In this document: positions 1 through 64,000 of the stretch, piece by piece | Numbering within the stretch: position 1 is the first letter of the stretch | Layout: each line of letters opens with the position of its first letter | NCBI RefSeq assembly: GCF_000265295.1 | Contig: NC_018002.1 | Location: forward strand, 2,170,001-2,234,000 | DNA from: Sulfurospirillum barnesii SES-3 | GTDB taxonomy: Bacteria; Campylobacterota; Campylobacteria; Campylobacterales; Sulfurospirillaceae | Direction of reading: 5' to 3' | Length of the DNA: 64,000 nt | Program-made: the position numbers and the translations under genes | Notes under the pieces: model-generated | Seen by the model: the letters and a program-made list of their open reading frames with translations, nothing else | Databases searched by the model: none | Told to the model about the DNA's origin: nothing

Positions 1-1
1 T

Positions 2-139
2 ACCCCAACCAAAGAGGTAGAAGCTTCGATGTTACAAACGCTTTTTGATGTTCAAACCTCTTTACATGTAAACAATGGACACACCTTTGTTTACTATGAA
101 CATCATCATGATGAAACACACCTCAAACACCATCACTAA
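2..139 (+). CDS. C-terminal fragment of a probable FecCD/BtuCD-type metal ABC transporter ATP-binding protein
   Basis: Only the last 45 residues are inside the window, in the frame that stops at TAA 137-139. The stretch around LLQTLFDVQ followed by a short basic/acidic segment resembles the C-terminal end of FepC/BtuD/MolC-type ATPases, where a leucine-rich LL..VF/LFDV motif precedes the terminus. The last 14 residues are His-rich (EHHHDETHLKHHH), which could bind metal. The gene is followed after 11 bases by an FmdE-family gene and then by ModE and ModD, so molybdate or tungstate uptake is the natural guess. The Walker motifs lie outside the window, so the family call is tentative. Confidence 0.5.
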   Translation, partial: TPTKEVEASMLQTLFDVQTSLHVNNGHTFVYYEHHHDETHLKHHH

Positions 140-150
140 AAGGAAAACTC

Positions 151-678
151 ATGAGACACTTATGGGAAAAATGTGTGGCATTTCATGGGCATGAATGTCC
201 AGGTCTTGCCATCGGATTTAGAGCAGCAGAAGCAGCCCACACATGGCTTGGTATGACAGGATTTTCACAAGATGAAGAGTTGGTTTGCGTCACCGAAAAC
301 GATGCGTGCGGGGTTGATGCTATTCAAGTGCTTTTAGGCTGTAGTTTTGGCAAAGGCAATCTTATCTACAAAGACACAGGCAAACAAGCTTTTAGTTTTT
401 TTGACCGCAAACAGCACAAACAAGGACGCATTGTTTTTAAAAAATCTTTGATGCCCACTATGGATAGAAAAGCGATGCAAGCGCACATTTTAAACGCACC
501 GCTTGAAGAGCTTTTTAGCCTCAAAGACGTCTCTTTTGAACTACCCGAACGTGCACGACTTTTTGCCTCCATACTCTGCGAAAAATGCGGAGAGAGCGCA
601 CCTGAACATAAAATACGTCTGGAGGAAGGGCAAAAAGTCTGTTTGGATTGTGCAAAACCCTATACCCGTGGATTTTAG
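151..678 (+). CDS. FmdE-family zinc-binding protein
   Basis: A 175-residue protein whose N-terminus holds the family signature HGHECPGLAIGFRAA (residues about 12-26). Members take their name from subunit E of molybdenum/tungsten formylmethanofuran dehydrogenase. The middle part has CGVDAIQVLLGC, also typical. The C-terminus carries a small zinc ribbon, CEKCG (about 143-147) and CLDCA (about 165-169). Bacterial FmdE-like proteins are often encoded next to molybdate/tungstate transporters and are thought to handle metal or molybdopterin cofactor; the exact role is not known. The ATG at 151 follows AAAAGGAAAACTC, a good ribosome binding site. It is the second gene of an apparent Mo/W operon. Confidence 0.85.
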   Translation: MRHLWEKCVAFHGHECPGLAIGFRAAEAAHTWLGMTGFSQDEELVCVTENDACGVDAIQVLLGCSFGKGNLIYKDTGKQAFSFFDRKQHKQGRIVFKKSLMPTMDRKAMQAHILNAPLEELFSLKDVSFELPERARLFASILCEKCGESAPEHKIRLEEGQKVCLDCAKPYTRGF

Positions 679-686
679 CTTTATGC

Positions 687-692
687 TATAAT
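687..692 (+). promoter_or_regulatory. -10 box upstream of crcB
   Basis: TATAAT preceded by ATGC lies 29 bases before the crcB start. There is no recognisable -35 element, as is usual in Campylobacterota. It would let crcB and the DUF190 gene be transcribed independently of the FmdE gene. Confidence 0.45.
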
Positions 693-720
693 CCACAAGC
701 GTTTTTTTAAAGGTTCAACC

Positions 721-1110
721 ATGGTATATACCCTTTTGGCAATTTTCTCAGGTGCGGGTTTTGGTGCACTGATGCGGTATTTTTTAGGATTAAAACTCAA
801 CAGCATCTATCCTTTGATTCCACTAGGAACCCTTGGGGCAAATTTGCTCGGTGGTTATCTCATTGGTGTAGCCATTGCTTTTTTCGCTTCCAATACAACC
901 CTCTCTTTAGAGTGGCGTTTGTTTATTATTACAGGTTTTTTAGGCGGATTGACCACCTTTAGTACCTTTAGTGCAGAGATGTTAAACCTGTTTCAAGAAG
1001 GACGTTTGAGCATGGGAGTGCTTGCCATTCTTTTACATGTAATGGGCTCCATCGTCATGACATTTTTAGGCGTTGCTAGTTATACCCTACTTCAAAAAGG
1101 AAGCTTATGA
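721..1110 (+). CDS. crcB: Fluoride exporter CrcB/FluC
   Basis: A 129-residue, four-helix membrane protein of the FluC fluoride channel family, which works as a dual-topology dimer to let cytoplasmic fluoride out. Diagnostic motifs are visible: GALMRYFLG near residue 15, [14 protein letters not shown] near 38-51, and [15 protein letters not shown] near 77-91, the last being the family's conserved pore segment. Length is normal. The stop overlaps the start of the DUF190 gene by four bases (ATGA), so the two are translationally coupled, a pairing seen in many bacteria. No crcB fluoride riboswitch is visible in the 42 bases upstream. Confidence 0.95.
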
Positions 1111-1418
1111 AAGGTTTTCAACTCACATTTTCAACCCTACAAAGTCGCAAACACCCTAGTGGTGAGTATCTAAGCGATTGGCTGATGCACATGGCACAAA
1201 CGGCTGGCATTCAAGGGGTAACTCTTCTTAAAGCCTCACAGGGCATTGGTCGAGATGGAAAAGTTCGCTCTGCAGGGTTTTTTGAACTTGCTGATGAACC
1301 CATTGAAATCATTATGAACGTGAGTGAAGAGACGTGCGAAACACTTCTTTCTACTTTAAAAAAGGAAAATCTAGGGCTTTTTTACACCAAAATCGCCATA
1401 GAATTTGGCACCCTTTAG
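1107..1418 (+). CDS. DUF190 family protein
   Basis: A 103-residue soluble protein of the DUF190 (COG1993) family, whose fold resembles PII-like trimeric signalling proteins. The recognisable core is [29 protein letters not shown], with the G-hGRDG segment at about residues 46-51. Genes of this family usually sit beside crcB, as here (4-bp overlap), suggesting a regulatory or accessory role in fluoride export, but the function is not established. A TTACATGTAA palindrome follows the stop at 1421-1430 within the longer palindrome GCTTTACATGTAAAG. Confidence 0.85.
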
Positions 1419-1464
1419 CTTTACATGTAAAGATTTTAAGCCTGACGTGTTACACTTTCAAAGT

Positions 1465-1489
1465 CGTTATATATTAGAACTACATAAGG
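1465..1489. promoter_or_regulatory. Putative ModE operator in front of modE
   Basis: The left arm CGTTATAT (1465-1472) and right arm ACATAAGG (1482-1489) are separated by nine bases. They resemble the ModE box known from the Escherichia coli modA promoter (CGTTATAT ... TACATAACG). The same half-site and same 25-bp layout recur at 9803-9827, where the first 12 bases are identical. Its place just before the modE start suggests molybdate-dependent autoregulation. No binding data are available; this is inferred from the motif and context. Confidence 0.6.
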
Positions 1490-1496
1490 GAAGGAA

Positions 1497-2279
1497 ATGG
1501 GCGAAACACTCAGTGCTGGTCTGATGCAATTTGATAAGCCTGCACTCTTAGAAAAACGGATTAAACTTTTAGAAGCAATTTTAGATTGTGGGTCTATTTC
1601 AACCGCTGCCAAACGTGTGGGACTGAGCTATAAAACCGCATGGGAAGCCATAGACACCATGAACAATCTCTCACAAACCCCTTTGGTGATTCGCACCACA
1701 GGAGGTAGCGGTGGTGGAGGAACAACCTTAACACCCTTTGGCAAAGAGATGATAGAAAACTATACCCTTCTCAAATCGGAGTATGAGCGTTTTATTCACA
1801 ACCTCTCCTCTATTTCTACGCTCAACATAGAGCACATCAAGCACCTCAAAAGGATGAGTATGCAAATTAGCGCACGCAATCAACTCATGGGAAAAGTAGC
1901 CCACATCAAACACGGTACGGTGAGTGCCGAGGTTTCTATGGTACTTAAAAGTGGAACAACCTTGATTTCCAACATTACGCACAGTGCCATTGAAGAACTC
2001 AATTTATGCGTAGGCGATGAAGTGGTAGGCATTATTAAAGCCTCTAGCGTTTTACTTACCACGACCTTAGATATAGCCACCAGTGCTCGTAATAAACTCA
2101 CAGGTCTGGTGTGTGATGTGAAACGTGGCGAAATTAATTCGCAAGTGAGTTTGGATATTGGCGATGGAGATGTTATCACAGCGACCATTACCACGGAGTC
2201 TTTAGAGAGCCTTGCCTTGGATGTCAATCAAAAAATTTGTGCGCTTATCAAATCAAGCAGCATTCTCATTGGAAAATAA
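1497..2279 (+). CDS. modE: Molybdate-responsive transcriptional regulator ModE
   Basis: A 260-residue protein with the full ModE layout. Residues about 18-80 form a winged helix of the LysR-like ModE type (LLEAILDCGSISTAAKRVG followed by SYKTAWEAID), with the usual glycine-rich wing GGSGGGGTTLTPFG. Two molybdate-binding Mop/TOBE repeats follow, at about 122-188 (ARNQLMGKVAHIKHG) and 195-258 (ARNKLTGLVCDVKRG). Length is as in E. coli. ModE binds DNA when loaded with molybdate or tungstate, repressing uptake genes and activating molybdoenzyme genes. A ModE-like box lies directly upstream. The start ATG at 1497 follows AAGGGAAGGAA. Two shadow frames inside the gene were discarded. Confidence 0.95.
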   Translation: MGETLSAGLMQFDKPALLEKRIKLLEAILDCGSISTAAKRVGLSYKTAWEAIDTMNNLSQTPLVIRTTGGSGGGGTTLTPFGKEMIENYTLLKSEYERFIHNLSSISTLNIEHIKHLKRMSMQISARNQLMGKVAHIKHGTVSAEVSMVLKSGTTLISNITHSAIEELNLCVGDEVVGIIKASSVLLTTTLDIATSARNKLTGLVCDVKRGEINSQVSLDIGDGDVITATITTESLESLALDVNQKICALIKSSSILIGK

Positions 2280-2311
2280 AACACGCTTTACATGTAAAAA
2301 GGATTTTTGAA

Positions 2312-3130
2312 ATGATGGATATTTTAGAAGAAGATATTGGGCTGATTGATATTACCACAGAGGGTTTGGGATTTGGGGCAAAAGCAGCAAAAATCTCCTT
2401 TGCACCCAAAACTGAAGTCATTGTCTGTGGGGTTGAATTGGTTGAGCAAATGTGTCAGCGTTTAGGGCTTGAGACTCAATGCTTTAAGCAATGCGGCGAT
2501 AAGGTCCGTGCAGATGAGTGTGTCCTTGAAGCGTATGGCAGAGCCGATGCGGTGCATAAAGTTTGGAAAGCGAGCCAAAACCTTTTGGAATTTTTAAGTG
2601 GTATTGCCACTAAAACCAATCACATGCTCCTCTTAGCACGCCTTCATCAACCGCACATCGAACTTTTAACCACGAGAAAAATCTTCCCTCGCACCAAAGC
2701 ACTAGCACTCAAAGCAGTCTATGCAGGCGGAGGTGCGCACCATCGTTTGGGCTTGTATGACTCGATTTTAGTCTTTAAACAACACCGTGTCTTTTTTGAA
2801 AGCAAAGAGGCATTTGAAGCTCAATTTGCCAAAATGAAACAAAAATTTCTGGAAAAAAAGATTGCAGTTGAAGTTGAAAATTATGAAGAGGCTCTGTATT
2901 TTGCACATTTAGGTACCGATATTTTACAATGCGAAAAAATGGATTTTGAAACACTCAAACGCTGTGTGGCGCTGAAGAAAAATTTTCCCTCTCTACTGCT
3001 TTCTGCCACAGGGGGCATTGGTGAACACAATATCGAAGATTTTGCAAAAACGGGTGTGGATTTTATTGTCACCTCTTCGCCCTACCATGCCAAACCCTCT
3101 GACATTCGTGTCACCATCGAAATGCTCTAA
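2312..3130 (+). CDS. modD: ModD protein (NadC-like quinolinate phosphoribosyltransferase homologue)
   Basis: A 272-residue protein of the ModD family, homologous to nicotinate-nucleotide pyrophosphorylase (NadC) but linked to molybdenum transport loci. The N-terminus MMDILEEDIGLIDITTEGLG matches ModD/NadC starts, and LLEFLSGIATKT (about 109-120) plus AVYAGGGAHHRLGLYDSILV (about 154-173) are family segments. I place the start at 2312 rather than at the upstream in-frame ATG 2237, because AAAAGGATTTTTGA is a good ribosome binding site there and the family similarity begins there; the longer form would overlap modE. The biochemical function in Mo metabolism is unknown. Confidence 0.85.
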   Translation: MMDILEEDIGLIDITTEGLGFGAKAAKISFAPKTEVIVCGVELVEQMCQRLGLETQCFKQCGDKVRADECVLEAYGRADAVHKVWKASQNLLEFLSGIATKTNHMLLLARLHQPHIELLTTRKIFPRTKALALKAVYAGGGAHHRLGLYDSILVFKQHRVFFESKEAFEAQFAKMKQKFLEKKIAVEVENYEEALYFAHLGTDILQCEKMDFETLKRCVALKKNFPSLLLSATGGIGEHNIEDFAKTGVDFIVTSSPYHAKPSDIRVTIEML

Positions 3131-3156
3131 ATAAAGCCCCAAAAACGGGGCTTTAT
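3131..3156. terminator. Bidirectional terminator between modD and fdhC
   Basis: A perfect 10-bp inverted repeat, ATAAAGCCCC / GGGGCTTTAT, with a six-base loop lies between two convergent genes. The AT-rich flanks suit intrinsic termination in both directions. A TTACATGTAA palindrome follows at 3160-3169. Confidence 0.85.
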
Positions 3157-3183
3157 GCTTTACATGTAAAGAGAAAAAACGTC

Positions 3184-4083
3184 CTAAAACTTCCCTTTTT
3201 CTTTCAATTTTCTATACCACGCATTGTGAAGGTATTTGACTTCTTCTTCTTCCACATAGCCTGTAATAATGCTGTGAATAGCCCCTTTAATCGCCACTGC
3301 TGCCATATAAATATGCGTAAAGAAAACAGCAACTAAAATAAAGCCCATCACGTTATGAATAATCGCAGAAGCCCGTAGCATATCAATGTGGCTAAGCCCC
3401 GTAAGGTTATGCAACATCTCAATTTTAAAATCCATAAAGAACATCATGGCGCCACTTAAAATCATGACCAACCCACCTAAAATACACACCCAATACCACA
3501 TTTTTTGACCTGCGTTAAATTGGGTTGCATTGATGATGCGTTTTTCTTTGGAGAGGTATCCTCCTAGAATCATAAACCATTTGATATCTTCCAGATTAAA
3601 AATCGCCTCTTTAATCCACATCACAGCCATAGGAATAATCACAATGGCAAAAGGAATGGTAAAAATACCGTGAAGGTTTTTTGCCGTTCGAACGAGTGTT
3701 CCACCCCCAAAGAAATCACCAAAAACGATGATAAACCCTGTGGGAATAATGACCAAAAAACTCACCGCTGCTATTTGGTGGATGGCTCTATGGAACAGAT
3801 TAAAAGCATAATGTTTCTTATGACTGTGTGGAAATACTTTTTGCCCTATAATTTTATAGTGCAAGAAAAACACAGCAGGAACGCCAATTAAGACGGCTAG
3901 AAAAACCCATGCAAAGTATTGGCTTTGAAGCAAGGTAAACCAAGCTCCGAGTTTTAGAGTATCTTCTTGACCATACCCTAAGATATTTTGAATACGCATT
4001 TCACCCCAGATTTGGCTATCCGTAGCAAAAGCTACGGTAGCAAAACCCAGAAGCGCAATGAGTGCGTAGATGTACTTTCTCAT
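3184..4083 (-). CDS. fdhC: Formate dehydrogenase cytochrome b556 (gamma) subunit
   Basis: A 299-residue membrane cytochrome b that takes electrons from the periplasmic FdhAB and passes them to menaquinone. It begins with a hydrophobic leader (MRKYIYALIALLGFATVAFA) and contains four further hydrophobic helices with histidines suited to bind two b hemes (for example in FHRAIHQIAAVSF, LHGIFTIPFAIVIIP, IIHNVMGFILVAVFFTHIYMA). I chose the ATG at 4083, which has AAAGGAAAAG upstream. The ATG at 4098 is an alternative, four bases into fdhB, but has no good ribosome binding site. Gene order fdhA-fdhB-fdhC matches Wolinella and Campylobacter. Confidence 0.93.
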   Translation of the reverse strand: MRKYIYALIALLGFATVAFATDSQIWGEMRIQNILGYGQEDTLKLGAWFTLLQSQYFAWVFLAVLIGVPAVFFLHYKIIGQKVFPHSHKKHYAFNLFHRAIHQIAAVSFLVIIPTGFIIVFGDFFGGGTLVRTAKNLHGIFTIPFAIVIIPMAVMWIKEAIFNLEDIKWFMILGGYLSKEKRIINATQFNAGQKMWYWVCILGGLVMILSGAMMFFMDFKIEMLHNLTGLSHIDMLRASAIIHNVMGFILVAVFFTHIYMAAVAIKGAIHSIITGYVEEEEVKYLHNAWYRKLKEKGKF

Positions 4084-4094
4084 TGCTTTTCCTT

Positions 4095-4706
4095 TCATTG
4101 GTTTTTATAGGCTTTATCCCAGCCATACGATGAACTCATACCTTTTCCGCCACGAGCTGCCACACGTGTTCTAATAACATTAGACACAGACTCTGCATCG
4201 CCTACAAGCAATGCTTTGGTTGAACACATGGCCGCACACACAGGTACTTTTCCCTCAGCAATACGGTTTTGACCATACAGTTCAAATTCATGATGCGAAT
4301 TGGTCTCTAAAGGCCCTCCTGCACACATAGTACATTTATCCATCGCCCCTTTGGTACCAAAAATGCCCTCTCGTGGGAATTGTGGCGCACCAAATGGACA
4401 TGCGTACAAGCAGTACCCACAACCAATACACTTCTCTTTATCGTGAAGGACAATGCCATCTTCCCTGATGTAAAAACAATCCACAGGACACACCTGCTCA
4501 CATGGAGCGTCCGTACAGTGCATACATGCCACTGAGGTTGAGATTTCCTTACCAGGAATTCCCTCAAAAAGGGTAATCACTTTTCTTCGTGCAATGCCTA
4601 CAGGAAGTTCATGCGCTTCCGCACACGCAATGCTACAGCCATCACACTCGATACATCTGCTCTCATCGCAGTAAAATTTCATTCTTGACATTTCATGACT
4701 CATCAT
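4095..4706 (-). CDS. fdhB: Formate dehydrogenase iron-sulfur (beta) subunit
   Basis: A 203-residue ferredoxin-like subunit that carries electrons from FdhA to FdhC. Four cysteine groups for four [4Fe-4S] clusters are visible: CIECDGCSIAC (about 18-28), CMHCTDAPCEQVC (about 61-73), CIGCGYCLYAC (about 94-104), and CTMC with CAAMC near 125 and 157. There is no signal peptide, so it is presumably co-exported by the Tat signal on FdhA. A GGGGAG motif precedes two consecutive ATGs; the second (4703) has the better spacing. It starts just after the fdhA stop. Confidence 0.93.
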   Translation of the reverse strand: MMSHEMSRMKFYCDESRCIECDGCSIACAEAHELPVGIARRKVITLFEGIPGKEISTSVACMHCTDAPCEQVCPVDCFYIREDGIVLHDKEKCIGCGYCLYACPFGAPQFPREGIFGTKGAMDKCTMCAGGPLETNSHHEFELYGQNRIAEGKVPVCAAMCSTKALLVGDAESVSNVIRTRVAARGGKGMSSSYGWDKAYKNQ

Positions 4707-4714
4707 CTACTCCC

Positions 4715-7576
4715 CTACGCTTTCTCTACACGGCATAAACCCGCTTTTGATGCAGGAATCTGTGTAATGATGTCATACCCATAAGCAACAACGGTATTGG
4801 CACACTCACCGCTTGCAAATGGCTTGGTTCCCGCTGGGAAGTTGCCTGTCATATCCACACCTTGCATATAACCACCAAAATGGAACGGTAAGAAGACCAT
4901 ATGCGGTAAAACCGTATGCGAGTACTTTGCTTTCACTTTAATCTTTGTTCCAGCAGGTGAGTGAACCCACATCATTGAACCATTTTGAATACCATGCTGT
5001 TTAGCAAGTTCTGGATGAATATCGCAGAACATATCAGGTGTGAGCGCACAAATGTATTTGGAGGCTCTGTTTTCCAAACCAGCACCCATCATGGTAACCA
5101 AACGACCTGTGGTCATCACAATTGGGAACTCTTTGGTATAGTCTTGTCCTTTTTGAATCGAAGCATACTTGGTCGTCACACGGAAGTGATTTGCTTTATC
5201 CGCATACGTTGGGTACTTTTCAACCAGATCAGGACGTGGTGAATAAAGAGGTTCTCTGTGCATTGGAATACGATCAGGAAAATTCCATACCACCGCTCTT
5301 GCTTTGGCATTTCCATACGGCGTCAAACCAGCTTCAAGTGCTAAATCAACCAATTTACCACTGGTACATGTTTTCCAGTTTGCCCCACATAACTCTTTTT
5401 CAGCAGCACTTAAAGGTCTACCGATAAGCTTTTCAATGTTCTCTTTGGTAATTTCAGGGTATCCGCCATCGACTTTTGAATCAAGAGGCGCTGAACCTTT
5501 GCCTGCAAGAAGGCTCACGCCATCTTTTTCCAAACCAAAGTTATTTCTAAAGCCCATACCACCTTCACTCACAGGAACATCGACGTTATAAAGGTTTGGC
5601 GTTCCACCGTGTTTCACACTCCAACATGGCCATGGAAGACCGTAGTATTCGCCTTTCATTGCACCTCTACCTGCACCTGTTACTTCATCAAACATGTGCC
5701 AGTTCTCGGTGTGCTTTTTAATACGCTCAGGTGTCCAGCCCATCATACCGATGGTTCTTAGGGTTCGAGAAATCTCAATGGTCGCATCTTCAGGCCATTG
5801 AAAGGTTATTTTATTGGGTGTTTTCTCAAGATAACCATCTTCTTTTAGATGCATCATCATAGAGCGTGTGTACTCTTCATAAAAGCCTAAACGCTTGGCT
5901 AACTCAAACATAATCTCATGGTCTGCTTTACTCTCATAAAGAGGCTCCACTACTTTAGAACGCCACTGCGCACTTCGGTTGGTTGCAGAGACGGTACCAC
6001 TGCTTTCAAACTGTGTTGCACTTGGCAAGATGAAAAGATTGTCTTTTCGATTGGTTAGAACAGCCGCTTCATTGACAAACGGATCAGCGATCACCAAAAG
6101 TTCTAAGTTATCAAGACCTTGTTGGATTTTGAGGTTTTGCGATGTTGAGGTAATACCACACCCCATAACAACCAGCGCTTTAAGGTTGGTTCCTGCATTT
6201 TCAATGGCATCTTCACCCTCTTTACCCGCTAAAACACCTGCCCACCAACGAGCTAAGGTAAAGCCTGGTTTTCCCATCCATGAAGCGTCTTTAAATTGGG
6301 ATTTGATGTAGTCGTACTCCACACCCCACATACGTGCGTAGTATTTCCATGAACCCTCTACTAAGCCATAATAGCCTGGAAGTGTGTCTGATAGACATCC
6401 CATATCGGTCGCACCTTGAACGTTATCATGACCTCTTAGAATGTTGGTACCACCACCCGCTTTTCCCATATAACCTAGTGCCATTTGAAGAATTGGAGCA
6501 ATACGAGTGTTTCCTGTACCAATGGTGTGTTGGGTTAAACCCATTGCCCAAAGAAGTGTACCTGGAGAATTTTTTGCATAAATCGTTGTAATTTCAATAA
6601 GTGTTTCTGCTTTGACACCTGTTACATCCGCAACCAATTCTGGCGTCCATTTGGCAGCTTCTGCTCTGATTTCATCCATACCATACACACGATCTTCAAT
6701 GTATTTTTTATCTTCCCAACCATTTTTAAAAATGATATGCAGCATACCATAGACAAACGGAATGTCTGTGCCTGGACGGATTTGTGCAAAGTAGTCTGCT
6801 TTGGCAGCACTTTTGGTAAAGCGTGGATCAATAACGATAATTTTAGCGTTATTGCGCTCTTTTGCTTTTAAAATATGACCAAAACCTACAGGGTGATTTA
6901 CCGCTGGATTACACCCGATAATAAAGATAGATTTTGCATTTTGGATGTCTCCAAACGAGTTTGTCATTGACCCATATCCTAATGTGTTCGCCACACCGGC
7001 GACTGAGGAGCTGTGTCAGATTCTTGCTTGGTGATCTATATTGTTGGTACCAAAAAATGCGGCAAACTTTCTAAAGTAGTAGGCTTGCTCATTACTCATT
7101 TTCGCTGAACCTAAAAATTGAACCGCGTCTGCGCCATCTTTTTTCTTAAGGTCTGCTAGTTTGGTTGCAATGCGGTTAAGCGCATCGTCCCAACTTAAAC
7201 GCTTCCATTGACCGTTTTCTTTGACCATTGGGTATTTAAGGCGTACTTCTGATCTGACCATATCGATCATATCAGCACCTTTACAGCAGTGTCCACCAAG
7301 GCTGATTGGGTGGTCTTGAGCAACTTCTTGACGAACCCATACACCGTTGTGAACCTCTGCAATGACACCACATCCCACAGAACATGACGTACAGATAGTT
7401 TTTACTTTCTTGCTTCCTGGAAAGGGGTCTTTGACCTCTTCTTCTGTTGCGGCTCGTGTTACTTTCTCACTTGCAAAACCTGAAGTGGCACCAAAGGCAC
7501 CAGCAACCGCTGCCATTTTGAGAAAAGACCTACGACCCACCGTCGTACTAAGCGCTTGAGCTGTTGACTCTTGCAT
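4715..7576 (-). CDS. fdhA: Selenocysteine-containing periplasmic formate dehydrogenase catalytic subunit
   Basis: A molybdenum/tungsten bis-MGD enzyme oxidising formate to CO2 in the periplasm. Two open segments (7576-7019 and 7015-4715) in the same frame are separated only by a TGA at 7016-7018. The flanking residues, ...DHQARI then HSSSVAGVANTLGYGSMTNSF, are those that surround selenocysteine in formate dehydrogenases, so the TGA is read as Sec187 and the protein is 953 residues. A Tat signal (RRSFLK, 15-20), a [4Fe-4S] site (C62, C65, C69, C97 or C98) and molybdopterin domains follow. selA and selB lie 6 kb away. The start ATG 7576 has GAGGAG upstream. It is not a pseudogene. Confidence 0.95.
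6978..7018 (-). promoter_or_regulatory. Bacterial SECIS element of fdhA
   Basis: Directly after the UGA the minus-strand RNA can fold an apical stem UCGCC/GGCGA (6998-7002 with 6988-6992) closing a five-base loop GGUGU (6993-6997). E. coli fdhF likewise has a short G-C rich stem with a GGU-containing loop starting about 15 bases after the UGA, which SelB binds. Here the stem starts 13 bases after the UGA. Confidence 0.8.
7016..7018 (-). other. In-frame UGA read as selenocysteine
   Basis: On the minus strand the codon is TGA between ATC (Ile186) and CAC (His188). The context R-I-U-H matches the active-site Sec of FdhA enzymes, in which Sec ligates Mo or W next to a conserved His. Confidence 0.93.
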
Positions 7577-7596
7577 AAACGATTTCTCCTCTTTTC

Positions 7597-7794
7597 TTAC
7601 AAGGCTGATTTATAATAATCATCCCATGCTTGTGTTTTTGTATAAGTAATCTCTTTTTTAGGAGATTTCCCTTTTACAACGCCGTTTGTACTTTTTGAAC
7701 CAGAAACACTTGCATGTACACTCACAACACCTGCTGTTGCTACCGCACCCACAAGAGCTGCTTTTTTAACAAAGCCACGTCTGCTTTCGTTCAT
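7597..7794 (-). CDS. Small Tat-signal protein at the head of the fdh operon
   Basis: A 65-residue protein that is mostly a twin-arginine signal (ESRRGFVKKAALVGAVATAGVV), followed by about 40 residues rich in Lys and Ser and ending in WDDYYKSAL. Small Tat proteins of this size precede fdhA in other Campylobacterota; they may help targeting or assembly of FdhAB, but the function is not proven. The gene ends 20 bases before fdhA, and GGAGGT lies just before its ATG. No cysteine or cofactor motif is present. Confidence 0.8.
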   Translation of the reverse strand: MNESRRGFVKKAALVGAVATAGVVSVHASVSGSKSTNGVVKGKSPKKEITYTKTQAWDDYYKSAL

Positions 7795-8045
7795 ATCGCA
7801 CCTCCTTCATCATTTTGATCTTTTACTTAAAAGATCACTCCAAAGAAACACCATTCTTCCGAGTCATCTCATGAGCAAAATATTTAAAAAGGTGAAAGAA
7901 TATTAATTAGTTGATTAAAATAATATAAAATTTATATTTCGCGCAAATCGTAGCGATAAAAAAGGGGAAAAACGGGGGAAAACATACAATGACTCTCGAT
8001 TTTTTCAAGAGTCATTGCAAAAAGAAGGAGTATTGTATAAAAACG
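7795..8045. other. Intergenic region holding the fdh promoter
   Basis: This 251-bp stretch holds no gene. It is very AT-rich near 7900-7945, with a near palindrome around AATATAAAATTTATATT (about 7921-7938), where the minus-strand fdh promoter probably lies. I see no ModE-like CGTTATAT site here. The upstream gene's terminator is at 7987-8017. Confidence 0.5.
7987..8017 (-). terminator. Terminator of the polyferredoxin gene
   Basis: A perfect 10-bp inverted repeat, CAATGACTCT / AGAGTCATTG, with an 11-base loop. It lies 29 bases beyond the stop of the minus-strand polyferredoxin gene and ahead of the fdh promoter region. Confidence 0.75.
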
Positions 8046-9719
8046 TTAATTTTTAGAAGAACTTTCCATATGGGCTTTAAACATCACTTTGGGTTTACAC
8101 TCTGCACAGCAATACAGTGTTCTAAGCTTCACTTCATCCCCCATAAAAAGAGGGGTCATGATGGCTGAAATTTTCTCCACGGCTTTGCGTGTCGCAAACT
8201 CTTTACCACACTCCACACAGGCAAACAGCTCATCGTGTGCCATAATGCGTTGTGAAAACCAGCTGGGTTTGAGATGAATTTCATCTTTTATTACATGTAA
8301 ACAATCCTTCTCAGGACAGGTCGCTTCACAATAGCCACAATTGGTACAAATAGAAGCGTTAAAACGCAGACTATTGTCTTCAGGATGTGCCGTTAGAGCT
8401 CTTACGTTACAGGCTCCCACACAGCTTAAACACAAGGTACAGTTACTCTCATTGATTTTAATATCACCATAATGCACATGCTCACCTGTTTTGACCACAC
8501 CCAAATCTTCGTCACCCACAAGATGTGCCAAACGTGCAGAAAAAACTTCACGCTTACGAAGTCCCTCTTCGTTGATGCCATAACAGCACTCAGGAATTGC
8601 CTCAAGGTTTTCAAAAATAGAGGCTAACTCGGTGGCATCTTCACACACATAAATGGCTTTTTTATGGTACTTTTTCTCAAATATTTCATTCAGGATGCGA
8701 ATAACGTCCCCCGTACCTTTAGAAATAAAATCGGTGTAAAAAATGATGGGATTGCCACTGGTTTGAAGTAAATTGAGCAGATGCGCCTCATGCAAATACT
8801 TCTCACCCTCAATCATCAAAGGAAGTATACCCTCACGCAAAGGAATATCAATCAAGCCTAAGTCCATTTTATTGGGAATAATAAGCGCAATACGCTCTTT
8901 AAAATGGCTACTCAAATGCGTAAACGCAAGGCGTGGCATCTGGGTATAATCAAGTGCGCCACTAGGACACACACTCACACAACCCCCACAGCCATGACAA
9001 TCAATGTGTGAAAAAACTAAATGCTTGGTTTCATCCTCTTTTAAAATAGCAACCGTTGGGCACACCTCCGCACACTTTCCACAAATCTCTTCTCGTCTCT
9101 CATGGTACTGGCAAATGGAAGGATCATAATTGATATAATTTTTGTAATGGTAAACGCCCGTATTTTCATGCAGTTTTTTTATTGCACCTGCTTTGCCAAT
9201 TTTTAATGGATCATACACACCGCTTTGCTTCATCGCAAAAACAGGTGCATTCCACCAAAGAATCTGATCACACTCGAGTTCAAGAAGCTCTCCCTCTTTT
9301 TTAAGCGTTACATGTAAAGCACCAATATGCCCATTGACATCCAAAATAAGGGAAGGAGAAAGCAACATCACCGTATACCCCTCAGCCATAAGGGTAGTTT
9401 TTAAGGTTTCATGCTCACTCTCATCGGTAACAATTAATACCTTTTTATCCACCTCTTGGGTGTAATCCATATCTTGAGCAAAATCAAATCCCACAGAGCG
9501 AATCGCATACAATTTTGTTATATTGGCTATTTTCTGGGCAATACTATCACGTGATTTTTCAAGATAAAAGTTGATTTCAGGCGCATACATAACCGCCTTA
9601 ACTTCAGGATGGTTGGAAACAAGGAAGTCTCTCTCACAGGGGCTTTTGACGACTTCTATCGTTTCATCAAGAGGAAAATCAATACCAACGGTATCGTAGA
9701 ATACGTACTCTTTTTGCAT
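8046..9719 (-). CDS. Polyferredoxin upstream of the fdh operon
   Basis: A 557-residue cytoplasmic-looking protein with several [4Fe-4S] motifs. About residues 210-270 contain CGKCAEVCP and CHGCGGCVSVCP; about 430-475 contain CTLCLSCVGAC and CTNCGYCEATCP. Near the C-terminus CVECGKEF and CCAECKP may form a zinc or Fe-S site. There is no signal peptide or membrane helix. Similar 4Fe-4S proteins accompany fdh genes in Wolinella and Campylobacter and may supply electrons or assist FDH maturation; the precise role is unknown. It is divergent from the binding-protein gene at 9913, with a ModE-like box between them at 9803-9827. Confidence 0.8.
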   Translation of the reverse strand: MQKEYVFYDTVGIDFPLDETIEVVKSPCERDFLVSNHPEVKAVMYAPEINFYLEKSRDSIAQKIANITKLYAIRSVGFDFAQDMDYTQEVDKKVLIVTDESEHETLKTTLMAEGYTVMLLSPSLILDVNGHIGALHVTLKKEGELLELECDQILWWNAPVFAMKQSGVYDPLKIGKAGAIKKLHENTGVYHYKNYINYDPSICQYHERREEICGKCAEVCPTVAILKEDETKHLVFSHIDCHGCGGCVSVCPSGALDYTQMPRLAFTHLSSHFKERIALIIPNKMDLGLIDIPLREGILPLMIEGEKYLHEAHLLNLLQTSGNPIIFYTDFISKGTGDVIRILNEIFEKKYHKKAIYVCEDATELASIFENLEAIPECCYGINEEGLRKREVFSARLAHLVGDEDLGVVKTGEHVHYGDIKINESNCTLCLSCVGACNVRALTAHPEDNSLRFNASICTNCGYCEATCPEKDCLHVIKDEIHLKPSWFSQRIMAHDELFACVECGKEFATRKAVEKISAIMTPLFMGDEVKLRTLYCCAECKPKVMFKAHMESSSKN

Positions 9720-9802
9720 GTGTGTCCATTAAGTGGTAAAATATAGTTTACCGAATTGTAAAATGATTTGGATTAAACAGTTCTTAATAATACAAAAAAA
9801 CT

Positions 9803-9827
9803 CGTTATATATTATAAAAATATAACG
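9803..9827. promoter_or_regulatory. Second ModE-like operator in a divergent promoter
   Basis: Arms CGTTATAT (9803-9810) and ATATAACG (9820-9827) are perfect inverted repeats nine bases apart, extended by AAACT/AGTTT to 13 bp per arm (9798-9832). The first 12 bases equal those of the site in front of modE. It lies between the polyferredoxin gene (minus) and the binding-protein/kinase/regulator/selAB string (plus), so molybdate or tungstate supply could control both. An A-run on the left gives it terminator-like form on the minus strand, but no minus-strand gene ends there. Confidence 0.6.
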
Positions 9828-9873
9828 AGTTTCGAAGCTTTTATTGCCTTAGCTTTCGTTAATCTTCTTCCGC

Positions 9874-9879
9874 TATAAT
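9874..9879 (+). promoter_or_regulatory. -10 box for the sensor-selAB gene string
   Basis: TATAAT 33 bases before the TTG start at 9913 and about 47 bases downstream of the ModE-like box. Confidence 0.5.
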
Positions 9880-9912
9880 GAAGCCTATTTCTTCTCAACA
9901 AGGTCGTCTATT

Positions 9913-11076
9913 TTGGTCAATAAAAATTTTCTGATTCTGAGCCTTACCCTACTTTTTTTTCTTATCTGCGGTGCTGTCTTTGCATACATCTCGCAAAAAA
10001 ATGAAAAAAACACCATTGTACTGGGAACATCTTTGCCCTTAAGTGGTATCAATTCTGACCTTGGGAGCGATATTGTTATCGGGGCAAATACCTATTTTAG
10101 CCATATTAATGCCAGAGGTGGCGTTCAAAATAAAAAAATTCAACTCATCCAATACGATGACAAATATGAACCTGAAAATACCCTGCAAAATACACTCAAA
10201 CTGATTCAAAAAGATGAAGCCTTTGCTCTTTTTGGTTTTGTTGGAACACCCACCGTTAAAAAAATTATGCCTCTGATTGCATACACACAAATTCCTTTTA
10301 TTGCGCCTTATACAGGGGCTTCTTTTTTGCGCTCGAGTGAGCATGAAAATATTGTGAATTTTCGAAGCTCCTACGCACAAGAGATGGACGCTTTGGTGGA
10401 GTATTTACATGTACAAAAAAAGATTACAAAATTTGCTATTTTTTATCAAAACGATGATTACGGTGAAGAAGGATATGTGGCACTAGCACAAGCCCTTGCC
10501 AAACGTAACCTTCAGCTCAGCTCTGAGGGAACGTACAAACGCAACACCCTCTCCATCCGCCACGCTGTCCATGAAATTGAAACCACAAAACCTGAAGTGA
10601 TTATTTTAGTAGGTGCGTACAAACCTACCGCACGTTTCATTGAAAAAGTCAAAAGCTCTTTTTCGTATCAACCGCTCTTTGCTCCTATCTCCTTTGTGAA
10701 TGCTAATGCGCTGATGCATGAACTAAAAGACAATGGGGAGAATATTCTTTTTTCGCAAATTATTCCTGCGTGTGATGATTTTTATTCCAAAGAGAGTGGT
10801 GAATACCGTAAGCTTTTAGCCTTTTATTATCCCCATGCCAAACCCTCGTTGGTGTCGTTTGAGAGTTACCTTGCCGCAAAAACGGTGGTGCATGCTTTGC
10901 AAAATATTCATGGCTCCATTACCCGTGACAAATTTTTGTTTCACCTAAAAAATCTTAATGGCAACACCTTAGATAGCATTCCCCTTGCCTATCGTAATTC
11001 GCAAATGCTCAATCAAGTCTACCTTTCACAGTATGTGCAAGGAAAATTTGAAACTATCCAGAAGTATGAATACTAA
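9913..11076 (+). CDS. Periplasmic Leu/Ile/Val-type ligand-binding protein, probable sensor component
   Basis: A 387-residue protein with an N-terminal membrane/signal segment (residues about 5-25) and a type I periplasmic binding fold (Peripla_BP_6): TIVLGTSLPLSG, GANTYFSHINARGGV, LFGFVGTPTVKKIMPL, and AIFYQNDDYGEEGYVAL are typical. It starts at TTG 9913 with AAGG upstream; there is no in-frame ATG nearby. No permease or ATPase gene follows; instead a histidine kinase and response regulator do. The likely role is therefore sensing a small ligand for the kinase rather than uptake. The stop overlaps the kinase start region. The ligand is unknown. Confidence 0.85.
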   Translation: MVNKNFLILSLTLLFFLICGAVFAYISQKNEKNTIVLGTSLPLSGINSDLGSDIVIGANTYFSHINARGGVQNKKIQLIQYDDKYEPENTLQNTLKLIQKDEAFALFGFVGTPTVKKIMPLIAYTQIPFIAPYTGASFLRSSEHENIVNFRSSYAQEMDALVEYLHVQKKITKFAIFYQNDDYGEEGYVALAQALAKRNLQLSSEGTYKRNTLSIRHAVHEIETTKPEVIILVGAYKPTARFIEKVKSSFSYQPLFAPISFVNANALMHELKDNGENILFSQIIPACDDFYSKESGEYRKLLAFYYPHAKPSLVSFESYLAAKTVVHALQNIHGSITRDKFLFHLKNLNGNTLDSIPLAYRNSQMLNQVYLSQYVQGKFETIQKYEY

Positions 11077-12700
11077 CATGAACCTTATTACGCTGATTAA
11101 CCATAAATTAGAAACGATTAAATTTTCTAACAAAACGAAAATTCTTATTGTCATTATCTTAAGCGGTATTATGACCATTGGCTTTTTAATGTTTGTCTCT
11201 ATTTTTGCTCTCAAATACGACTATGAGACCCTTTTTCAAAAGCACACCCAGCCGCAAGTGGATTTAGAAGAGATTAAAGATACATACCGTGTCAACATCA
11301 ACGAAACCTTACGGGATATACAAGAACATCAAATAAGCCATGAAGATGCGATAGAAGTGATTCAACTCGCACAACACATTACCCATAAACAGTGGGAACG
11401 CTACCAATACTCTATCAGTCATCATATTGGAGGATTGCCCTATTTTGCAAGCCGCTGGTTAAGTTTTTTTATTGTAGGCCCTACACTGCCTGAAAAAACG
11501 CTCTTTCAGCAAGGAATCATTGAAAAAATCAACAGTAAAATGTACGACCTCGATCGCAAGATGAATACCATGCTTGATTTTCTTCACCACAAAACCCTTG
11601 AAAAAGAGATGTGGATTATTGATGAGATTATGCTAGAGACCAACTCGGTCAATATCTACCTCTCAAGCCTGATTACGACACATTTAAAACAATCCATCAC
11701 AGAAAAGCAAATTAACGATAGGCTCTTTCAAACCAGTACGTTTATGCTTATTTTTCTTATTGGGCTCATCTTCTTTTTCATCTCTATGGTCCTTTTTATT
11801 ATTATCAAACATTTTGAAAATCTCAACCACTACTTACAAGAGAATATCTCCCTTAAAACCAAAGAGCTACGCATGCTCAATGACTCACTAGAACAGCGTA
11901 TTAAAAAAGAGGTGGAAAACAGCCGTAAAAAAGACAACATTATGTTTCAACAAGCCCGTCTTGCAAGTCTAGGAGAGATGCTTCAAAACATAGCCCATCA
12001 ATGGAGGCAGCCGCTTGGCTCTTTGATGATGATTATTCAAAGTTTTGAGAGTAAATTTTTAGCCAAAAAACTGAGCGAAGAGTTTGTAACTAGCCGTGTG
12101 GCAGATGCGCAAATGCTCGCACAAAACATGTCCGATACCCTAGAGGATTTTCGTACCTTTTTTAATCCCAACAAAAGTAAAAAAGAGTGCTCTCTAAAAG
12201 ACGTGGTTCAAAAATCCATTGAACTCTCAAAGTATCAATTAGAACGTGAAGAGATTCACTTACAATTTTTCATTAAAGAAGATTTACGCTTTTTTGCCTT
12301 TAAAAATGAGCTGATTCATGTCCTTTTAAACCTCATTGGAAATTCCAAAGATGTCCTCGCAACCAAAACGGAATTGGAGATGAAAATTATTCATATTATT
12401 GCCAGAGAGAGTCAAGATGCGATTTATGTCAATGTCATTGACAACGGAGGAGGCATAAAAAGTGATATTATTCCTAAAGTCTTTGATCCTTACTTTACAA
12501 CCAAACACAAAAGTGTTGGCACAGGCATTGGACTGTTTATGTCAAAACAGATGGTTGAAAAACATATGAACGGCGAAATTACATGTAAAAATATTCGCCA
12601 TAAATTGGGAACAAAAAAACTGTGGACGTGTGCAATGTTTACTATTACCATCCCTAAAAAAAATGACTCTACCTATGAGGATAACCATGAACAAGCGTAA
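11066..12700 (+). CDS. Membrane sensor histidine kinase
   Basis: About 544 residues. The first helix (KILIVIILSGIMTIGFLMF) and a second near residue 220-240 (FMLIFLIGLIFFFISMVLF) enclose a periplasmic domain of about 180 residues. A coiled coil leads into the H-box NIAHQWRQPL, of the HQWRQPL type common in Campylobacterota, and the ATPase domain with NGGGIKSDI and GTGIGLFMSKQM. The start is either ATG 11066, overlapping the upstream gene by 11 bases, or ATG 11078 just after its stop; neither has a strong ribosome binding site. With the neighbouring binding protein and regulator it forms a three-part sensory unit. Confidence 0.88.
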   Translation: MNTNMNLITLINHKLETIKFSNKTKILIVIILSGIMTIGFLMFVSIFALKYDYETLFQKHTQPQVDLEEIKDTYRVNINETLRDIQEHQISHEDAIEVIQLAQHITHKQWERYQYSISHHIGGLPYFASRWLSFFIVGPTLPEKTLFQQGIIEKINSKMYDLDRKMNTMLDFLHHKTLEKEMWIIDEIMLETNSVNIYLSSLITTHLKQSITEKQINDRLFQTSTFMLIFLIGLIFFFISMVLFIIIKHFENLNHYLQENISLKTKELRMLNDSLEQRIKKEVENSRKKDNIMFQQARLASLGEMLQNIAHQWRQPLGSLMMIIQSFESKFLAKKLSEEFVTSRVADAQMLAQNMSDTLEDFRTFFNPNKSKKECSLKDVVQKSIELSKYQLEREEIHLQFFIKEDLRFFAFKNELIHVLLNLIGNSKDVLATKTELEMKIIHIIARESQDAIYVNVIDNGGGIKSDIIPKVFDPYFTTKHKSVGTGIGLFMSKQMVEKHMNGEITCKNIRHKLGTKKLWTCAMFTITIPKKNDSTYEDNHEQA

Positions 12701-13361
12701 TTTTGAATTGCTAGGAAGCTTTAGCGTCCTTTACATTGAAGATGAGGCGGATTTGCGTAAACATACCACCTCCATTTTGGAAGATTTTGTCAAAATCATC
12801 TATCCTGTATCGAGCATTGATGAGGCCTTAGAGGTGATTAAAAATGAAAGAGTGGATGTGATTATTGCGGATATTCATTTGCGTCACAGCAATGGGCTGG
12901 ATTTTTTACGTAAGCTCAAACAAGAATTAGAGTTAGAAATTCCCTCCATTGTCACCACTGCCTTTAGTGACACCGAGTACTTGCTTGATGCGATTAAATT
13001 ACGTGTGGATAACTACCTCATTAAACCTGTGAACATCAAAGAGCTTTTAAACTCTCTGCACGATGTTCTGCTTCCTAAAATTCAAGCCAAAGAGATTGAG
13101 CGCTCCTATAACATCATCAAAACCATCTCCGCTGTGACCGATAGCAAGCAGGTGGAAATTATTCGTTTTATCATTAAAAATCTTGACCATGAAAATATGC
13201 TCAATTACTCGTACAGCGAAATCATGGAACAAGTTGATGTCAGTAAACCCACCGTGATTAAACTCTTTAAACAACTAGGCGATCAAGGTATTTTGACGAA
13301 GATTCAAAACAAAAAATACCACTTTAATGAAACAAACCTTCCCTTACCAGGAGATATATGA
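12687..13361 (+). CDS. Response regulator with receiver and winged-helix output
   Basis: A 224-residue protein. The receiver (about 8-125) has the acidic pair in YIEDEADL, the phospho-acceptor Asp in VIIADIHLRHSNG and Lys in YLIKPVN. The C-terminal part (about 135-215) ends with a helix-turn-helix/wing, SEIMEQVDVSKPTVIKLFKQLGDQGIL. The ATG at 12687 has GAGG seven bases upstream and lies inside the 3' end of the kinase gene, so the two are translationally coupled. Its own stop overlaps the selA start by four bases. It may regulate fdh or selenium genes, but this is inferred only from position. Confidence 0.88.
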   Translation: MNKRNFELLGSFSVLYIEDEADLRKHTTSILEDFVKIIYPVSSIDEALEVIKNERVDVIIADIHLRHSNGLDFLRKLKQELELEIPSIVTTAFSDTEYLLDAIKLRVDNYLIKPVNIKELLNSLHDVLLPKIQAKEIERSYNIIKTISAVTDSKQVEIIRFIIKNLDHENMLNYSYSEIMEQVDVSKPTVIKLFKQLGDQGILTKIQNKKYHFNETNLPLPGDI

Positions 13362-14695
13362 AGACCCTAAGAATGCTACCTAAAATTGATAAATGCCTCA
13401 GCCATCCACGCTTTGAGGGGTGCAATCCTGCGTTAGTCATGAAGCTAGCACGCACGCATATTGAAGCCTTGCGCGAGGCACTCTTAAACAAAGAAATTGA
13501 ACACTTTGATGAAACGGCGTTGATGGAGGAGATCAAAACAGCCTACGATGCGCTTTTTGAGCCTTCGCTTAAACCGCTTATCAATGCCACAGGCGTTATT
13601 TTGCACACCAATATGGGCAGAAGCCTTATTTCTAAAACCTTGCTTGAACGTGCCAGTGCGGTCATTTGCAACTACTCAAACCTTGAGTACAATCTTGAAG
13701 AGGGGTGTCGAGGCGAACGCTATGAGCATGTAAGCGTACACCTTAAAACACTTTTGGGCGTAGAAGATGTGCTGGTGGTCAACAACAACGCATCGGCTGT
13801 TTTTCTCATTTTAAACACCTTTGCCAAACAAAAAGAAGTCGTCGTCTCACGAGGTGAATTGGTCGAAATTGGAGGGAGTTTTCGTATTCCTGAAGTGATG
13901 AAACACAGCGGTGCGCTTTTGTGCGAAGTGGGAGCAACCAATAAAACAAAAAAACGTGATTATGAAAACGCTATTAATGAAAACACGGTGATGCTTATGA
14001 AAGTGCACCAGTCCAACTTCTCCATTGAGGGGTTTAGTGAAGCGGTTGCGTATGAGGAGATTAAAGCGCTTGCAAGCCAACACGCCCTCTTAGACTACTA
14101 TGACCTTGGCAGTGGCTATCTTCCAAAACTCCCTTACAATCTAGGAGTCCGTGAGCACTCCTTAGGCGAAATTCTTACATGTAATCCCTCCCTCATTAGT
14201 TTTAGTGGCGATAAACTCTTTGGCAGTGTGCAAGCAGGCATTATTGCAGGGCGTGCGGATTTGATTGAAAAACTCAAACAAAACCAACTCTTACGCATGC
14301 TTCGAGTCGATAAAATAACGCTCTGCCTTTTAGAAGAGAGCATTAAAGCCTACCTCAAAGAGGAGTGGGAGAGTATTCCTACCTTGTGGCTACTCTTTCG
14401 CAGTGTTGAAGAGCTCAGCCAAAGAGCCTTACATGTAAAAGAGGCGGTTGGCGAAAATAGCTGTGAAATCGTGCACAGTGACACCTATATGGGAGGCGGA
14501 ACACTTCCTAATCGCAAGTTTCCTACCATTGCCTTACATGTAAAAGGAAAAGCGACCCTTTTGGAGAAAAAATTTCGTGAAAAATTGGTCATTGGGCGCA
14601 TTGAAGAGGATAAATTTTTACTCGATTTTCGCACCATTCTTCCACAGAATGAATCGCATGTGATTGCCATCATTAAACAGATTATAGGACATTAA
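13358..14695 (+). CDS. selA: L-seryl-tRNA(Sec) selenium transferase
   Basis: A 445-residue PLP enzyme converting seryl-tRNA(Sec) to selenocysteyl-tRNA(Sec) with selenophosphate. The N-terminal region and NATGVILHTNMGRSLI, followed by CNYSNLEYNLEEGCRGERY, match SelA. The PLP lysine is in SFSGDKLFGSVQAG (about residues 280-293). Length is normal. It overlaps the response-regulator stop by ATGA and abuts selB, so the trio-plus-selAB string is probably one operon. It contains three TTACATGTAA palindromes (14175, 14429, 14534). Its local substrate pathway is FdhA at 4715-7576. Confidence 0.95.
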   Translation: MKTLRMLPKIDKCLSHPRFEGCNPALVMKLARTHIEALREALLNKEIEHFDETALMEEIKTAYDALFEPSLKPLINATGVILHTNMGRSLISKTLLERASAVICNYSNLEYNLEEGCRGERYEHVSVHLKTLLGVEDVLVVNNNASAVFLILNTFAKQKEVVVSRGELVEIGGSFRIPEVMKHSGALLCEVGATNKTKKRDYENAINENTVMLMKVHQSNFSIEGFSEAVAYEEIKALASQHALLDYYDLGSGYLPKLPYNLGVREHSLGEILTCNPSLISFSGDKLFGSVQAGIIAGRADLIEKLKQNQLLRMLRVDKITLCLLEESIKAYLKEEWESIPTLWLLFRSVEELSQRALHVKEAVGENSCEIVHSDTYMGGGTLPNRKFPTIALHVKGKATLLEKKFREKLVIGRIEEDKFLLDFRTILPQNESHVIAIIKQIIGH

Positions 14696-16531
14696 ATGGA
14701 GTATAGTATTGTAGGAACCGCAGGTCATGTTGACCATGGAAAAACCGCACTCATCACTGCACTTACAGGCTTTGAGGGCGATAGCTTAGAAGAGGAAAAA
14801 CGCCGAGGCATTACTATCAATCTAAGCTTTTCTTCCATGCAAAACGAAGCAAAAAACGTCGCTTTCATTGATGTTCCAGGACACGAAAAGCTTTTAAAAA
14901 ACATGATTGCAGGGGCTTTTGGTTTTGATGCCAGCTTGGTGGTGGTTGATGCCAACGAGGGTCTTATGCCCCAAAGTAAAGAGCATTTAGAGATTTTAAA
15001 TCTTTTACATGTAACAAATATTATCATCGCACTCACCAAAAAAGACCTTGCCAGCGATGCGGTCATAGAAGAGCGTAAATTTGAAATCATTGAGCATTTT
15101 AAAACCCTCAAAAACCTTCACTTAGTGGAGATTATTCCTGTGAGTATTTATGAGCCAAATTCTATTTTAAAACTTAAAAATGCCCTTTTCGCCCTCCCCA
15201 TTATCCCTAAAAAAAGCAATGGACTCTTTCGCTACTATGTAGACAGAAGCTTCTCGATTGCAGGGGCAGGAACGGTGGTAACAGGAACCGTGCTCGATGG
15301 AAGCATTAAAGTGGGTGAGAAAATTTACGCCCCAGAACTTGAAAAAGAGTTCCTTATTCGTAACCTTCAAGTACACGACCACGATGTAGAATCTGCTTAT
15401 GCGTCCCAGCGTACTGCCATCAACCTTCAAAGTGCTCAAAAAACCTCTTTTGAAAAAGGGGCACTCTTATGTAAAAAAGGCTACATACGAGGTTTTGATA
15501 GTGCCGACGTCTGGCTAGAGAGCATTGGTGGGCACAGCCTCAAACACAACAGCACTGTTATTGTGTATGTGGGAACCAAACAGGTGGAAGCACGTATTCT
15601 TTTTTACGAAACCGAAGAATCGGCTCCCTCTGGCTATGCCAAATTGCAATTTAAACAAACCCTCTTTTTAGTGCACGATGAGCCCTTTATTCTTTGTGCA
15701 CGTGGTCGAACCATTGGAGGTGGACGTGTACTAAACCCCATCAACGACCCCATGAAAAAGAGACTCAAACTCGAGCTACTCAAAGCCCTTGATACCAAAG
15801 CGTATCAAAGAGCCTTTACTATTTTAGTCGGTATGCACAAACACGGATTTGGGCTTATCTCCTCCAACCAACGCTTTGGACTCAACCATGATGAGGCCAT
15901 TGCTATTGCACGGGAGATGGAGCATGTTTTTGTCGATGAAAAAGGCTTAGTGCTTTACCCTCTTGAGGTAGAACACGAATTAGAAACCATTATTCGAGGA
16001 ATTTATGCAAAAAACAGCTATGCCCTACTCTCTGCTACGTCTCTCTCCCTCAAACTCAAATGGGCAAGTGCGCTCTTTATTGAACATGTGCTTAAAAAAC
16101 TCAGTACTGAGGGAATGCTCAGCTTTTTAAACGGTGTCTATAAAAATGCACATATTGACATTGACAACCTTGAAACACTCATTGAAGAGAGGATTTATGG
16201 CATTTTACAACAAGGTGAATTTACGCCAGATGCGCCTTATAATATCTACGATGATTTAGACATTGACCGTAAAATGGGCGATGATGCACTTAAAAGCCTC
16301 ACCCGTGCTAAAAAAGTGGTACGCCTAGAACACAATCTTTTTGTGACAACAACAGCGCTCAGTGCGATGATGGCTCATGTACGCGAGATTATGCGCAAAG
16401 AAAACGGCATTGAGATTAAAAATTTTAAAGAACACTTCGATATGAGCCGAAAATACTTAGTCGCCTACCTTGATTACCTCGATAATTTTGACGATGTGAA
16501 AAAAGAGGGAAACCGTCGTGTTCTTCTCTAG
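14696..16531 (+). CDS. selB: Selenocysteine-specific elongation factor
   Basis: A 611-residue GTPase that delivers Sec-tRNA(Sec) to UGA codons marked by a SECIS. G1 is GHVDHGKT (10-17), followed by the switch region RRGITINLSF, DVPGHEKLLKNMIAGA and TKKD. EF-Tu-like beta barrels follow, then a C-terminal set of winged-helix repeats (about 340-611) that bind the SECIS hairpin. It starts directly after the selA stop with no spacer. Length and layout are normal. One TTACATGTAA palindrome lies at 15005. Confidence 0.95.
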   Translation: MEYSIVGTAGHVDHGKTALITALTGFEGDSLEEEKRRGITINLSFSSMQNEAKNVAFIDVPGHEKLLKNMIAGAFGFDASLVVVDANEGLMPQSKEHLEILNLLHVTNIIIALTKKDLASDAVIEERKFEIIEHFKTLKNLHLVEIIPVSIYEPNSILKLKNALFALPIIPKKSNGLFRYYVDRSFSIAGAGTVVTGTVLDGSIKVGEKIYAPELEKEFLIRNLQVHDHDVESAYASQRTAINLQSAQKTSFEKGALLCKKGYIRGFDSADVWLESIGGHSLKHNSTVIVYVGTKQVEARILFYETEESAPSGYAKLQFKQTLFLVHDEPFILCARGRTIGGGRVLNPINDPMKKRLKLELLKALDTKAYQRAFTILVGMHKHGFGLISSNQRFGLNHDEAIAIAREMEHVFVDEKGLVLYPLEVEHELETIIRGIYAKNSYALLSATSLSLKLKWASALFIEHVLKKLSTEGMLSFLNGVYKNAHIDIDNLETLIEERIYGILQQGEFTPDAPYNIYDDLDIDRKMGDDALKSLTRAKKVVRLEHNLFVTTTALSAMMAHVREIMRKENGIEIKNFKEHFDMSRKYLVAYLDYLDNFDDVKKEGNRRVLL

Positions 16532-16580
16532 GTTAGTGCCCGCTGCATTAACCTCTTTTTTCTCGCTGATGAAATTCGTG

Positions 16581-16586
16581 TATAAT
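16581..16586 (+). promoter_or_regulatory. -10 box upstream of the DUF234 gene
   Basis: TATAAT with a TG one base upstream (GTGTATAAT), 26 bases before the ATG at 16612. Confidence 0.5.
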
Positions 16587-16611
16587 GGCATAAAATCATC
16601 AAAGGCTTTTT

Positions 16612-17526
16612 ATGTCACACCACCCTACACTTTTAGCACAATTTCGCTCTTTTTACCGCCAAAATGCTCTGATGGACCTTGAGCGTGCCATCGAATACTT
16701 TAGCGTTTTTGGAGGTACTCACTGGAGTATTGATACCACGCAACCCCTACTCAAACTCATTGAGCATAAAATTTTAAAAAATTACCCTTACATTCACGTA
16801 GACATCACCAAACTCACCCACAGCAACAAACACGTCCATGCCATTTTAAGCGCTTGTGCCACGGGCGATAGACGGATATTTTCTTCGTTTAAACGTGCTC
16901 GACTAAGCCGTGAAGAGGGCAATGAAGCGCTTCATACACTTTTACGTAGTGGTCTGGTAGAGCGTGAGTATTCCCTAGAGAGACCCTTAAGAGAAGAGGA
17001 TGACAACTCCGATAAACTCAACTTCAACGCTCCTTTTATGCGTTTTTGGTTTGCTTTTGTTTCGCCTTACTATAAGAGTATTAAAGAGAATGATTTTAGT
17101 GAAGTAAAAAAAGCATTTGAAAACCATCAGCACGCTTTTAGTAGCCTTATTTTTATACAACTCTCTCAGGCTTTTTTACAACAAAGTTTTATCGAAGATA
17201 GTATTGTAGAAGTTGGAAGCTATTGGGATAAAAACTGTGAAATTGATATTTTAGCCAAAACAAAATCAGGCAAACTCATCGCAGGTAGTTGCAAATACAC
17301 CAATACCAAAGTGAAAAAATCCGAACTCTCAAGCCTAAGAGAAAAATGTGCGTTAGCAGAGTTCGAGCCTGATATGCTGGTGATCTTTAGCAAAAGTGGT
17401 TTTAGTGCCGAACTCAAAGCCCTTAAAAATGAAACACTCAAACTCTTTACATGTAAAAGCCTCAAACCCCTTGTTGAATCCATCCATGATAAAGAGATTC
17501 TCTCGTGTGTGGGGAAAAAATACTAA
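16612..17526 (+). CDS. DUF234-type protein with a PD-(D/E)XK-like C-terminus, lacking the ATPase domain
   Basis: A 304-residue protein resembling the C-terminal half of archaeal-type ATPases with a DUF234 domain. A winged-helix-like part (RLSREEGNEALHTLLRSGLVERE) is followed by FNAPFMRFWFAFVSPYYKSI and then a nuclease-like core, VGSYWDKNCEIDILAKTKSGKLIAGSCKY. In related proteins the last motif reads like G-E-C-K; here the acidic residue is Ser, so catalysis is doubtful. No Walker A is present, so this is the stand-alone form of the family. Function is unknown. It has its own -10 box upstream and a hairpin terminator downstream, so it is probably monocistronic. Confidence 0.65.
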   Translation: MSHHPTLLAQFRSFYRQNALMDLERAIEYFSVFGGTHWSIDTTQPLLKLIEHKILKNYPYIHVDITKLTHSNKHVHAILSACATGDRRIFSSFKRARLSREEGNEALHTLLRSGLVEREYSLERPLREEDDNSDKLNFNAPFMRFWFAFVSPYYKSIKENDFSEVKKAFENHQHAFSSLIFIQLSQAFLQQSFIEDSIVEVGSYWDKNCEIDILAKTKSGKLIAGSCKYTNTKVKKSELSSLREKCALAEFEPDMLVIFSKSGFSAELKALKNETLKLFTCKSLKPLVESIHDKEILSCVGKKY

Positions 17527-17583
17527 ACACTTCTACCTTTTTTTGATTTATAATCTTTTATAAAAAATATAACTTTTTTTTTC

Positions 17584-17610
17584 AAGAGGTTTTACATGTA
17601 AAAACCTCTT
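17584..17610 (+). terminator. Hairpin terminator containing a TTACATGTAA core
   Basis: AAGAGGT (17584-17590) and ACCTCTT (17604-17610) flank a TTTTACATGTAAAA core, so almost the entire 27-nt segment is self-complementary. It lies 58 bases after the DUF234 gene. The U-tract is weak. Confidence 0.55.
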
Positions 17611-17664
17611 CTTCCATTTTTAGGACTTCTAAACACTTTTTTTCTCTTAAAATCGGTGATAATG

Positions 17665-17670
17665 TATAAT
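17665..17670 (+). promoter_or_regulatory. -10 box of the first flavoprotein operon
   Basis: TATAAT in the context AATGTATAATAAG, 118 bases before the flavoprotein ATG, giving a leader of roughly 110 bases. The region 17527-17787 otherwise holds no gene. Confidence 0.4.
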
Positions 17671-17787
17671 AAGTAACATATTCTCCTCTAAAAAAACTTT
17701 TTTTACATATCTCACATTAAATATCACATCTAGTTGTTAAAATTAAGCTTGAAATAAAAAAAGAACTTCAAATAGAGGAGATTTTCC

Positions 17788-19353
17788 ATGAGTAAAGAGA
17801 TGATGTCAAGACGTAATGCTCTAAAACTAGGTGCTTTAGGCGTAACAGGTGCGATGCTAAGTGCAACGAGCGCAATGGCAGCGGCCCCAACTGAAAAAGA
17901 AGTAAAATTTGACGAAGAATACGATGTAATCGTTATTGGTACAGGTTTTGCAGGATTGGCAGCTGCAGCAAAAGCGGCAGAGAGAGGCTTAAAAGTTTTA
18001 ATTTTAGAAAAAATGGGTCGTGTGGGTGGAAACTCTGTTATTAACGGTGGTGCATTTGCCGTTCCAAATAACAAAGATCAAGCAGCATTTGGTATTCAAG
18101 ATTCATCAGAATTGTTTATCAAAGATGCTCTAAAAGCGGGTCTTGGTATTAACCACGTTGAGATGCTAGAAGTCATTGGTAAACGTGCACAAGAGACTTT
18201 AGATTTTACCATTAAATGTGGTGCAACATACCAATTGGGTAAAAAACCCACATGGTTTGGTGGTCACTCAGTTAATAGAACCATTGTTACATCAAACATG
18301 AGTGGTTCTGCGATTATCCAACCTATGGCTGCTTTTGTTGAGAAATTGCCTGGTTGTAAATTAATGACACGTACAAAATTTGATGATTTTGTAATGAGTG
18401 CTGATGGTACAAGTGTTGTGGGTGTTACGGCTAGAACAAACTACCGCTTTGATAACAAACTCTTAAGCGATGATGTTGAAAACAAATCAGGTGAGAAAAA
18501 AGTCTATAAAGCGAAAAAAGGTGTTATTTTAGCAAGTGGTGGTTTTTCTATGGATAAAGTTTATAGACAACTTCAAGACCCACGTATTGTTCCTGATCAA
18601 GATGCAACCAACCATGATGGCGCAACCGCAGGTGCACTTCTTAAAGCCTTCCAAATTGGTGCAATGCCTGTGCATATTGACTGGATTCAACAAGGACCAT
18701 GGGCAAGCCCAGATGAGAAAGGTTTTGGTGTAGCACCTCTTCTTACACAACAAGGTCTCTTTGTTAAAGGTGTTTGCGTAGATGTAAGAAACGGTAAGCG
18801 CTTTATGAATGAAATGGCTGATCGTAAAACCAGAGCAGATGCTCAATATGTCATCTTACACCAAGATCCAAAAGCATTCCCTGTAGCCATTGGTACGTAT
18901 AACACCTTTGATGAGCAAATTTATGCAGCGGTTGAAAAAGGTCTTGCATCTGGCGTTATGAAAAAATTTGACACCCTTGATGCATTAGCAGCGAACTACA
19001 AAATCCCTGCCGATGCCCTTAAAGCAACCATTAAAAAATACAACGAAGATGCAAAAAATGGCGTTGAAGATGAATTCAAAAAACAATCCCTTAAAGATGT
19101 TGTAGGCAAAGAGGCGATTGAGATGAAAGGACCATTTTATGCGATTCGTACCGTTCCAAAACCTCACCATACAATGGGTGGTCTAAAAATCAATACCAAA
19201 GCACAAGTTATCTCAGGGAACACAAACAAACCAATCCCAGGCCTTTATGCAGCAGGAGAGGTCACAGGTGGAACACACGGTGCAAGTCGTTTAGGCAGTT
19301 GTGCGATTGCAGATTGTCTTGTATTTGGTATGGTAGCAGGAGAAAGTATCTAA
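17788..19353 (+). CDS. fccA: Periplasmic flavocytochrome c-type reductase flavoprotein, copy 1
   Basis: A 521-residue Tat-exported FAD protein of the fumarate reductase/urocanate reductase family. The Tat signal is SRRNALKLG with a cut near AMAAAPT. The FAD-binding motif GTGFAGLAAAAKAAERG lies at about 50-66, and GRVGGNSVINGG follows. Near the C-terminus KPHHTMGG and GGTHGASRLG keep the His and Arg that bind the substrate carboxylate in Shewanella Fcc3. The fumarate-specific HPT motif is replaced by WIQQGPWASPDE, so the substrate may be another 2-enoate. It has no heme motif of its own; electrons would come from the two cytochromes that follow. Resembles FccA of Wolinella. Confidence 0.88.
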   Translation: MSKEMMSRRNALKLGALGVTGAMLSATSAMAAAPTEKEVKFDEEYDVIVIGTGFAGLAAAAKAAERGLKVLILEKMGRVGGNSVINGGAFAVPNNKDQAAFGIQDSSELFIKDALKAGLGINHVEMLEVIGKRAQETLDFTIKCGATYQLGKKPTWFGGHSVNRTIVTSNMSGSAIIQPMAAFVEKLPGCKLMTRTKFDDFVMSADGTSVVGVTARTNYRFDNKLLSDDVENKSGEKKVYKAKKGVILASGGFSMDKVYRQLQDPRIVPDQDATNHDGATAGALLKAFQIGAMPVHIDWIQQGPWASPDEKGFGVAPLLTQQGLFVKGVCVDVRNGKRFMNEMADRKTRADAQYVILHQDPKAFPVAIGTYNTFDEQIYAAVEKGLASGVMKKFDTLDALAANYKIPADALKATIKKYNEDAKNGVEDEFKKQSLKDVVGKEAIEMKGPFYAIRTVPKPHHTMGGLKINTKAQVISGNTNKPIPGLYAAGEVTGGTHGASRLGSCAIADCLVFGMVAGESI

Positions 19354-19355
19354 TC

Positions 19356-19796
19356 ATGCGTAGCAAAAAAACTCTTTTTTCTATAGGAGTTTTTCTTCTT
19401 CTAAGCGCTATGTCTCTTATAGGCAGTGAGGCGGCAACTCCGTCTCCTGCAAAAGAGATACCAATAAGTGCTGAAATGAAAGAAAAGTTCCCTATAAAAG
19501 CACACCATGCAAAACTGTCACTCAAGTGTACAGATTGTCATGAGAATCAAGGCGACAACCCTGAGAATTTTAAATTGATTGGGGATGAGGGGTGTCTCTC
19601 CTGTCATAAATCAAAACAGTATTTGGCAGAGCGACTTAAATTTATGGATACATTACACGTCAATCCGCACAATTCCATTCACGATGGTCCAAAACTTTAT
19701 TGTGATGAGTGTCACTTTGAACACCAAAAGTCAGACAATATGTGTTTAAGCTGTCACAGCAATGATGTGAAGCTATGGATGAGGGAGACACCATGA
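19356..19796 (+). CDS. fccB: Periplasmic tetraheme cytochrome c
   Basis: A 146-residue protein with a signal peptide (KKTLFSIGVFLLLSAMSLIG) and four CxxCH motifs: CTDCH, CLSCH, CDECH, CLSCH. This matches the heme domain that is fused to the flavoprotein in Shewanella Fcc3 but separate in Wolinella (FccB). It likely hands electrons from the membrane quinol dehydrogenase to the flavoprotein. The ATG at 19356 lies two bases after the flavoprotein stop; the upstream in-frame ATG at 19299 would run inside that gene. Its stop overlaps the next start (ATGA). Confidence 0.88.
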   Translation: MRSKKTLFSIGVFLLLSAMSLIGSEAATPSPAKEIPISAEMKEKFPIKAHHAKLSLKCTDCHENQGDNPENFKLIGDEGCLSCHKSKQYLAERLKFMDTLHVNPHNSIHDGPKLYCDECHFEHQKSDNMCLSCHSNDVKLWMRETP

Positions 19797-20425
19797 TGAA
19801 AAAAATTCTTTTGTTTATCAAGAGCAAACTTTTTCTCTTTGGCGCAGCGGGTGTGTTCATTGGTCTTCTGTTCTCTCTTGCAATGTACGAGGGACTACAT
19901 CGAACCAGTGACGATAAATTTTGTATCGTTTGTCATGAAATGGCACCTATGGTTGCAGCGTATCATACCGATGTACACGGTGGTGCTGGTAAAAGCGGTA
20001 TGAAGGTGGCATGTGTTACCTGTCACTTACCACATGACAATGTTTTAAATTATATCTATACCAAAGCTAGAAACGGTGTGGTTGAGGGCGCGATTCACTT
20101 TTTTGGCAATCCTGATGCCATTGATTGGCATGCAAACCGTGCAAAACGTGACCATTTTGTAGTGGATGCGGGATGCATTAGTTGTCATACCAATTATCAA
20201 ACCAATCCAAATATCAGTGAAAAAGGGATTAAAATGCATGCGCATTACGATAGCCTTAAAGACACTGAGAACAAAATTGGATGTGCTTCATGCCACGTTG
20301 AAGTGGGTCACCATGGTCTAAAAAGCTATCTTAACTATTACAAACCAGAGTATGAATTTTACAATGGCAAATTCGATAAGAAAAAAGAAGAGATAGAAAA
20401 AACCCTGATTGAAAAGTTGAAATAA
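19793..20425 (+). CDS. fccC: NapC/NrfH-type membrane-anchored tetraheme quinol dehydrogenase
   Basis: A 210-residue cytochrome with one N-terminal membrane helix (LFLFGAAGVFIGLLFSLAMY) and four heme motifs: CIVCH followed by EMAPM (the NrfH/NapC first-heme signature), CVTCH, CISCH and CASCH. Proteins of this family oxidise menaquinol at the outer face of the membrane and pass electrons to periplasmic partners, here the tetraheme cytochrome and flavoprotein. GAGGGAGACACC precedes the ATG 19793, which overlaps the upstream stop. Confidence 0.9.
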   Translation: MMKKILLFIKSKLFLFGAAGVFIGLLFSLAMYEGLHRTSDDKFCIVCHEMAPMVAAYHTDVHGGAGKSGMKVACVTCHLPHDNVLNYIYTKARNGVVEGAIHFFGNPDAIDWHANRAKRDHFVVDAGCISCHTNYQTNPNISEKGIKMHAHYDSLKDTENKIGCASCHVEVGHHGLKSYLNYYKPEYEFYNGKFDKKKEEIEKTLIEKLK

Positions 20426-20458
20426 GGCTAAACCATTGCTCATTGTATGGTCATTGTT

Positions 20459-20464
20459 TATAAT
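20459..20464 (+). promoter_or_regulatory. -10 box upstream of the porin
   Basis: TATAAT, 60 bases before the ATG at 20524. It would allow porin expression independent of the fcc genes. Confidence 0.45.
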
Positions 20465-20523
20465 ACGATGGGCAAGGTTGATTGATTTTCTTGGCGAAAA
20501 AACCTTAACATAAAGGAAGAAAT

Positions 20524-21870
20524 ATGAAACTCGTTAAATTATCCCTTGCAGCGCTTATGAGTCTTAGCACCATGGCGTATGCAGCAGACACACTTGCTGA
20601 TGCGTTTAAAAACGGTAAAGTCACAGGTGAGTTACGTTTTGTTTACACTGCAGGCTCAGAAACGGATGCTACGACACAAACCGCCCCTGTGAATAATGTC
20701 AATGTTGGTTCCGTCGCAGCTGAACTTAAATACGTCACCGATAGCTTGTATGGCTTTAAACTGGGTATGGCATTTCAATCGGCTCATGATTTAGGTTTTC
20801 ACAAAAAAGATTATGATGGAACACCTGGCGGACAACCTGCTAGCGAAGATGATGAGCGTAACTCCGTCAGTACAACCCTTCTTTCAGAAGCGTACATTCA
20901 GTACACCTACTCAAAATCAAACATTATGATTGGTCGCCAAAAAATTAAAACACCCCTTATCATGACCAGTTCTGCCTTTGCTTTGGAAGACTCGTTTGAT
21001 GCAGCCGTGTTAACCATCAATGAAATTCCAGATACCATGGTTAAACTCATGTACATTCAAGATTGGCAAATGCGTTATGGCAGTGATGCACGAAACACAG
21101 CAACCCAAAAAGATATGCACTTGAAAAAAGGTATCTATTCACTTTTCTTTGTCAATAAAAGCATTCAAGGCTTAACAGTTGACGGTCAGTACATGACAAC
21201 CAATGAAAATGCACGCTTTTACGATGCCCCTGTATTTGTAGGTGCGGGAGGATATGACCAATACTACTTACAAGCAGAATACAAACTACCTATTAGCTTC
21301 CCTCTTTCATTAGCAATAACCTATGCGGGTGCTGATTATGATAGCCGTGTTTATTCTACTCCTGGTCCTACTAGTCAAGTGGGTGGTGATGATGCACGAC
21401 TCTACGGGTTTAAAGCAAGTACTGAAATTTCAGGTGTAAAACTCAATGTTGCCTACACCACTATGGATGAAGAAGCAAACTTTCCAGGCACCTTAGGTCA
21501 CGTTCCAGATACCATTGCTTATACCGATATGCTTACCAACAATGCTATTTTTGCAGGTGTGGATGCGTACTCCGTTGAAGCCATTTATGGTTTTGGAGTC
21601 CCTGGTCTTAGCACAGGTTTAAAATACGCACATTATGACCAAAGTACTAAAGGTATTGCTAACGCTGGCATGAACCTTGATGGTGCCGATGAAATTAACA
21701 TCGACATCAAGTACGCTTTCAGTGGTGCACTTAAAGGTTTCTCAACACGTCTATGGGCAGGTTATGGTACGTATGATCATGTTTCTGGTGATATTTCCTT
21801 TATGGACGTTTTTACCTTAAATACAACTTCTGATTTTTATGCGCTGATAGGCTTTGCACCTTGTGTGTAA
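20524..21870 (+). CDS. OprD-like outer membrane porin
   Basis: A 448-residue beta-barrel protein with a cleavable signal (MKLVKLSLAALMSLSTMAYA) and long runs of alternating hydrophobic/polar residues. The layout is that of OprD-family porins of Campylobacterota: the N-terminal FKNGKVTGELRFVY, YIQYTYSKSNIMIGRQKIKTPL in the middle, and repeated barrel strands to the end. The C-terminus ends in GFAPCV rather than an aromatic residue, which is unusual for an outer membrane protein. It follows the fcc genes and may admit their substrate. AAAGGAAGAAAT precedes the start. A 42-nt palindromic terminator follows. Confidence 0.82.
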   Translation: MKLVKLSLAALMSLSTMAYAADTLADAFKNGKVTGELRFVYTAGSETDATTQTAPVNNVNVGSVAAELKYVTDSLYGFKLGMAFQSAHDLGFHKKDYDGTPGGQPASEDDERNSVSTTLLSEAYIQYTYSKSNIMIGRQKIKTPLIMTSSAFALEDSFDAAVLTINEIPDTMVKLMYIQDWQMRYGSDARNTATQKDMHLKKGIYSLFFVNKSIQGLTVDGQYMTTNENARFYDAPVFVGAGGYDQYYLQAEYKLPISFPLSLAITYAGADYDSRVYSTPGPTSQVGGDDARLYGFKASTEISGVKLNVAYTTMDEEANFPGTLGHVPDTIAYTDMLTNNAIFAGVDAYSVEAIYGFGVPGLSTGLKYAHYDQSTKGIANAGMNLDGADEINIDIKYAFSGALKGFSTRLWAGYGTYDHVSGDISFMDVFTLNTTSDFYALIGFAPCV

Positions 21871-21879
21871 GGCCTATTG

Positions 21880-21921
21880 TTTTTTTACATGTAATGCTTT
21901 AAAGCCTTACATGTAAAAAAA
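21880..21921. terminator. 42-nt near-perfect palindrome made of two TTACATGTAA copies
   Basis: Positions 21880-21900 and 21901-21921 are reverse complements with one mismatch (21895/21906). Each half contains a TTACATGTAA copy. It ends in seven As and begins with seven Ts, so it could terminate transcription from either side, here after the porin. Confidence 0.65.
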
Positions 21922-21945
21922 TTATCTCAAAGGGATGTTCTGCGT

Positions 21946-22605
21946 ATGAAAATTTTTATTCTTGAACATGATAGAGTCCTCCAAGAAGAAATAGACATCT
22001 GCCTTAACAACTGCCGCTTACACATCACCATAAAAAAAGCCTACGATAAACAAGCACTGTTTGATGAAGCCACTTCTTTGGATGAATACGCCTTATTTGT
22101 CCTCAACCTCAAAAATCCCACTGACGCACGTACGATAGATTTTATTCGAGACAACGGAGGCTACGCTCCCATTTTACTGATTGTAGAGCCCATGGAAGAT
22201 GCCATGATGCTTAAAACCCTTTATTATCTTGGCTACAACGATGTCATCCTTAAACCATTTCCTGTTGAAGAGATGGTCTTTCGTATTTATAAACTCTGCG
22301 ATATTTGGAATAACGATGTTTTTTTTCTACGTAATGGCATGTATTTTGATTTTAAACAAGGAATGTTTATTACCAAAGAAGAACCTATATTGTTAGGGCG
22401 GAAAGAATCCTTATTGCTTAAATGCCTCTTTTTAAAATCACCTCATATCGTTACATGGGATGAAATAAACGCCTTTGTCTATCACAATGAAGTCATCACA
22501 CAAGAGCGCATTCGAGCACTCATTAAACAGCTTAGAGACAAACTCCCCCTCAAATGCATTAAAACCATTAATGGCAAAGGGTATCAGATGATTGTCTCAA
22601 GCTAA
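21946..22605 (+). CDS. OmpR-like regulator with a degenerate receiver, copy 1
   Basis: A 219-residue protein with the receiver/winged-helix layout of OmpR regulators. The receiver starts FILEHDRV and its expected phospho-acceptor site reads LFVLNLKNP, with Asn in place of Asp; the KP motif (LKPFP) is kept. The C-terminal domain (about 125-218) has LLGRKESLLLKCLFL, RIRALIKQLRDKL and INGKGYQMI, normal for DNA binding. No kinase gene adjoins it. It probably controls a flavoprotein operon without classical phosphorylation, perhaps by ligand or protein contact. A close paralogue sits at 24490-25152. Confidence 0.8.
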   Translation: MKIFILEHDRVLQEEIDICLNNCRLHITIKKAYDKQALFDEATSLDEYALFVLNLKNPTDARTIDFIRDNGGYAPILLIVEPMEDAMMLKTLYYLGYNDVILKPFPVEEMVFRIYKLCDIWNNDVFFLRNGMYFDFKQGMFITKEEPILLGRKESLLLKCLFLKSPHIVTWDEINAFVYHNEVITQERIRALIKQLRDKLPLKCIKTINGKGYQMIVSS

Positions 22606-22690
22606 AGTAAAACTAAAAAGCATTTTTTTAAACACATTTTTTAAATATTGCTTTAAAAAAAATCTTACATTATATATTACAGTTAATTAC

Positions 22691-22696
22691 TATAAT
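22691..22696 (+). promoter_or_regulatory. -10 box of the second flavoprotein gene
   Basis: TATAAT preceded by AATTAC, 41 bases before the ATG at 22737. T-rich runs at 22618-22670 resemble the periodic A/T signal of Campylobacterota promoters. Confidence 0.55.
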
Positions 22697-22736
22697 TCAA
22701 GTGTCAACAATCAAAACACTGAAAAAGGAGTTTTAA

Positions 22737-24296
22737 ATGAGTCAAGAGACAATGTCAAGACGTAATGCTCTAAAACTAGGAGCACTAGGAGTTACAGGTG
22801 CCATGCTCAGCGCAAGTCAAGCGATGGCAGCAGCACCCACAGAAAAAGAAGTAAAATTTGATGAAGAATACGATGTTATCGTTATTGGTACAGGCTTTTC
22901 AGGTCTTGCAGCTGCGGCTAAAGCGGCGGAGAGAGGCTATAAAGTTTTGATTTTAGAAAAAATGGGACGTGTAGGTGGCAACTCCGTCATTAATGGTGGT
23001 GGTATGGCCGTTCCCAACAGTACATGGCAAAAAAAATATGGCATTGAAGATTCGGGTGAGAAATTTATTGCCGATTGTTTAAAAGCAGGTTTGGGTATTA
23101 ACCACGTTGAGATGCTTCAAACCATTGTTAAACGCTCTAATGACGCTTTAGAATTTGCTCTAAAATGCGGTGCAAAATTTCAAGATGTCAAACCTGCATG
23201 GTTTGGCGGACACTCTGCCCCTCGTACCTTAGTCACTGAAAACATGAGTGGTTCAGGCATTATTCAACCTATGGCAGCCTTTGTTGAAAAACTTCCAGGG
23301 TGCAAGATTCTCACCCGTGCTAAAATGGATGATTTTGTTATGAGTAGCGATGGCACATCGGTTTTAGGTGTCACCGCACGTATTAATTATCGCTTCGATA
23401 AAAACCTTGTAAGCGATGATGTTGAGAATAAAAGCGGTGAGAAAAAAGTGTACCGTGCTAAAAAAGGTGTTATTTTAGCCTCTGGTGGTTTTGCAATGGA
23501 CAAAATCTATAGAAAAATGCAAGACCCTAGAATTGCAGAAGACCAAGATGCAACCAACCACGATGGCGCAACCGCAGGTGCAATGCTCAAAGCCTTTCAA
23601 ATCGGTGCTATGCCTGTGCATATTGACTGGATTCAACAAGGACCATGGGCAAGCCCAGATGAGAGGGGCTTTGGTGTAGCACCCCTTCTAACCCAACAAG
23701 GTCTCTTTGTTCATGGAATCGCTGTAGATGTTAGAAACGGCAAACGATTTATGAATGAAATGGCAGATAGAAAAACCAGAGCGGATGCTGAGTATGTTAT
23801 CTTAAGAGAAGCTCCAAAAATGTTCCCTGTAAGCTTTGGTACCTATAATACCTTTGGTGAGCAAATCTATCCTCAAGTTGAAAAAGGAATTCAAACAGGT
23901 GTTATGAAAAAATTTGATACCCTTGATGCACTAGCAGCCAATTATAAAATTCCAGCCGATGCGCTCAAAGCAACGGTTAAAAAATACAATGAAGACGCTC
24001 TTGCAGGTAAAGAGGATGAGTTTAAAAAACAAACCCTAAAAGATTTAAAAGCGGCTCCTATTGATATGAAAGGGCCTTTTTATGCCATTCGTTTGATGCC
24101 AAAACCTCACCATACTATGGGTGGTTTAAAAATTGATACCAGTGCACGTGTTATTTCTGCTAATACCAACAAACCAATTCCAGGTCTATTTGCCGCAGGC
24201 GAAGTAACGGGAGGAACACACGGTGCTAGCCGTTTGGGTACGGTTGCTGTTACGGATTGTTTAACCTTTGGCTTAATTGCTGGAGAAACTATCTAA
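22737..24296 (+). CDS. Periplasmic flavocytochrome c-type reductase flavoprotein, copy 2
   Basis: A 519-residue paralogue of the protein at 17788-19353, with a nearly identical Tat signal (SRRNALKLGALGVTGAMLSA) and high similarity throughout. It keeps the FAD motif GTGFSGLAAAAKAAERG, the WIQQGPWASPDE segment, EMADRKTRAD, KPHHTMGG and GGTHGASRLG. Differences cluster at about residues 85-165 and 395-420. It has no cytochrome genes of its own, so it probably shares those at 19356-20425. AAAAAGGAG precedes the ATG. The two copies may act on different enoate substrates. Confidence 0.87.
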   Translation: MSQETMSRRNALKLGALGVTGAMLSASQAMAAAPTEKEVKFDEEYDVIVIGTGFSGLAAAAKAAERGYKVLILEKMGRVGGNSVINGGGMAVPNSTWQKKYGIEDSGEKFIADCLKAGLGINHVEMLQTIVKRSNDALEFALKCGAKFQDVKPAWFGGHSAPRTLVTENMSGSGIIQPMAAFVEKLPGCKILTRAKMDDFVMSSDGTSVLGVTARINYRFDKNLVSDDVENKSGEKKVYRAKKGVILASGGFAMDKIYRKMQDPRIAEDQDATNHDGATAGAMLKAFQIGAMPVHIDWIQQGPWASPDERGFGVAPLLTQQGLFVHGIAVDVRNGKRFMNEMADRKTRADAEYVILREAPKMFPVSFGTYNTFGEQIYPQVEKGIQTGVMKKFDTLDALAANYKIPADALKATVKKYNEDALAGKEDEFKKQTLKDLKAAPIDMKGPFYAIRLMPKPHHTMGGLKIDTSARVISANTNKPIPGLFAAGEVTGGTHGASRLGTVAVTDCLTFGLIAGETI

Positions 24297-24303
24297 ATAA
24301 AAA

Positions 24304-24339
24304 GACGTAAAAACAGTTTCTAATCCCTGTTTTTACGTC
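24304..24339 (+). terminator. Terminator of the second flavoprotein gene
   Basis: A perfect 13-bp inverted repeat, GACGTAAAAACAG / CTGTTTTTACGTC, with a 10-base loop, begins eight bases after the stop codon. Confidence 0.85.
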
Positions 24340-24489
24340 CCTATCCGTTCTGCTTCATTTTTTATCTTCCATAGTGTTACAAGGCTACAACCTTCTATGT
24401 CAATAGATTAAAAAAAACAAGATAATAAGTAAATTATAGATAGAATTAATACCACAATAAAACGTCAAAAATGACCTAAAGGACAGATT

Positions 24490-25152
24490 TTGAAAATAGT
24501 TCTTCTTGAGCCAGATAAACTCTTAGCGACACGTATAGCAAGTTATTTAAATACGTTACGCTTAAAAGTAGACGTTAAGCAATTGAGTCATGAATCAGAA
24601 TTATTGCAAGAAAGCTCCTTAAATGCGTACGCTCTTTTCGTACTGAACCTAAAAGACCCGCTCAACCCAAGCACGATAAAATATATCAGAGAAAATGAAA
24701 GTACTGCACCTGTGCTTCTGATTTTAGAAAAAGACCCAGACCCCTCCTTATTTAAACCCCTTTATTATTTGGGCTATGACTGCGTTTTAGTTAAAGATTT
24801 TTTACCTGAAGAGATTACATTTAGTATTTATAAACTCTGCAATGTCTGGAATGATAGTATTTTTTTCGTCACCAAAGAGATCTATTTTGACTTTCAAAAT
24901 TCAAAATTTATCCACTACAATGACGAAATAATGCTCGGAAAAAAAGAAGCACTCTTACTCAAACACCTTTTCTTAAAATCACCCAGTATTGTCTCATTTA
25001 ATGAAATTGCTTCGTACGTCTATCATGACGAAATTGTCAGTGAAGAGCGAATGCGCTCTTTAGTCAGACAATTGCGTGCAAAGATGCCTCTTCATCTCAT
25101 TGAAACCATTAAGGGGGAAGGGTATAAGATTATGACGCATCCTATCGCCTAA
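24490..25152 (+). CDS. OmpR-like regulator with a degenerate receiver, copy 2
   Basis: A 220-residue paralogue of the regulator at 21946-22605. The receiver again lacks the phospho-acceptor Asp (LFVLNLKDP) and also lacks the usual KP pair (VLVKDFLP). The DNA-binding domain is well conserved (LLGKKEALLLKHLFL in slightly altered form, RMRSLVRQLRAKM, IKGEGYKIM). Translation probably starts at TTG 24490, with AAAGGA eight bases upstream, aligning the N-terminus MKIVLLEPD with its paralogue. It follows flavoprotein copy 2 as its paralogue follows the copy 1 operon, so the whole enzyme-regulator unit was duplicated. Confidence 0.8.
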   Translation: MKIVLLEPDKLLATRIASYLNTLRLKVDVKQLSHESELLQESSLNAYALFVLNLKDPLNPSTIKYIRENESTAPVLLILEKDPDPSLFKPLYYLGYDCVLVKDFLPEEITFSIYKLCNVWNDSIFFVTKEIYFDFQNSKFIHYNDEIMLGKKEALLLKHLFLKSPSIVSFNEIASYVYHDEIVSEERMRSLVRQLRAKMPLHLIETIKGEGYKIMTHPIA

Positions 25153-25175
25153 GCTTTACATGTAAAGCCTAGACA

Positions 25176-25382
25176 TTACTTTTTACACAACGCATCAAAC
25201 CATTTTTCATTTTCTACGGAACGGTTTGCTTTGGATTTCAGCAGAGTTGCTTTGATAGAACACAGCTCATCTATCTCTAAAAAATCCAACATAGAAAAAG
25301 AAGAAATTGGTGCATTTGGGTCAGATTCTATGAGCCCTTCAATTTCCTTTATAAGCCCCTGTTTATCGATATTCTCTTGCAT
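25176..25382 (-). CDS. Small conserved hypothetical protein
   Basis: A 68-residue acidic, probably helical protein beginning MQENIDKQGLIKEIEGLIES and ending WFDALCKK. I chose the ATG at 25382, which has AAAGGAT six bases upstream, over the in-frame ATG at 25427. It contains no motif I recognise. It lies between two plus-strand genes, convergent with the regulator at 24490 and divergent from the DsbC-like gene. A GCTTTACATGTAAAGC palindrome (25153-25168) separates it from the regulator and may end both transcripts. Confidence 0.6.
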   Translation of the reverse strand: MQENIDKQGLIKEIEGLIESDPNAPISSFSMLDFLEIDELCSIKATLLKSKANRSVENEKWFDALCKK

Positions 25383-25476
25383 TATAATCCTTTGGATTAA
25401 CAATTTATTACCTTTTTTATTGTACAATACCTCTCATTTCATGCAGATTATTTCTGTAAAATTATAAGGAAAATGA

Positions 25477-26196
25477 ATGAAAAAACAGATTTTATGGTTT
25501 GTTGCACTGCTTTCTAGCACACTTTTTGCAGCAACAGACGCACAAATTGTTGAACACTTCAAATCGACAATTCAAGTTCCCAATATCACCATCGAAGTTA
25601 TCTCTCGTAAAAAAGTCGATAATATCGAAGGTATGGATTTTGTAACGCTTAACTTAAGCGATGGCGCGCGTTCTCAAAAATTGAGTATTTTTACCAAAGA
25701 TGACCTCATCTTCCCTGATGTCATTAGTATTAAACAAGGCGGAAGCATTAAAGAGATGATGGAGATGGCAGATCTTCAAAAAAATCTCTCAGCGCTTTAC
25801 AAAAAAGAAGATAAAAAGAACATCGTCTCATTAGGTAATGATCCTAAAAAAGAGACTTTAGTTGTCTTTACCGACCCAGAATGTCCTTATTGCAGACAAG
25901 AATTAGCACAAATTGAGCAAAGACTTACGACCAATAACATTAAGCTGATTTTTACACCTGTACATGCACGTACTTCTTTAGAAAAATCAGTTTTGGTTTA
26001 CAAAGAGAGTGCTAAAGCAAAAAATGATGCAGAGAAAATTGCTATTTTGAAAAAATACTTTGACGAAACCGTCAGTTATGAGCAAAAAATCAGTGATGAA
26101 GAAGTTGGACGCATTGAAACACTCAAACAAAAATATTTTGGCGCAGGCATTAAAGGGGTTCCTTTTATGGTGCGTGAAAAAGAGCTTTTAAAATAA
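25477..26196 (+). CDS. Periplasmic DsbC/DsbG-like thioredoxin-fold protein
   Basis: A 239-residue protein with a signal peptide (MKKQILWFVALLSSTLFAA), an N-terminal domain of about 90 residues like the DsbC dimerisation region, and a thioredoxin fold with the active site FTDPECPYCRQE (CPYC near residues 134-137). The cis-Pro loop is probably GVPFM near the C-terminus. The family isomerises or reduces disulfides in periplasmic proteins; here clients could include c-type cytochromes or Tat/Sec exported enzymes nearby. It is a single gene with its own terminator. Confidence 0.85.
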   Translation: MKKQILWFVALLSSTLFAATDAQIVEHFKSTIQVPNITIEVISRKKVDNIEGMDFVTLNLSDGARSQKLSIFTKDDLIFPDVISIKQGGSIKEMMEMADLQKNLSALYKKEDKKNIVSLGNDPKKETLVVFTDPECPYCRQELAQIEQRLTTNNIKLIFTPVHARTSLEKSVLVYKESAKAKNDAEKIAILKKYFDETVSYEQKISDEEVGRIETLKQKYFGAGIKGVPFMVREKELLK

Positions 26197-26204
26197 TATC
26201 TTTC

Positions 26205-26232
26205 ACATAGACGCTTTTGTAAGCGTCTATGT
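26205..26232 (+). terminator. Terminator after the DsbC-like gene
   Basis: A perfect 12-bp inverted repeat, ACATAGACGCTT / AAGCGTCTATGT, around a TTGT loop, nine bases past the stop. Confidence 0.85.
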
Positions 26233-26328
26233 TCGCCTCACATGCCTTTTAGTGGACATTCCTACGATTAACAAACCATTCAAACAAACAGCGTATGATT
26301 TTAGAAAGAAACCTAAAGGATGTGTGCT

Positions 26329-27006
26329 ATGCAACCCAATCTTTTAATGATCGAAGATGACAGCGAATTGGCTGAAATTTTAACCCATTTTCTCAAACGC
26401 TACAACATCACCGTTACCAACTACGAAGACCCCTATCTTGGCATTAGTGCCTTAAGTCTCAAAAAATATGACCTGCTGATTCTTGATCTCTCCTTACCTG
26501 GCATGGACGGGCTTGAAATCTGCAAAGAAGTGCGTTTAAAAAACGATATTCCTATTATTATCTCCTCAGCTCGCAGTGATTTGGAAGATAAAATTATTGG
26601 ACTAGAATTAGGTGCGGATGATTATCTACCAAAGCCTTATGAGCCCAAAGAGCTTTATGCTCGCATTATGAGTGTGCTAAGGCGTTATAAAAAAAGTACC
26701 TATCCACAAGAAGACGTACCCATGACTCTCATCCTTAAAGAAGAGAGCCATACCATTTTTTTTCAAGGCACACCCCTCACCCTCACCCCAGCAGAATTTG
26801 ATGTTTTAGCCCATCTCATTAAAAAGAACAACTGTGTGGTCTCCAGAGCTGAACTCTTAGGCAGTGCCTTAAGCCTTAACGAGGAGAATGAGAGCAGAAG
26901 TTTGGATGTACTGATTAGCCGTATTCGCACCAAACTCGGAGAAAGCTCCAAAGAGCCAAAACTGATTCACTCTGTACGAGGCATAGGCTATAGGCTTCAA
27001 GCATGA
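26329..27006 (+). CDS. OmpR-family response regulator (ArsR-like), pair 1
   Basis: A 225-residue regulator. The receiver has MIEDDSEL, the phospho-acceptor in LLILDLSLPGMDGLE and KPYEP. The output domain ends with SRSLDVLISRIRTKLGE and SVRGIGYRLQA. I chose ATG 26329 over 26320 because AAAGG lies eight bases upstream of it but only one base before the earlier ATG. The stop overlaps the kinase start (ATGA). It closely resembles the regulator at 57293-57964. Both look like the ArsRS acid-response system of Helicobacter; the signal here is unknown. Confidence 0.9.
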   Translation: MQPNLLMIEDDSELAEILTHFLKRYNITVTNYEDPYLGISALSLKKYDLLILDLSLPGMDGLEICKEVRLKNDIPIIISSARSDLEDKIIGLELGADDYLPKPYEPKELYARIMSVLRRYKKSTYPQEDVPMTLILKEESHTIFFQGTPLTLTPAEFDVLAHLIKKNNCVVSRAELLGSALSLNEENESRSLDVLISRIRTKLGESSKEPKLIHSVRGIGYRLQA

Positions 27007-28241
27007 AGTGGTACCATTCGATTATTACCCGTATATCACTGATTTTTGCGCTGGCACTTTTTGGTATTGGCGCTATTTTTGTCTCTCTTTTTTTGCATGA
27101 GAGAGAAGAGACTATTCGACAAATGAGTGATTACGCACACATTGCCATTCGTTCTGCTTTTGTTCCCCAAACACGTCAACTCGATCTAAGTAAGCTTGAA
27201 GAGTTGGGCTTTGTTATCGTGCATGATAGTAAACTCATTCAATCGCTTTTAGAACTTCCCCAACACCCACGTCCTATTCCTATGCGCCAAATGGAAGAGA
27301 AAATGCGCTTTCGTATGGAAATATTACCCTATGGTATCCATATGTATGCTATTTTACACAACAAAGAAAATCCCCCACTGGTGGTGCAATTACCCTATGA
27401 AAAAGAGCTTTTCCCACGCCTTTTTTTTCCACTCCTCATTGTTGCTTTTGTTATTTTTCTCTACATTGGTATTTTGCGTAGCATCCTACCTCTTAAGACC
27501 TTGCGCGAACAAATTAAACACTTTGCCAACGGGCATTATGACATTACATGTAAAAGCAGTAAAAAAGATGAAATTGCCGCTCTTGCCAATGAATTTGACG
27601 CTGCCGTTTCTAAAATCAAATCACTCAGAGATTCAAGGCAACTCTTTTTACGCAACATTATGCACGAGTTAAAAACGCCTATCACCAAAGGGAAACTTGC
27701 CTCTGAAATGATAGAAGATGCCACCTATGCGAAGATTTTGCAAAATGTGTTTAAGCGTCAAGAAGCCCTTTTAGAAGAGTTTTCACGCATTGAAAAACTG
27801 AGTGCTGATGAATTAAAACTCGACATCAAGAGTTATCATATTGAAGATGTGGTGGACTTTGCTTTGGATATATTAGAAGATAAGAAAGAGCACATTACAT
27901 GTAACCTCTCGCCCATTGAAATTTCGGTTGATTTTGAACTCTTTGGGGTTGCTTTAAAAAACCTGCTTGATAATGGCATTAACTACGCCAGTGATGGTAA
28001 GGTTTATCTTGAAAACACCCTAAATACCATCACCATTTCCAATCATGCCCCAGAACTAGAATTCTCTCTTGAGCGCTACGCTGAGCCTTATTTTTTAGAG
28101 GGTAAAAAACAAAAAAGCTCCCGAGGCTTAGGCTTTGGTCTTTTTATTACATGGCATGTCATTCGTTTGCATGGGATGAAATTAGAATACACCCACAAAA
28201 AGGGCATTAACCATTTTCGCATTGTGCTTAAGAGCGTTTAA
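27003..28241 (+). CDS. ArsS-like sensor histidine kinase, pair 1
   Basis: A 412-residue kinase with an N-terminal helix (ISLIFALALFGIGAIFVSLFL), a periplasmic region of about 110 residues rich in Pro, His and Arg around PQHPRPIPMRQMEEKM, a second helix near 142-160 and a HAMP segment. The H-box reads FLRNIMHELKTPITKGK. The ATPase domain has NLLDNGINYAS and a GLGFGLFI motif. It is paralogous to the kinase at 56047-57300. Two palindromes, at 27544 and 27895, are read as Thr-Cys codons. Its end overlaps the convergent methyltransferase gene by 14 bases. Confidence 0.9.
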   Translation: MKWYHSIITRISLIFALALFGIGAIFVSLFLHEREETIRQMSDYAHIAIRSAFVPQTRQLDLSKLEELGFVIVHDSKLIQSLLELPQHPRPIPMRQMEEKMRFRMEILPYGIHMYAILHNKENPPLVVQLPYEKELFPRLFFPLLIVAFVIFLYIGILRSILPLKTLREQIKHFANGHYDITCKSSKKDEIAALANEFDAAVSKIKSLRDSRQLFLRNIMHELKTPITKGKLASEMIEDATYAKILQNVFKRQEALLEEFSRIEKLSADELKLDIKSYHIEDVVDFALDILEDKKEHITCNLSPIEISVDFELFGVALKNLLDNGINYASDGKVYLENTLNTITISNHAPELEFSLERYAEPYFLEGKKQKSSRGLGFGLFITWHVIRLHGMKLEYTHKKGINHFRIVLKSV

Positions 28242-29298
28242 GATACAACAGGCTTTGGCACACCCCTAAATGGTCGTCAATGGCTTCTATTATAAGCCCT
28301 GCGCGTTCAATTAAGGCAATGAAATCTTTAGAGTGGTACATCTTACTGTAACCATTTGCCATAGCGGTAAAATAAGGCGATGTATTGATAATGCAATACG
28401 CAGAGGTTTCAAAACGCTGTCTATCCCAAAACGGCTCCATAATGCAAAGCCGTGTATGCTCATCCATTGCCTCTTTGGCTTTGCTCAAAATCATTACAAT
28501 CATCTCTTCGCTAAAGCAGTCTAAAAACTGACTCATCCAGATAATATCAAACCCTTTGGGGAAGAGATGTTCTGGGGAAAGAACATTAGCAGGAAGCAGG
28601 GAAATCTGCTTATCTAAACCCTCTTTTTGGATGTTCTCTTTTGCCAATGCGAGCTGTTCAGGCAAATCCATAATGCTTATATGTAATTGTGTATCGCTTT
28701 TGGCTACGAGCATCGAAAACTTACCCGTATTGCCACCCACATCCAAAATGCGTTTGGGCTTAAGGACTAAGAGTTTTTGCACCGCTTCAGCAAAAGCGCT
28801 ATCGGAGTAAAAGTGATCAAATCTAAACCAACTCTGCTGTGCCTCCTCTGGTAAAGAGCTAAGGGCTGGGTAAATACTCTCCCATGAACCAAACACTTTT
28901 AAGCCCTCAGGTTTACCACTCACAATCGCTTTATCCAACCAAAAAAGCCCTTGATAATTCACATGATGGTTGTAATTCATATTGGCAATGGTCATAGGGT
29001 CATTGAGTAAAAAATAACCCGTTTTTGTGATGAAATAAAGTGCTTCTTTTTGTTTCACAATATCCGCACTGAGCGCTGTTTCTAAAAGCGTGATGAGTCC
29101 ATAAAGGCTCAATCCCGTCTCCTCTACCAGTGCTTCAAGGCTCATTCCCTCTTTATGCTCATAAAGTGCTCTTAAAACACCCAAATCTCTCATGGAACGA
29201 GCAGTTTGGAAAATAATGGGTGCAAAAGCGATGCGCTGGGCGTTATACTGTGCTTCCAAAGCGGAGCAGGTGTCATTCTCTTCAAAAAAACGATTCAT
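28228..29298 (-). CDS. SAM-dependent O-methyltransferase of the aryl polyene cluster
   Basis: A 356-residue class I methyltransferase of the acetylserotonin/hydroxyindole O-methyltransferase type. An N-terminal winged-helix dimerisation part (LEALVEETGLSLYGLITLLETAL, about residues 50-75) precedes the SAM-binding motif ILDVGGNTGKFSMLVAK near 185-200 and IIWMSQFLDCFSEEM. In aryl polyene clusters such enzymes methylate the aryl head group. It is divergent from the dehydratase gene at 29355 and marks one edge of the cluster. Confidence 0.82.
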   Translation of the reverse strand: MNRFFEENDTCSALEAQYNAQRIAFAPIIFQTARSMRDLGVLRALYEHKEGMSLEALVEETGLSLYGLITLLETALSADIVKQKEALYFITKTGYFLLNDPMTIANMNYNHHVNYQGLFWLDKAIVSGKPEGLKVFGSWESIYPALSSLPEEAQQSWFRFDHFYSDSAFAEAVQKLLVLKPKRILDVGGNTGKFSMLVAKSDTQLHISIMDLPEQLALAKENIQKEGLDKQISLLPANVLSPEHLFPKGFDIIWMSQFLDCFSEEMIVMILSKAKEAMDEHTRLCIMEPFWDRQRFETSAYCIINTSPYFTAMANGYSKMYHSKDFIALIERAGLIIEAIDDHLGVCQSLLYLKRS

Positions 29299-29324
29299 TT
29301 TTTGCCTTTATTTAGCTATCTTTT

Positions 29325-29330
29325 TATAAT
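29325..29330 (+). promoter_or_regulatory. -10 box of the plus-strand aryl polyene operon
   Basis: TATAAT in a TTTTTATAATATACC context, 25 bases before the GTG start at 29355. Confidence 0.5.
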
Positions 29331-29354
29331 ATACCATCTTATGTTGAAACTAAC

Positions 29355-29681
29355 GTGAAGGATAATACGATTTTAACCAATCTTTATACGCCCATAACAC
29401 TCGAGCCACACCAGCTAAGTGTTACCTTGAGCGATGCGCATCATCCCATTTTTCAAGCACACTTTCCAAACAACCCTTTATTGCCTGGATTTGTCTTACT
29501 CGATATGAGTGCACAGCTTTTACATGTAAAGATTAAACGTATTCAAAAAGCAAAGTTTCTAAAACCTATTTTGCCTAAAACAACCCTCTTTTTTGATGTT
29601 ACATGTAACGAAAAAAAGGTCAAAATAACCGTCAAAAATTCCAACGAGAAAGTGGCTGAACTTATCTATGAAACAGAGTGA
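29355..29681 (+). CDS. Hotdog-fold 3-hydroxyacyl-ACP dehydratase (FabZ/ApeI-like)
   Basis: A 108-residue short hotdog protein with the FabA/FabZ-like core HHPIFQAHFPNNPLLPGFVLLDMSAQLL (about residues 26-53), where the His in AHFP is the catalytic base. It would dehydrate polyene intermediates on the cluster's acyl carrier proteins. The start appears to be GTG 29355; there is no in-frame ATG before the conserved region and no strong ribosome binding site. It overlaps the glycosyltransferase gene by 14 bases. Two TTACATGTAA copies lie at 29520 and 29599. Confidence 0.78.
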   Translation: MKDNTILTNLYTPITLEPHQLSVTLSDAHHPIFQAHFPNNPLLPGFVLLDMSAQLLHVKIKRIQKAKFLKPILPKTTLFFDVTCNEKKVKITVKNSNEKVAELIYETE

Positions 29682-30372
29682 TATTATTGTTGTTGTGCCC
29701 ACCTACAACAACCCATTAACCATCCAAAACGTAGCCCAAGATGTCCTCTCTCATGGGTATGAACTCATTATTGTCGATGACGGTTCAAACACACCTGTGG
29801 CGTCACTGCTCACGCCCCATGAGAGGCTCACTCTCTTACGCCATGAAACCAATCAGGGCAAAGGAGCCGCCATTATTACAGGGGCAAAAGAGGCACAACA
29901 AAAAGGCTTTGAGTATTTCATTAGCCTTGATGGCGATGGGCAACATTTAGCGGGTGAAATTGCCAAAATCATAGAAGCCTGCGATGGTGAGCATCAGATT
30001 ATCATCGGGGCACGCAATTTTGAAATTAACCATGTGCCCAATGGCTCAAAATTTGGCAGATGGTTTAGTAATTTTTGGGCATGTTGGGACACGGAGCAGC
30101 ACATTACCGATTCACTCTCAGGTTTTCGTCTCTACCCGACGTCCATTTTAGATTTGGTCATTGAGACCAAACGCTTTGATTGGGAGATGGAAGTGTTGGT
30201 CAAACACGCATGGAAAAAACGGCTCATTAAAGAAGTGGTAGTGGAGTGTTACTACCCTAAACCTGAAGAGCGTGTGAGCCACTTTAAAAAATTTTGGGAC
30301 ACCGCTGCCATTGTTATGGTGCATGTCAAACTCTTGCCTCGCAAGTTTTATTTGAAAAAAAGATACCGATGA
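29668..30372 (+). CDS. Family 2 glycosyltransferase
   Basis: A 234-residue GT2 enzyme of the dolichol-phosphate mannosyltransferase type. Visible motifs are VVVPTYNNP (residues 7-15), IIVDDGSN (32-39), and the metal-binding LDGDGQH (about 91-97). It has no membrane helices. The glycosyltransferase-plus-acyltransferase pair is a standard part of aryl polyene clusters, probably building the lipid anchor that the polyene is attached to. Its stop overlaps the acyltransferase start by ATGA. Confidence 0.85.
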   Translation: MKQSDIIVVVPTYNNPLTIQNVAQDVLSHGYELIIVDDGSNTPVASLLTPHERLTLLRHETNQGKGAAIITGAKEAQQKGFEYFISLDGDGQHLAGEIAKIIEACDGEHQIIIGARNFEINHVPNGSKFGRWFSNFWACWDTEQHITDSLSGFRLYPTSILDLVIETKRFDWEMEVLVKHAWKKRLIKEVVVECYYPKPEERVSHFKKFWDTAAIVMVHVKLLPRKFYLKKRYR

Positions 30373-31232
30373 GTACGAAACAAAGAGGGAGTGGCTGGAG
30401 CATTCGGCTCGTTTTTAATCTCTATAAAACCTTAGGCTACACCTTTATTTATTACCTTATGTATCCTGTCACTTTTTTTTATTTTTTAGTTGCACACAAC
30501 GTCAAAGAAGCCCTCAAAGAGTACTACGCACAGATTGGGGAGCCTTTTACACTGTGGAACTATTTTGAGCATTTACGCCACTTTGCCATTACCATGTGTG
30601 ACCGCTTTATCTCCAAAGTAGCGCCACAAAGTTACACATTTGTTATGGACAATCCTGAGCTTCTTTTAGGCAATGTTCAACAAGGCTCCATTTTACTTTT
30701 ATCACATTTTGGGGGCTGGGCGGCTGCTGGGAACTGTTTTAGTGGCTTTAAAATGAATGTCATTATGCAAGAAGCCCTTTTAGAAGAGATTAAAGCGATT
30801 GAAGAATCCTTAGAGACCAAAAACAGTAATTTACACATCATTGACCTCTCTAAGGGGGCTTCGAGTGTCTCCCTTGAAATTGCCTCCGCACTACTGCGCG
30901 ACGAAGCCATCGCCATGATGGCAGACCGTGCCACAGAGCCTAAACATGCCAAAGAGCTCCTCTTTTTTGGCAAACCTGCCCTTTTTAATCAAAATCCTTT
31001 TGCCATTGCCTACAAAACACAAAAGCCTTTAATTGCGATGGTGGTTATTTACGAAAAACCTCGAACCTATCGCATTGAATCTATTGATTTAACCATGAAT
31101 AAAACCCATCATCAAACCGAAGAAATTGAAACCACTATGCAACACTACGCTGATTTTTTAGCAGATGTAGTGAAGCGCTACCCTAAGCAATGGTTTAATT
31201 TTTATCATTTTTGGAAAGAGAAGAGAACATGA
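30369..31232 (+). CDS. LpxL-like acyltransferase of the aryl polyene cluster
   Basis: A 287-residue membrane-associated protein of the lysophospholipid/lipid A acyltransferase superfamily, with an N-terminal hydrophobic segment (TFIYYLMYPVTFFYFLVA) and the motif region LLLSHFGGWAAAGN. In canonical LpxL the catalytic motif is H-x4-D/E; here the fifth residue after His is Ala, so either catalysis differs or the acid lies elsewhere. MMADRATEP and LFFGKPALFNQNPFAIAYKTQKPL match later conserved blocks. The start at 30369 overlaps the GT2 stop; an upstream in-frame ATG at 30294 would lie within GT2. Its stop overlaps the ammonia-lyase start. Confidence 0.82.
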   Translation: MSTKQRGSGWSIRLVFNLYKTLGYTFIYYLMYPVTFFYFLVAHNVKEALKEYYAQIGEPFTLWNYFEHLRHFAITMCDRFISKVAPQSYTFVMDNPELLLGNVQQGSILLLSHFGGWAAAGNCFSGFKMNVIMQEALLEEIKAIEESLETKNSNLHIIDLSKGASSVSLEIASALLRDEAIAMMADRATEPKHAKELLFFGKPALFNQNPFAIAYKTQKPLIAMVVIYEKPRTYRIESIDLTMNKTHHQTEEIETTMQHYADFLADVVKRYPKQWFNFYHFWKEKRT

Positions 31233-32749
31233 AACTAACCCTAGACAACCGCTATATTTCACTAGACGAGATTACAAAAGCGACACAGATTTGCATTTCA
31301 AAAGAGCCTGCTTTTCAAGAGGCGTTTATGTTAGGACATACCTTTTTAATGAATGAAATTAAAAAAGGCAAACCCATTTACGGTGTGACCACAGGGTATG
31401 GGGCAAGTGGTAAAAACTACCTCACCTATGAACAAAGTGAAATACTCCAACAAAACCTCTACCGTTTTCACGGCTGTGGCGTAGGCGCATCGCTGAGTAT
31501 ACAAGCTTCTCGTTACGCCCTTATCTGCCGTCTTATCTCCCTTGCAAAAGGCAAATCAGGTATCTCCTATGCCCTTTTAGAGCGTTTGGAGCTTTTACTG
31601 GAAAAAGAGATTATTCCTGTGATTCCCTCGTTAGGTTCGGTGGGGGCAAGTGGTGATTTAACACCACTTTCCTACATTGCCGCAGTGATTGCAGGCGAGA
31701 GAGAGGTATGGTTTGAGGGAAAAATTCAAAGCACAAAAGAGGTGTATGAAAAGCTAGGCATTACCCCTTATGTTTTTAAGCCCAAAGAAGCCCTCGCCAT
31801 TATGAATGGTACGACCATTATGAGTGCGATTGCGCTGTGTGCGCTGGAGCGTTTTGAGGTCATCCTCTCAAGCATGGAGTCTTTTGTGGCGGGCATGTTT
31901 GAAGTTTTACTGGGCGACACCACCCCACTGGATGCCTTTGTGCATGAAGCTAAACCTTTTAACGGACAAATCCAAAGTGCTGCTAACATTCAAGCTAAAA
32001 TTGAAGGCTCAAAACTGACTCATGGGCGGGATGATAGGTACGACAAATTTTTTGAGGACAATGACCTTAACATTCAAGATACCTACTCCATGCGTTGCGC
32101 ACCTCAAGTCTTAGGGGTTATTCGTGACAATTTAGCCATTTCTAAAAAATGGGTGGAAGAGGAGATTAACTCCGTTAATGACAATCCGCTCATTGATGGT
32201 GTCAATGAAAAAATTTACACCTCAGGCAATTTTTACGGTGGCTACGTCGCCCATGCAATGGACACACTGAAAATTTGTGCCGCCAATCTTGCCGACCTTT
32301 TGGATAAAGAGTTTGCCCTTTTGGTTGACCACAAGTTCAATCGAGGCATTGGCGAAAACCTTAAACTCTCAAAAGAGCCTTATTTTCATGGTTTTAAAGC
32401 CATGCAAATTACGCTCAGTTCTCTCAGTGCTGATGTCATTAAAAATACCACCGCAGCATCCATCCATTCACGCCCTACCGAATCGCTTAATCAAGATAAA
32501 GTGAGCATGGGAACCACTGCCGCACTCGATTTTAAAAAGATGATGGAGCCTTTGGAATTAATGCTGAGCATCGCTTTCATTGGACTTGCACAAGCCATAG
32601 ACATTCGAGGTACACACAATGTTTCCCCTTTCTTACTGAAAAGCTACACCACCCTTCGTAAAAAAATACCTGCTTTGATGGAAGATAGACGTATGGATGT
32701 GGACATTGCGCAGGTTCAAAAAAAGCTTCATCGAGGGGTTTTTGCATGA
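31229..32749 (+). CDS. Aromatic amino acid ammonia-lyase (HAL/TAL/PAL family)
   Basis: A 506-residue enzyme with the MIO cofactor triad Ala140-Ser141-Gly142 in GSVGASGDLTPLSY and the catalytic tyrosine Tyr51 in YGVTTGYG. In aryl polyene clusters it supplies the starter, usually 4-coumarate from tyrosine. By simple alignment with known enzymes the substrate-selecting pair is Phe80-His81, which is neither the His-Leu of tyrosine lyases nor the Ser-His of histidine lyases. The start at 31229 overlaps the acyltransferase stop (ATGA), and its stop overlaps the ketoreductase start. It is unlikely to be a histidine-degradation gene, because no other hut gene is near. Confidence 0.9.
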   Translation: MKLTLDNRYISLDEITKATQICISKEPAFQEAFMLGHTFLMNEIKKGKPIYGVTTGYGASGKNYLTYEQSEILQQNLYRFHGCGVGASLSIQASRYALICRLISLAKGKSGISYALLERLELLLEKEIIPVIPSLGSVGASGDLTPLSYIAAVIAGEREVWFEGKIQSTKEVYEKLGITPYVFKPKEALAIMNGTTIMSAIALCALERFEVILSSMESFVAGMFEVLLGDTTPLDAFVHEAKPFNGQIQSAANIQAKIEGSKLTHGRDDRYDKFFEDNDLNIQDTYSMRCAPQVLGVIRDNLAISKKWVEEEINSVNDNPLIDGVNEKIYTSGNFYGGYVAHAMDTLKICAANLADLLDKEFALLVDHKFNRGIGENLKLSKEPYFHGFKAMQITLSSLSADVIKNTTAASIHSRPTESLNQDKVSMGTTAALDFKKMMEPLELMLSIAFIGLAQAIDIRGTHNVSPFLLKSYTTLRKKIPALMEDRRMDVDIAQVQKKLHRGVFA

Positions 32750-33435
32750 AAAAAGTCTTAGTCACAGGAGCGACTGGGTGCATTGGTGAAGCCATTGTAC
32801 GTTATTTTGCACAAGAGGGCTACTTTGTCTACATTCACTACCATACCCAAAAAGAGAAGGCGCAACGCCTGCTTGAGAGCATTGAGCAGGGCGAAATCAT
32901 CCAATGCGATTTAACCAATCAAGAAGCAGTCAAAATAGCTTTTGAATCTTTACATGTAAATGTCTTAGTCAATAACGCAGGCATTACCCGTGACAAACTC
33001 TTCTTCTTTATGGAAGAGAGTGAATGGAGCGATGTTATGAATGCCAATCTTAACAGCCTCTTTTATGTTACCAAAGCGATTTTACCGCAGATGATGAAAG
33101 CCAAAGAGGGCTCGATTGTGAATGTCTCTTCGATTTCAGGCGTGGTAGGCAATGGAGGACAGGTGAACTACTCTGCGAGTAAAGGGGGCATTAACGCCTT
33201 TACTAAAGCCTTATGTGTTGAAGTTGGACGCTACAACATTCGTGTCAATGCGGTAGCCCCTGGGGTGATTGAATCGGAGATGATTGAACATGTGGATAAA
33301 TCCATTACCCAAATCATCCCCTGCAAACGCTTAGGCAAACCCGAAGAGGTCGCTGAAGTCATCTTTTTCTTGGGCGATAAAGCTACTTACATTAATGGCG
33401 AGGTGATTAATATCAGTGGTGGGATGGTGAGATAA
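32746..33435 (+). CDS. 3-oxoacyl-ACP reductase (FabG-like ketoreductase)
   Basis: A 229-residue short-chain dehydrogenase. The NAD(P)-binding motif TGATGCIGEAI is at residues 7-17, NNAG near 76, and the catalytic Ser/Tyr/Lys are in NVSSISG and YSASKGG (about 130-150). It likely reduces the beta-keto intermediates of the polyene chain (ApeQ-like role). It is embedded in an overlapping gene string, with four bases shared upstream and a TAATG junction downstream. One TTACATGTAA lies at 32950. Confidence 0.9.
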   Translation: MKKVLVTGATGCIGEAIVRYFAQEGYFVYIHYHTQKEKAQRLLESIEQGEIIQCDLTNQEAVKIAFESLHVNVLVNNAGITRDKLFFFMEESEWSDVMNANLNSLFYVTKAILPQMMKAKEGSIVNVSSISGVVGNGGQVNYSASKGGINAFTKALCVEVGRYNIRVNAVAPGVIESEMIEHVDKSITQIIPCKRLGKPEEVAEVIFFLGDKATYINGEVINISGGMVR

Positions 33436-33968
33436 TGCACATTCTTTTCTCGTTTTTATACGCTCCCATTGTGGTCATTTTACTGGGCTATTTTAATGTC
33501 AAAACCGTTGCTTTAGGACTTTGGGCTTTGGGGGTACTTTGGCTGTTGCTCCTAAAAAAGAGAAACCTTAAAACGCTTATTTTTCCCTTTTTTTATATCG
33601 TAGTTGCCATTGGTACGTTTGTCATGGATGACTTTTTAGTCCTCAAATTTCTTCCACTGCTCATCTCTTTAGCCTTTCTCTTTTTCCTTATTGCCAGCTA
33701 TTTTGACAATGACTCGATTATTGTCTACTTTGCAAAAAAACTGCACAGACGCCCTTTAAGTGCTAAAGAAGAGGCGTACATTAACCGCTCAACCCTCTTT
33801 TGGATTGGCTTAGCGTTTGTCAACATCCTTTTACATGTAACGATTTTATTGCTCAAAAACGACGGTTATTGGATTATTTACTCCTCGTTTGGTTGGTATA
33901 TGGTCTTTCTTTTAGGGGGAGTTGTACAATTTTTACACCGCCATTTTGTCTTTTTAAGGCGAGACTAA
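33435..33968 (+). CDS. Integral membrane protein of the aryl polyene cluster
   Basis: A 177-residue protein with about five or six hydrophobic helices, for example FLYAPIVVILLGYF, LWALGVLWLLLL, and FLPLLISLAFLFFLIASYF, and a basic loop FAKKLHRRPLSAKEEAYI. Membrane proteins of this size (COG4648-like) recur in aryl polyene clusters, but their function is unknown; a part in moving the lipid across the inner membrane is possible. It starts within the stop of the ketoreductase gene (TAATG). Confidence 0.65.
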   Translation: MHILFSFLYAPIVVILLGYFNVKTVALGLWALGVLWLLLLKKRNLKTLIFPFFYIVVAIGTFVMDDFLVLKFLPLLISLAFLFFLIASYFDNDSIIVYFAKKLHRRPLSAKEEAYINRSTLFWIGLAFVNILLHVTILLLKNDGYWIIYSSFGWYMVFLLGGVVQFLHRHFVFLRRD

Positions 33969-33972
33969 AGCA

Positions 33973-34449
33973 ATGAAGTTTCTTGCGCTACTCTGCCTTA
34001 TGTTCAACCTGCTTTTAGGCGCTTCTGCGTTTAAAGAGACGCGCTACCTCTATGCGCTGGATAAAACGCTTGCACTTGAGGGATTTATTACCTTTGGCGA
34101 GCATACTATTGTGATTGAGTACACGAAACCCAACACCAAAGTGCTCACCTATTTTGAAGATAAACTCTCCATTCAAGATGAAAATGGCTACCAGATGGTT
34201 GAAGCACAACAGATGCCCTCACTCACCTATTTATTTATGATTATTAAAGCGGTTCATGAAGAAAACACCCTTTTACTGGAGGAGTTTTTTGATGCCAACG
34301 TTGAGCAAAACAGTACCTATCTCTCTCCTAAAGAGGCGATAAGCCATGTGCTTTTTGGGGTGCGTATTGAGCGTAAAAATAAACGTCTGAGTGCGTTACA
34401 TGTAACGATGAAAAATGGTGATAGGATTGACATTGAAATTATGGAATAA
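33973..34449 (+). CDS. LolA-like periplasmic lipid carrier
   Basis: A 158-residue secreted protein with signal peptide KFLALLCLMFNLLLGASAF, then a single domain of beta strands (TRYLYALDKTLALEGFITF, TIVIEYTKPNTKVLTYFEDKL) like the LolA/DUF2092-type outer membrane lipoprotein carriers encoded in aryl polyene clusters. It presumably ferries the polyene lipid across the periplasm from the MMPL exporter encoded next. It overlaps the exporter gene by about 35 bases if that starts at 34415. One TTACATGTAA lies at 34396. Confidence 0.75.
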   Translation: MKFLALLCLMFNLLLGASAFKETRYLYALDKTLALEGFITFGEHTIVIEYTKPNTKVLTYFEDKLSIQDENGYQMVEAQQMPSLTYLFMIIKAVHEENTLLLEEFFDANVEQNSTYLSPKEAISHVLFGVRIERKNKRLSALHVTMKNGDRIDIEIME

Positions 34450-36547
34450 AACGCTGAATATCCTCCTTTTTATAGCGGTACTTACAGGCTTTTTCCTCCT
34501 AAAAGAGCGCATCCACCTCTCCTCCAATCTTAGTGCTTTTTTGCCTGAGGGAGAGAGCAAAACCTATTTAGATATTTACGCACACTTCAATACCACCAAC
34601 GAAATTCTCATTGCCAGCGAAGGGTTTGATAAAAGCTCACTCCAACGCATTAAAGCCATTGAATCCAAACTCACACGCGATCATCAGCTCCTGCTTCACA
34701 GTGACATCACCCCTAACGCTAAACGTGTGGAATACCTCAAAACTTACGCTTTTTATACCAAAGCGTTTCAGCCAAAACCCACCGATGACATTGGAGCAAC
34801 ACTTCAGCGCCTTCATGAAGCGATGGTGCATAATCCCTTTTATACCACGATTGATCGCTACGACCCACTGGGCTACTTGAGCGCCCCCAAAGAGAATCAC
34901 AGCCTGATGATAAAAAATGGGCACTTAGCCCTAGGCGATTTTGGCTATCTTGCCATTTTTAAACCCAACCCTGAGCACGGACTCACACACCATGAAGCAC
35001 TCTATGCGTTTGTACATGATGCGCTCAAAGGGTTTGAAAACATTCGATACTTTAGTCCCTCTTTTTACTTTGTTGAAAATGCCAAAAACATTAAAGACGA
35101 TGTCAGTTTACTGGTTTGTATTTCCACGTTTTTGTTGCTTCTTTTGTACCTTGTATACATTCGAAATATTTTTCTTCTAATAAACACGGCCCTTAGCCTT
35201 GCAAGCTCTGTGATGCTTGCCTTTTTGGTGCTCTCTTGTGTTTGGAGTGAAATTTCACTCTTTGTCCTTGCTTTTGGAAGTGCCATGAGTACGGTCGCTA
35301 TTGATTACATGTTTCATCACTATTTACATGGGCATTACTCACGCAAAAAAGGGTTTAACACCGCCGTCTTCTTTGGCTTTTTAACCACCATCAGTGGCTT
35401 CTTTATTTTTGGATGGGTCAATTTCTTACTGATTCAGCAACTCTGCTTGTTTGCCATCTTAACCCTTGTGTTTAGCTACCTACATTTTGCGTTTCTCTAC
35501 CCTTACATGGGGTTTAAAAGCGCTCCCGTGTTTCACTTTTTCAAACCCACATTGCATCTACCCTACCCTCTCATTACCGCTATTTCAGCACTGATATTAC
35601 TAGGGCTTATTCCCTTTTTAAAGCTTGATGGCAACATTCGAGCACTGGATTATCACAACCAAACCTTATTGAGTGAAGAGGCTTTTTTTAAAAAAAATAT
35701 GAAAAATATTGGTACAACACCGATACTCATTGAAGCCAGAAACATCGATGATTTAGTAGCAAAAAGCCGTTTAATTGCACAAAAAAGCGCTGACGCTTTC
35801 ATACCTCTCTCTTTTTTACTCGATGAACAAAGTTTTCAAGCGCAAGCAAAAACCTTAGCCGCTTTTGATGCCAAAACCACACAAACCATCCTTCAAGAAG
35901 AAGCAAGAAAAAAAGGGTTTCGAGAAGATTTTTTCAAAGAGGCATACAGCACAACACAGCTCAATCCACCCTTCACACCCCTTAATGAGGCGTTACTCAA
36001 GCAAATGGGCTTAAATGTTCTCTCTTATCAAGGAAATGTTTACACCCTAGGTATGGTTAAAGCAGCCGATGTGCCCCTTTTAGAAGCCCAACATTTAGCC
36101 CATAGCCTAGAAGCTCAAACCCTCTTTAGCAAAGCCTTAAACGAAATCCATACCGAACTGCTCTGGTGTGGTCTGCTTACCATGGGGCTTATTGTGCTGA
36201 TTTTACTGCGCATTCGACCGTATGCTTTTTTACTCTGCCTAAGCTTTATTCTGTTTCCTTTGGCCCTCATTTTGCTCTCATTATGGGGAACGCCTCTCTC
36301 ACTCATGCATCTTTTTATGCTCTTTATCGTGATGGCACTGAGCATTGATTATGGAATTTACAAAGCTGAGCGTACCCAAGAGAGTAACGCAACGCATAAC
36401 GCTATTGTCCTCTCGCTTTTGAGTACCTTTGCAGGATTTGGTGTGTTGATTTTTAGTCGTATTGGCGCCCTTGAGCACATTGGCTGGGTGGCGAGTGTGG
36501 GCGTTATTGCCCTATTTTTACTACTATTAGGAAGAGAAAAACAATGA
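34415..36547 (+). CDS. MMPL/RND-family lipid exporter
   Basis: A 710-residue inner membrane transporter with about twelve helices in two halves, each with a large periplasmic loop after the first helix (NLSAFLPEGESKTYLDIY; DGNIRALDYHNQTL). The central motifs AIDYMFHHYLHGHYSRKKGF (half 1) and MALSIDYGIYKAE (half 2) carry the Asp-Tyr pair typical of MMPL proton relays. The homologue in aryl polyene clusters is thought to export the finished lipid. The start is uncertain: ATG 34415 overlaps the LolA-like gene by 35 bases, and TTG codons at 34427 and 34433 are alternatives. The stop overlaps the ligase start. Confidence 0.85.
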   Translation: MVIGLTLKLWNKTLNILLFIAVLTGFFLLKERIHLSSNLSAFLPEGESKTYLDIYAHFNTTNEILIASEGFDKSSLQRIKAIESKLTRDHQLLLHSDITPNAKRVEYLKTYAFYTKAFQPKPTDDIGATLQRLHEAMVHNPFYTTIDRYDPLGYLSAPKENHSLMIKNGHLALGDFGYLAIFKPNPEHGLTHHEALYAFVHDALKGFENIRYFSPSFYFVENAKNIKDDVSLLVCISTFLLLLLYLVYIRNIFLLINTALSLASSVMLAFLVLSCVWSEISLFVLAFGSAMSTVAIDYMFHHYLHGHYSRKKGFNTAVFFGFLTTISGFFIFGWVNFLLIQQLCLFAILTLVFSYLHFAFLYPYMGFKSAPVFHFFKPTLHLPYPLITAISALILLGLIPFLKLDGNIRALDYHNQTLLSEEAFFKKNMKNIGTTPILIEARNIDDLVAKSRLIAQKSADAFIPLSFLLDEQSFQAQAKTLAAFDAKTTQTILQEEARKKGFREDFFKEAYSTTQLNPPFTPLNEALLKQMGLNVLSYQGNVYTLGMVKAADVPLLEAQHLAHSLEAQTLFSKALNEIHTELLWCGLLTMGLIVLILLRIRPYAFLLCLSFILFPLALILLSLWGTPLSLMHLFMLFIVMALSIDYGIYKAERTQESNATHNAIVLSLLSTFAGFGVLIFSRIGALEHIGWVASVGVIALFLLLLGREKQ

Positions 36548-37725
36548 AAATTACCATCGTCCATGATGACCAAACCCAAAGCGTTTATGAGAGTGAAACC
36601 CTCGTTGATAAAACGCTTAAGGGGCGCATTTTGCCTATTGCATCAACCAGTAAAGAAGCAAGTGCGCTTGCCATTTTAAAAGCCTATCTCTCAGGGGCAA
36701 AACCTATTTTGTATGACCAGGACAACACCACCCTTGCACAAAAAGTAACCTCCTTTGATACTTCGGTATTAGAGACCATTGATTTTGCTGCGATGTTTTT
36801 TACCTCAGGGAGCACAGGCTCTCCCACAGGAGCGTTTAAAACCAAAGCGAACATTGAGACAGATATGGAAGCCTTACTTAGAGAATTTGGAAATTTTAGC
36901 GTTGAAAATATCGTGGCTACGGTTCCTTTTATTCATATTTATGGTTTTTTAGCTGCATTGCTTCTGCCCTTAAAACTGAACAAACCGCTTCTCTTTAAAG
37001 AGCATTTTTTACCCCATGATTTGTTGGCGTGTGCCACAAAAAACTCGCTGATTGTCACCACACCGCTTTACATCAAATCCCTTTTACGCCTTAATGAGCC
37101 TAAAGATTTGAGTCAGACCATTTTTATTAGCTCCACAGGACCTCTAAGTAGCGATATTGCCAAAGTGTTTTGTGACACCTTTAACACCACACTCATTCAG
37201 CTTTTTGGCTCAACCGAGACTGGAAGCATTGCTTTTAAAAAGCAAGACGATACGTTTTGGACTCCTTTTCATGGGGTTGAAGTCTCTTTAAATGCCAAAG
37301 AGCTTTTACATGTAAAGTCTCCTTTCATCTCACATCAGCTGTGGCAAGAGGGCTTGGTGGAGACAGGAGGTGCCATTCAAAGTTTTGACTATGCACGCAT
37401 TGAAGAGGGGAAATTTCAACTCTTAGGACGAAGCAATACCATTGTCAAAATTGCGGGAAAACGCTATGCCACTACACAAATAGAAGAAATTTTAGAACGT
37501 ATGGAAGGGGTAAACAAAGCCCTTGCCAATGTCAAACATCTAGATAGTGAACTCAAAGATGAAGTGGTGGAGCTCTTTATTGAGAGTGAACGTGAAATAC
37601 GTCTTAAAGAGATTCAATATGCCCTCAAAGAGAGCCTAGGAAACATTAATATTCCCATGAAGCTTTATAGAGTCGAGAAAATAGAGACTTCTCTTATGGG
37701 TAAAAAGATGATGCCGCTACGATAA
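36544..37725 (+). CDS. AMP-dependent aryl-acid ligase (adenylation enzyme)
   Basis: A 393-residue ANL-superfamily enzyme, shorter than usual (450-550). The phosphate-binding loop FTSGSTGSPTGAFKTKA is at about residues 84-100, FGSTETGSI near 220, and YARIEEGKFQLLGRSNTIVKIAGKR near 282-306; the C-terminal catalytic Lys is probably in MGKKMMPLR. In aryl polyene pathways this enzyme activates the coumarate-type starter and loads it on an acyl carrier protein (ApeH role). It ends the first plus-strand operon; a hairpin at 37737-37758 follows. Confidence 0.85.
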   Translation: MKITIVHDDQTQSVYESETLVDKTLKGRILPIASTSKEASALAILKAYLSGAKPILYDQDNTTLAQKVTSFDTSVLETIDFAAMFFTSGSTGSPTGAFKTKANIETDMEALLREFGNFSVENIVATVPFIHIYGFLAALLLPLKLNKPLLFKEHFLPHDLLACATKNSLIVTTPLYIKSLLRLNEPKDLSQTIFISSTGPLSSDIAKVFCDTFNTTLIQLFGSTETGSIAFKKQDDTFWTPFHGVEVSLNAKELLHVKSPFISHQLWQEGLVETGGAIQSFDYARIEEGKFQLLGRSNTIVKIAGKRYATTQIEEILERMEGVNKALANVKHLDSELKDEVVELFIESEREIRLKEIQYALKESLGNINIPMKLYRVEKIETSLMGKKMMPLR

Positions 37726-37736
37726 AAAAGAAGGAA

Positions 37737-37758
37737 GGTTCTAGCTTTGACTAGAACC
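37737..37758. terminator. Terminator between the ligase and lipoprotein genes
   Basis: GGTTCTAG / CTAGAACC with a six-base loop lies between convergent genes. The minus strand reads into CCTTCCTTCTTTTTT, the better U-tract, so it best serves the lipoprotein gene. Confidence 0.75.
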
Positions 37759-37765
37759 CTTTGTG

Positions 37766-38164
37766 TTATAGCATACTTAACTGTACTTGAATGGCTTTGT
37801 TAAGATTTTGTATCCATGTGTTGTAATTTTTATGAATAGTGTTTTCTGCTGGATTAAAATCAAGTGCAGTACTATCTTGGTATTGAATACTGTATGCTTT
37901 AGTATTATAATTAATAACAACAACGGCAACATGTTTACGCAACGTAAGCACCCCTTGAATCTTACCATCTTCCACTTTTTTCATGACCCAACCAAGACCT
38001 GCACCTGCTCGAATAATAGCTTTTTCAACGTCTTTGAGTGATGTATTTGTTTCGTTATTTGAAACCACGCTATTACTCTCAACATTATAAATTGGAGCTG
38101 CTGTACATCCCACAAACGCTAACGTAGCTAACGCCGCTATAAATAACATCTTAAACTTTCTCAT
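37766..38164 (-). CDS. Small predicted lipoprotein
   Basis: A 132-residue protein with a lipoprotein signal (FIAALATLAFVGC, Cys near residue 20). The mature part has LRKHVAVVVINYNTKAYSIQYQDS, a beta-rich stretch, and ends with KAIQVQLSML. I prefer the ATG at 38164, because AAAGG lies seven bases upstream of it but immediately before the ATG at 38170. The function is unknown. It interrupts the plus-strand cluster; two more lipoprotein genes on the same strand lie at 42559-43727. Confidence 0.7.
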   Translation of the reverse strand: MRKFKMLFIAALATLAFVGCTAAPIYNVESNSVVSNNETNTSLKDVEKAIIRAGAGLGWVMKKVEDGKIQGVLTLRKHVAVVVINYNTKAYSIQYQDSTALDFNPAENTIHKNYNTWIQNLNKAIQVQLSML

Positions 38165-38268
38165 GCCCATCCTTTAAAAAAATTTAAGCTTATTGTATTG
38201 AGTGAAAGGTTAAAAATAACTGAGCCAAAACCCATCAATCCTTATGATTTGCGCCTCTCAAAGCAATC

Positions 38269-38274
38269 TATAAT
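38269..38274 (+). promoter_or_regulatory. -10 box of the ABC/ACP/KS operon
   Basis: TATAAT in CAATCTATAATTAAA, 47 bases before the ATG at 38321. Confidence 0.5.
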
Positions 38275-38320
38275 TAAAAATTGATTACACTCCTAACTAC
38301 TATACTGCAAAAGAGAGTTT

Positions 38321-39184
38321 ATGGCGATTCACATTACCCATCTTCTAAAACGCTACTCGAAAAATGTCGTTTTAGACCATTTAGATTTAAGCATCAAACA
38401 AGGCTCTATCTTTGGACTTCTGGGTCCAAATGGTGCAGGAAAAACCACCCTTGTTTCCATTTTAAATTTTCTCATTCCCAAAGATACAGGGAAAATTACG
38501 ATTTTAGGGCATGACTGGGATAAAAACCAAAAAGAGATCAAATCTCTGTGTAGCCTCGTTCCCCAATCTTATGCCTTTTATCCAACGCTGAGTGCTTATG
38601 AAAACTTAGAATTTTTTGGCGCACTGCATGGACTCAAACACAAAGATTTGAGCCGTCAAATTGCATATGCCCTAGAGATGACCGCACTGGAAAAATACCG
38701 CCATAAACGTGCTGAGAGCTTTTCAGGAGGGCTTAAAAGACGCCTTAATATTGCCATTGGGCTCTTAAATAACCCTAAAATACTTTATCTCGATGAGCCA
38801 ACTGTGGGCATAGACCCTCAATCTCGCCACTATATTTTAAATGTGATTAAAAAAATCAACCAAAGCGAGGGAACGACCATTATCTACACCTCACACTACA
38901 TGGATGAGATAGAGTACCTTTGCGATGATATTGCCATTTTAGACCACGGAAAAATTATGTTCCACCAAAGCAAAGAGGAGCTCATGAAAAATGACCACAT
39001 CGCCACACTGCATTTAAGCGATGAGAGTCAAAAAGAGATCAACCTCTACGAAAATTACGATGCGCTGGTGGACGTTTTTTGTGAAATCAAAGAAAAATCG
39101 TTACATGTAAAAGAGCTTCAACTGCCTAAAAACAGTTTAGAAGCTCTTTTTTTATCGTTGACAAAAAAAGAGCTGAGGGATTAA
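38321..39184 (+). CDS. ABC-2 type exporter ATP-binding protein
   Basis: A 287-residue ATPase with Walker A GPNGAGKTT (about 37-45), Q-loop VPQSYAFYP, signature FSGGLKRRLNIAIGLLNNP, Walker B ILYLDEPTVGIDPQ and H-loop YTSHYMDE. It belongs to the drug/polysaccharide ABC-2 group and pairs with the permease gene that overlaps its stop by one base. Located upstream of the acyl carrier protein and ketosynthase genes, it probably moves a cluster product or precursor. One TTACATGTAA lies at 39101. Confidence 0.93.
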   Translation: MAIHITHLLKRYSKNVVLDHLDLSIKQGSIFGLLGPNGAGKTTLVSILNFLIPKDTGKITILGHDWDKNQKEIKSLCSLVPQSYAFYPTLSAYENLEFFGALHGLKHKDLSRQIAYALEMTALEKYRHKRAESFSGGLKRRLNIAIGLLNNPKILYLDEPTVGIDPQSRHYILNVIKKINQSEGTTIIYTSHYMDEIEYLCDDIAILDHGKIMFHQSKEELMKNDHIATLHLSDESQKEINLYENYDALVDVFCEIKEKSLHVKELQLPKNSLEALFLSLTKKELRD

Positions 39185-40344
39185 TGCTGTACCATACTTT
39201 AAAAAAAGAATTTCTACTTATTTTACGCAATCAACACGCACTCATTGTACTCTTTGTGATGCCAACTCTGTTTATTATTATCATGTCTTTAGCGCTTCAA
39301 AACACCTATGCTAATAAATACGATGTCAAACTCAACATTGGTGTTCAAAGCGAAAGTAATGCCTCCGCTTTTGGTGCCTTTATGGACAAACTCAATCAAA
39401 ACCAATTTTTCAACTTTCGCCTCATTGAAAATGACACCATCATTGAAGAGGTACTCTCCAATAAAACCTACGATTTTATTCTCTCTATGACGCCTAATTT
39501 TATGGAAAATATTGTCAAAAATGAAGAGGCGTCCATTAAAATTATCTCTCGCTCGGATGTCGCTTACCAACAAGTTGCCTTTTTAAAACAGTTTTTGAGT
39601 CTTAAAATGGCAGAGATGGTCATTGAAAATTTTTCAACCGTTCTTAACCTCAAATCAGCGACACAAGCACGTTTTGAAGAGAAAATTACCCATACCTATG
39701 TGCTCAAGGACAACCATCCCACACAAATCACCTCCGTACAACACAGTGTCCCTTCATGGCTTATTTTTTCGATGTTTTTTATTCTTATTCCTATCTCCAA
39801 CACCTTTATTAACGAGAAAAATTTTGGCACCATGGACAAACTTCGCAGCATGAATATCCCCTTAAGTGGCGTTATGATTGGAAAATTTATTCCCTATTTT
39901 GTGATGAATCAGTTACAGGTTTTTTGTATGCTCTTAGTGGGTATGTATCTCTTACCTCTTTTAGGAGGCGATGCGCTGGTGATTCAAGGAAGTCTCTTTT
40001 TGCTCATGCTCATCTCTGCTGTTGTTTCCATTGCGGCGATTTCCTTTGCACTGAGTATTGCGACCATCAGTAACAGCAGTGAAATGGCAACGATTTTGGG
40101 CGGAACGTCCAACATCATGCTTTCAGCACTGGGAGGTATTATGGTGCCTAAAATTGTGATGCCAAAACTGATGCAAGATATTTCAGAACTTTCGCCTATG
40201 TCTTGGGCACTCGATAGCTTTTTGGAGGTTATTGTCAATGGTGGCAGTTTTGGAGACATTCAACATGCGCTTTTCAAACTCCTTGCCTTTGCCCTTTGCT
40301 TTTTTAGCCTTGCTTACCTTATGCTTAAATACAGGAGAGATTAA
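39184..40344 (+). CDS. ABC-2 type exporter permease
   Basis: A 386-residue membrane protein with an N-terminal helix (ALIVLFVMPTLFIIIMSLAL), a periplasmic domain of about 170 residues, then five C-terminal helices including LIFSMFFILIPISNTFINEKNFGTMDKLRSMNIPLS, the typical ABC-2 element with an E-x-G-T motif. This is the YhhJ/DrrB-like fold. Its start lies within the stop of the ATPase gene and it ends three bases before the acyl carrier protein gene, so all are co-transcribed. Confidence 0.9.
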   Translation: MLYHTLKKEFLLILRNQHALIVLFVMPTLFIIIMSLALQNTYANKYDVKLNIGVQSESNASAFGAFMDKLNQNQFFNFRLIENDTIIEEVLSNKTYDFILSMTPNFMENIVKNEEASIKIISRSDVAYQQVAFLKQFLSLKMAEMVIENFSTVLNLKSATQARFEEKITHTYVLKDNHPTQITSVQHSVPSWLIFSMFFILIPISNTFINEKNFGTMDKLRSMNIPLSGVMIGKFIPYFVMNQLQVFCMLLVGMYLLPLLGGDALVIQGSLFLLMLISAVVSIAAISFALSIATISNSSEMATILGGTSNIMLSALGGIMVPKIVMPKLMQDISELSPMSWALDSFLEVIVNGGSFGDIQHALFKLLAFALCFFSLAYLMLKYRRD

Positions 40345-40347
40345 ACT

Positions 40348-40614
40348 ATGACCCAAACCCCTAATGCACTCAAACAAGAACTCAAAGAACTCATTTTAAA
40401 AGAGTGTGACAAAGAAGAGTTTAGTCTTGAAGATATTGACGATGATGCGCCTCTTTTTGGTTCAGATGCACTTCTACAACTCGATTCTATGGATGCGCTT
40501 CAAATTTCAATGGCGTTGAAAGAAAAATATGGCATTGAAATTACCGATAGCAAAAAAATTCGCTCCATTATGAGCAATATTAACACTTTAGCAGACTTTA
40601 TTGGGGCACAATGA
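40348..40614 (+). CDS. Acyl carrier protein 1
   Basis: An 88-residue acyl carrier protein. The phosphopantetheine Ser is Ser47 in LLQLDSMDALQ. Acidic helices and the KYGIEITDSKKIRSI segment are typical of the ACPs in aryl polyene clusters, where one of the two ACPs carries the growing chain. It overlaps the ketosynthase start by four bases (ATGA). A paralogous ACP is encoded at 50742-50993. Confidence 0.9.
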   Translation: MTQTPNALKQELKELILKECDKEEFSLEDIDDDAPLFGSDALLQLDSMDALQISMALKEKYGIEITDSKKIRSIMSNINTLADFIGAQ

Positions 40615-41768
40615 GTTCACACAAAGCGTATCTTACAGGAGCGTCTTTGTGGTGCAATTTAGGCAAAACTCCAAATGAAATCACCCGTACAGTACATAGT
40701 CTCAATGCTCACAATTATGAAATTTTTTTACAAGAGCATTTTGCACAAAAGCCCTATTATCATCTCTTAGAATCATTTGAATCTGAAGAAAAAAAACTCT
40801 ATACATGTATTGATTATGTCGTAAAAAAAGCTATTGAAGCAGCAAAATTAGACAAGGAAGAACAGGCTGAGTTAGCCATTTTTATTGGCTCAACAGCTAT
40901 GGGCATTTCCTTAAATGAAGAGAGCTATACACGCTACGTATTAAGCAAAGAAGGAAAAGCATTTGAGCATATTGGGTATGGCTACTTAGGTGAATACCTT
41001 GAAACGTTAACACACTCCAAACATAAAGCACTTTTGTTTTCCACTGCCTGCACCTCTAGCGTTAATGCTCTTGCCTATGCATCTAAAATGATTGAGCAAG
41101 GCGTCATTTCAAAAGCGTTGGTTTTAGGCATTGAACTGTTTAATCAAACCACCTACAATGGCTTTTCTTCTTTAATGCTCCTCTCTAAAAGCAATATCTA
41201 CCGTCCTTTTGATGAAAAAAGCGATGGAATTATTTTAGGAGAGGGGTGTTCAGCGCTTATACTCGAAAATCAACCCAAACACACAGATGATTTTTACTAC
41301 AAAAGTTCAAAAAATATCTGCGATATTTACAGTGAAACCACAAGCGATCCCTCGGGTGAGCCTATTTTTGAAACGATGGATGGTGCACTTAAGGCAGCGC
41401 ATCTTCACTTACATGACATCAATCTTATTAAAGCCCATGCCACGGGGAGTGAAAATAACAACACTTCCGAAGCCAATGCCCTTAATCTTCTATTTGAAAA
41501 ATATAAGACACACGCCCCTGTGACAGCATTAAAACCTTTTATTGGACATACATTGGGGGCGAGTGGATGCAATGAAATTGCTTTAATGCTCTTATGCGCT
41601 AAAAAAGGCTTTCTTCCTCATACTTTAGGATTTGAAAAAGGAACAAAAGAGACAAGCTTCACGCCCATGCGTGAGCCTTTTACATGTAAAGATAAACCTC
41701 TCTCCATACTTTTCAATTTTGTCGCCTTTGGGGGAAATACCACTTCCCTCATTTTGGCACGAGACTAG
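40611..41768 (+). CDS. Beta-ketoacyl-ACP synthase 1 (KAS II-like)
   Basis: A 385-residue ketosynthase with the full catalytic set: Cys147 in STACTSS, His in KAHATGSENNNTSEA, and His in KPFIGHTLGASG. It probably elongates acyl chains on the neighbouring ACP together with the small ketosynthase-like protein encoded next. It is shorter than FabF (about 412). GATKLH-type differences in the middle suggest a specialised substrate. One TTACATGTAA lies at 41680. Confidence 0.9.
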   Translation: MSSHKAYLTGASLWCNLGKTPNEITRTVHSLNAHNYEIFLQEHFAQKPYYHLLESFESEEKKLYTCIDYVVKKAIEAAKLDKEEQAELAIFIGSTAMGISLNEESYTRYVLSKEGKAFEHIGYGYLGEYLETLTHSKHKALLFSTACTSSVNALAYASKMIEQGVISKALVLGIELFNQTTYNGFSSLMLLSKSNIYRPFDEKSDGIILGEGCSALILENQPKHTDDFYYKSSKNICDIYSETTSDPSGEPIFETMDGALKAAHLHLHDINLIKAHATGSENNNTSEANALNLLFEKYKTHAPVTALKPFIGHTLGASGCNEIALMLLCAKKGFLPHTLGFEKGTKETSFTPMREPFTCKDKPLSILFNFVAFGGNTTSLILARD

Positions 41769-41776
41769 GAGAGAAG

Positions 41777-42502
41777 ATGTATATTCACCATGCGTATGAA
41801 CTTTTAGAGCCTACTCAAGAGCTCACACTTTATAAACAAAAGCTAGCTTCTGTATGTAAAATCAATCTCAGACGTGCCAATAAATTTAACCTTTTAGCCG
41901 TTTATGGCGCACTCTCATGCCTTCAAAACAAACCCTTTTCTTCCAATATTGGCATCTACTTAGCCACCGAATATGGACCCGTAGAGAGTATGGTTTCTGT
42001 GTTAGAGCAGGTCAGTAAAAAAGATGGCATCATTATGCCTTTTGATTTTTTGGGTATTAACACCAATGCCAGTTTTTACATCGCTCAAGCACTCAAGGCA
42101 GAAGGAAAACACATGATGCTTACTGCTCACAACCAAAGTTTTGAAAAAGCATTACAACTGGCATATTTTGACCTTATACACAAAGAAGTAGACGATGTTT
42201 TAGTTGGATATGTCGATACTTCCTTGAGTTTTATAGAAGAAAAGCACCACCCTTTTGTCACGCAAAATACACACGATCAAAGCTATTGGCTTTATGCCAA
42301 TCGTGAACCTCATAATGCCCTCGCTAGAATAGAAAGCATCGAAGCATTTGCCAATAATGAAGTAATGCATAGAAGTTATCCTGACACAATATTAAACAGT
42401 GGAACAATCTTTCAATGCTTAGCGCATGAAAGCAAAAATCTTTTACATGTAAAACATGATGAAAAGGGAAAATGTATGGTTATAAAGATGCAGAAATTAT
42501 AG
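41777..42502 (+). CDS. Small ketosynthase-like protein, possible chain length factor 1
   Basis: A 241-residue protein matching only the N-terminal half of a ketosynthase (Ketoacyl-synt_2-like). The stretch SSNIGIYLATEYGPVESMVSVLEQV aligns with the start of the thiolase fold, and the position of the active Cys reads MLTAHNQSFEKAL, with no Cys. It therefore cannot condense on its own and may form a heterodimer with the ketosynthase encoded nine bases upstream, like ApeC with ApeO or CLF in type II polyketide systems. A similar protein is encoded at 49009-49650. Confidence 0.7.
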   Translation: MYIHHAYELLEPTQELTLYKQKLASVCKINLRRANKFNLLAVYGALSCLQNKPFSSNIGIYLATEYGPVESMVSVLEQVSKKDGIIMPFDFLGINTNASFYIAQALKAEGKHMMLTAHNQSFEKALQLAYFDLIHKEVDDVLVGYVDTSLSFIEEKHHPFVTQNTHDQSYWLYANREPHNALARIESIEAFANNEVMHRSYPDTILNSGTIFQCLAHESKNLLHVKHDEKGKCMVIKMQKL

Positions 42503-42509
42503 ACTTTTA

Positions 42510-42555
42510 GATAAAGAGAGACCAACAAAATTATTTAAAGGGGCCTCTCTTTATC
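42510..42555. terminator. Terminator between convergent cluster genes
   Basis: An 11-bp inverted repeat, GATAAAGAGAG / CTCTCTTTATC, with a 24-base loop, lies between the plus-strand operon and the minus-strand lipoprotein genes. Confidence 0.6.
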
Positions 42556-42558
42556 TCT

Positions 42559-43128
42559 TTATTTACGCAGTGTGGTTATAACCTCTTTATCAAACAAAAA
42601 TGTATCGATAAGCTTTTGCATAGCAATTGGGTAATTTTCAAGCGTGCTTGGAATGGCTGTTGCAGCAGCAAATGATGATTCCCACTCATGATGAATGGTA
42701 TAATTTTTATTAAATACCTCTTTTTCACGTATCACTATTTTAAAATTTGCAGACAAATCAGCCGTTCCTGTACTCATTCCCGTATCAAGTTTATTGGTTA
42801 ATAGCTCTGTGGTAATTTTAATATCGGAGCTCTCATCGTAAAGAGAGGCTTGTTTGAGCTCTTCTTTTAAAGAAATTTCTAGGTATTCTTGAAAGCTTCC
42901 ACCATAAGGAGAGAGCATTTGATTGGTTCCTCTGCCCACCAAAACCGTTTTTGCGTGTGCCTCTGCTGAAGAGAAATCATTTTTTTGAACACGCATGGTT
43001 TTTAAATCGCTATCTTTCAATTCATTAATCGAATTAAAATTGGGGGTAAATTCAATCCCCTTGCTTGAACACCCTGACATAAACAGAGCTAAGCCTAAAA
43101 ACACTACGATATGTTTTAGATATTTCAT
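42559..43128 (-). CDS. Predicted lipoprotein
   Basis: A 189-residue protein with a lipoprotein signal (IVVFLGLALFMSGC, Cys20). The mature part is soluble-looking with LGxx-free helices and a beta-rich middle (IKITTELLTNKLDTGM, SANFKIVIREKEVF). I recognise no named family. It follows another lipoprotein gene by 14 bases; the two share size, signal type and a short N-terminal SINEL/DIREV region, so they may form one envelope complex. It is not clearly part of the polyene pathway. Confidence 0.7.
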   Translation of the reverse strand: MKYLKHIVVFLGLALFMSGCSSKGIEFTPNFNSINELKDSDLKTMRVQKNDFSSAEAHAKTVLVGRGTNQMLSPYGGSFQEYLEISLKEELKQASLYDESSDIKITTELLTNKLDTGMSTGTADLSANFKIVIREKEVFNKNYTIHHEWESSFAAATAIPSTLENYPIAMQKLIDTFLFDKEVITTLRK

Positions 43129-43142
43129 GGGTCTATTCCTTC

Positions 43143-43727
43143 TTATTGATTGAATTTATCTGTTTTCTCTAGCTTGAGAAGCATCTCTTTAAAAGCCGTT
43201 TCTGTGGCTCTTTTAGCCGACAACGAAAAATCTTTCATCAATTCACCCGCACTCGCATGCCCTTTAGCAGACATCGTATCGCTCCATACCATAGCTCCAT
43301 CAAGGTTAACAGCATTGCATGAAAGCTCCACGGTAAAATCTGTTGGTGGCCAGATAAGCACATTGGTAGAAGATGAATCTGTTTTTATTGTAGTCGTAAA
43401 TAGGTATATAATGTTTTTATTCGCAATATACGCTTTATCTTCAAGAGATTTGACCGCATAAACCCTCTTAAATTTACGAGAAAGCATGGTGTTCAAAGCA
43501 CCTTCAAGATCAGCATACGGCGTATAGGTAATGTTATCGCCCCCGCCACCAGGCGTTGTCGTTGCTGTCTTTTTCGCTTCATCAGAAATATAATATCCCA
43601 CATTCACATCTGCTTTGTTTTCGACTTGCACTTCCCTTATGTCATTTAAAGATGGTGCAATAGATATTTTATGAGAACATCCACTCAATAACAATACAAG
43701 AAATATCCCGCCTATTATACTTTTCAT
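43143..43727 (-). CDS. Predicted lipoprotein
   Basis: A 194-residue protein with lipoprotein signal GGIFLVLLLSGC (Cys17). The mature region includes a glycine stretch TTTPGGGGDNITYTPYADLEGALNTML and IIYLFTTTIKTDSSSTNVLIWPPTDFTVEL, reminiscent of ABC-type transport auxiliary or LptE-like lipoproteins, but no firm family match is possible by eye. It is the first gene of a two-lipoprotein unit. Confidence 0.7.
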   Translation of the reverse strand: MKSIIGGIFLVLLLSGCSHKISIAPSLNDIREVQVENKADVNVGYYISDEAKKTATTTPGGGGDNITYTPYADLEGALNTMLSRKFKRVYAVKSLEDKAYIANKNIIYLFTTTIKTDSSSTNVLIWPPTDFTVELSCNAVNLDGAMVWSDTMSAKGHASAGELMKDFSLSAKRATETAFKEMLLKLEKTDKFNQ

Positions 43728-43872
43728 TTTTGCCCTTTGTATTATTCATTTTTCAACCCACTTGCTTATTAAATACTCTGTAAACTCACGTATTTAACAC
43801 AAAATTATAACCATCTACTTTTAAATATTTGTAAAGCCTAAAAGTAACAAAGAAAACCCTTTACATGTAACG

Positions 43873-44868
43873 CTATTTTAGTGTTTTTAAAAGCCTAAAA
43901 GCTTGCTCTTCATACGTGGAGGCTTCTATGAGTTTATTGGCGATTTTTTGGGTATTGAGACTCTGAGGCTTTTTACTTCCCTCCACACAGTAGAGCGCAA
44001 ACTCTCGTAACGCACTACCTGATTTCACCATAAGTGCTGAAGCCTCCTCTAAAAGCGCTTCATTTAAACCATACTCTTTTGCTTCTTTCAAAAACGCTGC
44101 GTAGACAAATCGAAATCCACCGCCTCCTGTGCCAATCTCTTCTTGCATGCGTACAATATGGGTAAGGTAATTCTTCACGTAACGCTGATTCTCTTCTGTT
44201 TGAAGACTTAGAATTTTTTGGGCTAATTTTCGCATGCCTTTTACCCCAGCAAAGGGAAAAGGAGTGAGCATTGCTTTGGCATTTTTCACAATGGCTTGGT
44301 GTAAGATGGCATGCATATCCACCTCTTGTGGCATGTTCTTAGGATAGTACATAAACCCTTTGGGCGCAAAAACACCTTTGGCAAAACGAGCCTTACTTAG
44401 CCCCTCCTGCGAACACACCACCGCCTCTTCAAACACAGGATCGGAAATAAGGTAGTTTTCTTCTTGCATGCCATAGACCAAAAGGTTATGGGCATTAAAG
44501 TGAAAACGCATATCTTTGGGAAAATAAGGTAAATAATAGACCGAGGTTTGAAGCCCTACGATTTTTCCCTCACTGAGCACGCCTTTAAGCGCTTCATTCG
44601 CCTCTTTTTCGCCTTTAAACGTCTGCGTTTTCATCGTTACATGTAACGATTTTGAAAGCGTTTTAATAATGCTTTTGGGCAGGCTTCGATAGGCAATTAA
44701 AGGCAGATTGTTCACTTTTACAAAAGGTAAATAGACAAAACTTAAGGCATGCGCCAGTCCAAACGCCATGGGCTCACTTAAAGGAAATCCATACGCAGAA
44801 AAAAGCGTTGCCATCACACCGCTTTCACAGTGGGCAAATTGGGCATGTTCAAAAGGCTTTGGGGTCAA
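43873..44868 (-). CDS. BtrH-like papain-fold acyltransferase linked to darAB
   Basis: About 331 residues, resembling the BtrH N-terminal domain plus DUF4872 family. BtrH moves an acyl group from an acyl carrier protein to an aminoglycoside amine. A Cys-His-Asp set is visible: Cys14 in HCESG, His in FNAHNLLVYG and Asp in LISDPV. Translation probably starts at TTG 44868, with AAAGGAG five bases upstream and a TTGA overlap with the preceding gene. In this cluster it could join the polyene acyl-ACP to the dialkylresorcinol to make a flexirubin-type ester; that is inference. One TTACATGTAA lies at 44637. Confidence 0.7.
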   Translation of the reverse strand: MTPKPFEHAQFAHCESGVMATLFSAYGFPLSEPMAFGLAHALSFVYLPFVKVNNLPLIAYRSLPKSIIKTLSKSLHVTMKTQTFKGEKEANEALKGVLSEGKIVGLQTSVYYLPYFPKDMRFHFNAHNLLVYGMQEENYLISDPVFEEAVVCSQEGLSKARFAKGVFAPKGFMYYPKNMPQEVDMHAILHQAIVKNAKAMLTPFPFAGVKGMRKLAQKILSLQTEENQRYVKNYLTHIVRMQEEIGTGGGGFRFVYAAFLKEAKEYGLNEALLEEASALMVKSGSALREFALYCVEGSKKPQSLNTQKIANKLIEASTYEEQAFRLLKTLK

Positions 44869-45251
44869 TGAAACTCCTTTAACTGAGCAAGTGAAATCGA
44901 AAAAGCATCGGCATAACATTGCAAAAGCGCATCACTCATGCGCTTGAAAACACGCATTTTAAGATGACGCTTGACTCGAAATTGAAACATACCCACCGCA
45001 CTCGCTAAGGTTGGCAAATCCATTCGATTTTCATACATGTAAAACGCAATGGGCGAATCTTCTCCCTTTTGAATGCGACCTAAACACTCTTGTTTGAGGA
45101 GTTCATACTCTTCTACCGCCACTTGAGTCGCAAACTCCTCGATGGAGCTTCCATAGTTATAACGCTCAAAAGTACCCTGCTCATTTTGAGCGTACATCAC
45201 CTTTTGCATTCCCTCAAGGGTCTCATTTTTTTCGTGCGGAATTTCTATCAT
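44865..45251 (-). CDS. Conserved hypothetical protein of the darAB locus
   Basis: A 128-residue protein without signal peptide. Its N-terminus IEIPHEKNETLEGMQKVMYAQNEQG is followed by a helical part, and SAVGMFQFRVKRHLKMRVFKRMSDALLQCYADAF is helix-turn-helix-like and basic. I do not recognise a family. It sits directly after the DarB gene and overlaps the BtrH-like gene by four bases, so it is co-translated with the resorcinol pathway and could be an accessory or regulatory subunit. Confidence 0.65.
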   Translation of the reverse strand: MIEIPHEKNETLEGMQKVMYAQNEQGTFERYNYGSSIEEFATQVAVEEYELLKQECLGRIQKGEDSPIAFYMYENRMDLPTLASAVGMFQFRVKRHLKMRVFKRMSDALLQCYADAFSISLAQLKEFH

Positions 45252-46394
45252 TTAAACCACTTCTAGCAACATAAATGCGGTGGAAAAACGCCCACTCTCA
45301 GGGATATAACACAAAATCTTCTCCCCTTTTTGAAGTCTATTGGAGTGAAATAACTCTTCTAAAATAATGTAAATGGAAGCCGAACCTGTATTGCCACAGC
45401 GAGGTAAATTGGTAAACCACTTCTCATAGGGTATCTCAAGTCCAGCTTCTTGCATACCTGCATAGAGTTTATCTCTAAAGAAGTGTGAGGAGTAGTGTGG
45501 CAAAAAGTAATCTATCTCTTTCTCCACCAACACTCTTTTGCCTAAGATTTTTTTCAAAGGTTTCACAACCGTGTACTCTACGATATTTTCATTCAAAAGT
45601 TTGACATCTTGTGCAACACCTAAAAGCGATTTTTCCATAATTTCCGCTTGCGTGTAATTACGCCACCCCACAGGCTTTGTATCGACTATCTCGCATCCGC
45701 TGTACATACACGTTGGCATTTGCCCTGCATAGGAGAGCAGTTCTATCCACTCTATTTTTAATGAGAGTTTGTTTGTGTTAGGCTTGTTTTGGAGCAACAT
45801 CGCTCCTGCCCCATCGGAGAGCATCCAGCGTAAAAAATCTTTCTCAAACGCTAAGGTCGGATTGGCTTCTAAAAGCGCCCACTGTTTGGACTCTTCTTCA
45901 AAATTTTGCGCCCTAAGTGCTAGAGAGGCTGTCTCTGAACCTGTGGCAACACCGCTTTCACACTCCCCACTCTTAATGGCATAGTAGACATATTTTAAAG
46001 CATTCATACCACTTAGACAAATGCCTGAAGCACTGAGGGTTTCAATTTCATTGAGACCAAGCTCACCTTGCACCATTAAGGTATGGTTGGGCATAAGCTG
46101 ATCTGGCATGGTTGTCCCACACGAGAGCACCTCCATCGATTCAAGCCCAAAGTGTTCGTTTTGAAGTTTTTTAATGGCATTGGCGGTGATTTGCGCATTG
46201 GAAAAAAGCGCTTTTTGCGTCCCTTTTTCCAACACATAGTAACGCTGTTTAATCCCATTACTGCGCAAGACAATCGCTTTTGCTTTGGATTTTTTACCGC
46301 CAATGTAGCCTAAATACTCCTCCATCTCATCGTTAGAAACAGGCTCGTTGGGCATAAAAGTTTGAATATCGTTAATGTAAATTGCGTTGTTCAT
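45252..46394 (-). CDS. darB: DarB-like ketosynthase III of dialkylresorcinol synthesis
   Basis: A 380-residue thiolase-fold enzyme of the KAS III family. The active Cys126 is in SASGICLSGMNAL; the His is in FLPHYSSHFF and the Asn in CGNTGSAS. DarB condenses a beta-ketoacyl thioester with an enoyl thioester, giving the ring precursor that DarA aromatises to a 2,5-dialkylresorcinol. Length and N-terminus fit. The start overlaps the DarA stop by ATGA, the usual darA-darB arrangement. Confidence 0.82.
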   Translation of the reverse strand: MNNAIYINDIQTFMPNEPVSNDEMEEYLGYIGGKKSKAKAIVLRSNGIKQRYYVLEKGTQKALFSNAQITANAIKKLQNEHFGLESMEVLSCGTTMPDQLMPNHTLMVQGELGLNEIETLSASGICLSGMNALKYVYYAIKSGECESGVATGSETASLALRAQNFEEESKQWALLEANPTLAFEKDFLRWMLSDGAGAMLLQNKPNTNKLSLKIEWIELLSYAGQMPTCMYSGCEIVDTKPVGWRNYTQAEIMEKSLLGVAQDVKLLNENIVEYTVVKPLKKILGKRVLVEKEIDYFLPHYSSHFFRDKLYAGMQEAGLEIPYEKWFTNLPRCGNTGSASIYIILEELFHSNRLQKGEKILCYIPESGRFSTAFMLLEVV

Positions 46395-47338
46395 GATGCT
46401 AAAAATTCCTTGAGTTTATAAGTATCTGAGCCTGAAGGAAGCTCATAAAAAGCTTTTTCTTTCTCAACCGCTGTTTTATTTATTTTTCGATAGAGCGTTT
46501 GAATAAGCATATTTAAAGGCACAACCGTGATAATCATTGCCACCAAAAAAAGCGTATACAGCCAAATAAACGCATGGCGTTTCAGCTCCCCTTGTTTGGA
46601 AAATGCCCGAATGAGTTTTCCCCAAATCGTAAAACTGCGTGTGCCAATCTTTTCACTGCGAATAAGCTTCTCATCCACATTCACCGCTCCTAAGCCCTTG
46701 CATAAAGGCTTAAAGCGTTTCTCTTCATCGTTTTGCAACCCTTGATGAATCGCACGACCAAAACGAGAGGCACGCTCTATCTCCGCTTCGCTAATCCCCG
46801 CTTTTGGCAATCCCCAAAACGCCTCTTTTTTACCTGTAAGCATCCAGCGAGGCGTGGTGATAAACGTCGCCAAAGAGCTTCCTTGATCCACCAAAACAAT
46901 GTTATCGATGAGCTTTGCGCCTATCTCGTTGAGGAGCATTTTCACCTTCTCTTGCGCCATAATCCACATATTGCGACACCCAATCACGGTGATAACGGGA
47001 ACATTAGCAAGTTTTTCTTTGGCATAGGCTGATTTTAAAAATGCGGTGATAGGAATGGAGGGTGAGAGAAACCACACCTGATAGGCTAAAATCACCACAT
47101 CATAAACGTTTTCATCGGCTTCAAAAGGCTCTATCGCACACGGCTCAAGCGCAACCGCTTCAGGAAAAACACCCATAAACGTCCAAAAATCCCACGGAAA
47201 TGGGTAAGCTTTGATAGGCTTAATGGTGCGATGCACTATCTCATAACATTTTGCTTCGCTCAAAGGAGCGAGCATGGAGTGAAGCACCTCGTTTAATTGC
47301 CCACTTTGCGAATATGAAACGACTAAAATTTTCTTCAC
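46391..47338 (-). CDS. darA: DarA-like dialkylresorcinol condensing/aromatising enzyme
   Basis: A 315-residue protein with an N-terminal flavodoxin-like fold (KKILVVSYSQSGQLNEVLHSML, residues 2-23; AYQVWFLSPSIPITAFLKS) and a C-terminal membrane helix (FIWLYTLFLVAMIITVVPLNML). This combination is the hallmark of DarA, which with DarB forms dialkylresorcinols; in flexirubin-type pigments they are esterified to aryl polyenes. It lies nine bases after the hydrolase gene, in the same minus-strand operon as ACP 2 and ketosynthase 2. Confidence 0.82.
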   Translation of the reverse strand: MKKILVVSYSQSGQLNEVLHSMLAPLSEAKCYEIVHRTIKPIKAYPFPWDFWTFMGVFPEAVALEPCAIEPFEADENVYDVVILAYQVWFLSPSIPITAFLKSAYAKEKLANVPVITVIGCRNMWIMAQEKVKMLLNEIGAKLIDNIVLVDQGSSLATFITTPRWMLTGKKEAFWGLPKAGISEAEIERASRFGRAIHQGLQNDEEKRFKPLCKGLGAVNVDEKLIRSEKIGTRSFTIWGKLIRAFSKQGELKRHAFIWLYTLFLVAMIITVVPLNMLIQTLYRKINKTAVEKEKAFYELPSGSDTYKLKEFLAS

Positions 47339-47346
47339 GTTTGTTC

Positions 47347-48660
47347 CTATCGTCCTAAAATTTCTTTGCCATGAATACGTTTTTCATTGATTTGCGACAA
47401 TGAATAAATGACCCGTGAGGGAGTCACTGCCACAATGGGCTTGGCACGACTTTGCATTTTCACTCCCGCTAAATTCAAACGGCTGTTGTAGAGTTTAAAA
47501 CTCCCCACAATGTCACTCGCCACAATCGAAAGTGCCGAATTTTCAACCCGCAAAGGGGCGTCTTTGTTTTCAATGACACTGTTCAGTATTTCCACCTCCG
47601 CATTAAAGAGACTTAAATTCTCAACGATGGCATTTTCAATGACCACTTTTTGCGAATCATAAATGACAAGGTTTTTAATACGCCCTGAATAGCGCTGATT
47701 GGAGACATGGCGCACTTTAATGGTGTAAGCGTCTTTGCCCATTTTAGGAGGAGGCGTTGCAACCATTTTACCTTCAAGATGTGCCAAAAGCACAGCATAA
47801 AACTCCCTCTCGTGTGAGAGCATCGGCACATGGGCGGCTTCTGGAAGGATAGCAAGCGTGGAGTGAGGCATGAGTTTGTCTAAAACATACCCTGTCTGCA
47901 ACGGCGCTATCTCATCATTTTTTCCCCAAATAATGGTCGTTCTCTGCAGTACGCTTTGCGGAATCGTATTGAAACTGGTTTGCACCAATGCCACCGCAGC
48001 TATGGTGGCAGGCGTTCCACCAAGAACACTCTCTCTAAGGGTAGGTGAGTGTAAAATACTCTCCATATTTTCCATTTTGGCGTTAATTTTATCGCTCAAT
48101 CTATCGACAAAGCGATTGAGTTTTTGAGACTGGATGCCTTGAAAGAGCTCTCCTTGTTCCTCGAAAAAGTGATTGACTTTGCGGTGCGTTAAAAAGTTAC
48201 TGTACGCCAAAGGATGCAAAATACCCGCCGCATCCACCAATACCAAGCTTTCAACATCCATAGGATACGCATGGGTATAATAAAGCGCAATGGCTCCCCC
48301 CATCGAATGCCCCACTAAATGAAAAGGGCGTTTGAGATAGGTTTGAGTGAGAAAACGAATCACTTTGGCGTAATTTTCAGGTGAATAAAGCTCATTGGAT
48401 TTACTCGAGTTTCCAAATCCTGGTAAATCAAACCGAACCACATAGTACTCTTTTTCCAAAAGAGCAACAGTACCTTCCCAAATGCTAGAAGCCTCATCGC
48501 CTAAGCCATGCACCAACACCACCGCTTTATTTTTGGGATTGCCTGAAGTTTGAAGATAAACGGAACTGTTAAACACTGGCTCGGTGACGTAAACACCCTT
48601 TAAAGTATTGGCAGATAAAAGCGTGGCGCACAAAAGCCAAAAAAGAAAAAACAGACGCAC
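47347..48660 (-). CDS. Secreted alpha/beta hydrolase with a C-terminal beta-helix-like domain
   Basis: A 437-residue exported protein (signal RLFFLFWLLCATLLSANT). Residues about 45-310 form an alpha/beta hydrolase: VLVHGLGDEASSIWEG (oxyanion region), nucleophile elbow VGHSMGGA, acid in GKNDEIAP and the catalytic His in AAHVPML. The last 130 residues have repeated short strands (NLVIYDSQKVVIENAIVENLSLFNAEVEILNS), suggesting a small right-handed beta-helix. No cytoplasmic thioesterase is seen in the cluster; this enzyme could act on exported lipid esters in the periplasm. The combination of domains is unusual. Confidence 0.75.
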   Translation of the reverse strand: MRLFFLFWLLCATLLSANTLKGVYVTEPVFNSSVYLQTSGNPKNKAVVLVHGLGDEASSIWEGTVALLEKEYYVVRFDLPGFGNSSKSNELYSPENYAKVIRFLTQTYLKRPFHLVGHSMGGAIALYYTHAYPMDVESLVLVDAAGILHPLAYSNFLTHRKVNHFFEEQGELFQGIQSQKLNRFVDRLSDKINAKMENMESILHSPTLRESVLGGTPATIAAVALVQTSFNTIPQSVLQRTTIIWGKNDEIAPLQTGYVLDKLMPHSTLAILPEAAHVPMLSHEREFYAVLLAHLEGKMVATPPPKMGKDAYTIKVRHVSNQRYSGRIKNLVIYDSQKVVIENAIVENLSLFNAEVEILNSVIENKDAPLRVENSALSIVASDIVGSFKLYNSRLNLAGVKMQSRAKPIVAVTPSRVIYSLSQINEKRIHGKEILGR

Positions 48661-48661
48661 A

Positions 48662-49012
48662 CTACACCTCTTGCAGGGCTATCATCACCGTGCCATCGGC
48701 GATTTTTTCATGCCCTATGAAAGCTTCAAAAAAAAGCTCAGATGTCATACCAAATGAGCCTTTGTGTTCACAGTGCATCACTAAAGCGTTCTCTTTGGGT
48801 GTTACATGTAAAGTAATTTCTTTCATTAAAACCAAAAAACCCATGCGAGGCGTTTCCTCCTCACCAAAGGCGCTAAAGGACTGTGCGGCAGCTTCAACAA
48901 TCATGGCAAGCGTAGGCGTAGAAGCAAACTCACAGAGCACTTCTGCTCTGTTTTCTGTTCGCCTCAACACCTCTTTAGCAAAGCGAATAGGCGCTAAATG
49001 AGGCAGATTCAT
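48662..49012 (-). CDS. Hotdog-fold dehydratase 2 (ApeP-like)
   Basis: A 116-residue protein beginning MNLPHLAPIRFAKEVL, with AMIVEAAAQSFSAFG and MGFLVLMKEITLHV typical of the second 3-hydroxyacyl-ACP dehydratase of aryl polyene clusters. The strong catalytic His-Phe-Pro motif of FabZ is absent, so it may work as a partner of the dehydratase encoded at 29355. I place the start at 49012, which overlaps the upstream stop (ATGA); the in-frame ATG at 49033 lies further inside that gene. One TTACATGTAA lies at 48802. Confidence 0.72.
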   Translation of the reverse strand: MNLPHLAPIRFAKEVLRRTENRAEVLCEFASTPTLAMIVEAAAQSFSAFGEEETPRMGFLVLMKEITLHVTPKENALVMHCEHKGSFGMTSELFFEAFIGHEKIADGTVMIALQEV

Positions 49013-49650
49013 AACTCCACCTCCACCACACACGTTTTTTTCTCTGCTTCTTGCGCAATAAAAAGCATCTCACTAATGGAAGCGGGAATGCCTTTAGTCT
49101 GGCTTTTTTGCACAGTAACATTGGCTTGCATGTGACTATGGCGCACGACCAATGCCACCGCACTCTCCAAATAATCAATACAACGGTTCACCTCAGCAAT
49201 ACGAGGAATATTAAGTGTTTCAAAACAAAGAAGCAATAACACATCGCCATCGAGTGCCTTAAGCGCTCCCGCTTTTAAGACATTGCATGCCGTTTTATCC
49301 CCGCTTGAAAGTGTCAAAATTTCACTGTGATTCTGTGTCAAAATGGAGAGATACGAAACGGCGGTGTTGTACACCGAGTTTTGAAAATCACTGGGACTTA
49401 CACCCCTCCCCTCTTTCATCGCTTCAAGCAAAGAGGCACTTACCCCCAATTCGCCATATGCACTCCCGCAAATAATACGTCCTTTATCAAAATGCTCCAT
49501 GCACGCTAAGAGCTCCACCAACAGTTTGGAAGCAGGGGTGAGCCTTCTTCTTAGCATCATATTAGGCACGAGTTCTTTGATACGAGAAAGAGATACGCTA
49601 CTCTCTCCTAAAAGATAGGCACTGCTTAAAATCTCTAAATTAACCTTCAT
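49009..49650 (-). CDS. Small ketosynthase-like protein, possible chain length factor 2
   Basis: A 213-residue ketosynthase N-terminal-half protein (Ketoacyl-synt_2-like): RIICGSAYGELGVSASLLEAM aligns with the protein at 41777, and the expected Cys position reads LSSGDKTACNVLKAGAL. It lacks a full catalytic set. It follows ketosynthase 2 with an 11-base overlap; TTGGAG lies seven bases before the ATG 49650, which I prefer to 49689. It probably pairs with that ketosynthase as a chain-length or heterodimer subunit. Confidence 0.7.
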   Translation of the reverse strand: MKVNLEILSSAYLLGESSVSLSRIKELVPNMMLRRRLTPASKLLVELLACMEHFDKGRIICGSAYGELGVSASLLEAMKEGRGVSPSDFQNSVYNTAVSYLSILTQNHSEILTLSSGDKTACNVLKAGALKALDGDVLLLLCFETLNIPRIAEVNRCIDYLESAVALVVRHSHMQANVTVQKSQTKGIPASISEMLFIAQEAEKKTCVVEVEL

Positions 49651-50755
49651 CAAAAACTCCAAAAAGCAGTGAAATATTATTGCCACCAAATGCTAATGAG
49701 TTACTCAAAACGTACCTAAGAGGATGAGAAAGAAGTTCATATACAAAACGAAGTGTTGAATTTTCAGGGGTTTTCAAAAAGGTATTAGGTGGAAGCACCT
49801 GTTTTTGAAGTGCTAACACACAAATAATTGCCTCTAAGGCACCAGCAGCACCCAACGTATGCCCTGTAATAGACTTGGTAGAACTCACAAAAGGGCGTGA
49901 ACCAAAAAGCGCTTCAATTGCACATGCTTCACTATGGTCGTTTGCCAACGTTCCTGTGCCATGTGCGTTAATATAATCCACTTCGTGAGGTAAAACACCC
50001 TCACATTCCAAAGCATTTTGCATCGCCTTTATTGCACCTTCCCCATGAGCAGAGGGTTGTGCCATATGATGCGCATCAGAGCTGTATCCAACCCCTTTGA
50101 GCTGTACACACCCTTGTACTGGCTCATTTTCAAGCAGTAAAACCGCAATGCCCTCAGAAACATTCATCCCTTGACGCTTTTCATCAAAAGGACAACATGC
50201 CTGTGTGCTTAAAACACCCAATGCATCAAAACCTAAAACAGTGGTAGAAGAGAGCGTATCAAACCCTACGACCAATGCGCGTTGATAGACCCCTTTTTGA
50301 ATCACTTCATACGCATATCCTAGCGCATTCGCACTGGACGTACACGCAGTAGAAAAAGAGATATCATCCTTAAAACCATACACTTCATGCAAAGATGAAG
50401 CAATCGTGTGAATGATATGACGTTTAGGATCAACCTGCGCATAAGAATGGTCACGAAAAAAAATTTCCTCCGTACGTTGCATGCCACCCACGGATGAGCC
50501 CACCACCAAAAGCGTGTCGTAAAAATCTTCTATGCCCCTTTGAATACGAACTGTCTCACATACCCGATGCAAAAGTGTCTCTAAGGAGACTCGAGAAGGA
50601 ACTTTTCCAAGCGCTACCGTTTTGTCTTTCACATACCCATCATAACTTCCAATACCACTTTGATGTGTACAAATCGCCTCAAACAAAGATTCACTGTTTA
50701 AACCTGCGCAACACACAGATTCAAACGCCGTGATAAAAACACTATTTGGCTGCAT
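49640..50755 (-). CDS. Beta-ketoacyl-ACP synthase 2 (KAS II-like)
   Basis: A 371-residue ketosynthase with Cys138 in STACTSSANAL, His in INAHGTGTLANDHSEA and His in KSITGHTLGAAGALEA. It is complete and probably the main polyene-forming condensing enzyme with the small partner encoded next. The ATG at 50755 overlaps the ACP 2 gene by 14 bases. A paralogous ketosynthase lies at 40611-41768, so the cluster has two ACP/KS/partner sets. Confidence 0.9.
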   Translation of the reverse strand: MQPNSVFITAFESVCCAGLNSESLFEAICTHQSGIGSYDGYVKDKTVALGKVPSRVSLETLLHRVCETVRIQRGIEDFYDTLLVVGSSVGGMQRTEEIFFRDHSYAQVDPKRHIIHTIASSLHEVYGFKDDISFSTACTSSANALGYAYEVIQKGVYQRALVVGFDTLSSTTVLGFDALGVLSTQACCPFDEKRQGMNVSEGIAVLLLENEPVQGCVQLKGVGYSSDAHHMAQPSAHGEGAIKAMQNALECEGVLPHEVDYINAHGTGTLANDHSEACAIEALFGSRPFVSSTKSITGHTLGAAGALEAIICVLALQKQVLPPNTFLKTPENSTLRFVYELLSHPLRYVLSNSLAFGGNNISLLFGVFDEG

Positions 50756-50993
50756 TAATAAAATCAAGCAAACTTTTTACGGTGGCAAAAATGGTCTGAT
50801 ACTCTTTGGAATCGACTATTTTAATGCCAAATTCTTTATCAATCGTTAACACCAATTCAATCGAATCTACTGAATCCAACCCTAGGCCATCTTCCCCAAA
50901 TAAAGGCATTTCATCGTCAATATCTTCAGGTGTTATATCTTCTAATTTTAAGTTACGAATTAAAATCTCTTTGAGTGTTCTAACATCAACCAT
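50742..50993 (-). CDS. Acyl carrier protein 2
   Basis: An 83-residue acyl carrier protein with Ser41 in GLGLDSVDSIEL as phosphopantetheine site, preceded by DIDDEMPLFGEDG. It is the first gene of the minus-strand operon that runs through ketosynthase 2, dehydratase, hydrolase, DarA, DarB and the BtrH-like gene. The related ACP 1 (40348-40614) shares the DIDDDAPLFG-type segment, so the two sets probably arose by duplication. Confidence 0.92.
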   Translation of the reverse strand: MVDVRTLKEILIRNLKLEDITPEDIDDEMPLFGEDGLGLDSVDSIELVLTIDKEFGIKIVDSKEYQTIFATVKSLLDFINAAK

Positions 50994-51159
50994 CGCCCGC
51001 TAACCTTTACATTCAATTTTGTGTTTAAGTGTACTTTAATATCACTTTTAATTTTATAAAAAATAAGCATGGCGTAACATTTATATGACATTTTTCCATA
51101 AAAACACTCTATATGCAAACTCACTTTAAAACCTTAATATTATTTTAAACTAATTCCAC

Positions 51160-51165
51160 TATAAT
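51160..51165 (+). promoter_or_regulatory. -10 box of the DEAD-box helicase gene
   Basis: TATAAT within CCACTATAATGACG, about 195 bases before the helicase start, implying a long 5' leader that includes the hairpin at 51206-51252. Confidence 0.55.
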
Positions 51166-51205
51166 GACGTCAATTTCAGAACTTCATTAAAAAAGAACTT
51201 CACCT

Positions 51206-51252
51206 AAAACCTACCAGATTTGAGAAATCCTCAGTGAGTATGTAGGTTTTTT
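51206..51252 (+). promoter_or_regulatory. Terminator-like leader hairpin (possible attenuator)
   Basis: AAAACCTAC (51206-51214) pairs with GTAGGTTTT (51242-51250) and a T-run continues to 51252. Inside it GATTT GAG AAATC (51217-51229) can form a small second hairpin. It lies between the promoter and the helicase ATG with no upstream gene to terminate, so it may act as an attenuator, for example responding to temperature or helicase level. Confidence 0.5.
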
Positions 51253-51359
51253 ACATACGATATTGACGGGTTATTCCCCATTAAAATTTTTATGTACATG
51301 AGTTTTGTGCTAAGTGCACGTTAGTATTGTTTTGGAAAAATAAAACACATGGAAAACAG

Positions 51360-53132
51360 ATGGAAAACAACACATCAACACCCACATTTGAATCTTTTGG
51401 CTTACACCAAGATATTCTAAAAGCCGTTACAGAAGCGGGCTTTACAGAACCAAGCCCCGTACAAGCAGAGTCAATTCCTTTAGTATTAGCAGGACATGAC
51501 ATCGTTGCGCAAGCACAAACAGGTACAGGTAAAACAGCCGCATTTGGTCTTCCAACCATGAGCATGATAGATGCGCACCAAAACAAAGTTCAACTTTTAG
51601 TGATTACGCCAACCCGTGAACTAGCCACACAAGTGAGCGATGAGCTTTACTCGTTGGGACGTTTTTGCGGCATTAAAACCGTTACCATTTATGGAGGTAG
51701 CTCTTACAGCCGTCAAATTGGTTTGATTGAAAAAGGGGCAAGCGTTATCGTTGCCACACCAGGTCGTATGCTTGATCTTCTTAAAAATGGCAGACTTCCT
51801 GGTTTTTCACCAAAAATGGTTGTCCTAGACGAAGCCGATGAGATGCTTGATATGGGCTTTTTAGAAGACATCGAAGAGATCTTTACCTACCTTCCAAAAG
51901 AGCGTCAAACCCTCCTTTTCTCAGCAACAATGCCAGATCCCATCAAACGTCTTGCAAGCAAAATCTTAAATGATCCAAAATTTGTCAGTGTGACACCAAA
52001 AGATCACACGACAAATGATGATATTGAACAACTTTACTACGTGATCAACGAATACGAGAGAGACGATGCGATGATTCGTCTTTTAGATGCGCTTGAGCCT
52101 GAGAAATCCATCGTATTTTGCCGTACTAAAAAAGAGGTTGATAGACTCTCCACACAACTCATGGCAGTAGGGTATGCCGCAAAAGGACTTCATGGGGATA
52201 TGGAGCAAAACCAACGTGAGAGCGTTATTAAGGCGTTTCGTAGTTCACAAATTGAGATTCTTGTTGCAACCGACGTTGCCGCACGTGGTCTTAACGTTGC
52301 TGACATCAGCCACGTTTTTAACTACCATATGCCATTTGATCCAGAGAGTTATGTACATAGAATTGGACGAACAGGACGTGCGGGTAAAAAAGGGACTGCG
52401 ATTACGCTTGTAACGCCTATTGAGTTTCACTCAATGCAGAGAATTGGTAAAAAAGTTGGCTCAAAAATCGAACACAGAATTGTGCCAAGTTTGAGAGATG
52501 TTAAAGAGAACAAACTGGTTAAAATTGCAGATGATATTAAAAACGCAGATATTCATGAGAGTGCAGTTAAACTTCTAGCTCTTTTAGAAGAAGAGATGGA
52601 TATGTCTCAAATTGCGCTTAAACTTCTCTCCAATCTTTTAAAAGAGAACAGCCCCGTAGGACCAGATAAAATCGGACTTGATAAAAAAACCTTAGAAAAT
52701 GTGGTTAAAAACATTGAAGAGCGTGAAAACAGCCGTGGCGGACGTGGCGGTTATAGAGGAAACTCAGGTGGTAGAAGCAGTGGCGGTTATAGAGGAAACT
52801 CTAGTGGAAGCCGTGATGGTGGTAGCTACAGAGGAACGTCAAGTGGTTCACGTGATGGTGGCGGCTACAAAGGCTCTAACCCTAGAGATGCTGGAAGCAG
52901 AGACTCACGTCCTCCACGAAGTGACAGCGCACCACGTGGTGAGAGCCGTAACCCATTTGCAAAAGAGGGTAGCTCAACAGGTTCACGTGATGGCGGCGGA
53001 TACAAAGGTACACGTGATAGCGGTGATAGCAGACCACCCCGCGCTCCAAGAGCCGATAGACCAAGCGCACCACGTAGCGATGCAGGTCGCGCTCCAAAAG
53101 CCGCTCCTCGTAACGCTTACAAAAAAGATTAA
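51360..53132 (+). CDS. DEAD-box RNA helicase with an RGG-rich tail
   Basis: A 590-residue helicase of the DeaD/CsdA/RhlE type. The Q motif is FESFGLHQDIL, motif I AQTGTGKT, Ia PTRELA, II DEAD, III SAT, and VI HRIGRTGRAG. After a linker, the last 145 residues are low-complexity Gly/Arg/Ser/Asp repeats (GGYRGNS, SGSRDGG, GYKG) that probably bind RNA. It likely unfolds mRNA or helps ribosome assembly, especially in the cold. I choose ATG 51360 over 51327, since GGAAAACAG precedes it and similarity begins there. Long shadow frames inside the repeats were ignored. Confidence 0.92.
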   Translation: MENNTSTPTFESFGLHQDILKAVTEAGFTEPSPVQAESIPLVLAGHDIVAQAQTGTGKTAAFGLPTMSMIDAHQNKVQLLVITPTRELATQVSDELYSLGRFCGIKTVTIYGGSSYSRQIGLIEKGASVIVATPGRMLDLLKNGRLPGFSPKMVVLDEADEMLDMGFLEDIEEIFTYLPKERQTLLFSATMPDPIKRLASKILNDPKFVSVTPKDHTTNDDIEQLYYVINEYERDDAMIRLLDALEPEKSIVFCRTKKEVDRLSTQLMAVGYAAKGLHGDMEQNQRESVIKAFRSSQIEILVATDVAARGLNVADISHVFNYHMPFDPESYVHRIGRTGRAGKKGTAITLVTPIEFHSMQRIGKKVGSKIEHRIVPSLRDVKENKLVKIADDIKNADIHESAVKLLALLEEEMDMSQIALKLLSNLLKENSPVGPDKIGLDKKTLENVVKNIEERENSRGGRGGYRGNSGGRSSGGYRGNSSGSRDGGSYRGTSSGSRDGGGYKGSNPRDAGSRDSRPPRSDSAPRGESRNPFAKEGSSTGSRDGGGYKGTRDSGDSRPPRAPRADRPSAPRSDAGRAPKAAPRNAYKKD

Positions 53133-53410
53133 TTCTTCGCTTTTATTGAGGTGCGTGATTTTATCACGCCCTCATACCCCGTCGTTTTAACCGCATCCAA
53201 ATAGACCTTATCTTCAATTCCCTCTTTCGCAACAATCACTGCTTTTTTGCTCTCTAGGGTGACTTTGAGACTCTCCACACCCTCCACATTTTTGAGTGCT
53301 TTTTTCACCGCTGTGGTGCATAAAGGACAGTGCATCCCTGAAACCAAAATCACCACCTCTTCTTGTGCGAATAACACGGTTGCCATTACAAGCATGAAAA
53401 TATACCTCAT
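53129..53410 (-). CDS. MerP-like periplasmic heavy-metal-binding protein
   Basis: A 93-residue protein with a signal peptide (RYIFMLVMATVLFAQ) and one HMA domain with the metal site GMHCPLC (about residues 25-31) and the usual KALKNVEGVESLKVTLESKKAVI. It is paired with a MerT-like membrane protein encoded directly upstream (four-base overlap). Mercury or another soft metal ion is the likely ligand. Its stop overlaps the convergent helicase gene by four bases. Confidence 0.85.
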   Translation of the reverse strand: MRYIFMLVMATVLFAQEEVVILVSGMHCPLCTTAVKKALKNVEGVESLKVTLESKKAVIVAKEGIEDKVYLDAVKTTGYEGVIKSRTSIKAKN

Positions 53411-53739
53411 TCATTCCCTTCTAAAAAAAACTGCGCAAACTCAGGATAAAGTAAAATCAATAAAATAACGCCTAAAACTATGGCATACATCCACGCATAA
53501 GTCTTGCGTTTTTGAAGCTTACATGTAACGCATTGTGCCGTGTAACTTCGCCATGAAAACCATAAAATCAGTAGAGAAAACAAAGAAAGTGGAATGCGAA
53601 ACGGGCTTAGCGACTCAGCAAAACTCAAAAATCCAAACGAAATGCCAAAGAGTAAAAAGAGCAGAGGCGGCAAGCAACATGTTGTTGCTAAAACCGCTGT
53701 AAAAAGCGCTGTAATGACACTCAGCACCTCTTTTTTCAT
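53407..53739 (-). CDS. MerT-like membrane metal transporter
   Basis: A 110-residue protein with three hydrophobic helices. Helix 1 holds the vicinal cysteine pair LATTCCLPPLLFLLFG (CC near residues 21-22) typical of MerT, and a second pair CVTC (about 72-75) lies in the cytoplasmic loop. MerT accepts Hg(II) from MerP. No merA or merR is nearby, so this pair may import or distribute a different metal such as copper. A TTACATGTAA at 53519 is read as Thr-Cys in the second pair. Confidence 0.82.
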   Translation of the reverse strand: MKKEVLSVITALFTAVLATTCCLPPLLFLLFGISFGFLSFAESLSPFRIPLSLFSLLILWFSWRSYTAQCVTCKLQKRKTYAWMYAIVLGVILLILLYPEFAQFFLEGNE

Positions 53740-54828
53740 TTAAAATTTTTCTTGAGAGAGAAAGCTGTAACAAAACGAGGCTGGAGCGTAGTAGTCTAAG
53801 ACCTCATCTTCGACCTCTGCGTAAGGGTACCCAAACATATTAAGAGGAATTTGGGAAGGTTTTGGCTCTAAAATAAAATCACGTCCTGTGTTATAGCCCA
53901 TCCAGTTCATCTCCCAATTGCCAAAAAAGTACGCACGTACCTCTTTTACAAGCGGGTCATTCAGTGTTAATTTCTCTGCCAAAATCACTTTGGTCACATC
54001 GGCTGGGTCGCACGGAACCCATCCGCATCCATTAATGTAAAACTCCGCTCGACAATGCTCCGCCCCTGTAATTTTTGCTAAGCCATTTTCATCACTGCTA
54101 CCGCACGCTTTAGAAAAACGAGAACTGCCCAGTCGAATGCCAAACATTTCACGACATGGCACGCTCACACTTCGTAAAAGGGCAACAAACACAGAGCTAA
54201 TATCGGTGCATTTTCCACCCAAAATATTCTCCTCAATCGCCTTTCCCGCATCACCCACACCGCATCCAATCACACTGTTGTCACGGTACATGTTTTCTGT
54301 CACCCACATATAAATTGCTTTGGCTTTTTCCAGCGGTGTTTTCGCATTTTGCGTAATTTGAAGGGCTAACGCTCTTACTTTTCCCGTGGTAGGAATATGT
54401 GCGGTGGGTTTGAGATAGCGCGCAACCTCTTTGGGATATTTGGTTGAACTCTTTGCTTTGCTTAAGTCCACCGTGCGCTCATAGGTGGTAATGGTATAGC
54501 TTACCTCAAGCAGTTTTTCTCCACCCTCTTTCCACTGAGTATAGAGAGTTCTGGCTTTGTACGTATTTTTGTCCGTTACAAATGCACGGGTGGCGTTAGA
54601 GTTAAACTTAAAATCGCTCACCTTTTGATACGAACTCTCCAGAGGCAGTGGCACCCATAATTTTGTAAAACCATTAACATTTTCATGTTGGAGGTTATAG
54701 CTGTTTTTAACGTGAAAAACACGCTTTTTGCTCTTAGCCTCACTTGCCTCTAAAATAGAAACATGTGGGAAAATCACACCGCTGGCACCTAAAGCAACAC
54801 ACCCTTTCATAAATGCTCTTCTTTGCAT
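53740..54828 (-). CDS. Tat-exported transglutaminase-like protein
   Basis: A 362-residue protein with a twin-arginine leader (MQRRAFMKGCVALGASG). The transglutaminase-like core holds the triad Cys in LGGKCTDISSVFVALLRSV, His in AEHCRAEFYINGCGW and Asp in VPCDPADV. Secreted proteins of this family are cysteine proteases or crosslinkers with mostly unknown substrates. The ATG at 54828 has AAGGATTTTTC upstream; the earlier ATG at 54849 would place the Tat motif further in. It is followed without gap by the MerT-like gene. Confidence 0.85.
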   Translation of the reverse strand: MQRRAFMKGCVALGASGVIFPHVSILEASEAKSKKRVFHVKNSYNLQHENVNGFTKLWVPLPLESSYQKVSDFKFNSNATRAFVTDKNTYKARTLYTQWKEGGEKLLEVSYTITTYERTVDLSKAKSSTKYPKEVARYLKPTAHIPTTGKVRALALQITQNAKTPLEKAKAIYMWVTENMYRDNSVIGCGVGDAGKAIEENILGGKCTDISSVFVALLRSVSVPCREMFGIRLGSSRFSKACGSSDENGLAKITGAEHCRAEFYINGCGWVPCDPADVTKVILAEKLTLNDPLVKEVRAYFFGNWEMNWMGYNTGRDFILEPKPSQIPLNMFGYPYAEVEDEVLDYYAPASFCYSFLSQEKF

Positions 54829-55017
54829 GAAAAATCCTTTTTTGATCATAAAATTCTTGACACGTTTTGAGAGGAAAGCTCTAAAAACTACGCTAACGCT
54901 AGGGTAAACATAAAGAAGTAGAACTTAAGAAAGGCTATTTATGTTCATCTAACCCTTAGACTGCGTGCATGAATGATTTTACATTTTCAAATCTTAAAAT
55001 CGTCATAGTCAATACTA

Positions 55018-55992
55018 TTAAGCTTTTTTAAGAAGATAGAGATACTCGTAAATATGGTGCTTATGTGCTTTATTTTTGTAGGCTTTAAAACGGTGATGCG
55101 GCATTTTAACAAACGAAAAATCACCATATTTTTTCATCATTTCCTCAATCGCTTCGTGCGACAACAGCCCCTCATCGTTGTAGCTTAAAACCACGTAGGA
55201 GAACGCTGCTTTTTGAATAATCTCTTCTAAGGCACACAGCGCCGTGGTGGCTTTACAGTAGCGTGAACTCACATAGTCCCTCACCCCTGTTTTGCCTTTG
55301 GGCACAAAGGTATCGTACTGCGCAATGGTGTTTAAGAGATGATAATTCGCCCCGTACTGCCTGCGATTGTATGGTGGGTCAAGGTAGAGAATGTCCCCTT
55401 TAAGCTTTGAGATAAGCACATTAGCATCTTCACAAAAAACCTGATGGAGTGCATGGTTTGGGGTGTAAGGCAGTGGCTTTAAACGCATAGCCTCACAGGC
55501 TTGAGGTTTAAGTTTTTTTAAAAAAGCACTGTACACCGAAGCGGTATTTGCCACTGTATCTGCACTGCACAGCAACGAGGCAAGCAGATAAAAGTAGAGC
55601 ATTTCATTCTTTTTGTACGCCTCAATACCCTGACGTAGGGCATCAATTTTTTGCGCATTTTCATCGGAGAAATACCCTCTGCCACTGCGCTTAGAATAGT
55701 GCGTAAAAAGCCAACCTTGCACAGGCGCAAGCGCATTAAGCGCTTCTATTGTTGTATCAACGCCTTCTAGCACACCCGTTTGCAACTGTGCTTTGTTCAA
55801 CACATAACTGTAATACTCCATGTCATTGCTAAGAACCAGCGCACCTTTTTGCGCAAAAAAACTTCCCACGACCCCGCTTCCTGCAAACAAATCACAGACG
55901 ATTTTTCCCTGTAACGAGTCCTCGCTCAGCGCTAAAATGTGTTTTTCAAGAAAGGGTAAAAGCTTTGCTTTGGAGCCTATGTAGTTCATCAT
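55018..55992 (-). CDS. Orphan D12-class adenine-N6 DNA methyltransferase
   Basis: A 324-residue methylase. The N-terminal YIGSKAKLLPFL and SAM-binding VCDLFAGSGVVGSFFA (about 31-46) precede the catalytic LDPPYNRRQYGANYHLLNTIA (about 208-228). The DPPYNxRQY-NYHLL context is like that of the NlaIII/HpyI group, which methylates CATG, but I cannot verify this. No partner endonuclease gene is adjacent. The two ATGs at 55992 and 55989 are both possible; the second is better spaced from AGGAAA. A TTACATGTAA lies just upstream of the neighbouring kinase stop (56033). Confidence 0.85.
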   Translation of the reverse strand: MMNYIGSKAKLLPFLEKHILALSEDSLQGKIVCDLFAGSGVVGSFFAQKGALVLSNDMEYYSYVLNKAQLQTGVLEGVDTTIEALNALAPVQGWLFTHYSKRSGRGYFSDENAQKIDALRQGIEAYKKNEMLYFYLLASLLCSADTVANTASVYSAFLKKLKPQACEAMRLKPLPYTPNHALHQVFCEDANVLISKLKGDILYLDPPYNRRQYGANYHLLNTIAQYDTFVPKGKTGVRDYVSSRYCKATTALCALEEIIQKAAFSYVVLSYNDEGLLSHEAIEEMMKKYGDFSFVKMPHHRFKAYKNKAHKHHIYEYLYLLKKA

Positions 55993-56046
55993 TTTCCTGC
56001 ACGATTTTTTATATCATAGCAAAAAAATCACTTTACATGTAAAGAG

Positions 56047-57300
56047 TTAAAAGCTGATTTTAAACCCGTTTTTACCTTTTACATGTAAATACTCTAAAAC
56101 AAATCCATGCTTCACGATAATGGCGTTAGCAATGTAAAGCCCTAGCCCTAACCCCGTACTAGAACCCTCAACCGCACGGTTAAACGGGCGTGAAAAGTCC
56201 ATCTTCTCTTTGGCAATTTCCTCACCCACACTCTCAATACACACCATCCCCTCTTCAATACGTACATCCACCGTGTGTGTCGAGTGCTTAAGAGCATTGT
56301 CCAAAAGATTTTTCAACGCCGTGGCAAAAAGCTCAAAATCAATCAAAATAAGAGAAACAAACTCTTGTGAATGCACCTCAATACGGCTCGTATCGCACAG
56401 CAGTAAATCCCTTGCATGGTCTAACACATCGATCATCCGATACGCCTTTGGCTCTAAAACCCACTCGTTGGAGCTGAGTTTTTCCACCTTTACCATCTCT
56501 TCTAAAAGGGTTTCTAAGCGCTCAAAAATGCGCTCCATTTGGCTTTGATGTTTGGCATTTTCTAAGCTATGGCAGACTATTTTACCCTTCATAATGGGTG
56601 TTTTAAGCTCATGCAAGATATTGCGTAAAAAAAGCGTTCGTGCCTCTTTGAGGTGGTGAATTTTCTCCATGGCGTGATTAAACTCAACCGCAATTTCACC
56701 CAATTCATCCTCACTCTCCACCCCAATAGCTTGAAATTTTTTCGCATTTCCCACATCTTCGATAGCACGTTTAAGATGACGCAGTCGCAAAAGTTTTCGA
56801 AGCACCACACTAAAAAAGAGCACCATCAAAAGGTTAATCACCACCCCTAAAATCCATACACGCTCAGGACGAAACACTCCCTCATCTTCTAAAACAATCC
56901 GTTCATCAACCAACCACATGGGCGGTAGTGGTGGCATACCAAACTCTTTAAAACCATGCGGAGGTGGTGGCGGTGGGAAGCCTTGCTTAGGCACAAAATA
57001 GAGCTTTTTTTCATAGCGCATCATCTCAAATAAAGGGTCTTCCAAAAGAGGCTCTCCGCTTTCGTAGAGCGTTTGCGCTGGCATAGAACTTATCCTTACA
57101 TGTAAAGGTTTTAGCTGCTCATTGAGCGCTTCAAAGGAGACATCTTGGGAGAGCCTTACTGCCATGATAAAACGCTGAAACGCAAAGTAGTTTAACTCAC
57201 TGTTTTGACGTTTATACTCCAACGCCAACGCAAGGTTAATCACCACCAAACACAACGCAAAAAAGAGGGAAATAAGCGTAATGATGGAAATTTTACGCAT
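56047..57300 (-). CDS. ArsS-like sensor histidine kinase, pair 2
   Basis: A 417-residue kinase. The first helix is IITLISLFFALCLVVINLAL. The periplasmic part (about 30-145) carries a proline run, QGFPPPPPPHGFKEF and GMPPLPPMW. The H-box is FLRNILHELKTPIMKGK, and the ATPase domain has NLLDNALKHS and GLGLGLYI. The ATG at 57300 overlaps the regulator stop by eight bases. It is paralogous to the kinase at 27003-28241. Palindrome copies lie at 56079 and 57096. Confidence 0.9.
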   Translation of the reverse strand: MRKISIITLISLFFALCLVVINLALALEYKRQNSELNYFAFQRFIMAVRLSQDVSFEALNEQLKPLHVRISSMPAQTLYESGEPLLEDPLFEMMRYEKKLYFVPKQGFPPPPPPHGFKEFGMPPLPPMWLVDERIVLEDEGVFRPERVWILGVVINLLMVLFFSVVLRKLLRLRHLKRAIEDVGNAKKFQAIGVESEDELGEIAVEFNHAMEKIHHLKEARTLFLRNILHELKTPIMKGKIVCHSLENAKHQSQMERIFERLETLLEEMVKVEKLSSNEWVLEPKAYRMIDVLDHARDLLLCDTSRIEVHSQEFVSLILIDFELFATALKNLLDNALKHSTHTVDVRIEEGMVCIESVGEEIAKEKMDFSRPFNRAVEGSSTGLGLGLYIANAIIVKHGFVLEYLHVKGKNGFKISF

Positions 57301-57964
57301 TGACAAACTTATACCCCACCCCTCGTACCGAGAGAATAAAACGAGGTTTTTTGGGGTCATCGCCTATTTTTTGGCGAATCCTCCCCATAATGACATCAAT
57401 GCTTTTCAAACTGCTCTCATACTTGATGGAACCAATGTTTAACAAAAGCTCTTCTCGAGAAATAACATACCCCTCTTTTTTGAGCATATACAAGACAATG
57501 TCATACTCTGCTTGGGTGAGTTTGAGTGCTTCTTTGCCACGCTTGATGGTATGGCGCTCCTCATCGACACAAAACGTCACAGAGCTTACCTCTTCAACGC
57601 TACTGCGCCGCCTTAGAATGGCTCGAAGCCTAAACGCTAACTCTCGTGGGTCATAAGGTTTGGGTAAAAAGTCATCCGCTCCCCGTTCAAAACCCATCAC
57701 TTTGTCGTTCATATCTGAGCGTGCGGAGGAGATAATAATTGGAAGATTGGGCAGGCTTTGATGCACAATACGGCAAATCTCAAGCCCATCAATTTGTGGT
57801 AAGGAGAGGTCAAGTACAAGTGCGTCAAATACGCCATTTTGCAAAGCAGTTAAACCCTCCAAAGGGCTCAAGGCTAGGCTGGTTTGAATCTGCTCTTTTA
57901 AGAGAGATTCTTGCAAAAGTTGACCCAATTCTACGTCATCTTCAATCATCAGTATGTTCATCAT
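57293..57964 (-). CDS. OmpR-family response regulator, pair 2
   Basis: A 223-residue regulator with MIEDDVEL, phospho-acceptor LVLDLSLPQIDGLE, KPYDP and a winged helix ending SIDVIMGRIRQKIGD and SVRGVGYKFVNA. It starts at ATG 57964 or 57961. It is transcribed with the kinase and lies just downstream of the EF-hand protein gene, which could be one of its targets. Confidence 0.92.
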   Translation of the reverse strand: MMNILMIEDDVELGQLLQESLLKEQIQTSLALSPLEGLTALQNGVFDALVLDLSLPQIDGLEICRIVHQSLPNLPIIISSARSDMNDKVMGFERGADDFLPKPYDPRELAFRLRAILRRRSSVEEVSSVTFCVDEERHTIKRGKEALKLTQAEYDIVLYMLKKEGYVISREELLLNIGSIKYESSLKSIDVIMGRIRQKIGDDPKKPRFILSVRGVGYKFVNA

Positions 57965-58005
57965 GCCTGATTATAACGAAGATAAAGTAAACCAAAAGTA
58001 ACACC

Positions 58006-58033
58006 AAACCACGCTTTGCTTAGAGCGTGGTTT
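58006..58033 (-). terminator. Terminator after the EF-hand protein gene
   Basis: AAACCACGCT / AGCGTGGTTT with an eight-base loop lies just after the stop of the minus-strand EF-hand gene (58039) and ahead of the regulator gene. Confidence 0.8.
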
Positions 58034-58038
58034 AGGGT

Positions 58039-58962
58039 TTAAGCGCTTAAACTAAACGATGAGCTTGAAAGTGAGCTTTGCGTTGCGTATCGTGAAACGA
58101 TTTGCGCTAAAAGCGCACTCATCAAAGAATCCTCTGTTGAGCTAGCTGTTGCAACCTCTTCTGTGCCAATGCTGTCGGCTTTAGTCGATTCTTTATAGGC
58201 TTGCGCTTCTGCTGAACTTACTTTGCCATCTTCATTGGTATCGGCTTCGTCAAAATTTTCAACGATAGACTCCAACAACGAAGCAAGATTGCTATCGGTT
58301 TTGGTAGCATCGTTTGCCATAGCGGTAAGCTCCGCTGCGGTGTATCCCTCTGCCTCTTCTGTATCACTGGAAACAGAAGGTGGTGGGGGTGGTGGAGGCA
58401 TAGCACCAGAGCTTGCAACATTGCTTGCCTCAGTACTTTGTGTACTCTCACGTGAAGCCTCTTGATACGCCATCGCTTCAGCAGAAGTAACTTTACCATC
58501 TCCATCGCTATCAGCCGCATCGAAATTTTCAATAACCGATGCCAACAAAGAAGCCAAATTGCTATCACTTGAGCCAACCTCTTCTGCCATTGCAGTGAGC
58601 TCCTCTTGTGTATAACCTGTGTCTTCTTCACTGTTAGATGGTGGCGGAGGTGGTGGGGGCATACCACCTGCTGCCATGGTAGAACTACTTTGCGAAAACG
58701 AAGCACTGAGCTCCTCTTGAGAAATGGTGCCATCGCCATCACTGTCCAATGACGAAAAAGCGCTACTAATAGCACTTTCATCGCTTATAGAGAGTGCTAG
58801 GGCAGCACTACTAAATTCCGCACTATCAACCGAACCACTGCTATCAGAGTCCATAGAAGTAAGCAACGCTTCTGCAAACCCCGAACCACTAGAGCGATTC
58901 GAGCTGGTCGTGTTACCGTACGAAAGGTAGGTTTCGTAGAGAGAACTTGAACCAACGGTCAT
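58039..58962 (-). CDS. EF-hand protein with polyproline linkers
   Basis: A 307-residue Ser/Ala/Glu-rich protein with four EF-hand loops: DSDSSGSVDSAE, DSDGDGTISQEE, DSDGDGKVTSAE and DTNEDGKVSSAE. Two GGMPPPPPPPS / GAMPPPPPPPS linkers precede two repeats of about 75 residues (EELTAMAEEVG... and AELTAMANDAT...), an internal duplication. There is no signal peptide or cysteine. EF-hand proteins of this sort are annotated as XopAW-like calcium binders, but secretion is unproven. The start ATG 58962 has GGAGGAG upstream, a strong site; an in-frame ATG at 59016 lacks one. A second reading frame of 187 codons here is a shadow. Confidence 0.85.
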   Translation of the reverse strand: MTVGSSSLYETYLSYGNTTSSNRSSGSGFAEALLTSMDSDSSGSVDSAEFSSAALALSISDESAISSAFSSLDSDGDGTISQEELSASFSQSSSTMAAGGMPPPPPPPSNSEEDTGYTQEELTAMAEEVGSSDSNLASLLASVIENFDAADSDGDGKVTSAEAMAYQEASRESTQSTEASNVASSGAMPPPPPPPSVSSDTEEAEGYTAAELTAMANDATKTDSNLASLLESIVENFDEADTNEDGKVSSAEAQAYKESTKADSIGTEEVATASSTEDSLMSALLAQIVSRYATQSSLSSSSFSLSA

Positions 58963-58983
58963 AGTCTCCTCCTTTGTTTGGCT

Positions 58984-58997
58984 TGGGAAATTTCCCA
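58984..58997. promoter_or_regulatory. 14-bp palindrome before the EF-hand gene
   Basis: TGGGAAATTTCCCA is a perfect palindrome 22 bases upstream of the EF-hand gene start, within its 5' region. It could be an operator; nothing else in the window shares it as far as I can see. Confidence 0.3.
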
Positions 58998-59130
58998 CAT
59001 GCCATCCTAATACCAAAGCGGTAAACGGTGGGTAACATTTTTACATGTAAAGGTTTATGGTAAAAATGGCTATGAAAACTTTAACGACCAACGAGGTACA
59101 ATGACGCTACTAATTTAAGAGAGCTTAAGT

Positions 59131-59958
59131 ATGAATCAGTCTAATGTGGTTGTTTATAACGATGGAGAAATCGAGCTAAAAGTTTCTGTGAATGAAGAAA
59201 CACTATGGTTAAATGCAGAAGATATTGCTTATATTTTTAACGTAAAACGACCTGCTATCGTTAAGCATATCGGAAATATCTATAAAGATGAGGAACTGAT
59301 GGAAAATGTAACCTGTTCCATTTTGGAACAAGTTGCGAAAGATGGAAAAGTCAGGAAAATAAATTTCTATAACCTCGATATGATTATCTCTCTTGGCTAT
59401 CGTGTCAATTCAAAAAAAGCGACAAAATTTCGCCAATGGGCAACATCCGTACTCAAAAACTACATCCAAAACGGCTACGCACTCAATTCACATAAAATCA
59501 CAGAACAACGCTTATCAAGCCTTGAAAAAGATGTGGAGGCTATCAAATCTCACATCAAAAACAACACGCTTGAAATGAAAGAAGGCATCTTTTTTAATGG
59601 ACAAGTATTTGACGCATATGCTCTTTTGTCCGACCTCATCAAACGTGCCAAAGTCTCCATCACATTGATAGACAACTACATTGATGAGTCTATCTTGACC
59701 CTCTTTTCAAAAAATAAAAGTGTAAAATTCACCGTTTACACGGGGAACATCACCAAACAACTCCAATTAGACATTGAAAAATACAACAAACAATACGGCA
59801 ATCTTGAAGTGAAAACTACTCAAAACTTTCACGATAGATTTCTCATTTGCGATGAGAGCGTGTATCATTTCGGGGCAAGTTTGAAAGATTTAGGCAAAAA
59901 AGTATTTGCGGTCAATCCGATGAATATTCACGCACATGAACTATTAAAAAATATATAG
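59131..59958 (+). CDS. RhuM-family protein with a phospholipase D-like C-terminus
   Basis: A 275-residue protein. Residues 1-130 are RhuM-like: LWLNAEDIAYIFNVKRPAIVKHI, and INFYNLDMIISLGYRVNSKKATKFRQWATSVLKNYI. After a coiled-coil linker, residues about 150-275 resemble a PLD-like domain: AYALLSDLIKRAKVSITLIDNYIDES, then FHDRFLICDESVYHFGASLKDLGKK, an H-x-R-x4-D variant of the HKD motif with a trailing G-S-like segment. RhuM proteins are often encoded in restriction-modification loci. It lies 11 bases before the R-M gene. TACAAT at 59097-59102 may be its -10 box. Confidence 0.75.
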   Translation: MNQSNVVVYNDGEIELKVSVNEETLWLNAEDIAYIFNVKRPAIVKHIGNIYKDEELMENVTCSILEQVAKDGKVRKINFYNLDMIISLGYRVNSKKATKFRQWATSVLKNYIQNGYALNSHKITEQRLSSLEKDVEAIKSHIKNNTLEMKEGIFFNGQVFDAYALLSDLIKRAKVSITLIDNYIDESILTLFSKNKSVKFTVYTGNITKQLQLDIEKYNKQYGNLEVKTTQNFHDRFLICDESVYHFGASLKDLGKKVFAVNPMNIHAHELLKNI

Positions 59959-59969
59959 GAATTAAAAAA

Positions 59970-61997
59970 ATGGCACAATCCATAGAACCAAATATTGCAG
60001 ATTTAGCCAATGGTTGGTTAAAGTCTTACAAATTAGCTTATAAATTAGAGCAAGAATCTTTAAACAGCGAAATAGATAAAGCACTTGATGATTATTACTC
60101 CAAAAACGGTGGTATCGGTGGAAATCGTCCTGATGCAAAATTACTCCTGCAAGATAAAAATTTAGATTATTATCCTATTCTCATTGAGTACAAAGGCTAT
60201 AAAGGCAAACTTGAAAAACTTGATGCTAACAAACAAGTCGAAAATAAAACGGCTAAAAATGAACCTCATTTAAAAAATATCAACTCCTTTGCGGTAAACG
60301 GTGCGGTGCATTATGCCAATGCTCTTTTGCATCATACGAGCTACACGGACATTATTGCTATTGGAATGACAGGTTATAAAGATGAAAATAGTGGAAAAAT
60401 ACGCCATGAAATCGGTGTTTATTTCGTCTCTAAAAACAATTATGGTATTGGACAAAAAGTTGGAGACTTCTCAGATTTTTCATTTTTGAAAAAAGAAAAC
60501 TTCGATGCGTTTATCGAAAAAGTAAAAATGTTAAATCTACCGCAAGAAGAACTTGACAGGCTAAAAGAACAGCGAGAAAAAGAAATTGATGCAAGCTTAG
60601 TTAAGCTTAACAACGATATTTATCAAAATGAAAAAGGTTTAGGTGAAAACGACCGTGTGTATCTTGTTGCCGCCTCCATTATCGCAACGATTGGTATTCC
60701 AAATCAAGTTCCATCACTCGATAAATCAGAGCTAAAATCACAAGAATTTATCGGTGGACGAGATGGCGACATTCTCATCAATCGAATCACTGCTTTTTTA
60801 AATAAAAAAGAGTTACCGCAAGACAAAAAAGAGTTAATCATTAGAACTCTATCAAACACGCTTCTAACGGAAAATATCAACAAAGTAGAAAATGGCGAAA
60901 GCCAACTTAAAAGGGTTTTTACAAAAATAGTAGATGATTTGGGCATCTACTACAAGATAGGCTTAACGACTGATTTTACGGGAAAACTTTTCAATGAAAT
61001 GTACGGATGGCTAGGTTTTAGTCAAGACAAGCTCAACGACGTAGTGCTAACACCTTCTTATGTTGCAACACTCCTTGTAAAATTAGCCAGAGTCAATAAA
61101 GACTCCTATGTCTGGGACTTTGCGACAGGCTCAGCAGGACTTTTGGTTGCAGCGATGAATGAAATGCTTAACGATGCTAAAAATACTATCACGTCACCCG
61201 AACAGCTCTCTCAAAAAGAGATAAAAATCAAAGCCGAACAACTTTTAGGACTTGAATTACTCTCAAGCGTTTACATGCTAGCCATTCTCAATATGATTTT
61301 GATGGGCGATGGAAGCTCCAACATCTTAAACAAAGACTCATTAAGCGATTTTGACGGCAAATACGGTTTTGGCAAAACGGAAGAAACCTTCCCCGCCGAT
61401 GCCTTTGTTCTTAACCCGCCTTATTCAGCGAGTGGAAACGGCATGAACTTTGTCGAACGTGCCTTAAATATGATGAACAAAGGCTACGCCGCTATCATTA
61501 TCCAAAACTCAGCAGGTTCAGGAAAAGCCAAAGAGTATAACAAGCGTATTTTAGAAAAACATACGCTTATTGCTAGTATCAAAATGCCCATAGATTTATT
61601 TATCGGCAAATCAAGCGTGCAAACCAATGTGTATGTGTTTAAAGTAAACGAAAAACACCACAAAGATGAGATGGTCAAGTTTATCGACTTTTCCAATGAC
61701 GGCTACACACGAACCAACCGTAAAAAAGCAAGCAATAACCTTAAAGATTCTGACAGAGCCAAAGAGCGTTACGAAGAAGTGGTAAATCTCGTTCGTTTTG
61801 GGAAAAGCAAACTAAATATCTTTACATGTAAAGAGTATTATGAAGGCACAATTAACCCTAAAAATGGGGCTGATTGGAATCAAACCGCTCCTATAGATAC
61901 AAAACCAACACTAGCCGATTTTAAAAAAACCGTCAGTGACTATTTAGCATGGGAAGTATCCAATATCCTCAAAGGGCGAGGTGATTTGGGAAAGTAG
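59970..61997 (+). CDS. BcgI-like fused restriction endonuclease-methyltransferase subunit (zero-frame product)
   Basis: A 675-residue protein. The N-terminal domain has a PD-(D/E)XK-like site (P54-D55 ... E73-Y74-K75 in PILIEYKG). A helical region then leads to an N6-adenine methylase with WDFATGSAGLLVAAMNEML (motif I) and FVLNPPYSASGNGMNF (motif IV). This layout, R plus M in one chain with a separate S gene, is that of BcgI (type IIB) and related type IIG enzymes. The frame ends at TAG 61995-61997 directly after a GGGAAAG slippery heptamer; a -1 shift there would extend the chain into the specificity domain, giving about 1050 residues. GC is lower than in flanking genes, suggesting transfer. 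Confidence 0.85.
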   Translation: MAQSIEPNIADLANGWLKSYKLAYKLEQESLNSEIDKALDDYYSKNGGIGGNRPDAKLLLQDKNLDYYPILIEYKGYKGKLEKLDANKQVENKTAKNEPHLKNINSFAVNGAVHYANALLHHTSYTDIIAIGMTGYKDENSGKIRHEIGVYFVSKNNYGIGQKVGDFSDFSFLKKENFDAFIEKVKMLNLPQEELDRLKEQREKEIDASLVKLNNDIYQNEKGLGENDRVYLVAASIIATIGIPNQVPSLDKSELKSQEFIGGRDGDILINRITAFLNKKELPQDKKELIIRTLSNTLLTENINKVENGESQLKRVFTKIVDDLGIYYKIGLTTDFTGKLFNEMYGWLGFSQDKLNDVVLTPSYVATLLVKLARVNKDSYVWDFATGSAGLLVAAMNEMLNDAKNTITSPEQLSQKEIKIKAEQLLGLELLSSVYMLAILNMILMGDGSSNILNKDSLSDFDGKYGFGKTEETFPADAFVLNPPYSASGNGMNFVERALNMMNKGYAAIIIQNSAGSGKAKEYNKRILEKHTLIASIKMPIDLFIGKSSVQTNVYVFKVNEKHHKDEMVKFIDFSNDGYTRTNRKKASNNLKDSDRAKERYEEVVNLVRFGKSKLNIFTCKEYYEGTINPKNGADWNQTAPIDTKPTLADFKKTVSDYLAWEVSNILKGRGDLGK

Positions 61998-62037
61998 ATT
62001 CCCCACTTAACGAGAAACTAAAAAGCGTTGAGTGGGG
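61972..62037 (+). promoter_or_regulatory. Putative programmed -1 frameshift signal joining R-M and S frames
   Basis: Four parts line up. An SD-like AAGGG (61972-61976) lies 11 bases upstream of a slippery heptamer G_GGA_AAG (61988-61994), which overlaps a second one, T_TTG_GGA (61985-61991). The zero-frame stop TAG follows at 61995. After a six-base spacer, CCCCACTTAACG (62001-62012) pairs with CGTTGAGTGGGG (62026-62037), 12 bp with one G-U, closing a 13-base loop. G_GGA_AAG is the heptamer of the lambda G-T frameshift, and the arrangement equals that of E. coli dnaX. Confidence 0.75.
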
Positions 62038-63121
62038 TGAATTTAAATTAGATGATTTGTTTGAAGTTAAAACTGTAAAAAGTTTTGATGAAGGAAAATT
62101 AATTCTTACAGAACAAAAGCAGACTGATTATATTGAGTTTGTGGGGAGAACACGAAATAATAATGGGATAAAAGGATATTTACAGAAATTAGAAATAGAA
62201 CCAAATCCTAAAAATGTCATTTCTGTAAGCCAAATTGGAACTATTGTGGCACAAATTAGACAAGAAGAATGGTATGCAAGTCAAAATATATTTTCATTAA
62301 CTCAAAAAAACACTTATCAAAATTTAATCTCTTTATATAGTGTTGCAGTTATTAATAAATCGTTATGTGAAACCTTTTCAGATGGATACGGAAATTACCC
62401 AACGTTGGATAAATTAAAAAATCTTAAAATCCAACTCCCCATCAAAAATGGAAAAATAGATTTTGATTTTATGGAAAATTTTATAGCGGAGCTTGAAGCG
62501 GAGCGCCTAGCGGAGCTTGAAGCGTATCTATTAGCAACAGGGCTAATAGATACGACTTTGACGCACAAAGAGCAGAAGGTCTTAGAAGACTTTAAACAAG
62601 GAAAAGTTGAGTTTGGCACGTTTACGTATGAAAGCATTTTCAACAAAATTGTTCAAGGCAGAAGACTCAAAAAAGATGACCAAATTTCAGGAAATATTCC
62701 TTTTGTTATGGCAGGAACAACCAATACAGGCGTTGTAAATTATATTTCAAATCCTGTGGCACGTTTTCCTAAAAATTCAATTACGATAGACATTTTTGGT
62801 AATACATTCTATCGAAATTATGATTTTGGAGCAGGTGACGATACGGGTGTCTATTGGAATAACAAAAGAGAGTATTCCAAAGAAACAATGCTATTTTTTA
62901 CAGCATCAATGGAAAAATCAATACGTGGTAAATTTTCTTTTGGAAAAAAATTAAGAAGCTCTCAAAGTTTAAGCTTCAAAATGACACTTCCAACACAAAA
63001 CCATCAACCCGATTATGAGACAATAAATACCTTTATCTCAGCCATCCAAAAGCTCGTTATCAAAGATGTGGTTACTTATGCCGATAGAAAAATAGCCGCT
63101 ACCAAACACGTCATAGCATAG
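61994..63121 (+). CDS. Type I/IIB specificity (S) domain, probably made by -1 frameshift fusion
   Basis: The frame opens at 61985 and runs 375 codons from the frameshift point 61994. It has two target-recognition halves, starting at EWGEFKLDDLFEVKT and EFGTFTYESIFNKIVQ, each followed by a helical conserved region; a helical repeat, ELEAERLAELEAYLLA, separates them. There is no ATG upstream of the first conserved block: the first possible start is TTG 62057, which lies inside the conserved motif and lacks a ribosome binding site. This supports expression as an extension of the R-M chain. If produced alone it would be about 354 residues, like BcgIB. Confidence 0.75.
   Translation, partial: VDSPLNEKLKSVEWGEFKLDDLFEVKTVKSFDEGKLILTEQKQTDYIEFVGRTRNNNGIKGYLQKLEIEPNPKNVISVSQIGTIVAQIRQEEWYASQNIFSLTQKNTYQNLISLYSVAVINKSLCETFSDGYGNYPTLDKLKNLKIQLPIKNGKIDFDFMENFIAELEAERLAELEAYLLATGLIDTTLTHKEQKVLEDFKQGKVEFGTFTYESIFNKIVQGRRLKKDDQISGNIPFVMAGTTNTGVVNYISNPVARFPKNSITIDIFGNTFYRNYDFGAGDDTGVYWNNKREYSKETMLFFTASMEKSIRGKFSFGKKLRSSQSLSFKMTLPTQNHQPDYETINTFISAIQKLVIKDVVTYADRKIAATKHVIA
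62485..62524 (+). repeat. 16-bp direct repeat in the S-domain helical spacer
   Basis: AGCGGAGCTTGAAGCG occurs at 62485-62500 and 62509-62524, a 24-bp period that encodes the repeated AELEA segments between the two recognition halves. In EcoR124-type S subunits, change in copy number of such a repeat changes the length of the non-specific DNA spacer. Confidence 0.7.
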
Positions 63122-63177
63122 TTTTTTAAAGCAGGCAAAAAGGATTTTTCAAAAATTTCCTCTTTACATGTAACGCT

Positions 63178-64000
63178 TTACACTGGGGCTTGAAGGTACA
63201 TTTTATCGAGGTTTTTGCCTATAAAAACCAAAAACATCTCATGCACTTGGTCTTCGTGTTGGGGGACAAATTCGTAGGTGCCATTGACGTATTGCACCAC
63301 CGATTGCGTGGATTCATTTTCAAACCGCACAATCCCTTTCACCCGTACAATCGTAGAAGGAAGATGGTTCAAATACGCTTCAAATTTTTCTTTACACAAA
63401 GAACGAGGTACGCTTAGTTTTAAACTGGAGATATTATCGTGCAAGTGCGTATGTATCACCTCATCTTCTTCAGCAACCAATGAAGCAATCTGCGCCGTGC
63501 TCGCATGCAAGGAGAGCTCAAGTACATGGGGGTGGACATCGCACTGAGTGGTTCGAATCACCTTAGCACATCGGTTATTTTCATACAAAAATTGTTCTAC
63601 TTTTACCATTTCTGCTTCGCTCATTCTGTCTATTTTATTCAGTAAAATCACATCTGCGGCACGAATTTGATCCAGAAAAATAGTATACTCCCCCGCCAAA
63701 TCAAAGAGCGTAGACCCATCCACCACCGTGACAATGGCTTCCAACTCCACCACATCTTCAAGCTCATGAAGCTCCGATAAGAGATTAAAAGGGTTTGCCA
63801 CCCCTGTGGTTTCTAGTAAAATCGTATCGGGATAGGTTTTGCTCATGAGCGTATTCACTCCTGCTCGAAGCTGTCCTGCCAAAGAGCAACAGACACACCC
63901 CTCATCCATCTCCACGAGTGAATAATCATAATCGACCAATTTCCCATCCAAACCCGTCTTGCCTATCTCATTTTGAATAATCCCCACAAAACGGTTTTTC
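63178..64000 (-). CDS. CobW/YjiA-family GTPase, C-terminal part (runs off the window)
   Basis: About 274 residues of a G3E-family metallochaperone GTPase; the Walker A lies beyond the window edge. Visible are the metal-binding CVCCSL (GCVCC switch) motif, the Walker B-like ILLETTGVANP, the guanine-specificity NKID, and a C-terminal CobW domain starting near SLKLSVPRSLCKEKFEAYL. A His-rich stretch DEVIHTHLHDN lies between. Such proteins deliver zinc, cobalt or other metals. The frame remains open to base 64000, so the true start is outside the window. Confidence 0.88.
   Translation of the reverse strand, partial: KNRFVGIIQNEIGKTGLDGKLVDYDYSLVEMDEGCVCCSLAGQLRAGVNTLMSKTYPDTILLETTGVANPFNLLSELHELEDVVELEAIVTVVDGSTLFDLAGEYTIFLDQIRAADVILLNKIDRMSEAEMVKVEQFLYENNRCAKVIRTTQCDVHPHVLELSLHASTAQIASLVAEEDEVIHTHLHDNISSLKLSVPRSLCKEKFEAYLNHLPSTIVRVKGIVRFENESTQSVVQYVNGTYEFVPQHEDQVHEMFLVFIGKNLDKMYLQAPV

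Follow-up and report, generated by a model that had tools for sequence, protein, structure and literature searches.

A BcgI-like restriction-modification system in Sulfurospirillum barnesii whose specificity chain is very likely made by programmed -1 ribosomal frameshifting

The window, a stretch of 64,000 nucleotides from Sulfurospirillum barnesii SES-3, contains a BcgI-like (Type IIB/IIG) restriction-modification (R-M) system whose specificity chain (S) is very likely made by programmed -1 ribosomal frameshifting, which would provide both a restriction-modification chain (RM) and an RM-S fusion for an (RM)(RM-S) enzyme. The basis for this is found in the sequences: the slippery heptamer, the stop codon, the hairpin, the enrichment of Shine-Dalgarno-like (SD) elements, the missing start codons, the conservation of the junction, covariation in the stem, the exchange of heptamers, and relatives with an inverted arrangement. 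The slippage itself, its rate, the (RM)(RM-S) assembly, and the subunit ratio as the selected benefit are inferred, because there are no protein, ribosome-profiling, or reporter data. A first-pass annotation of the window had already proposed the frameshift, and the comparative conservation supports it, while the fused product is still an inference that has not been shown experimentally.

The RM gene, the S frame, and the junction in the window

The BcgI-like traits are met in the window: the RM chain combines a PD-(D/E)XK nuclease with an N6 methyltransferase, and the S region behind it has two recognition domains, as in Sau42I and BcgI. The features, all on the forward strand, are the following.

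59970-61997 (+): RM gene, 675 aa, the frame-0 product, with PD-(D/E)XK nuclease and N6-adenine methyltransferase
60129-60197 (+): nuclease motif PD (residues 54-55)...E73-x-K75; of the aligned homologues, 132 of 133 have E73 and K75, and 126 of 132 have D55
61413-61424 (+): methyltransferase motif IV NPPY (residues 482-485); N, P, and P are invariant in 134 of 134 homologues, the fourth residue is Y in 120 and F in 14
61971-61976 (+): second SD-like element AAAGGG
61979-61985 (+): SD-like element AGGTGAT upstream of the heptamer, a better match than AAAGGG
61988-61994 (+): slippery heptamer GGGAAAG, phase G_GGA_AAG, read from the sequence
61995-61997 (+): frame-0 stop TAG, the end of RM, read from the sequence
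61995-62000 (+): spacer TAGATT between heptamer and stem, so that the stem starts 6 nt past the heptamer
62001-62012 (+): 5' arm of the hairpin, CCCCACTTAACG, 12-bp stem
62026-62037 (+): 3' arm of the hairpin, CGTTGAGTGGGG, 12-bp stem with a 13-nt loop
61994-63121 (+): S region, in the -1 frame after the putative slippage, two target-recognition domains; 375 aa would be added to RM to give a 1050-aa fusion

RM matches the PADLOC model REase_MTase_IIG (PDLC03616) with E=1e-238 and Pfam N6_Mtase with E=2.5e-23, and is 28.6% identical to the RM protein of Sau42I (X94423) over 84% of the query. A phmmer search against solved structures gave no match. Residues D55, E73, K75, and NPP(Y/F) 482-485 are near-invariant among the 134 RM homologues compared. 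Pfam Methylase_S matches two stretches of the S region (E=1e-28), of which the first begins at residue 12 past the slip point, and PADLOC Specificity_II matches the region as well. Double-strand cleavage to either side of a bipartite site, and an assembly of two RM with one S, would be expected only by analogy with BcgI. The products are calculated to be 75.9 kDa for RM and 118.7 kDa for the 1050-residue RM-S, which refines the roughly 77 and 120 kDa estimated earlier. A RhuM/Bro-N-like gene (window positions 59131-59958; PADLOC PDC-S05, E=1e-99) is located directly upstream of RM. L061 and L002 also have such a gene 5' of RM (98.5% identical in the case of L002). In L019, L025, L060, L064, L081, L088, L118, and L124, a relative of it lies 3' of S on the same strand.

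The last codons of RM read TTG GGA AAG TAG. The G_GGA_AAG heptamer, the immediate TAG, the six-base spacer, and the 12-bp stem are all found where the first-pass annotation had placed them. It had also proposed a second slippery site, T_TTG_GGA, overlapping the first. Only G_GGA_AAG is conserved in homologues and T_TTG_GGA has therefore been dropped. Similarly, the SD-like AAGGG pointed out before is present as part of AAAGGG, but AGGTGAT fits the SD sequence better; the 3' end of the 16S rRNA of this genome carries the anti-SD CACCTCC. The fold of the hairpin has a z-score of -5.0, and none of 200 shuffled sequences was equally stable. Because the genome encodes two tRNA-Lys(UUU) genes but no CUU species, plus a tRNA-Gly(UCC), both tRNAs can re-pair from GGA_AAG to GGG_AAA. 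When stimulators are present, G_GGA_AAG ranks among the top three heptamers for efficiency in E. coli, and stimulatory hairpins begin 4-10 nt past the slippery motif (PMC4066793). The criteria for bacterial -1 frameshifting that can be read from sequence, a phased conserved heptamer, a downstream structure, and an optional upstream SD-like stimulator, are fulfilled.

A TGA at 61982 closes the -1 frame, so that the S frame is open only from 61985. Within the window sequence, this frame contains neither ATG nor GTG before the first domain. Its first TTG, at 62057, has no SD and is part of the conserved LDDLF block, and Methylase_S begins about ten residues earlier. The former statement that S is exactly in -1, open from 61985, and without a usable start before its first domain can be read directly from the sequence. 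TTG 62057 and other internal S starts were considered and ruled out, because they have no SD, are inside the domain, and are not conserved.

Conservation of the junction among relatives

The homologues stem from GTDB and other genome sets as well as from phages, plasmids, and E. coli. Of 165 classified junctions, 120 have S in -1 and 14 have it in +1, while 18 are in-frame fusions and 13 are broken or truncated. An X_XXY_YYZ heptamer is present, in phase and within the RM/S overlap, in 118 of the 120 -1 junctions, while the rate of such heptamers in these genes, 1.34% per codon, would give 15.3 by chance. In the close group, all 75 distinct junctions have GGGAAA(G/A). Here, the codon before GGAAAR always ends in G although nine residue identities are encoded at this position, and GGA accounts for only 28% of the glycine codons in these genes. 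Diverged subfamilies have other heptamers in the same place (CCCAAAG, GGGAAAA, AAATTTT, CCCTTTT, AAAAAAG, and AAAAAAA), with the stop following directly or 1-6 codons on. C_CCA_AAG, found in Helicobacter-like genomes, reaches 54% in E. coli when combined with a pseudoknot (PMC4066793). S is open for 360-400 codons in most of the -1 loci. The RM trees contain at least three deep subfamilies, whose methyltransferase halves are 40-45%, 50-57%, and about 70-90% identical to that of the window, and each has frameshift-type members. As far as sequences can tell, the same -1 junction is retained across many bacterial phyla. Many loci are 78-88% identical and have been spread horizontally, and therefore the counts do not represent independent events; some metagenome contigs may also be assigned to wrong organisms. 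Strong homologues are few around G419 (Bacteroidota; 1 of 396 genomes), G420 (Clostridium; 3 of 399), and G421 (Acinetobacter; 2 of 399), the centre genome included in each case, which means that the family is found mainly in Campylobacterota, with sporadic members in other groups.

The hairpin is conserved as well. Its stem is paired in 95.4% of the cells of 69 aligned junctions, compared to at most 52% for slid control structures, and the covariation score of 0.272 was not reached in any of 500 shuffles (0.214 +/- 0.008). In L035 and L091, this position is occupied by another 12-bp stem. For the 118 loci, the mean folding energy of the 60 nt that follow the heptamer is -20.1 kcal/mol, compared to -7.4 as the background of the same genes. 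Every one of the 118 passes the 5% background threshold, also in subgroups whose stem sequences are unrelated. Sorted by junction type, the means are -21.1 for -1 loci, -12.2 for in-frame fusions, and -10.8 for +1 loci, and most of the latter two types do not have such a fold. The conservation of the stem could partly reflect the encoded protein (PLN..VEWGE), but the alternative stems of the subfamilies argue otherwise. In 36% of the junctions, 5 nt or more between positions -17 and -6 match the SD, compared to a background of 3.9%, an about ninefold enrichment. The first-pass annotation had named the conservation of heptamer, stop, and stem in homologous loci as a check of its proposal, and this check has been passed in dozens of phylogenetically distant loci. 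It had also considered that uninterrupted homologues would point to a simple mutation. This case does not apply, because only 18 of the 165 junctions are uninterrupted, mostly without a heptamer, and in the RM trees these are placed inside or beside frameshifting clades.

It could be supposed that ribosomes terminating at TAG restart at a nearby non-standard codon and produce a separate S, the heptamer being incidental. Coupled overlapping ATGs are indeed the rule in Sau42I-type and L. salivarius-type relatives, and in the H. pylori-like CCCAAAG-TGA loci a -1-frame GTG overlaps the TGA and could be a coupled start there, but not in the window. However, the S frame of the window has no ATG, GTG, or TTG before the TTG within the domain, and 78 of 118 homologues have no start codon within 13 codons of the heptamer. 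In addition, the -1 frame is conserved at the protein level (n=69): codon 7 is Leu in 67, codon 14 Val in 62, and codon 16 Trp in 68 junctions, while codon 11 is Leu in 66 by use of five different codons and codon 17 is Gly in 67 by use of four. Judged by this alignment, codons 7, 11, 14, 16, and 17 are under protein selection. Because this selection is found 5' of the first possible start of the window, ribosomes must enter the -1 frame earlier. A TGA as immediate stop would create an ATG or GTG in -1, but where an intact GGGAAAR locus has its stop directly after the heptamer, this stop is TAA or TAG (84 cases) and never TGA. The sole TGA at this position belongs to L133, a locus with a broken RM frame. 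Reinitiation would also leave unexplained why the heptamer is in phase and is swapped only for other slippery heptamers. We regard it as improbable.

Alternatively, a mutation could have split a former RM-S fusion, so that S is switched off in a decayed or phase-variable gene. R-M genes with frameshifts are frequently seen in Helicobacter and Campylobacter, many relatives have poly-G tracts in the middle of S, and HP1471/HP1472 and JHP1364/JHP1365 have been reported to be inactive, "most likely" because of the stop after RM and the absence of an S start (PMC3936762). It is hard to reconcile with decay, though, that the -1 junction has been kept across many phyla with S remaining open in most loci, and that there is selection on both protein and RNA at the junction. 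Homopolymers at GGGAAAG do not exceed three residues, and replication slippage is thus not expected. Also, the Hpy99XXII motif is methylated in most DNA molecules of native J99 (PMC4490391). The loss of S by such a split has very little to recommend it, and a simple mutation or pseudogene is ruled out by the conservation of the junction.

Transcriptional slippage at the junction, resulting in mixed mRNAs for RM and RM-S, would yield the same pair of products as ribosomal frameshifting, and A6-A7 runs exist in a few relatives (L139, L145). The runs in GGGAAAG, CCCAAAG, and CCCTTTT, however, comprise only 3-4 nucleotides, which is too short for RNA polymerase slippage as it is generally known. 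In the GeneTack analysis, transcriptional slippage was associated with poly-A/T runs above 7-8 (PMC3711429). Furthermore, the SD element and the hairpin act on ribosomes. We hardly consider slippage of the polymerase a serious candidate, and programmed ribosomal frameshifting is the reading that we follow below.

Inverted, fused, and phase-variable relatives

In two relatives, L151 (G295:C11) and L152 (G303:C1), the arrangement is inverted: frame 0 encodes the RM-S fusion through TTG GGA AAG TCT, and a -1 slip meets a TGA 11 codons later. Both keep GGGAAAG and a strong hairpin. Because the signal has been kept although it is not needed for the expression of S, this suggests selection for the production of both RM and RM-S. 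L156 has G_GGA_AAC with a -1 stop three codons on. For the in-frame fusions we had considered that they always contain a single recognition domain, for which a 1:1 ratio would suffice, but this is only partly true because the S lengths vary. L113, L119, L120, L152, and L161 have S parts of about 386-457 aa, and since some in-frame fusions thus carry two recognition domains, a separate RM chain is not universal. In L055, L074, L075, and L121, S comprises only about 176-215 aa. These four probably have one recognition domain and could act as symmetric homodimers. In the tree of full-length RM sequences the deep groups are stable, while the junction type is partly mosaic with respect to the RM type. 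For example, the junctions of L096 and L103 are near-identical, but in the methyltransferase half L096 shares 40% and L103 71% identity with the window. It is possible that RM bodies have been exchanged around a conserved junction.

In the Helicobacter-like loci, C_CCA_AAG is directly followed by a stop, S is in -1, and a hairpin is present; some 600 nt into S there is a poly-G tract. This matches the poly-G of HP1471, which is located between the recognition domains (PMC4209511), and we infer that these loci correspond to HP1472/HP1471 (the Hpy99XXII JHP1365/JHP1364 type). Insertion of a ribosome binding site and an ATG, together with mending of the poly-G, resulted in active Hpy99XXII, TCAN6TRG (PMC3936762). 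The startless S of H. pylori Hpy99XXII was read as a defect in that study, and frameshifting was not proposed. Because S was active from a separate added start, fusion is not strictly required for activity.

Poly-G tracts of 8-21 residues are present in the middle of S, about 580-660 nt past the RM stop, in L098-L110, L153, L155 (at 821 nt), L159-L171, L174, and L175, and a G10 is also found mid-S in L002 and L030. In the Campylobacterota relatives, we interpret these tracts as a second switch, phase-variable and additional to the frameshift, between one and two recognition domains. In L099, one base has been lost in a C5 run just 3' of C_CCA_AAG-TGA, which places S in +1 instead of -1; this run is possibly another on/off site. 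L126-L128 are from E. coli prophages and phage PhiR12_3 (PV340552), and the system is encoded in 30 of 5426 complete E. coli genomes. In the E. coli records examined, the annotated S starts 69-180 nt too late or is flagged as missing its N-terminus.

Proposed mechanism, stoichiometry, and significance

According to the proposed mechanism, ribosomes translating RM would be held up by the SD-like element and the hairpin, and tRNA-Gly and tRNA-Lys would re-pair from GGA_AAG to GGG_AAA. A fraction of the ribosomes would then pass the TAG and produce RM-S (1050 aa), while the remainder would stop and release RM (675 aa). RM-S together with a free RM chain would bring two nuclease/methyltransferase domains onto two target-recognition domains, which would be the layout of BcgI in two chains. 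BcgI consists of two RM and one S (PMC3874165), and the first-pass annotation had referred to this 2:1 ratio when it suggested that frameshifting sets the subunit ratio. The reference to BcgI is correct, but RM-S already contains one RM domain and therefore about equal amounts of RM and RM-S, not 2:1, would be needed. The shift rate would set the subunit supply, and an (RM)(RM-S) core would want a rate near one half.

Single-chain Type IIB enzymes like AloI, TstI, and CjeI have RM and S in one polypeptide. The fusion is the only product made, and there is one RM for two recognition domains, a ratio that has been termed a mystery (PMC3874165). In-frame fused relatives of this kind exist within the family of the window. 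The window differs from the AloI/TstI type by the TAG between RM and S, and both RM and RM-S would be made. An artificial HsdM-HsdS fusion of EcoKI (Type IMS) is active in vivo but needs added free HsdM in vitro (PMC3510504). This is an (M)(M-S) arrangement like the proposed (RM)(RM-S), but there the gene boundary was removed and no natural recoding is involved. It is from the 2 RM : 1 S composition of BcgI, the mystery of the single-chain enzymes, and the need of the EcoKI fusion for added M that the (RM)(RM-S) core is inferred. Compared to Sau42I and BcgI, the S of the window is in -1 and startless, with a frameshift signal 5' of it. A Sau42I-type outgroup, which is about 30% identical, has S in +1 at its own overlapping ATG and neither heptamer nor hairpin. 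Since S has no independent start, the window encodes a variant and not the standard two-gene BcgI-like form. The signal resembles E. coli dnaX, which also has an SD-like element, a slippery heptamer, a hairpin, and two products sharing their N-terminus. The earlier view that the whole plan copies dnaX is correct for the layout of the signal but not for the direction of the products: slippage results in the shorter product in E. coli dnaX and in the longer one in the window. Only L151 and L152 have the dnaX orientation.

We favour, with less assurance than for the mechanism itself, that -1 frameshifting is ancestral or near-ancestral in a widespread BcgI-like branch and evolved to provide a set RM to RM-S ratio, and that lineages can invert it or drop it by in-frame fusion. 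This would explain active systems with a seemingly startless S. We could not find an earlier account of frameshifting in an R-M system in the open-access literature (REBASE and subscription papers were outside the scope), and within this limit the former statement that no such system has been described holds. Frameshifting and BcgI-like R-M systems are each known; what is new, to our knowledge, is that they are combined, and that this combination is conserved and also exists in an inverted form. If the proposal is true, this would be the first R-M system expressed via programmed ribosomal frameshifting, as far as the open-access literature shows, and a case of phylum-spanning cellular -1 frameshifting without dependence on A-rich slippery sites. 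In the main screen for prokaryotic recoding, clusters were picked with seven A-rich heptamers (PMC3711429), and this screen would therefore have missed the R-M junction family. Genome annotation currently trims the N-terminus of S or marks it as missing, as in the E. coli prophage copies. The family would provide many natural -1 signals in which heptamers and hairpins are interchangeable. It would also offer an answer to the questions how the startless S gene of H. pylori is expressed, and from where an RM-S fusion with two recognition domains could obtain its second catalytic domain.
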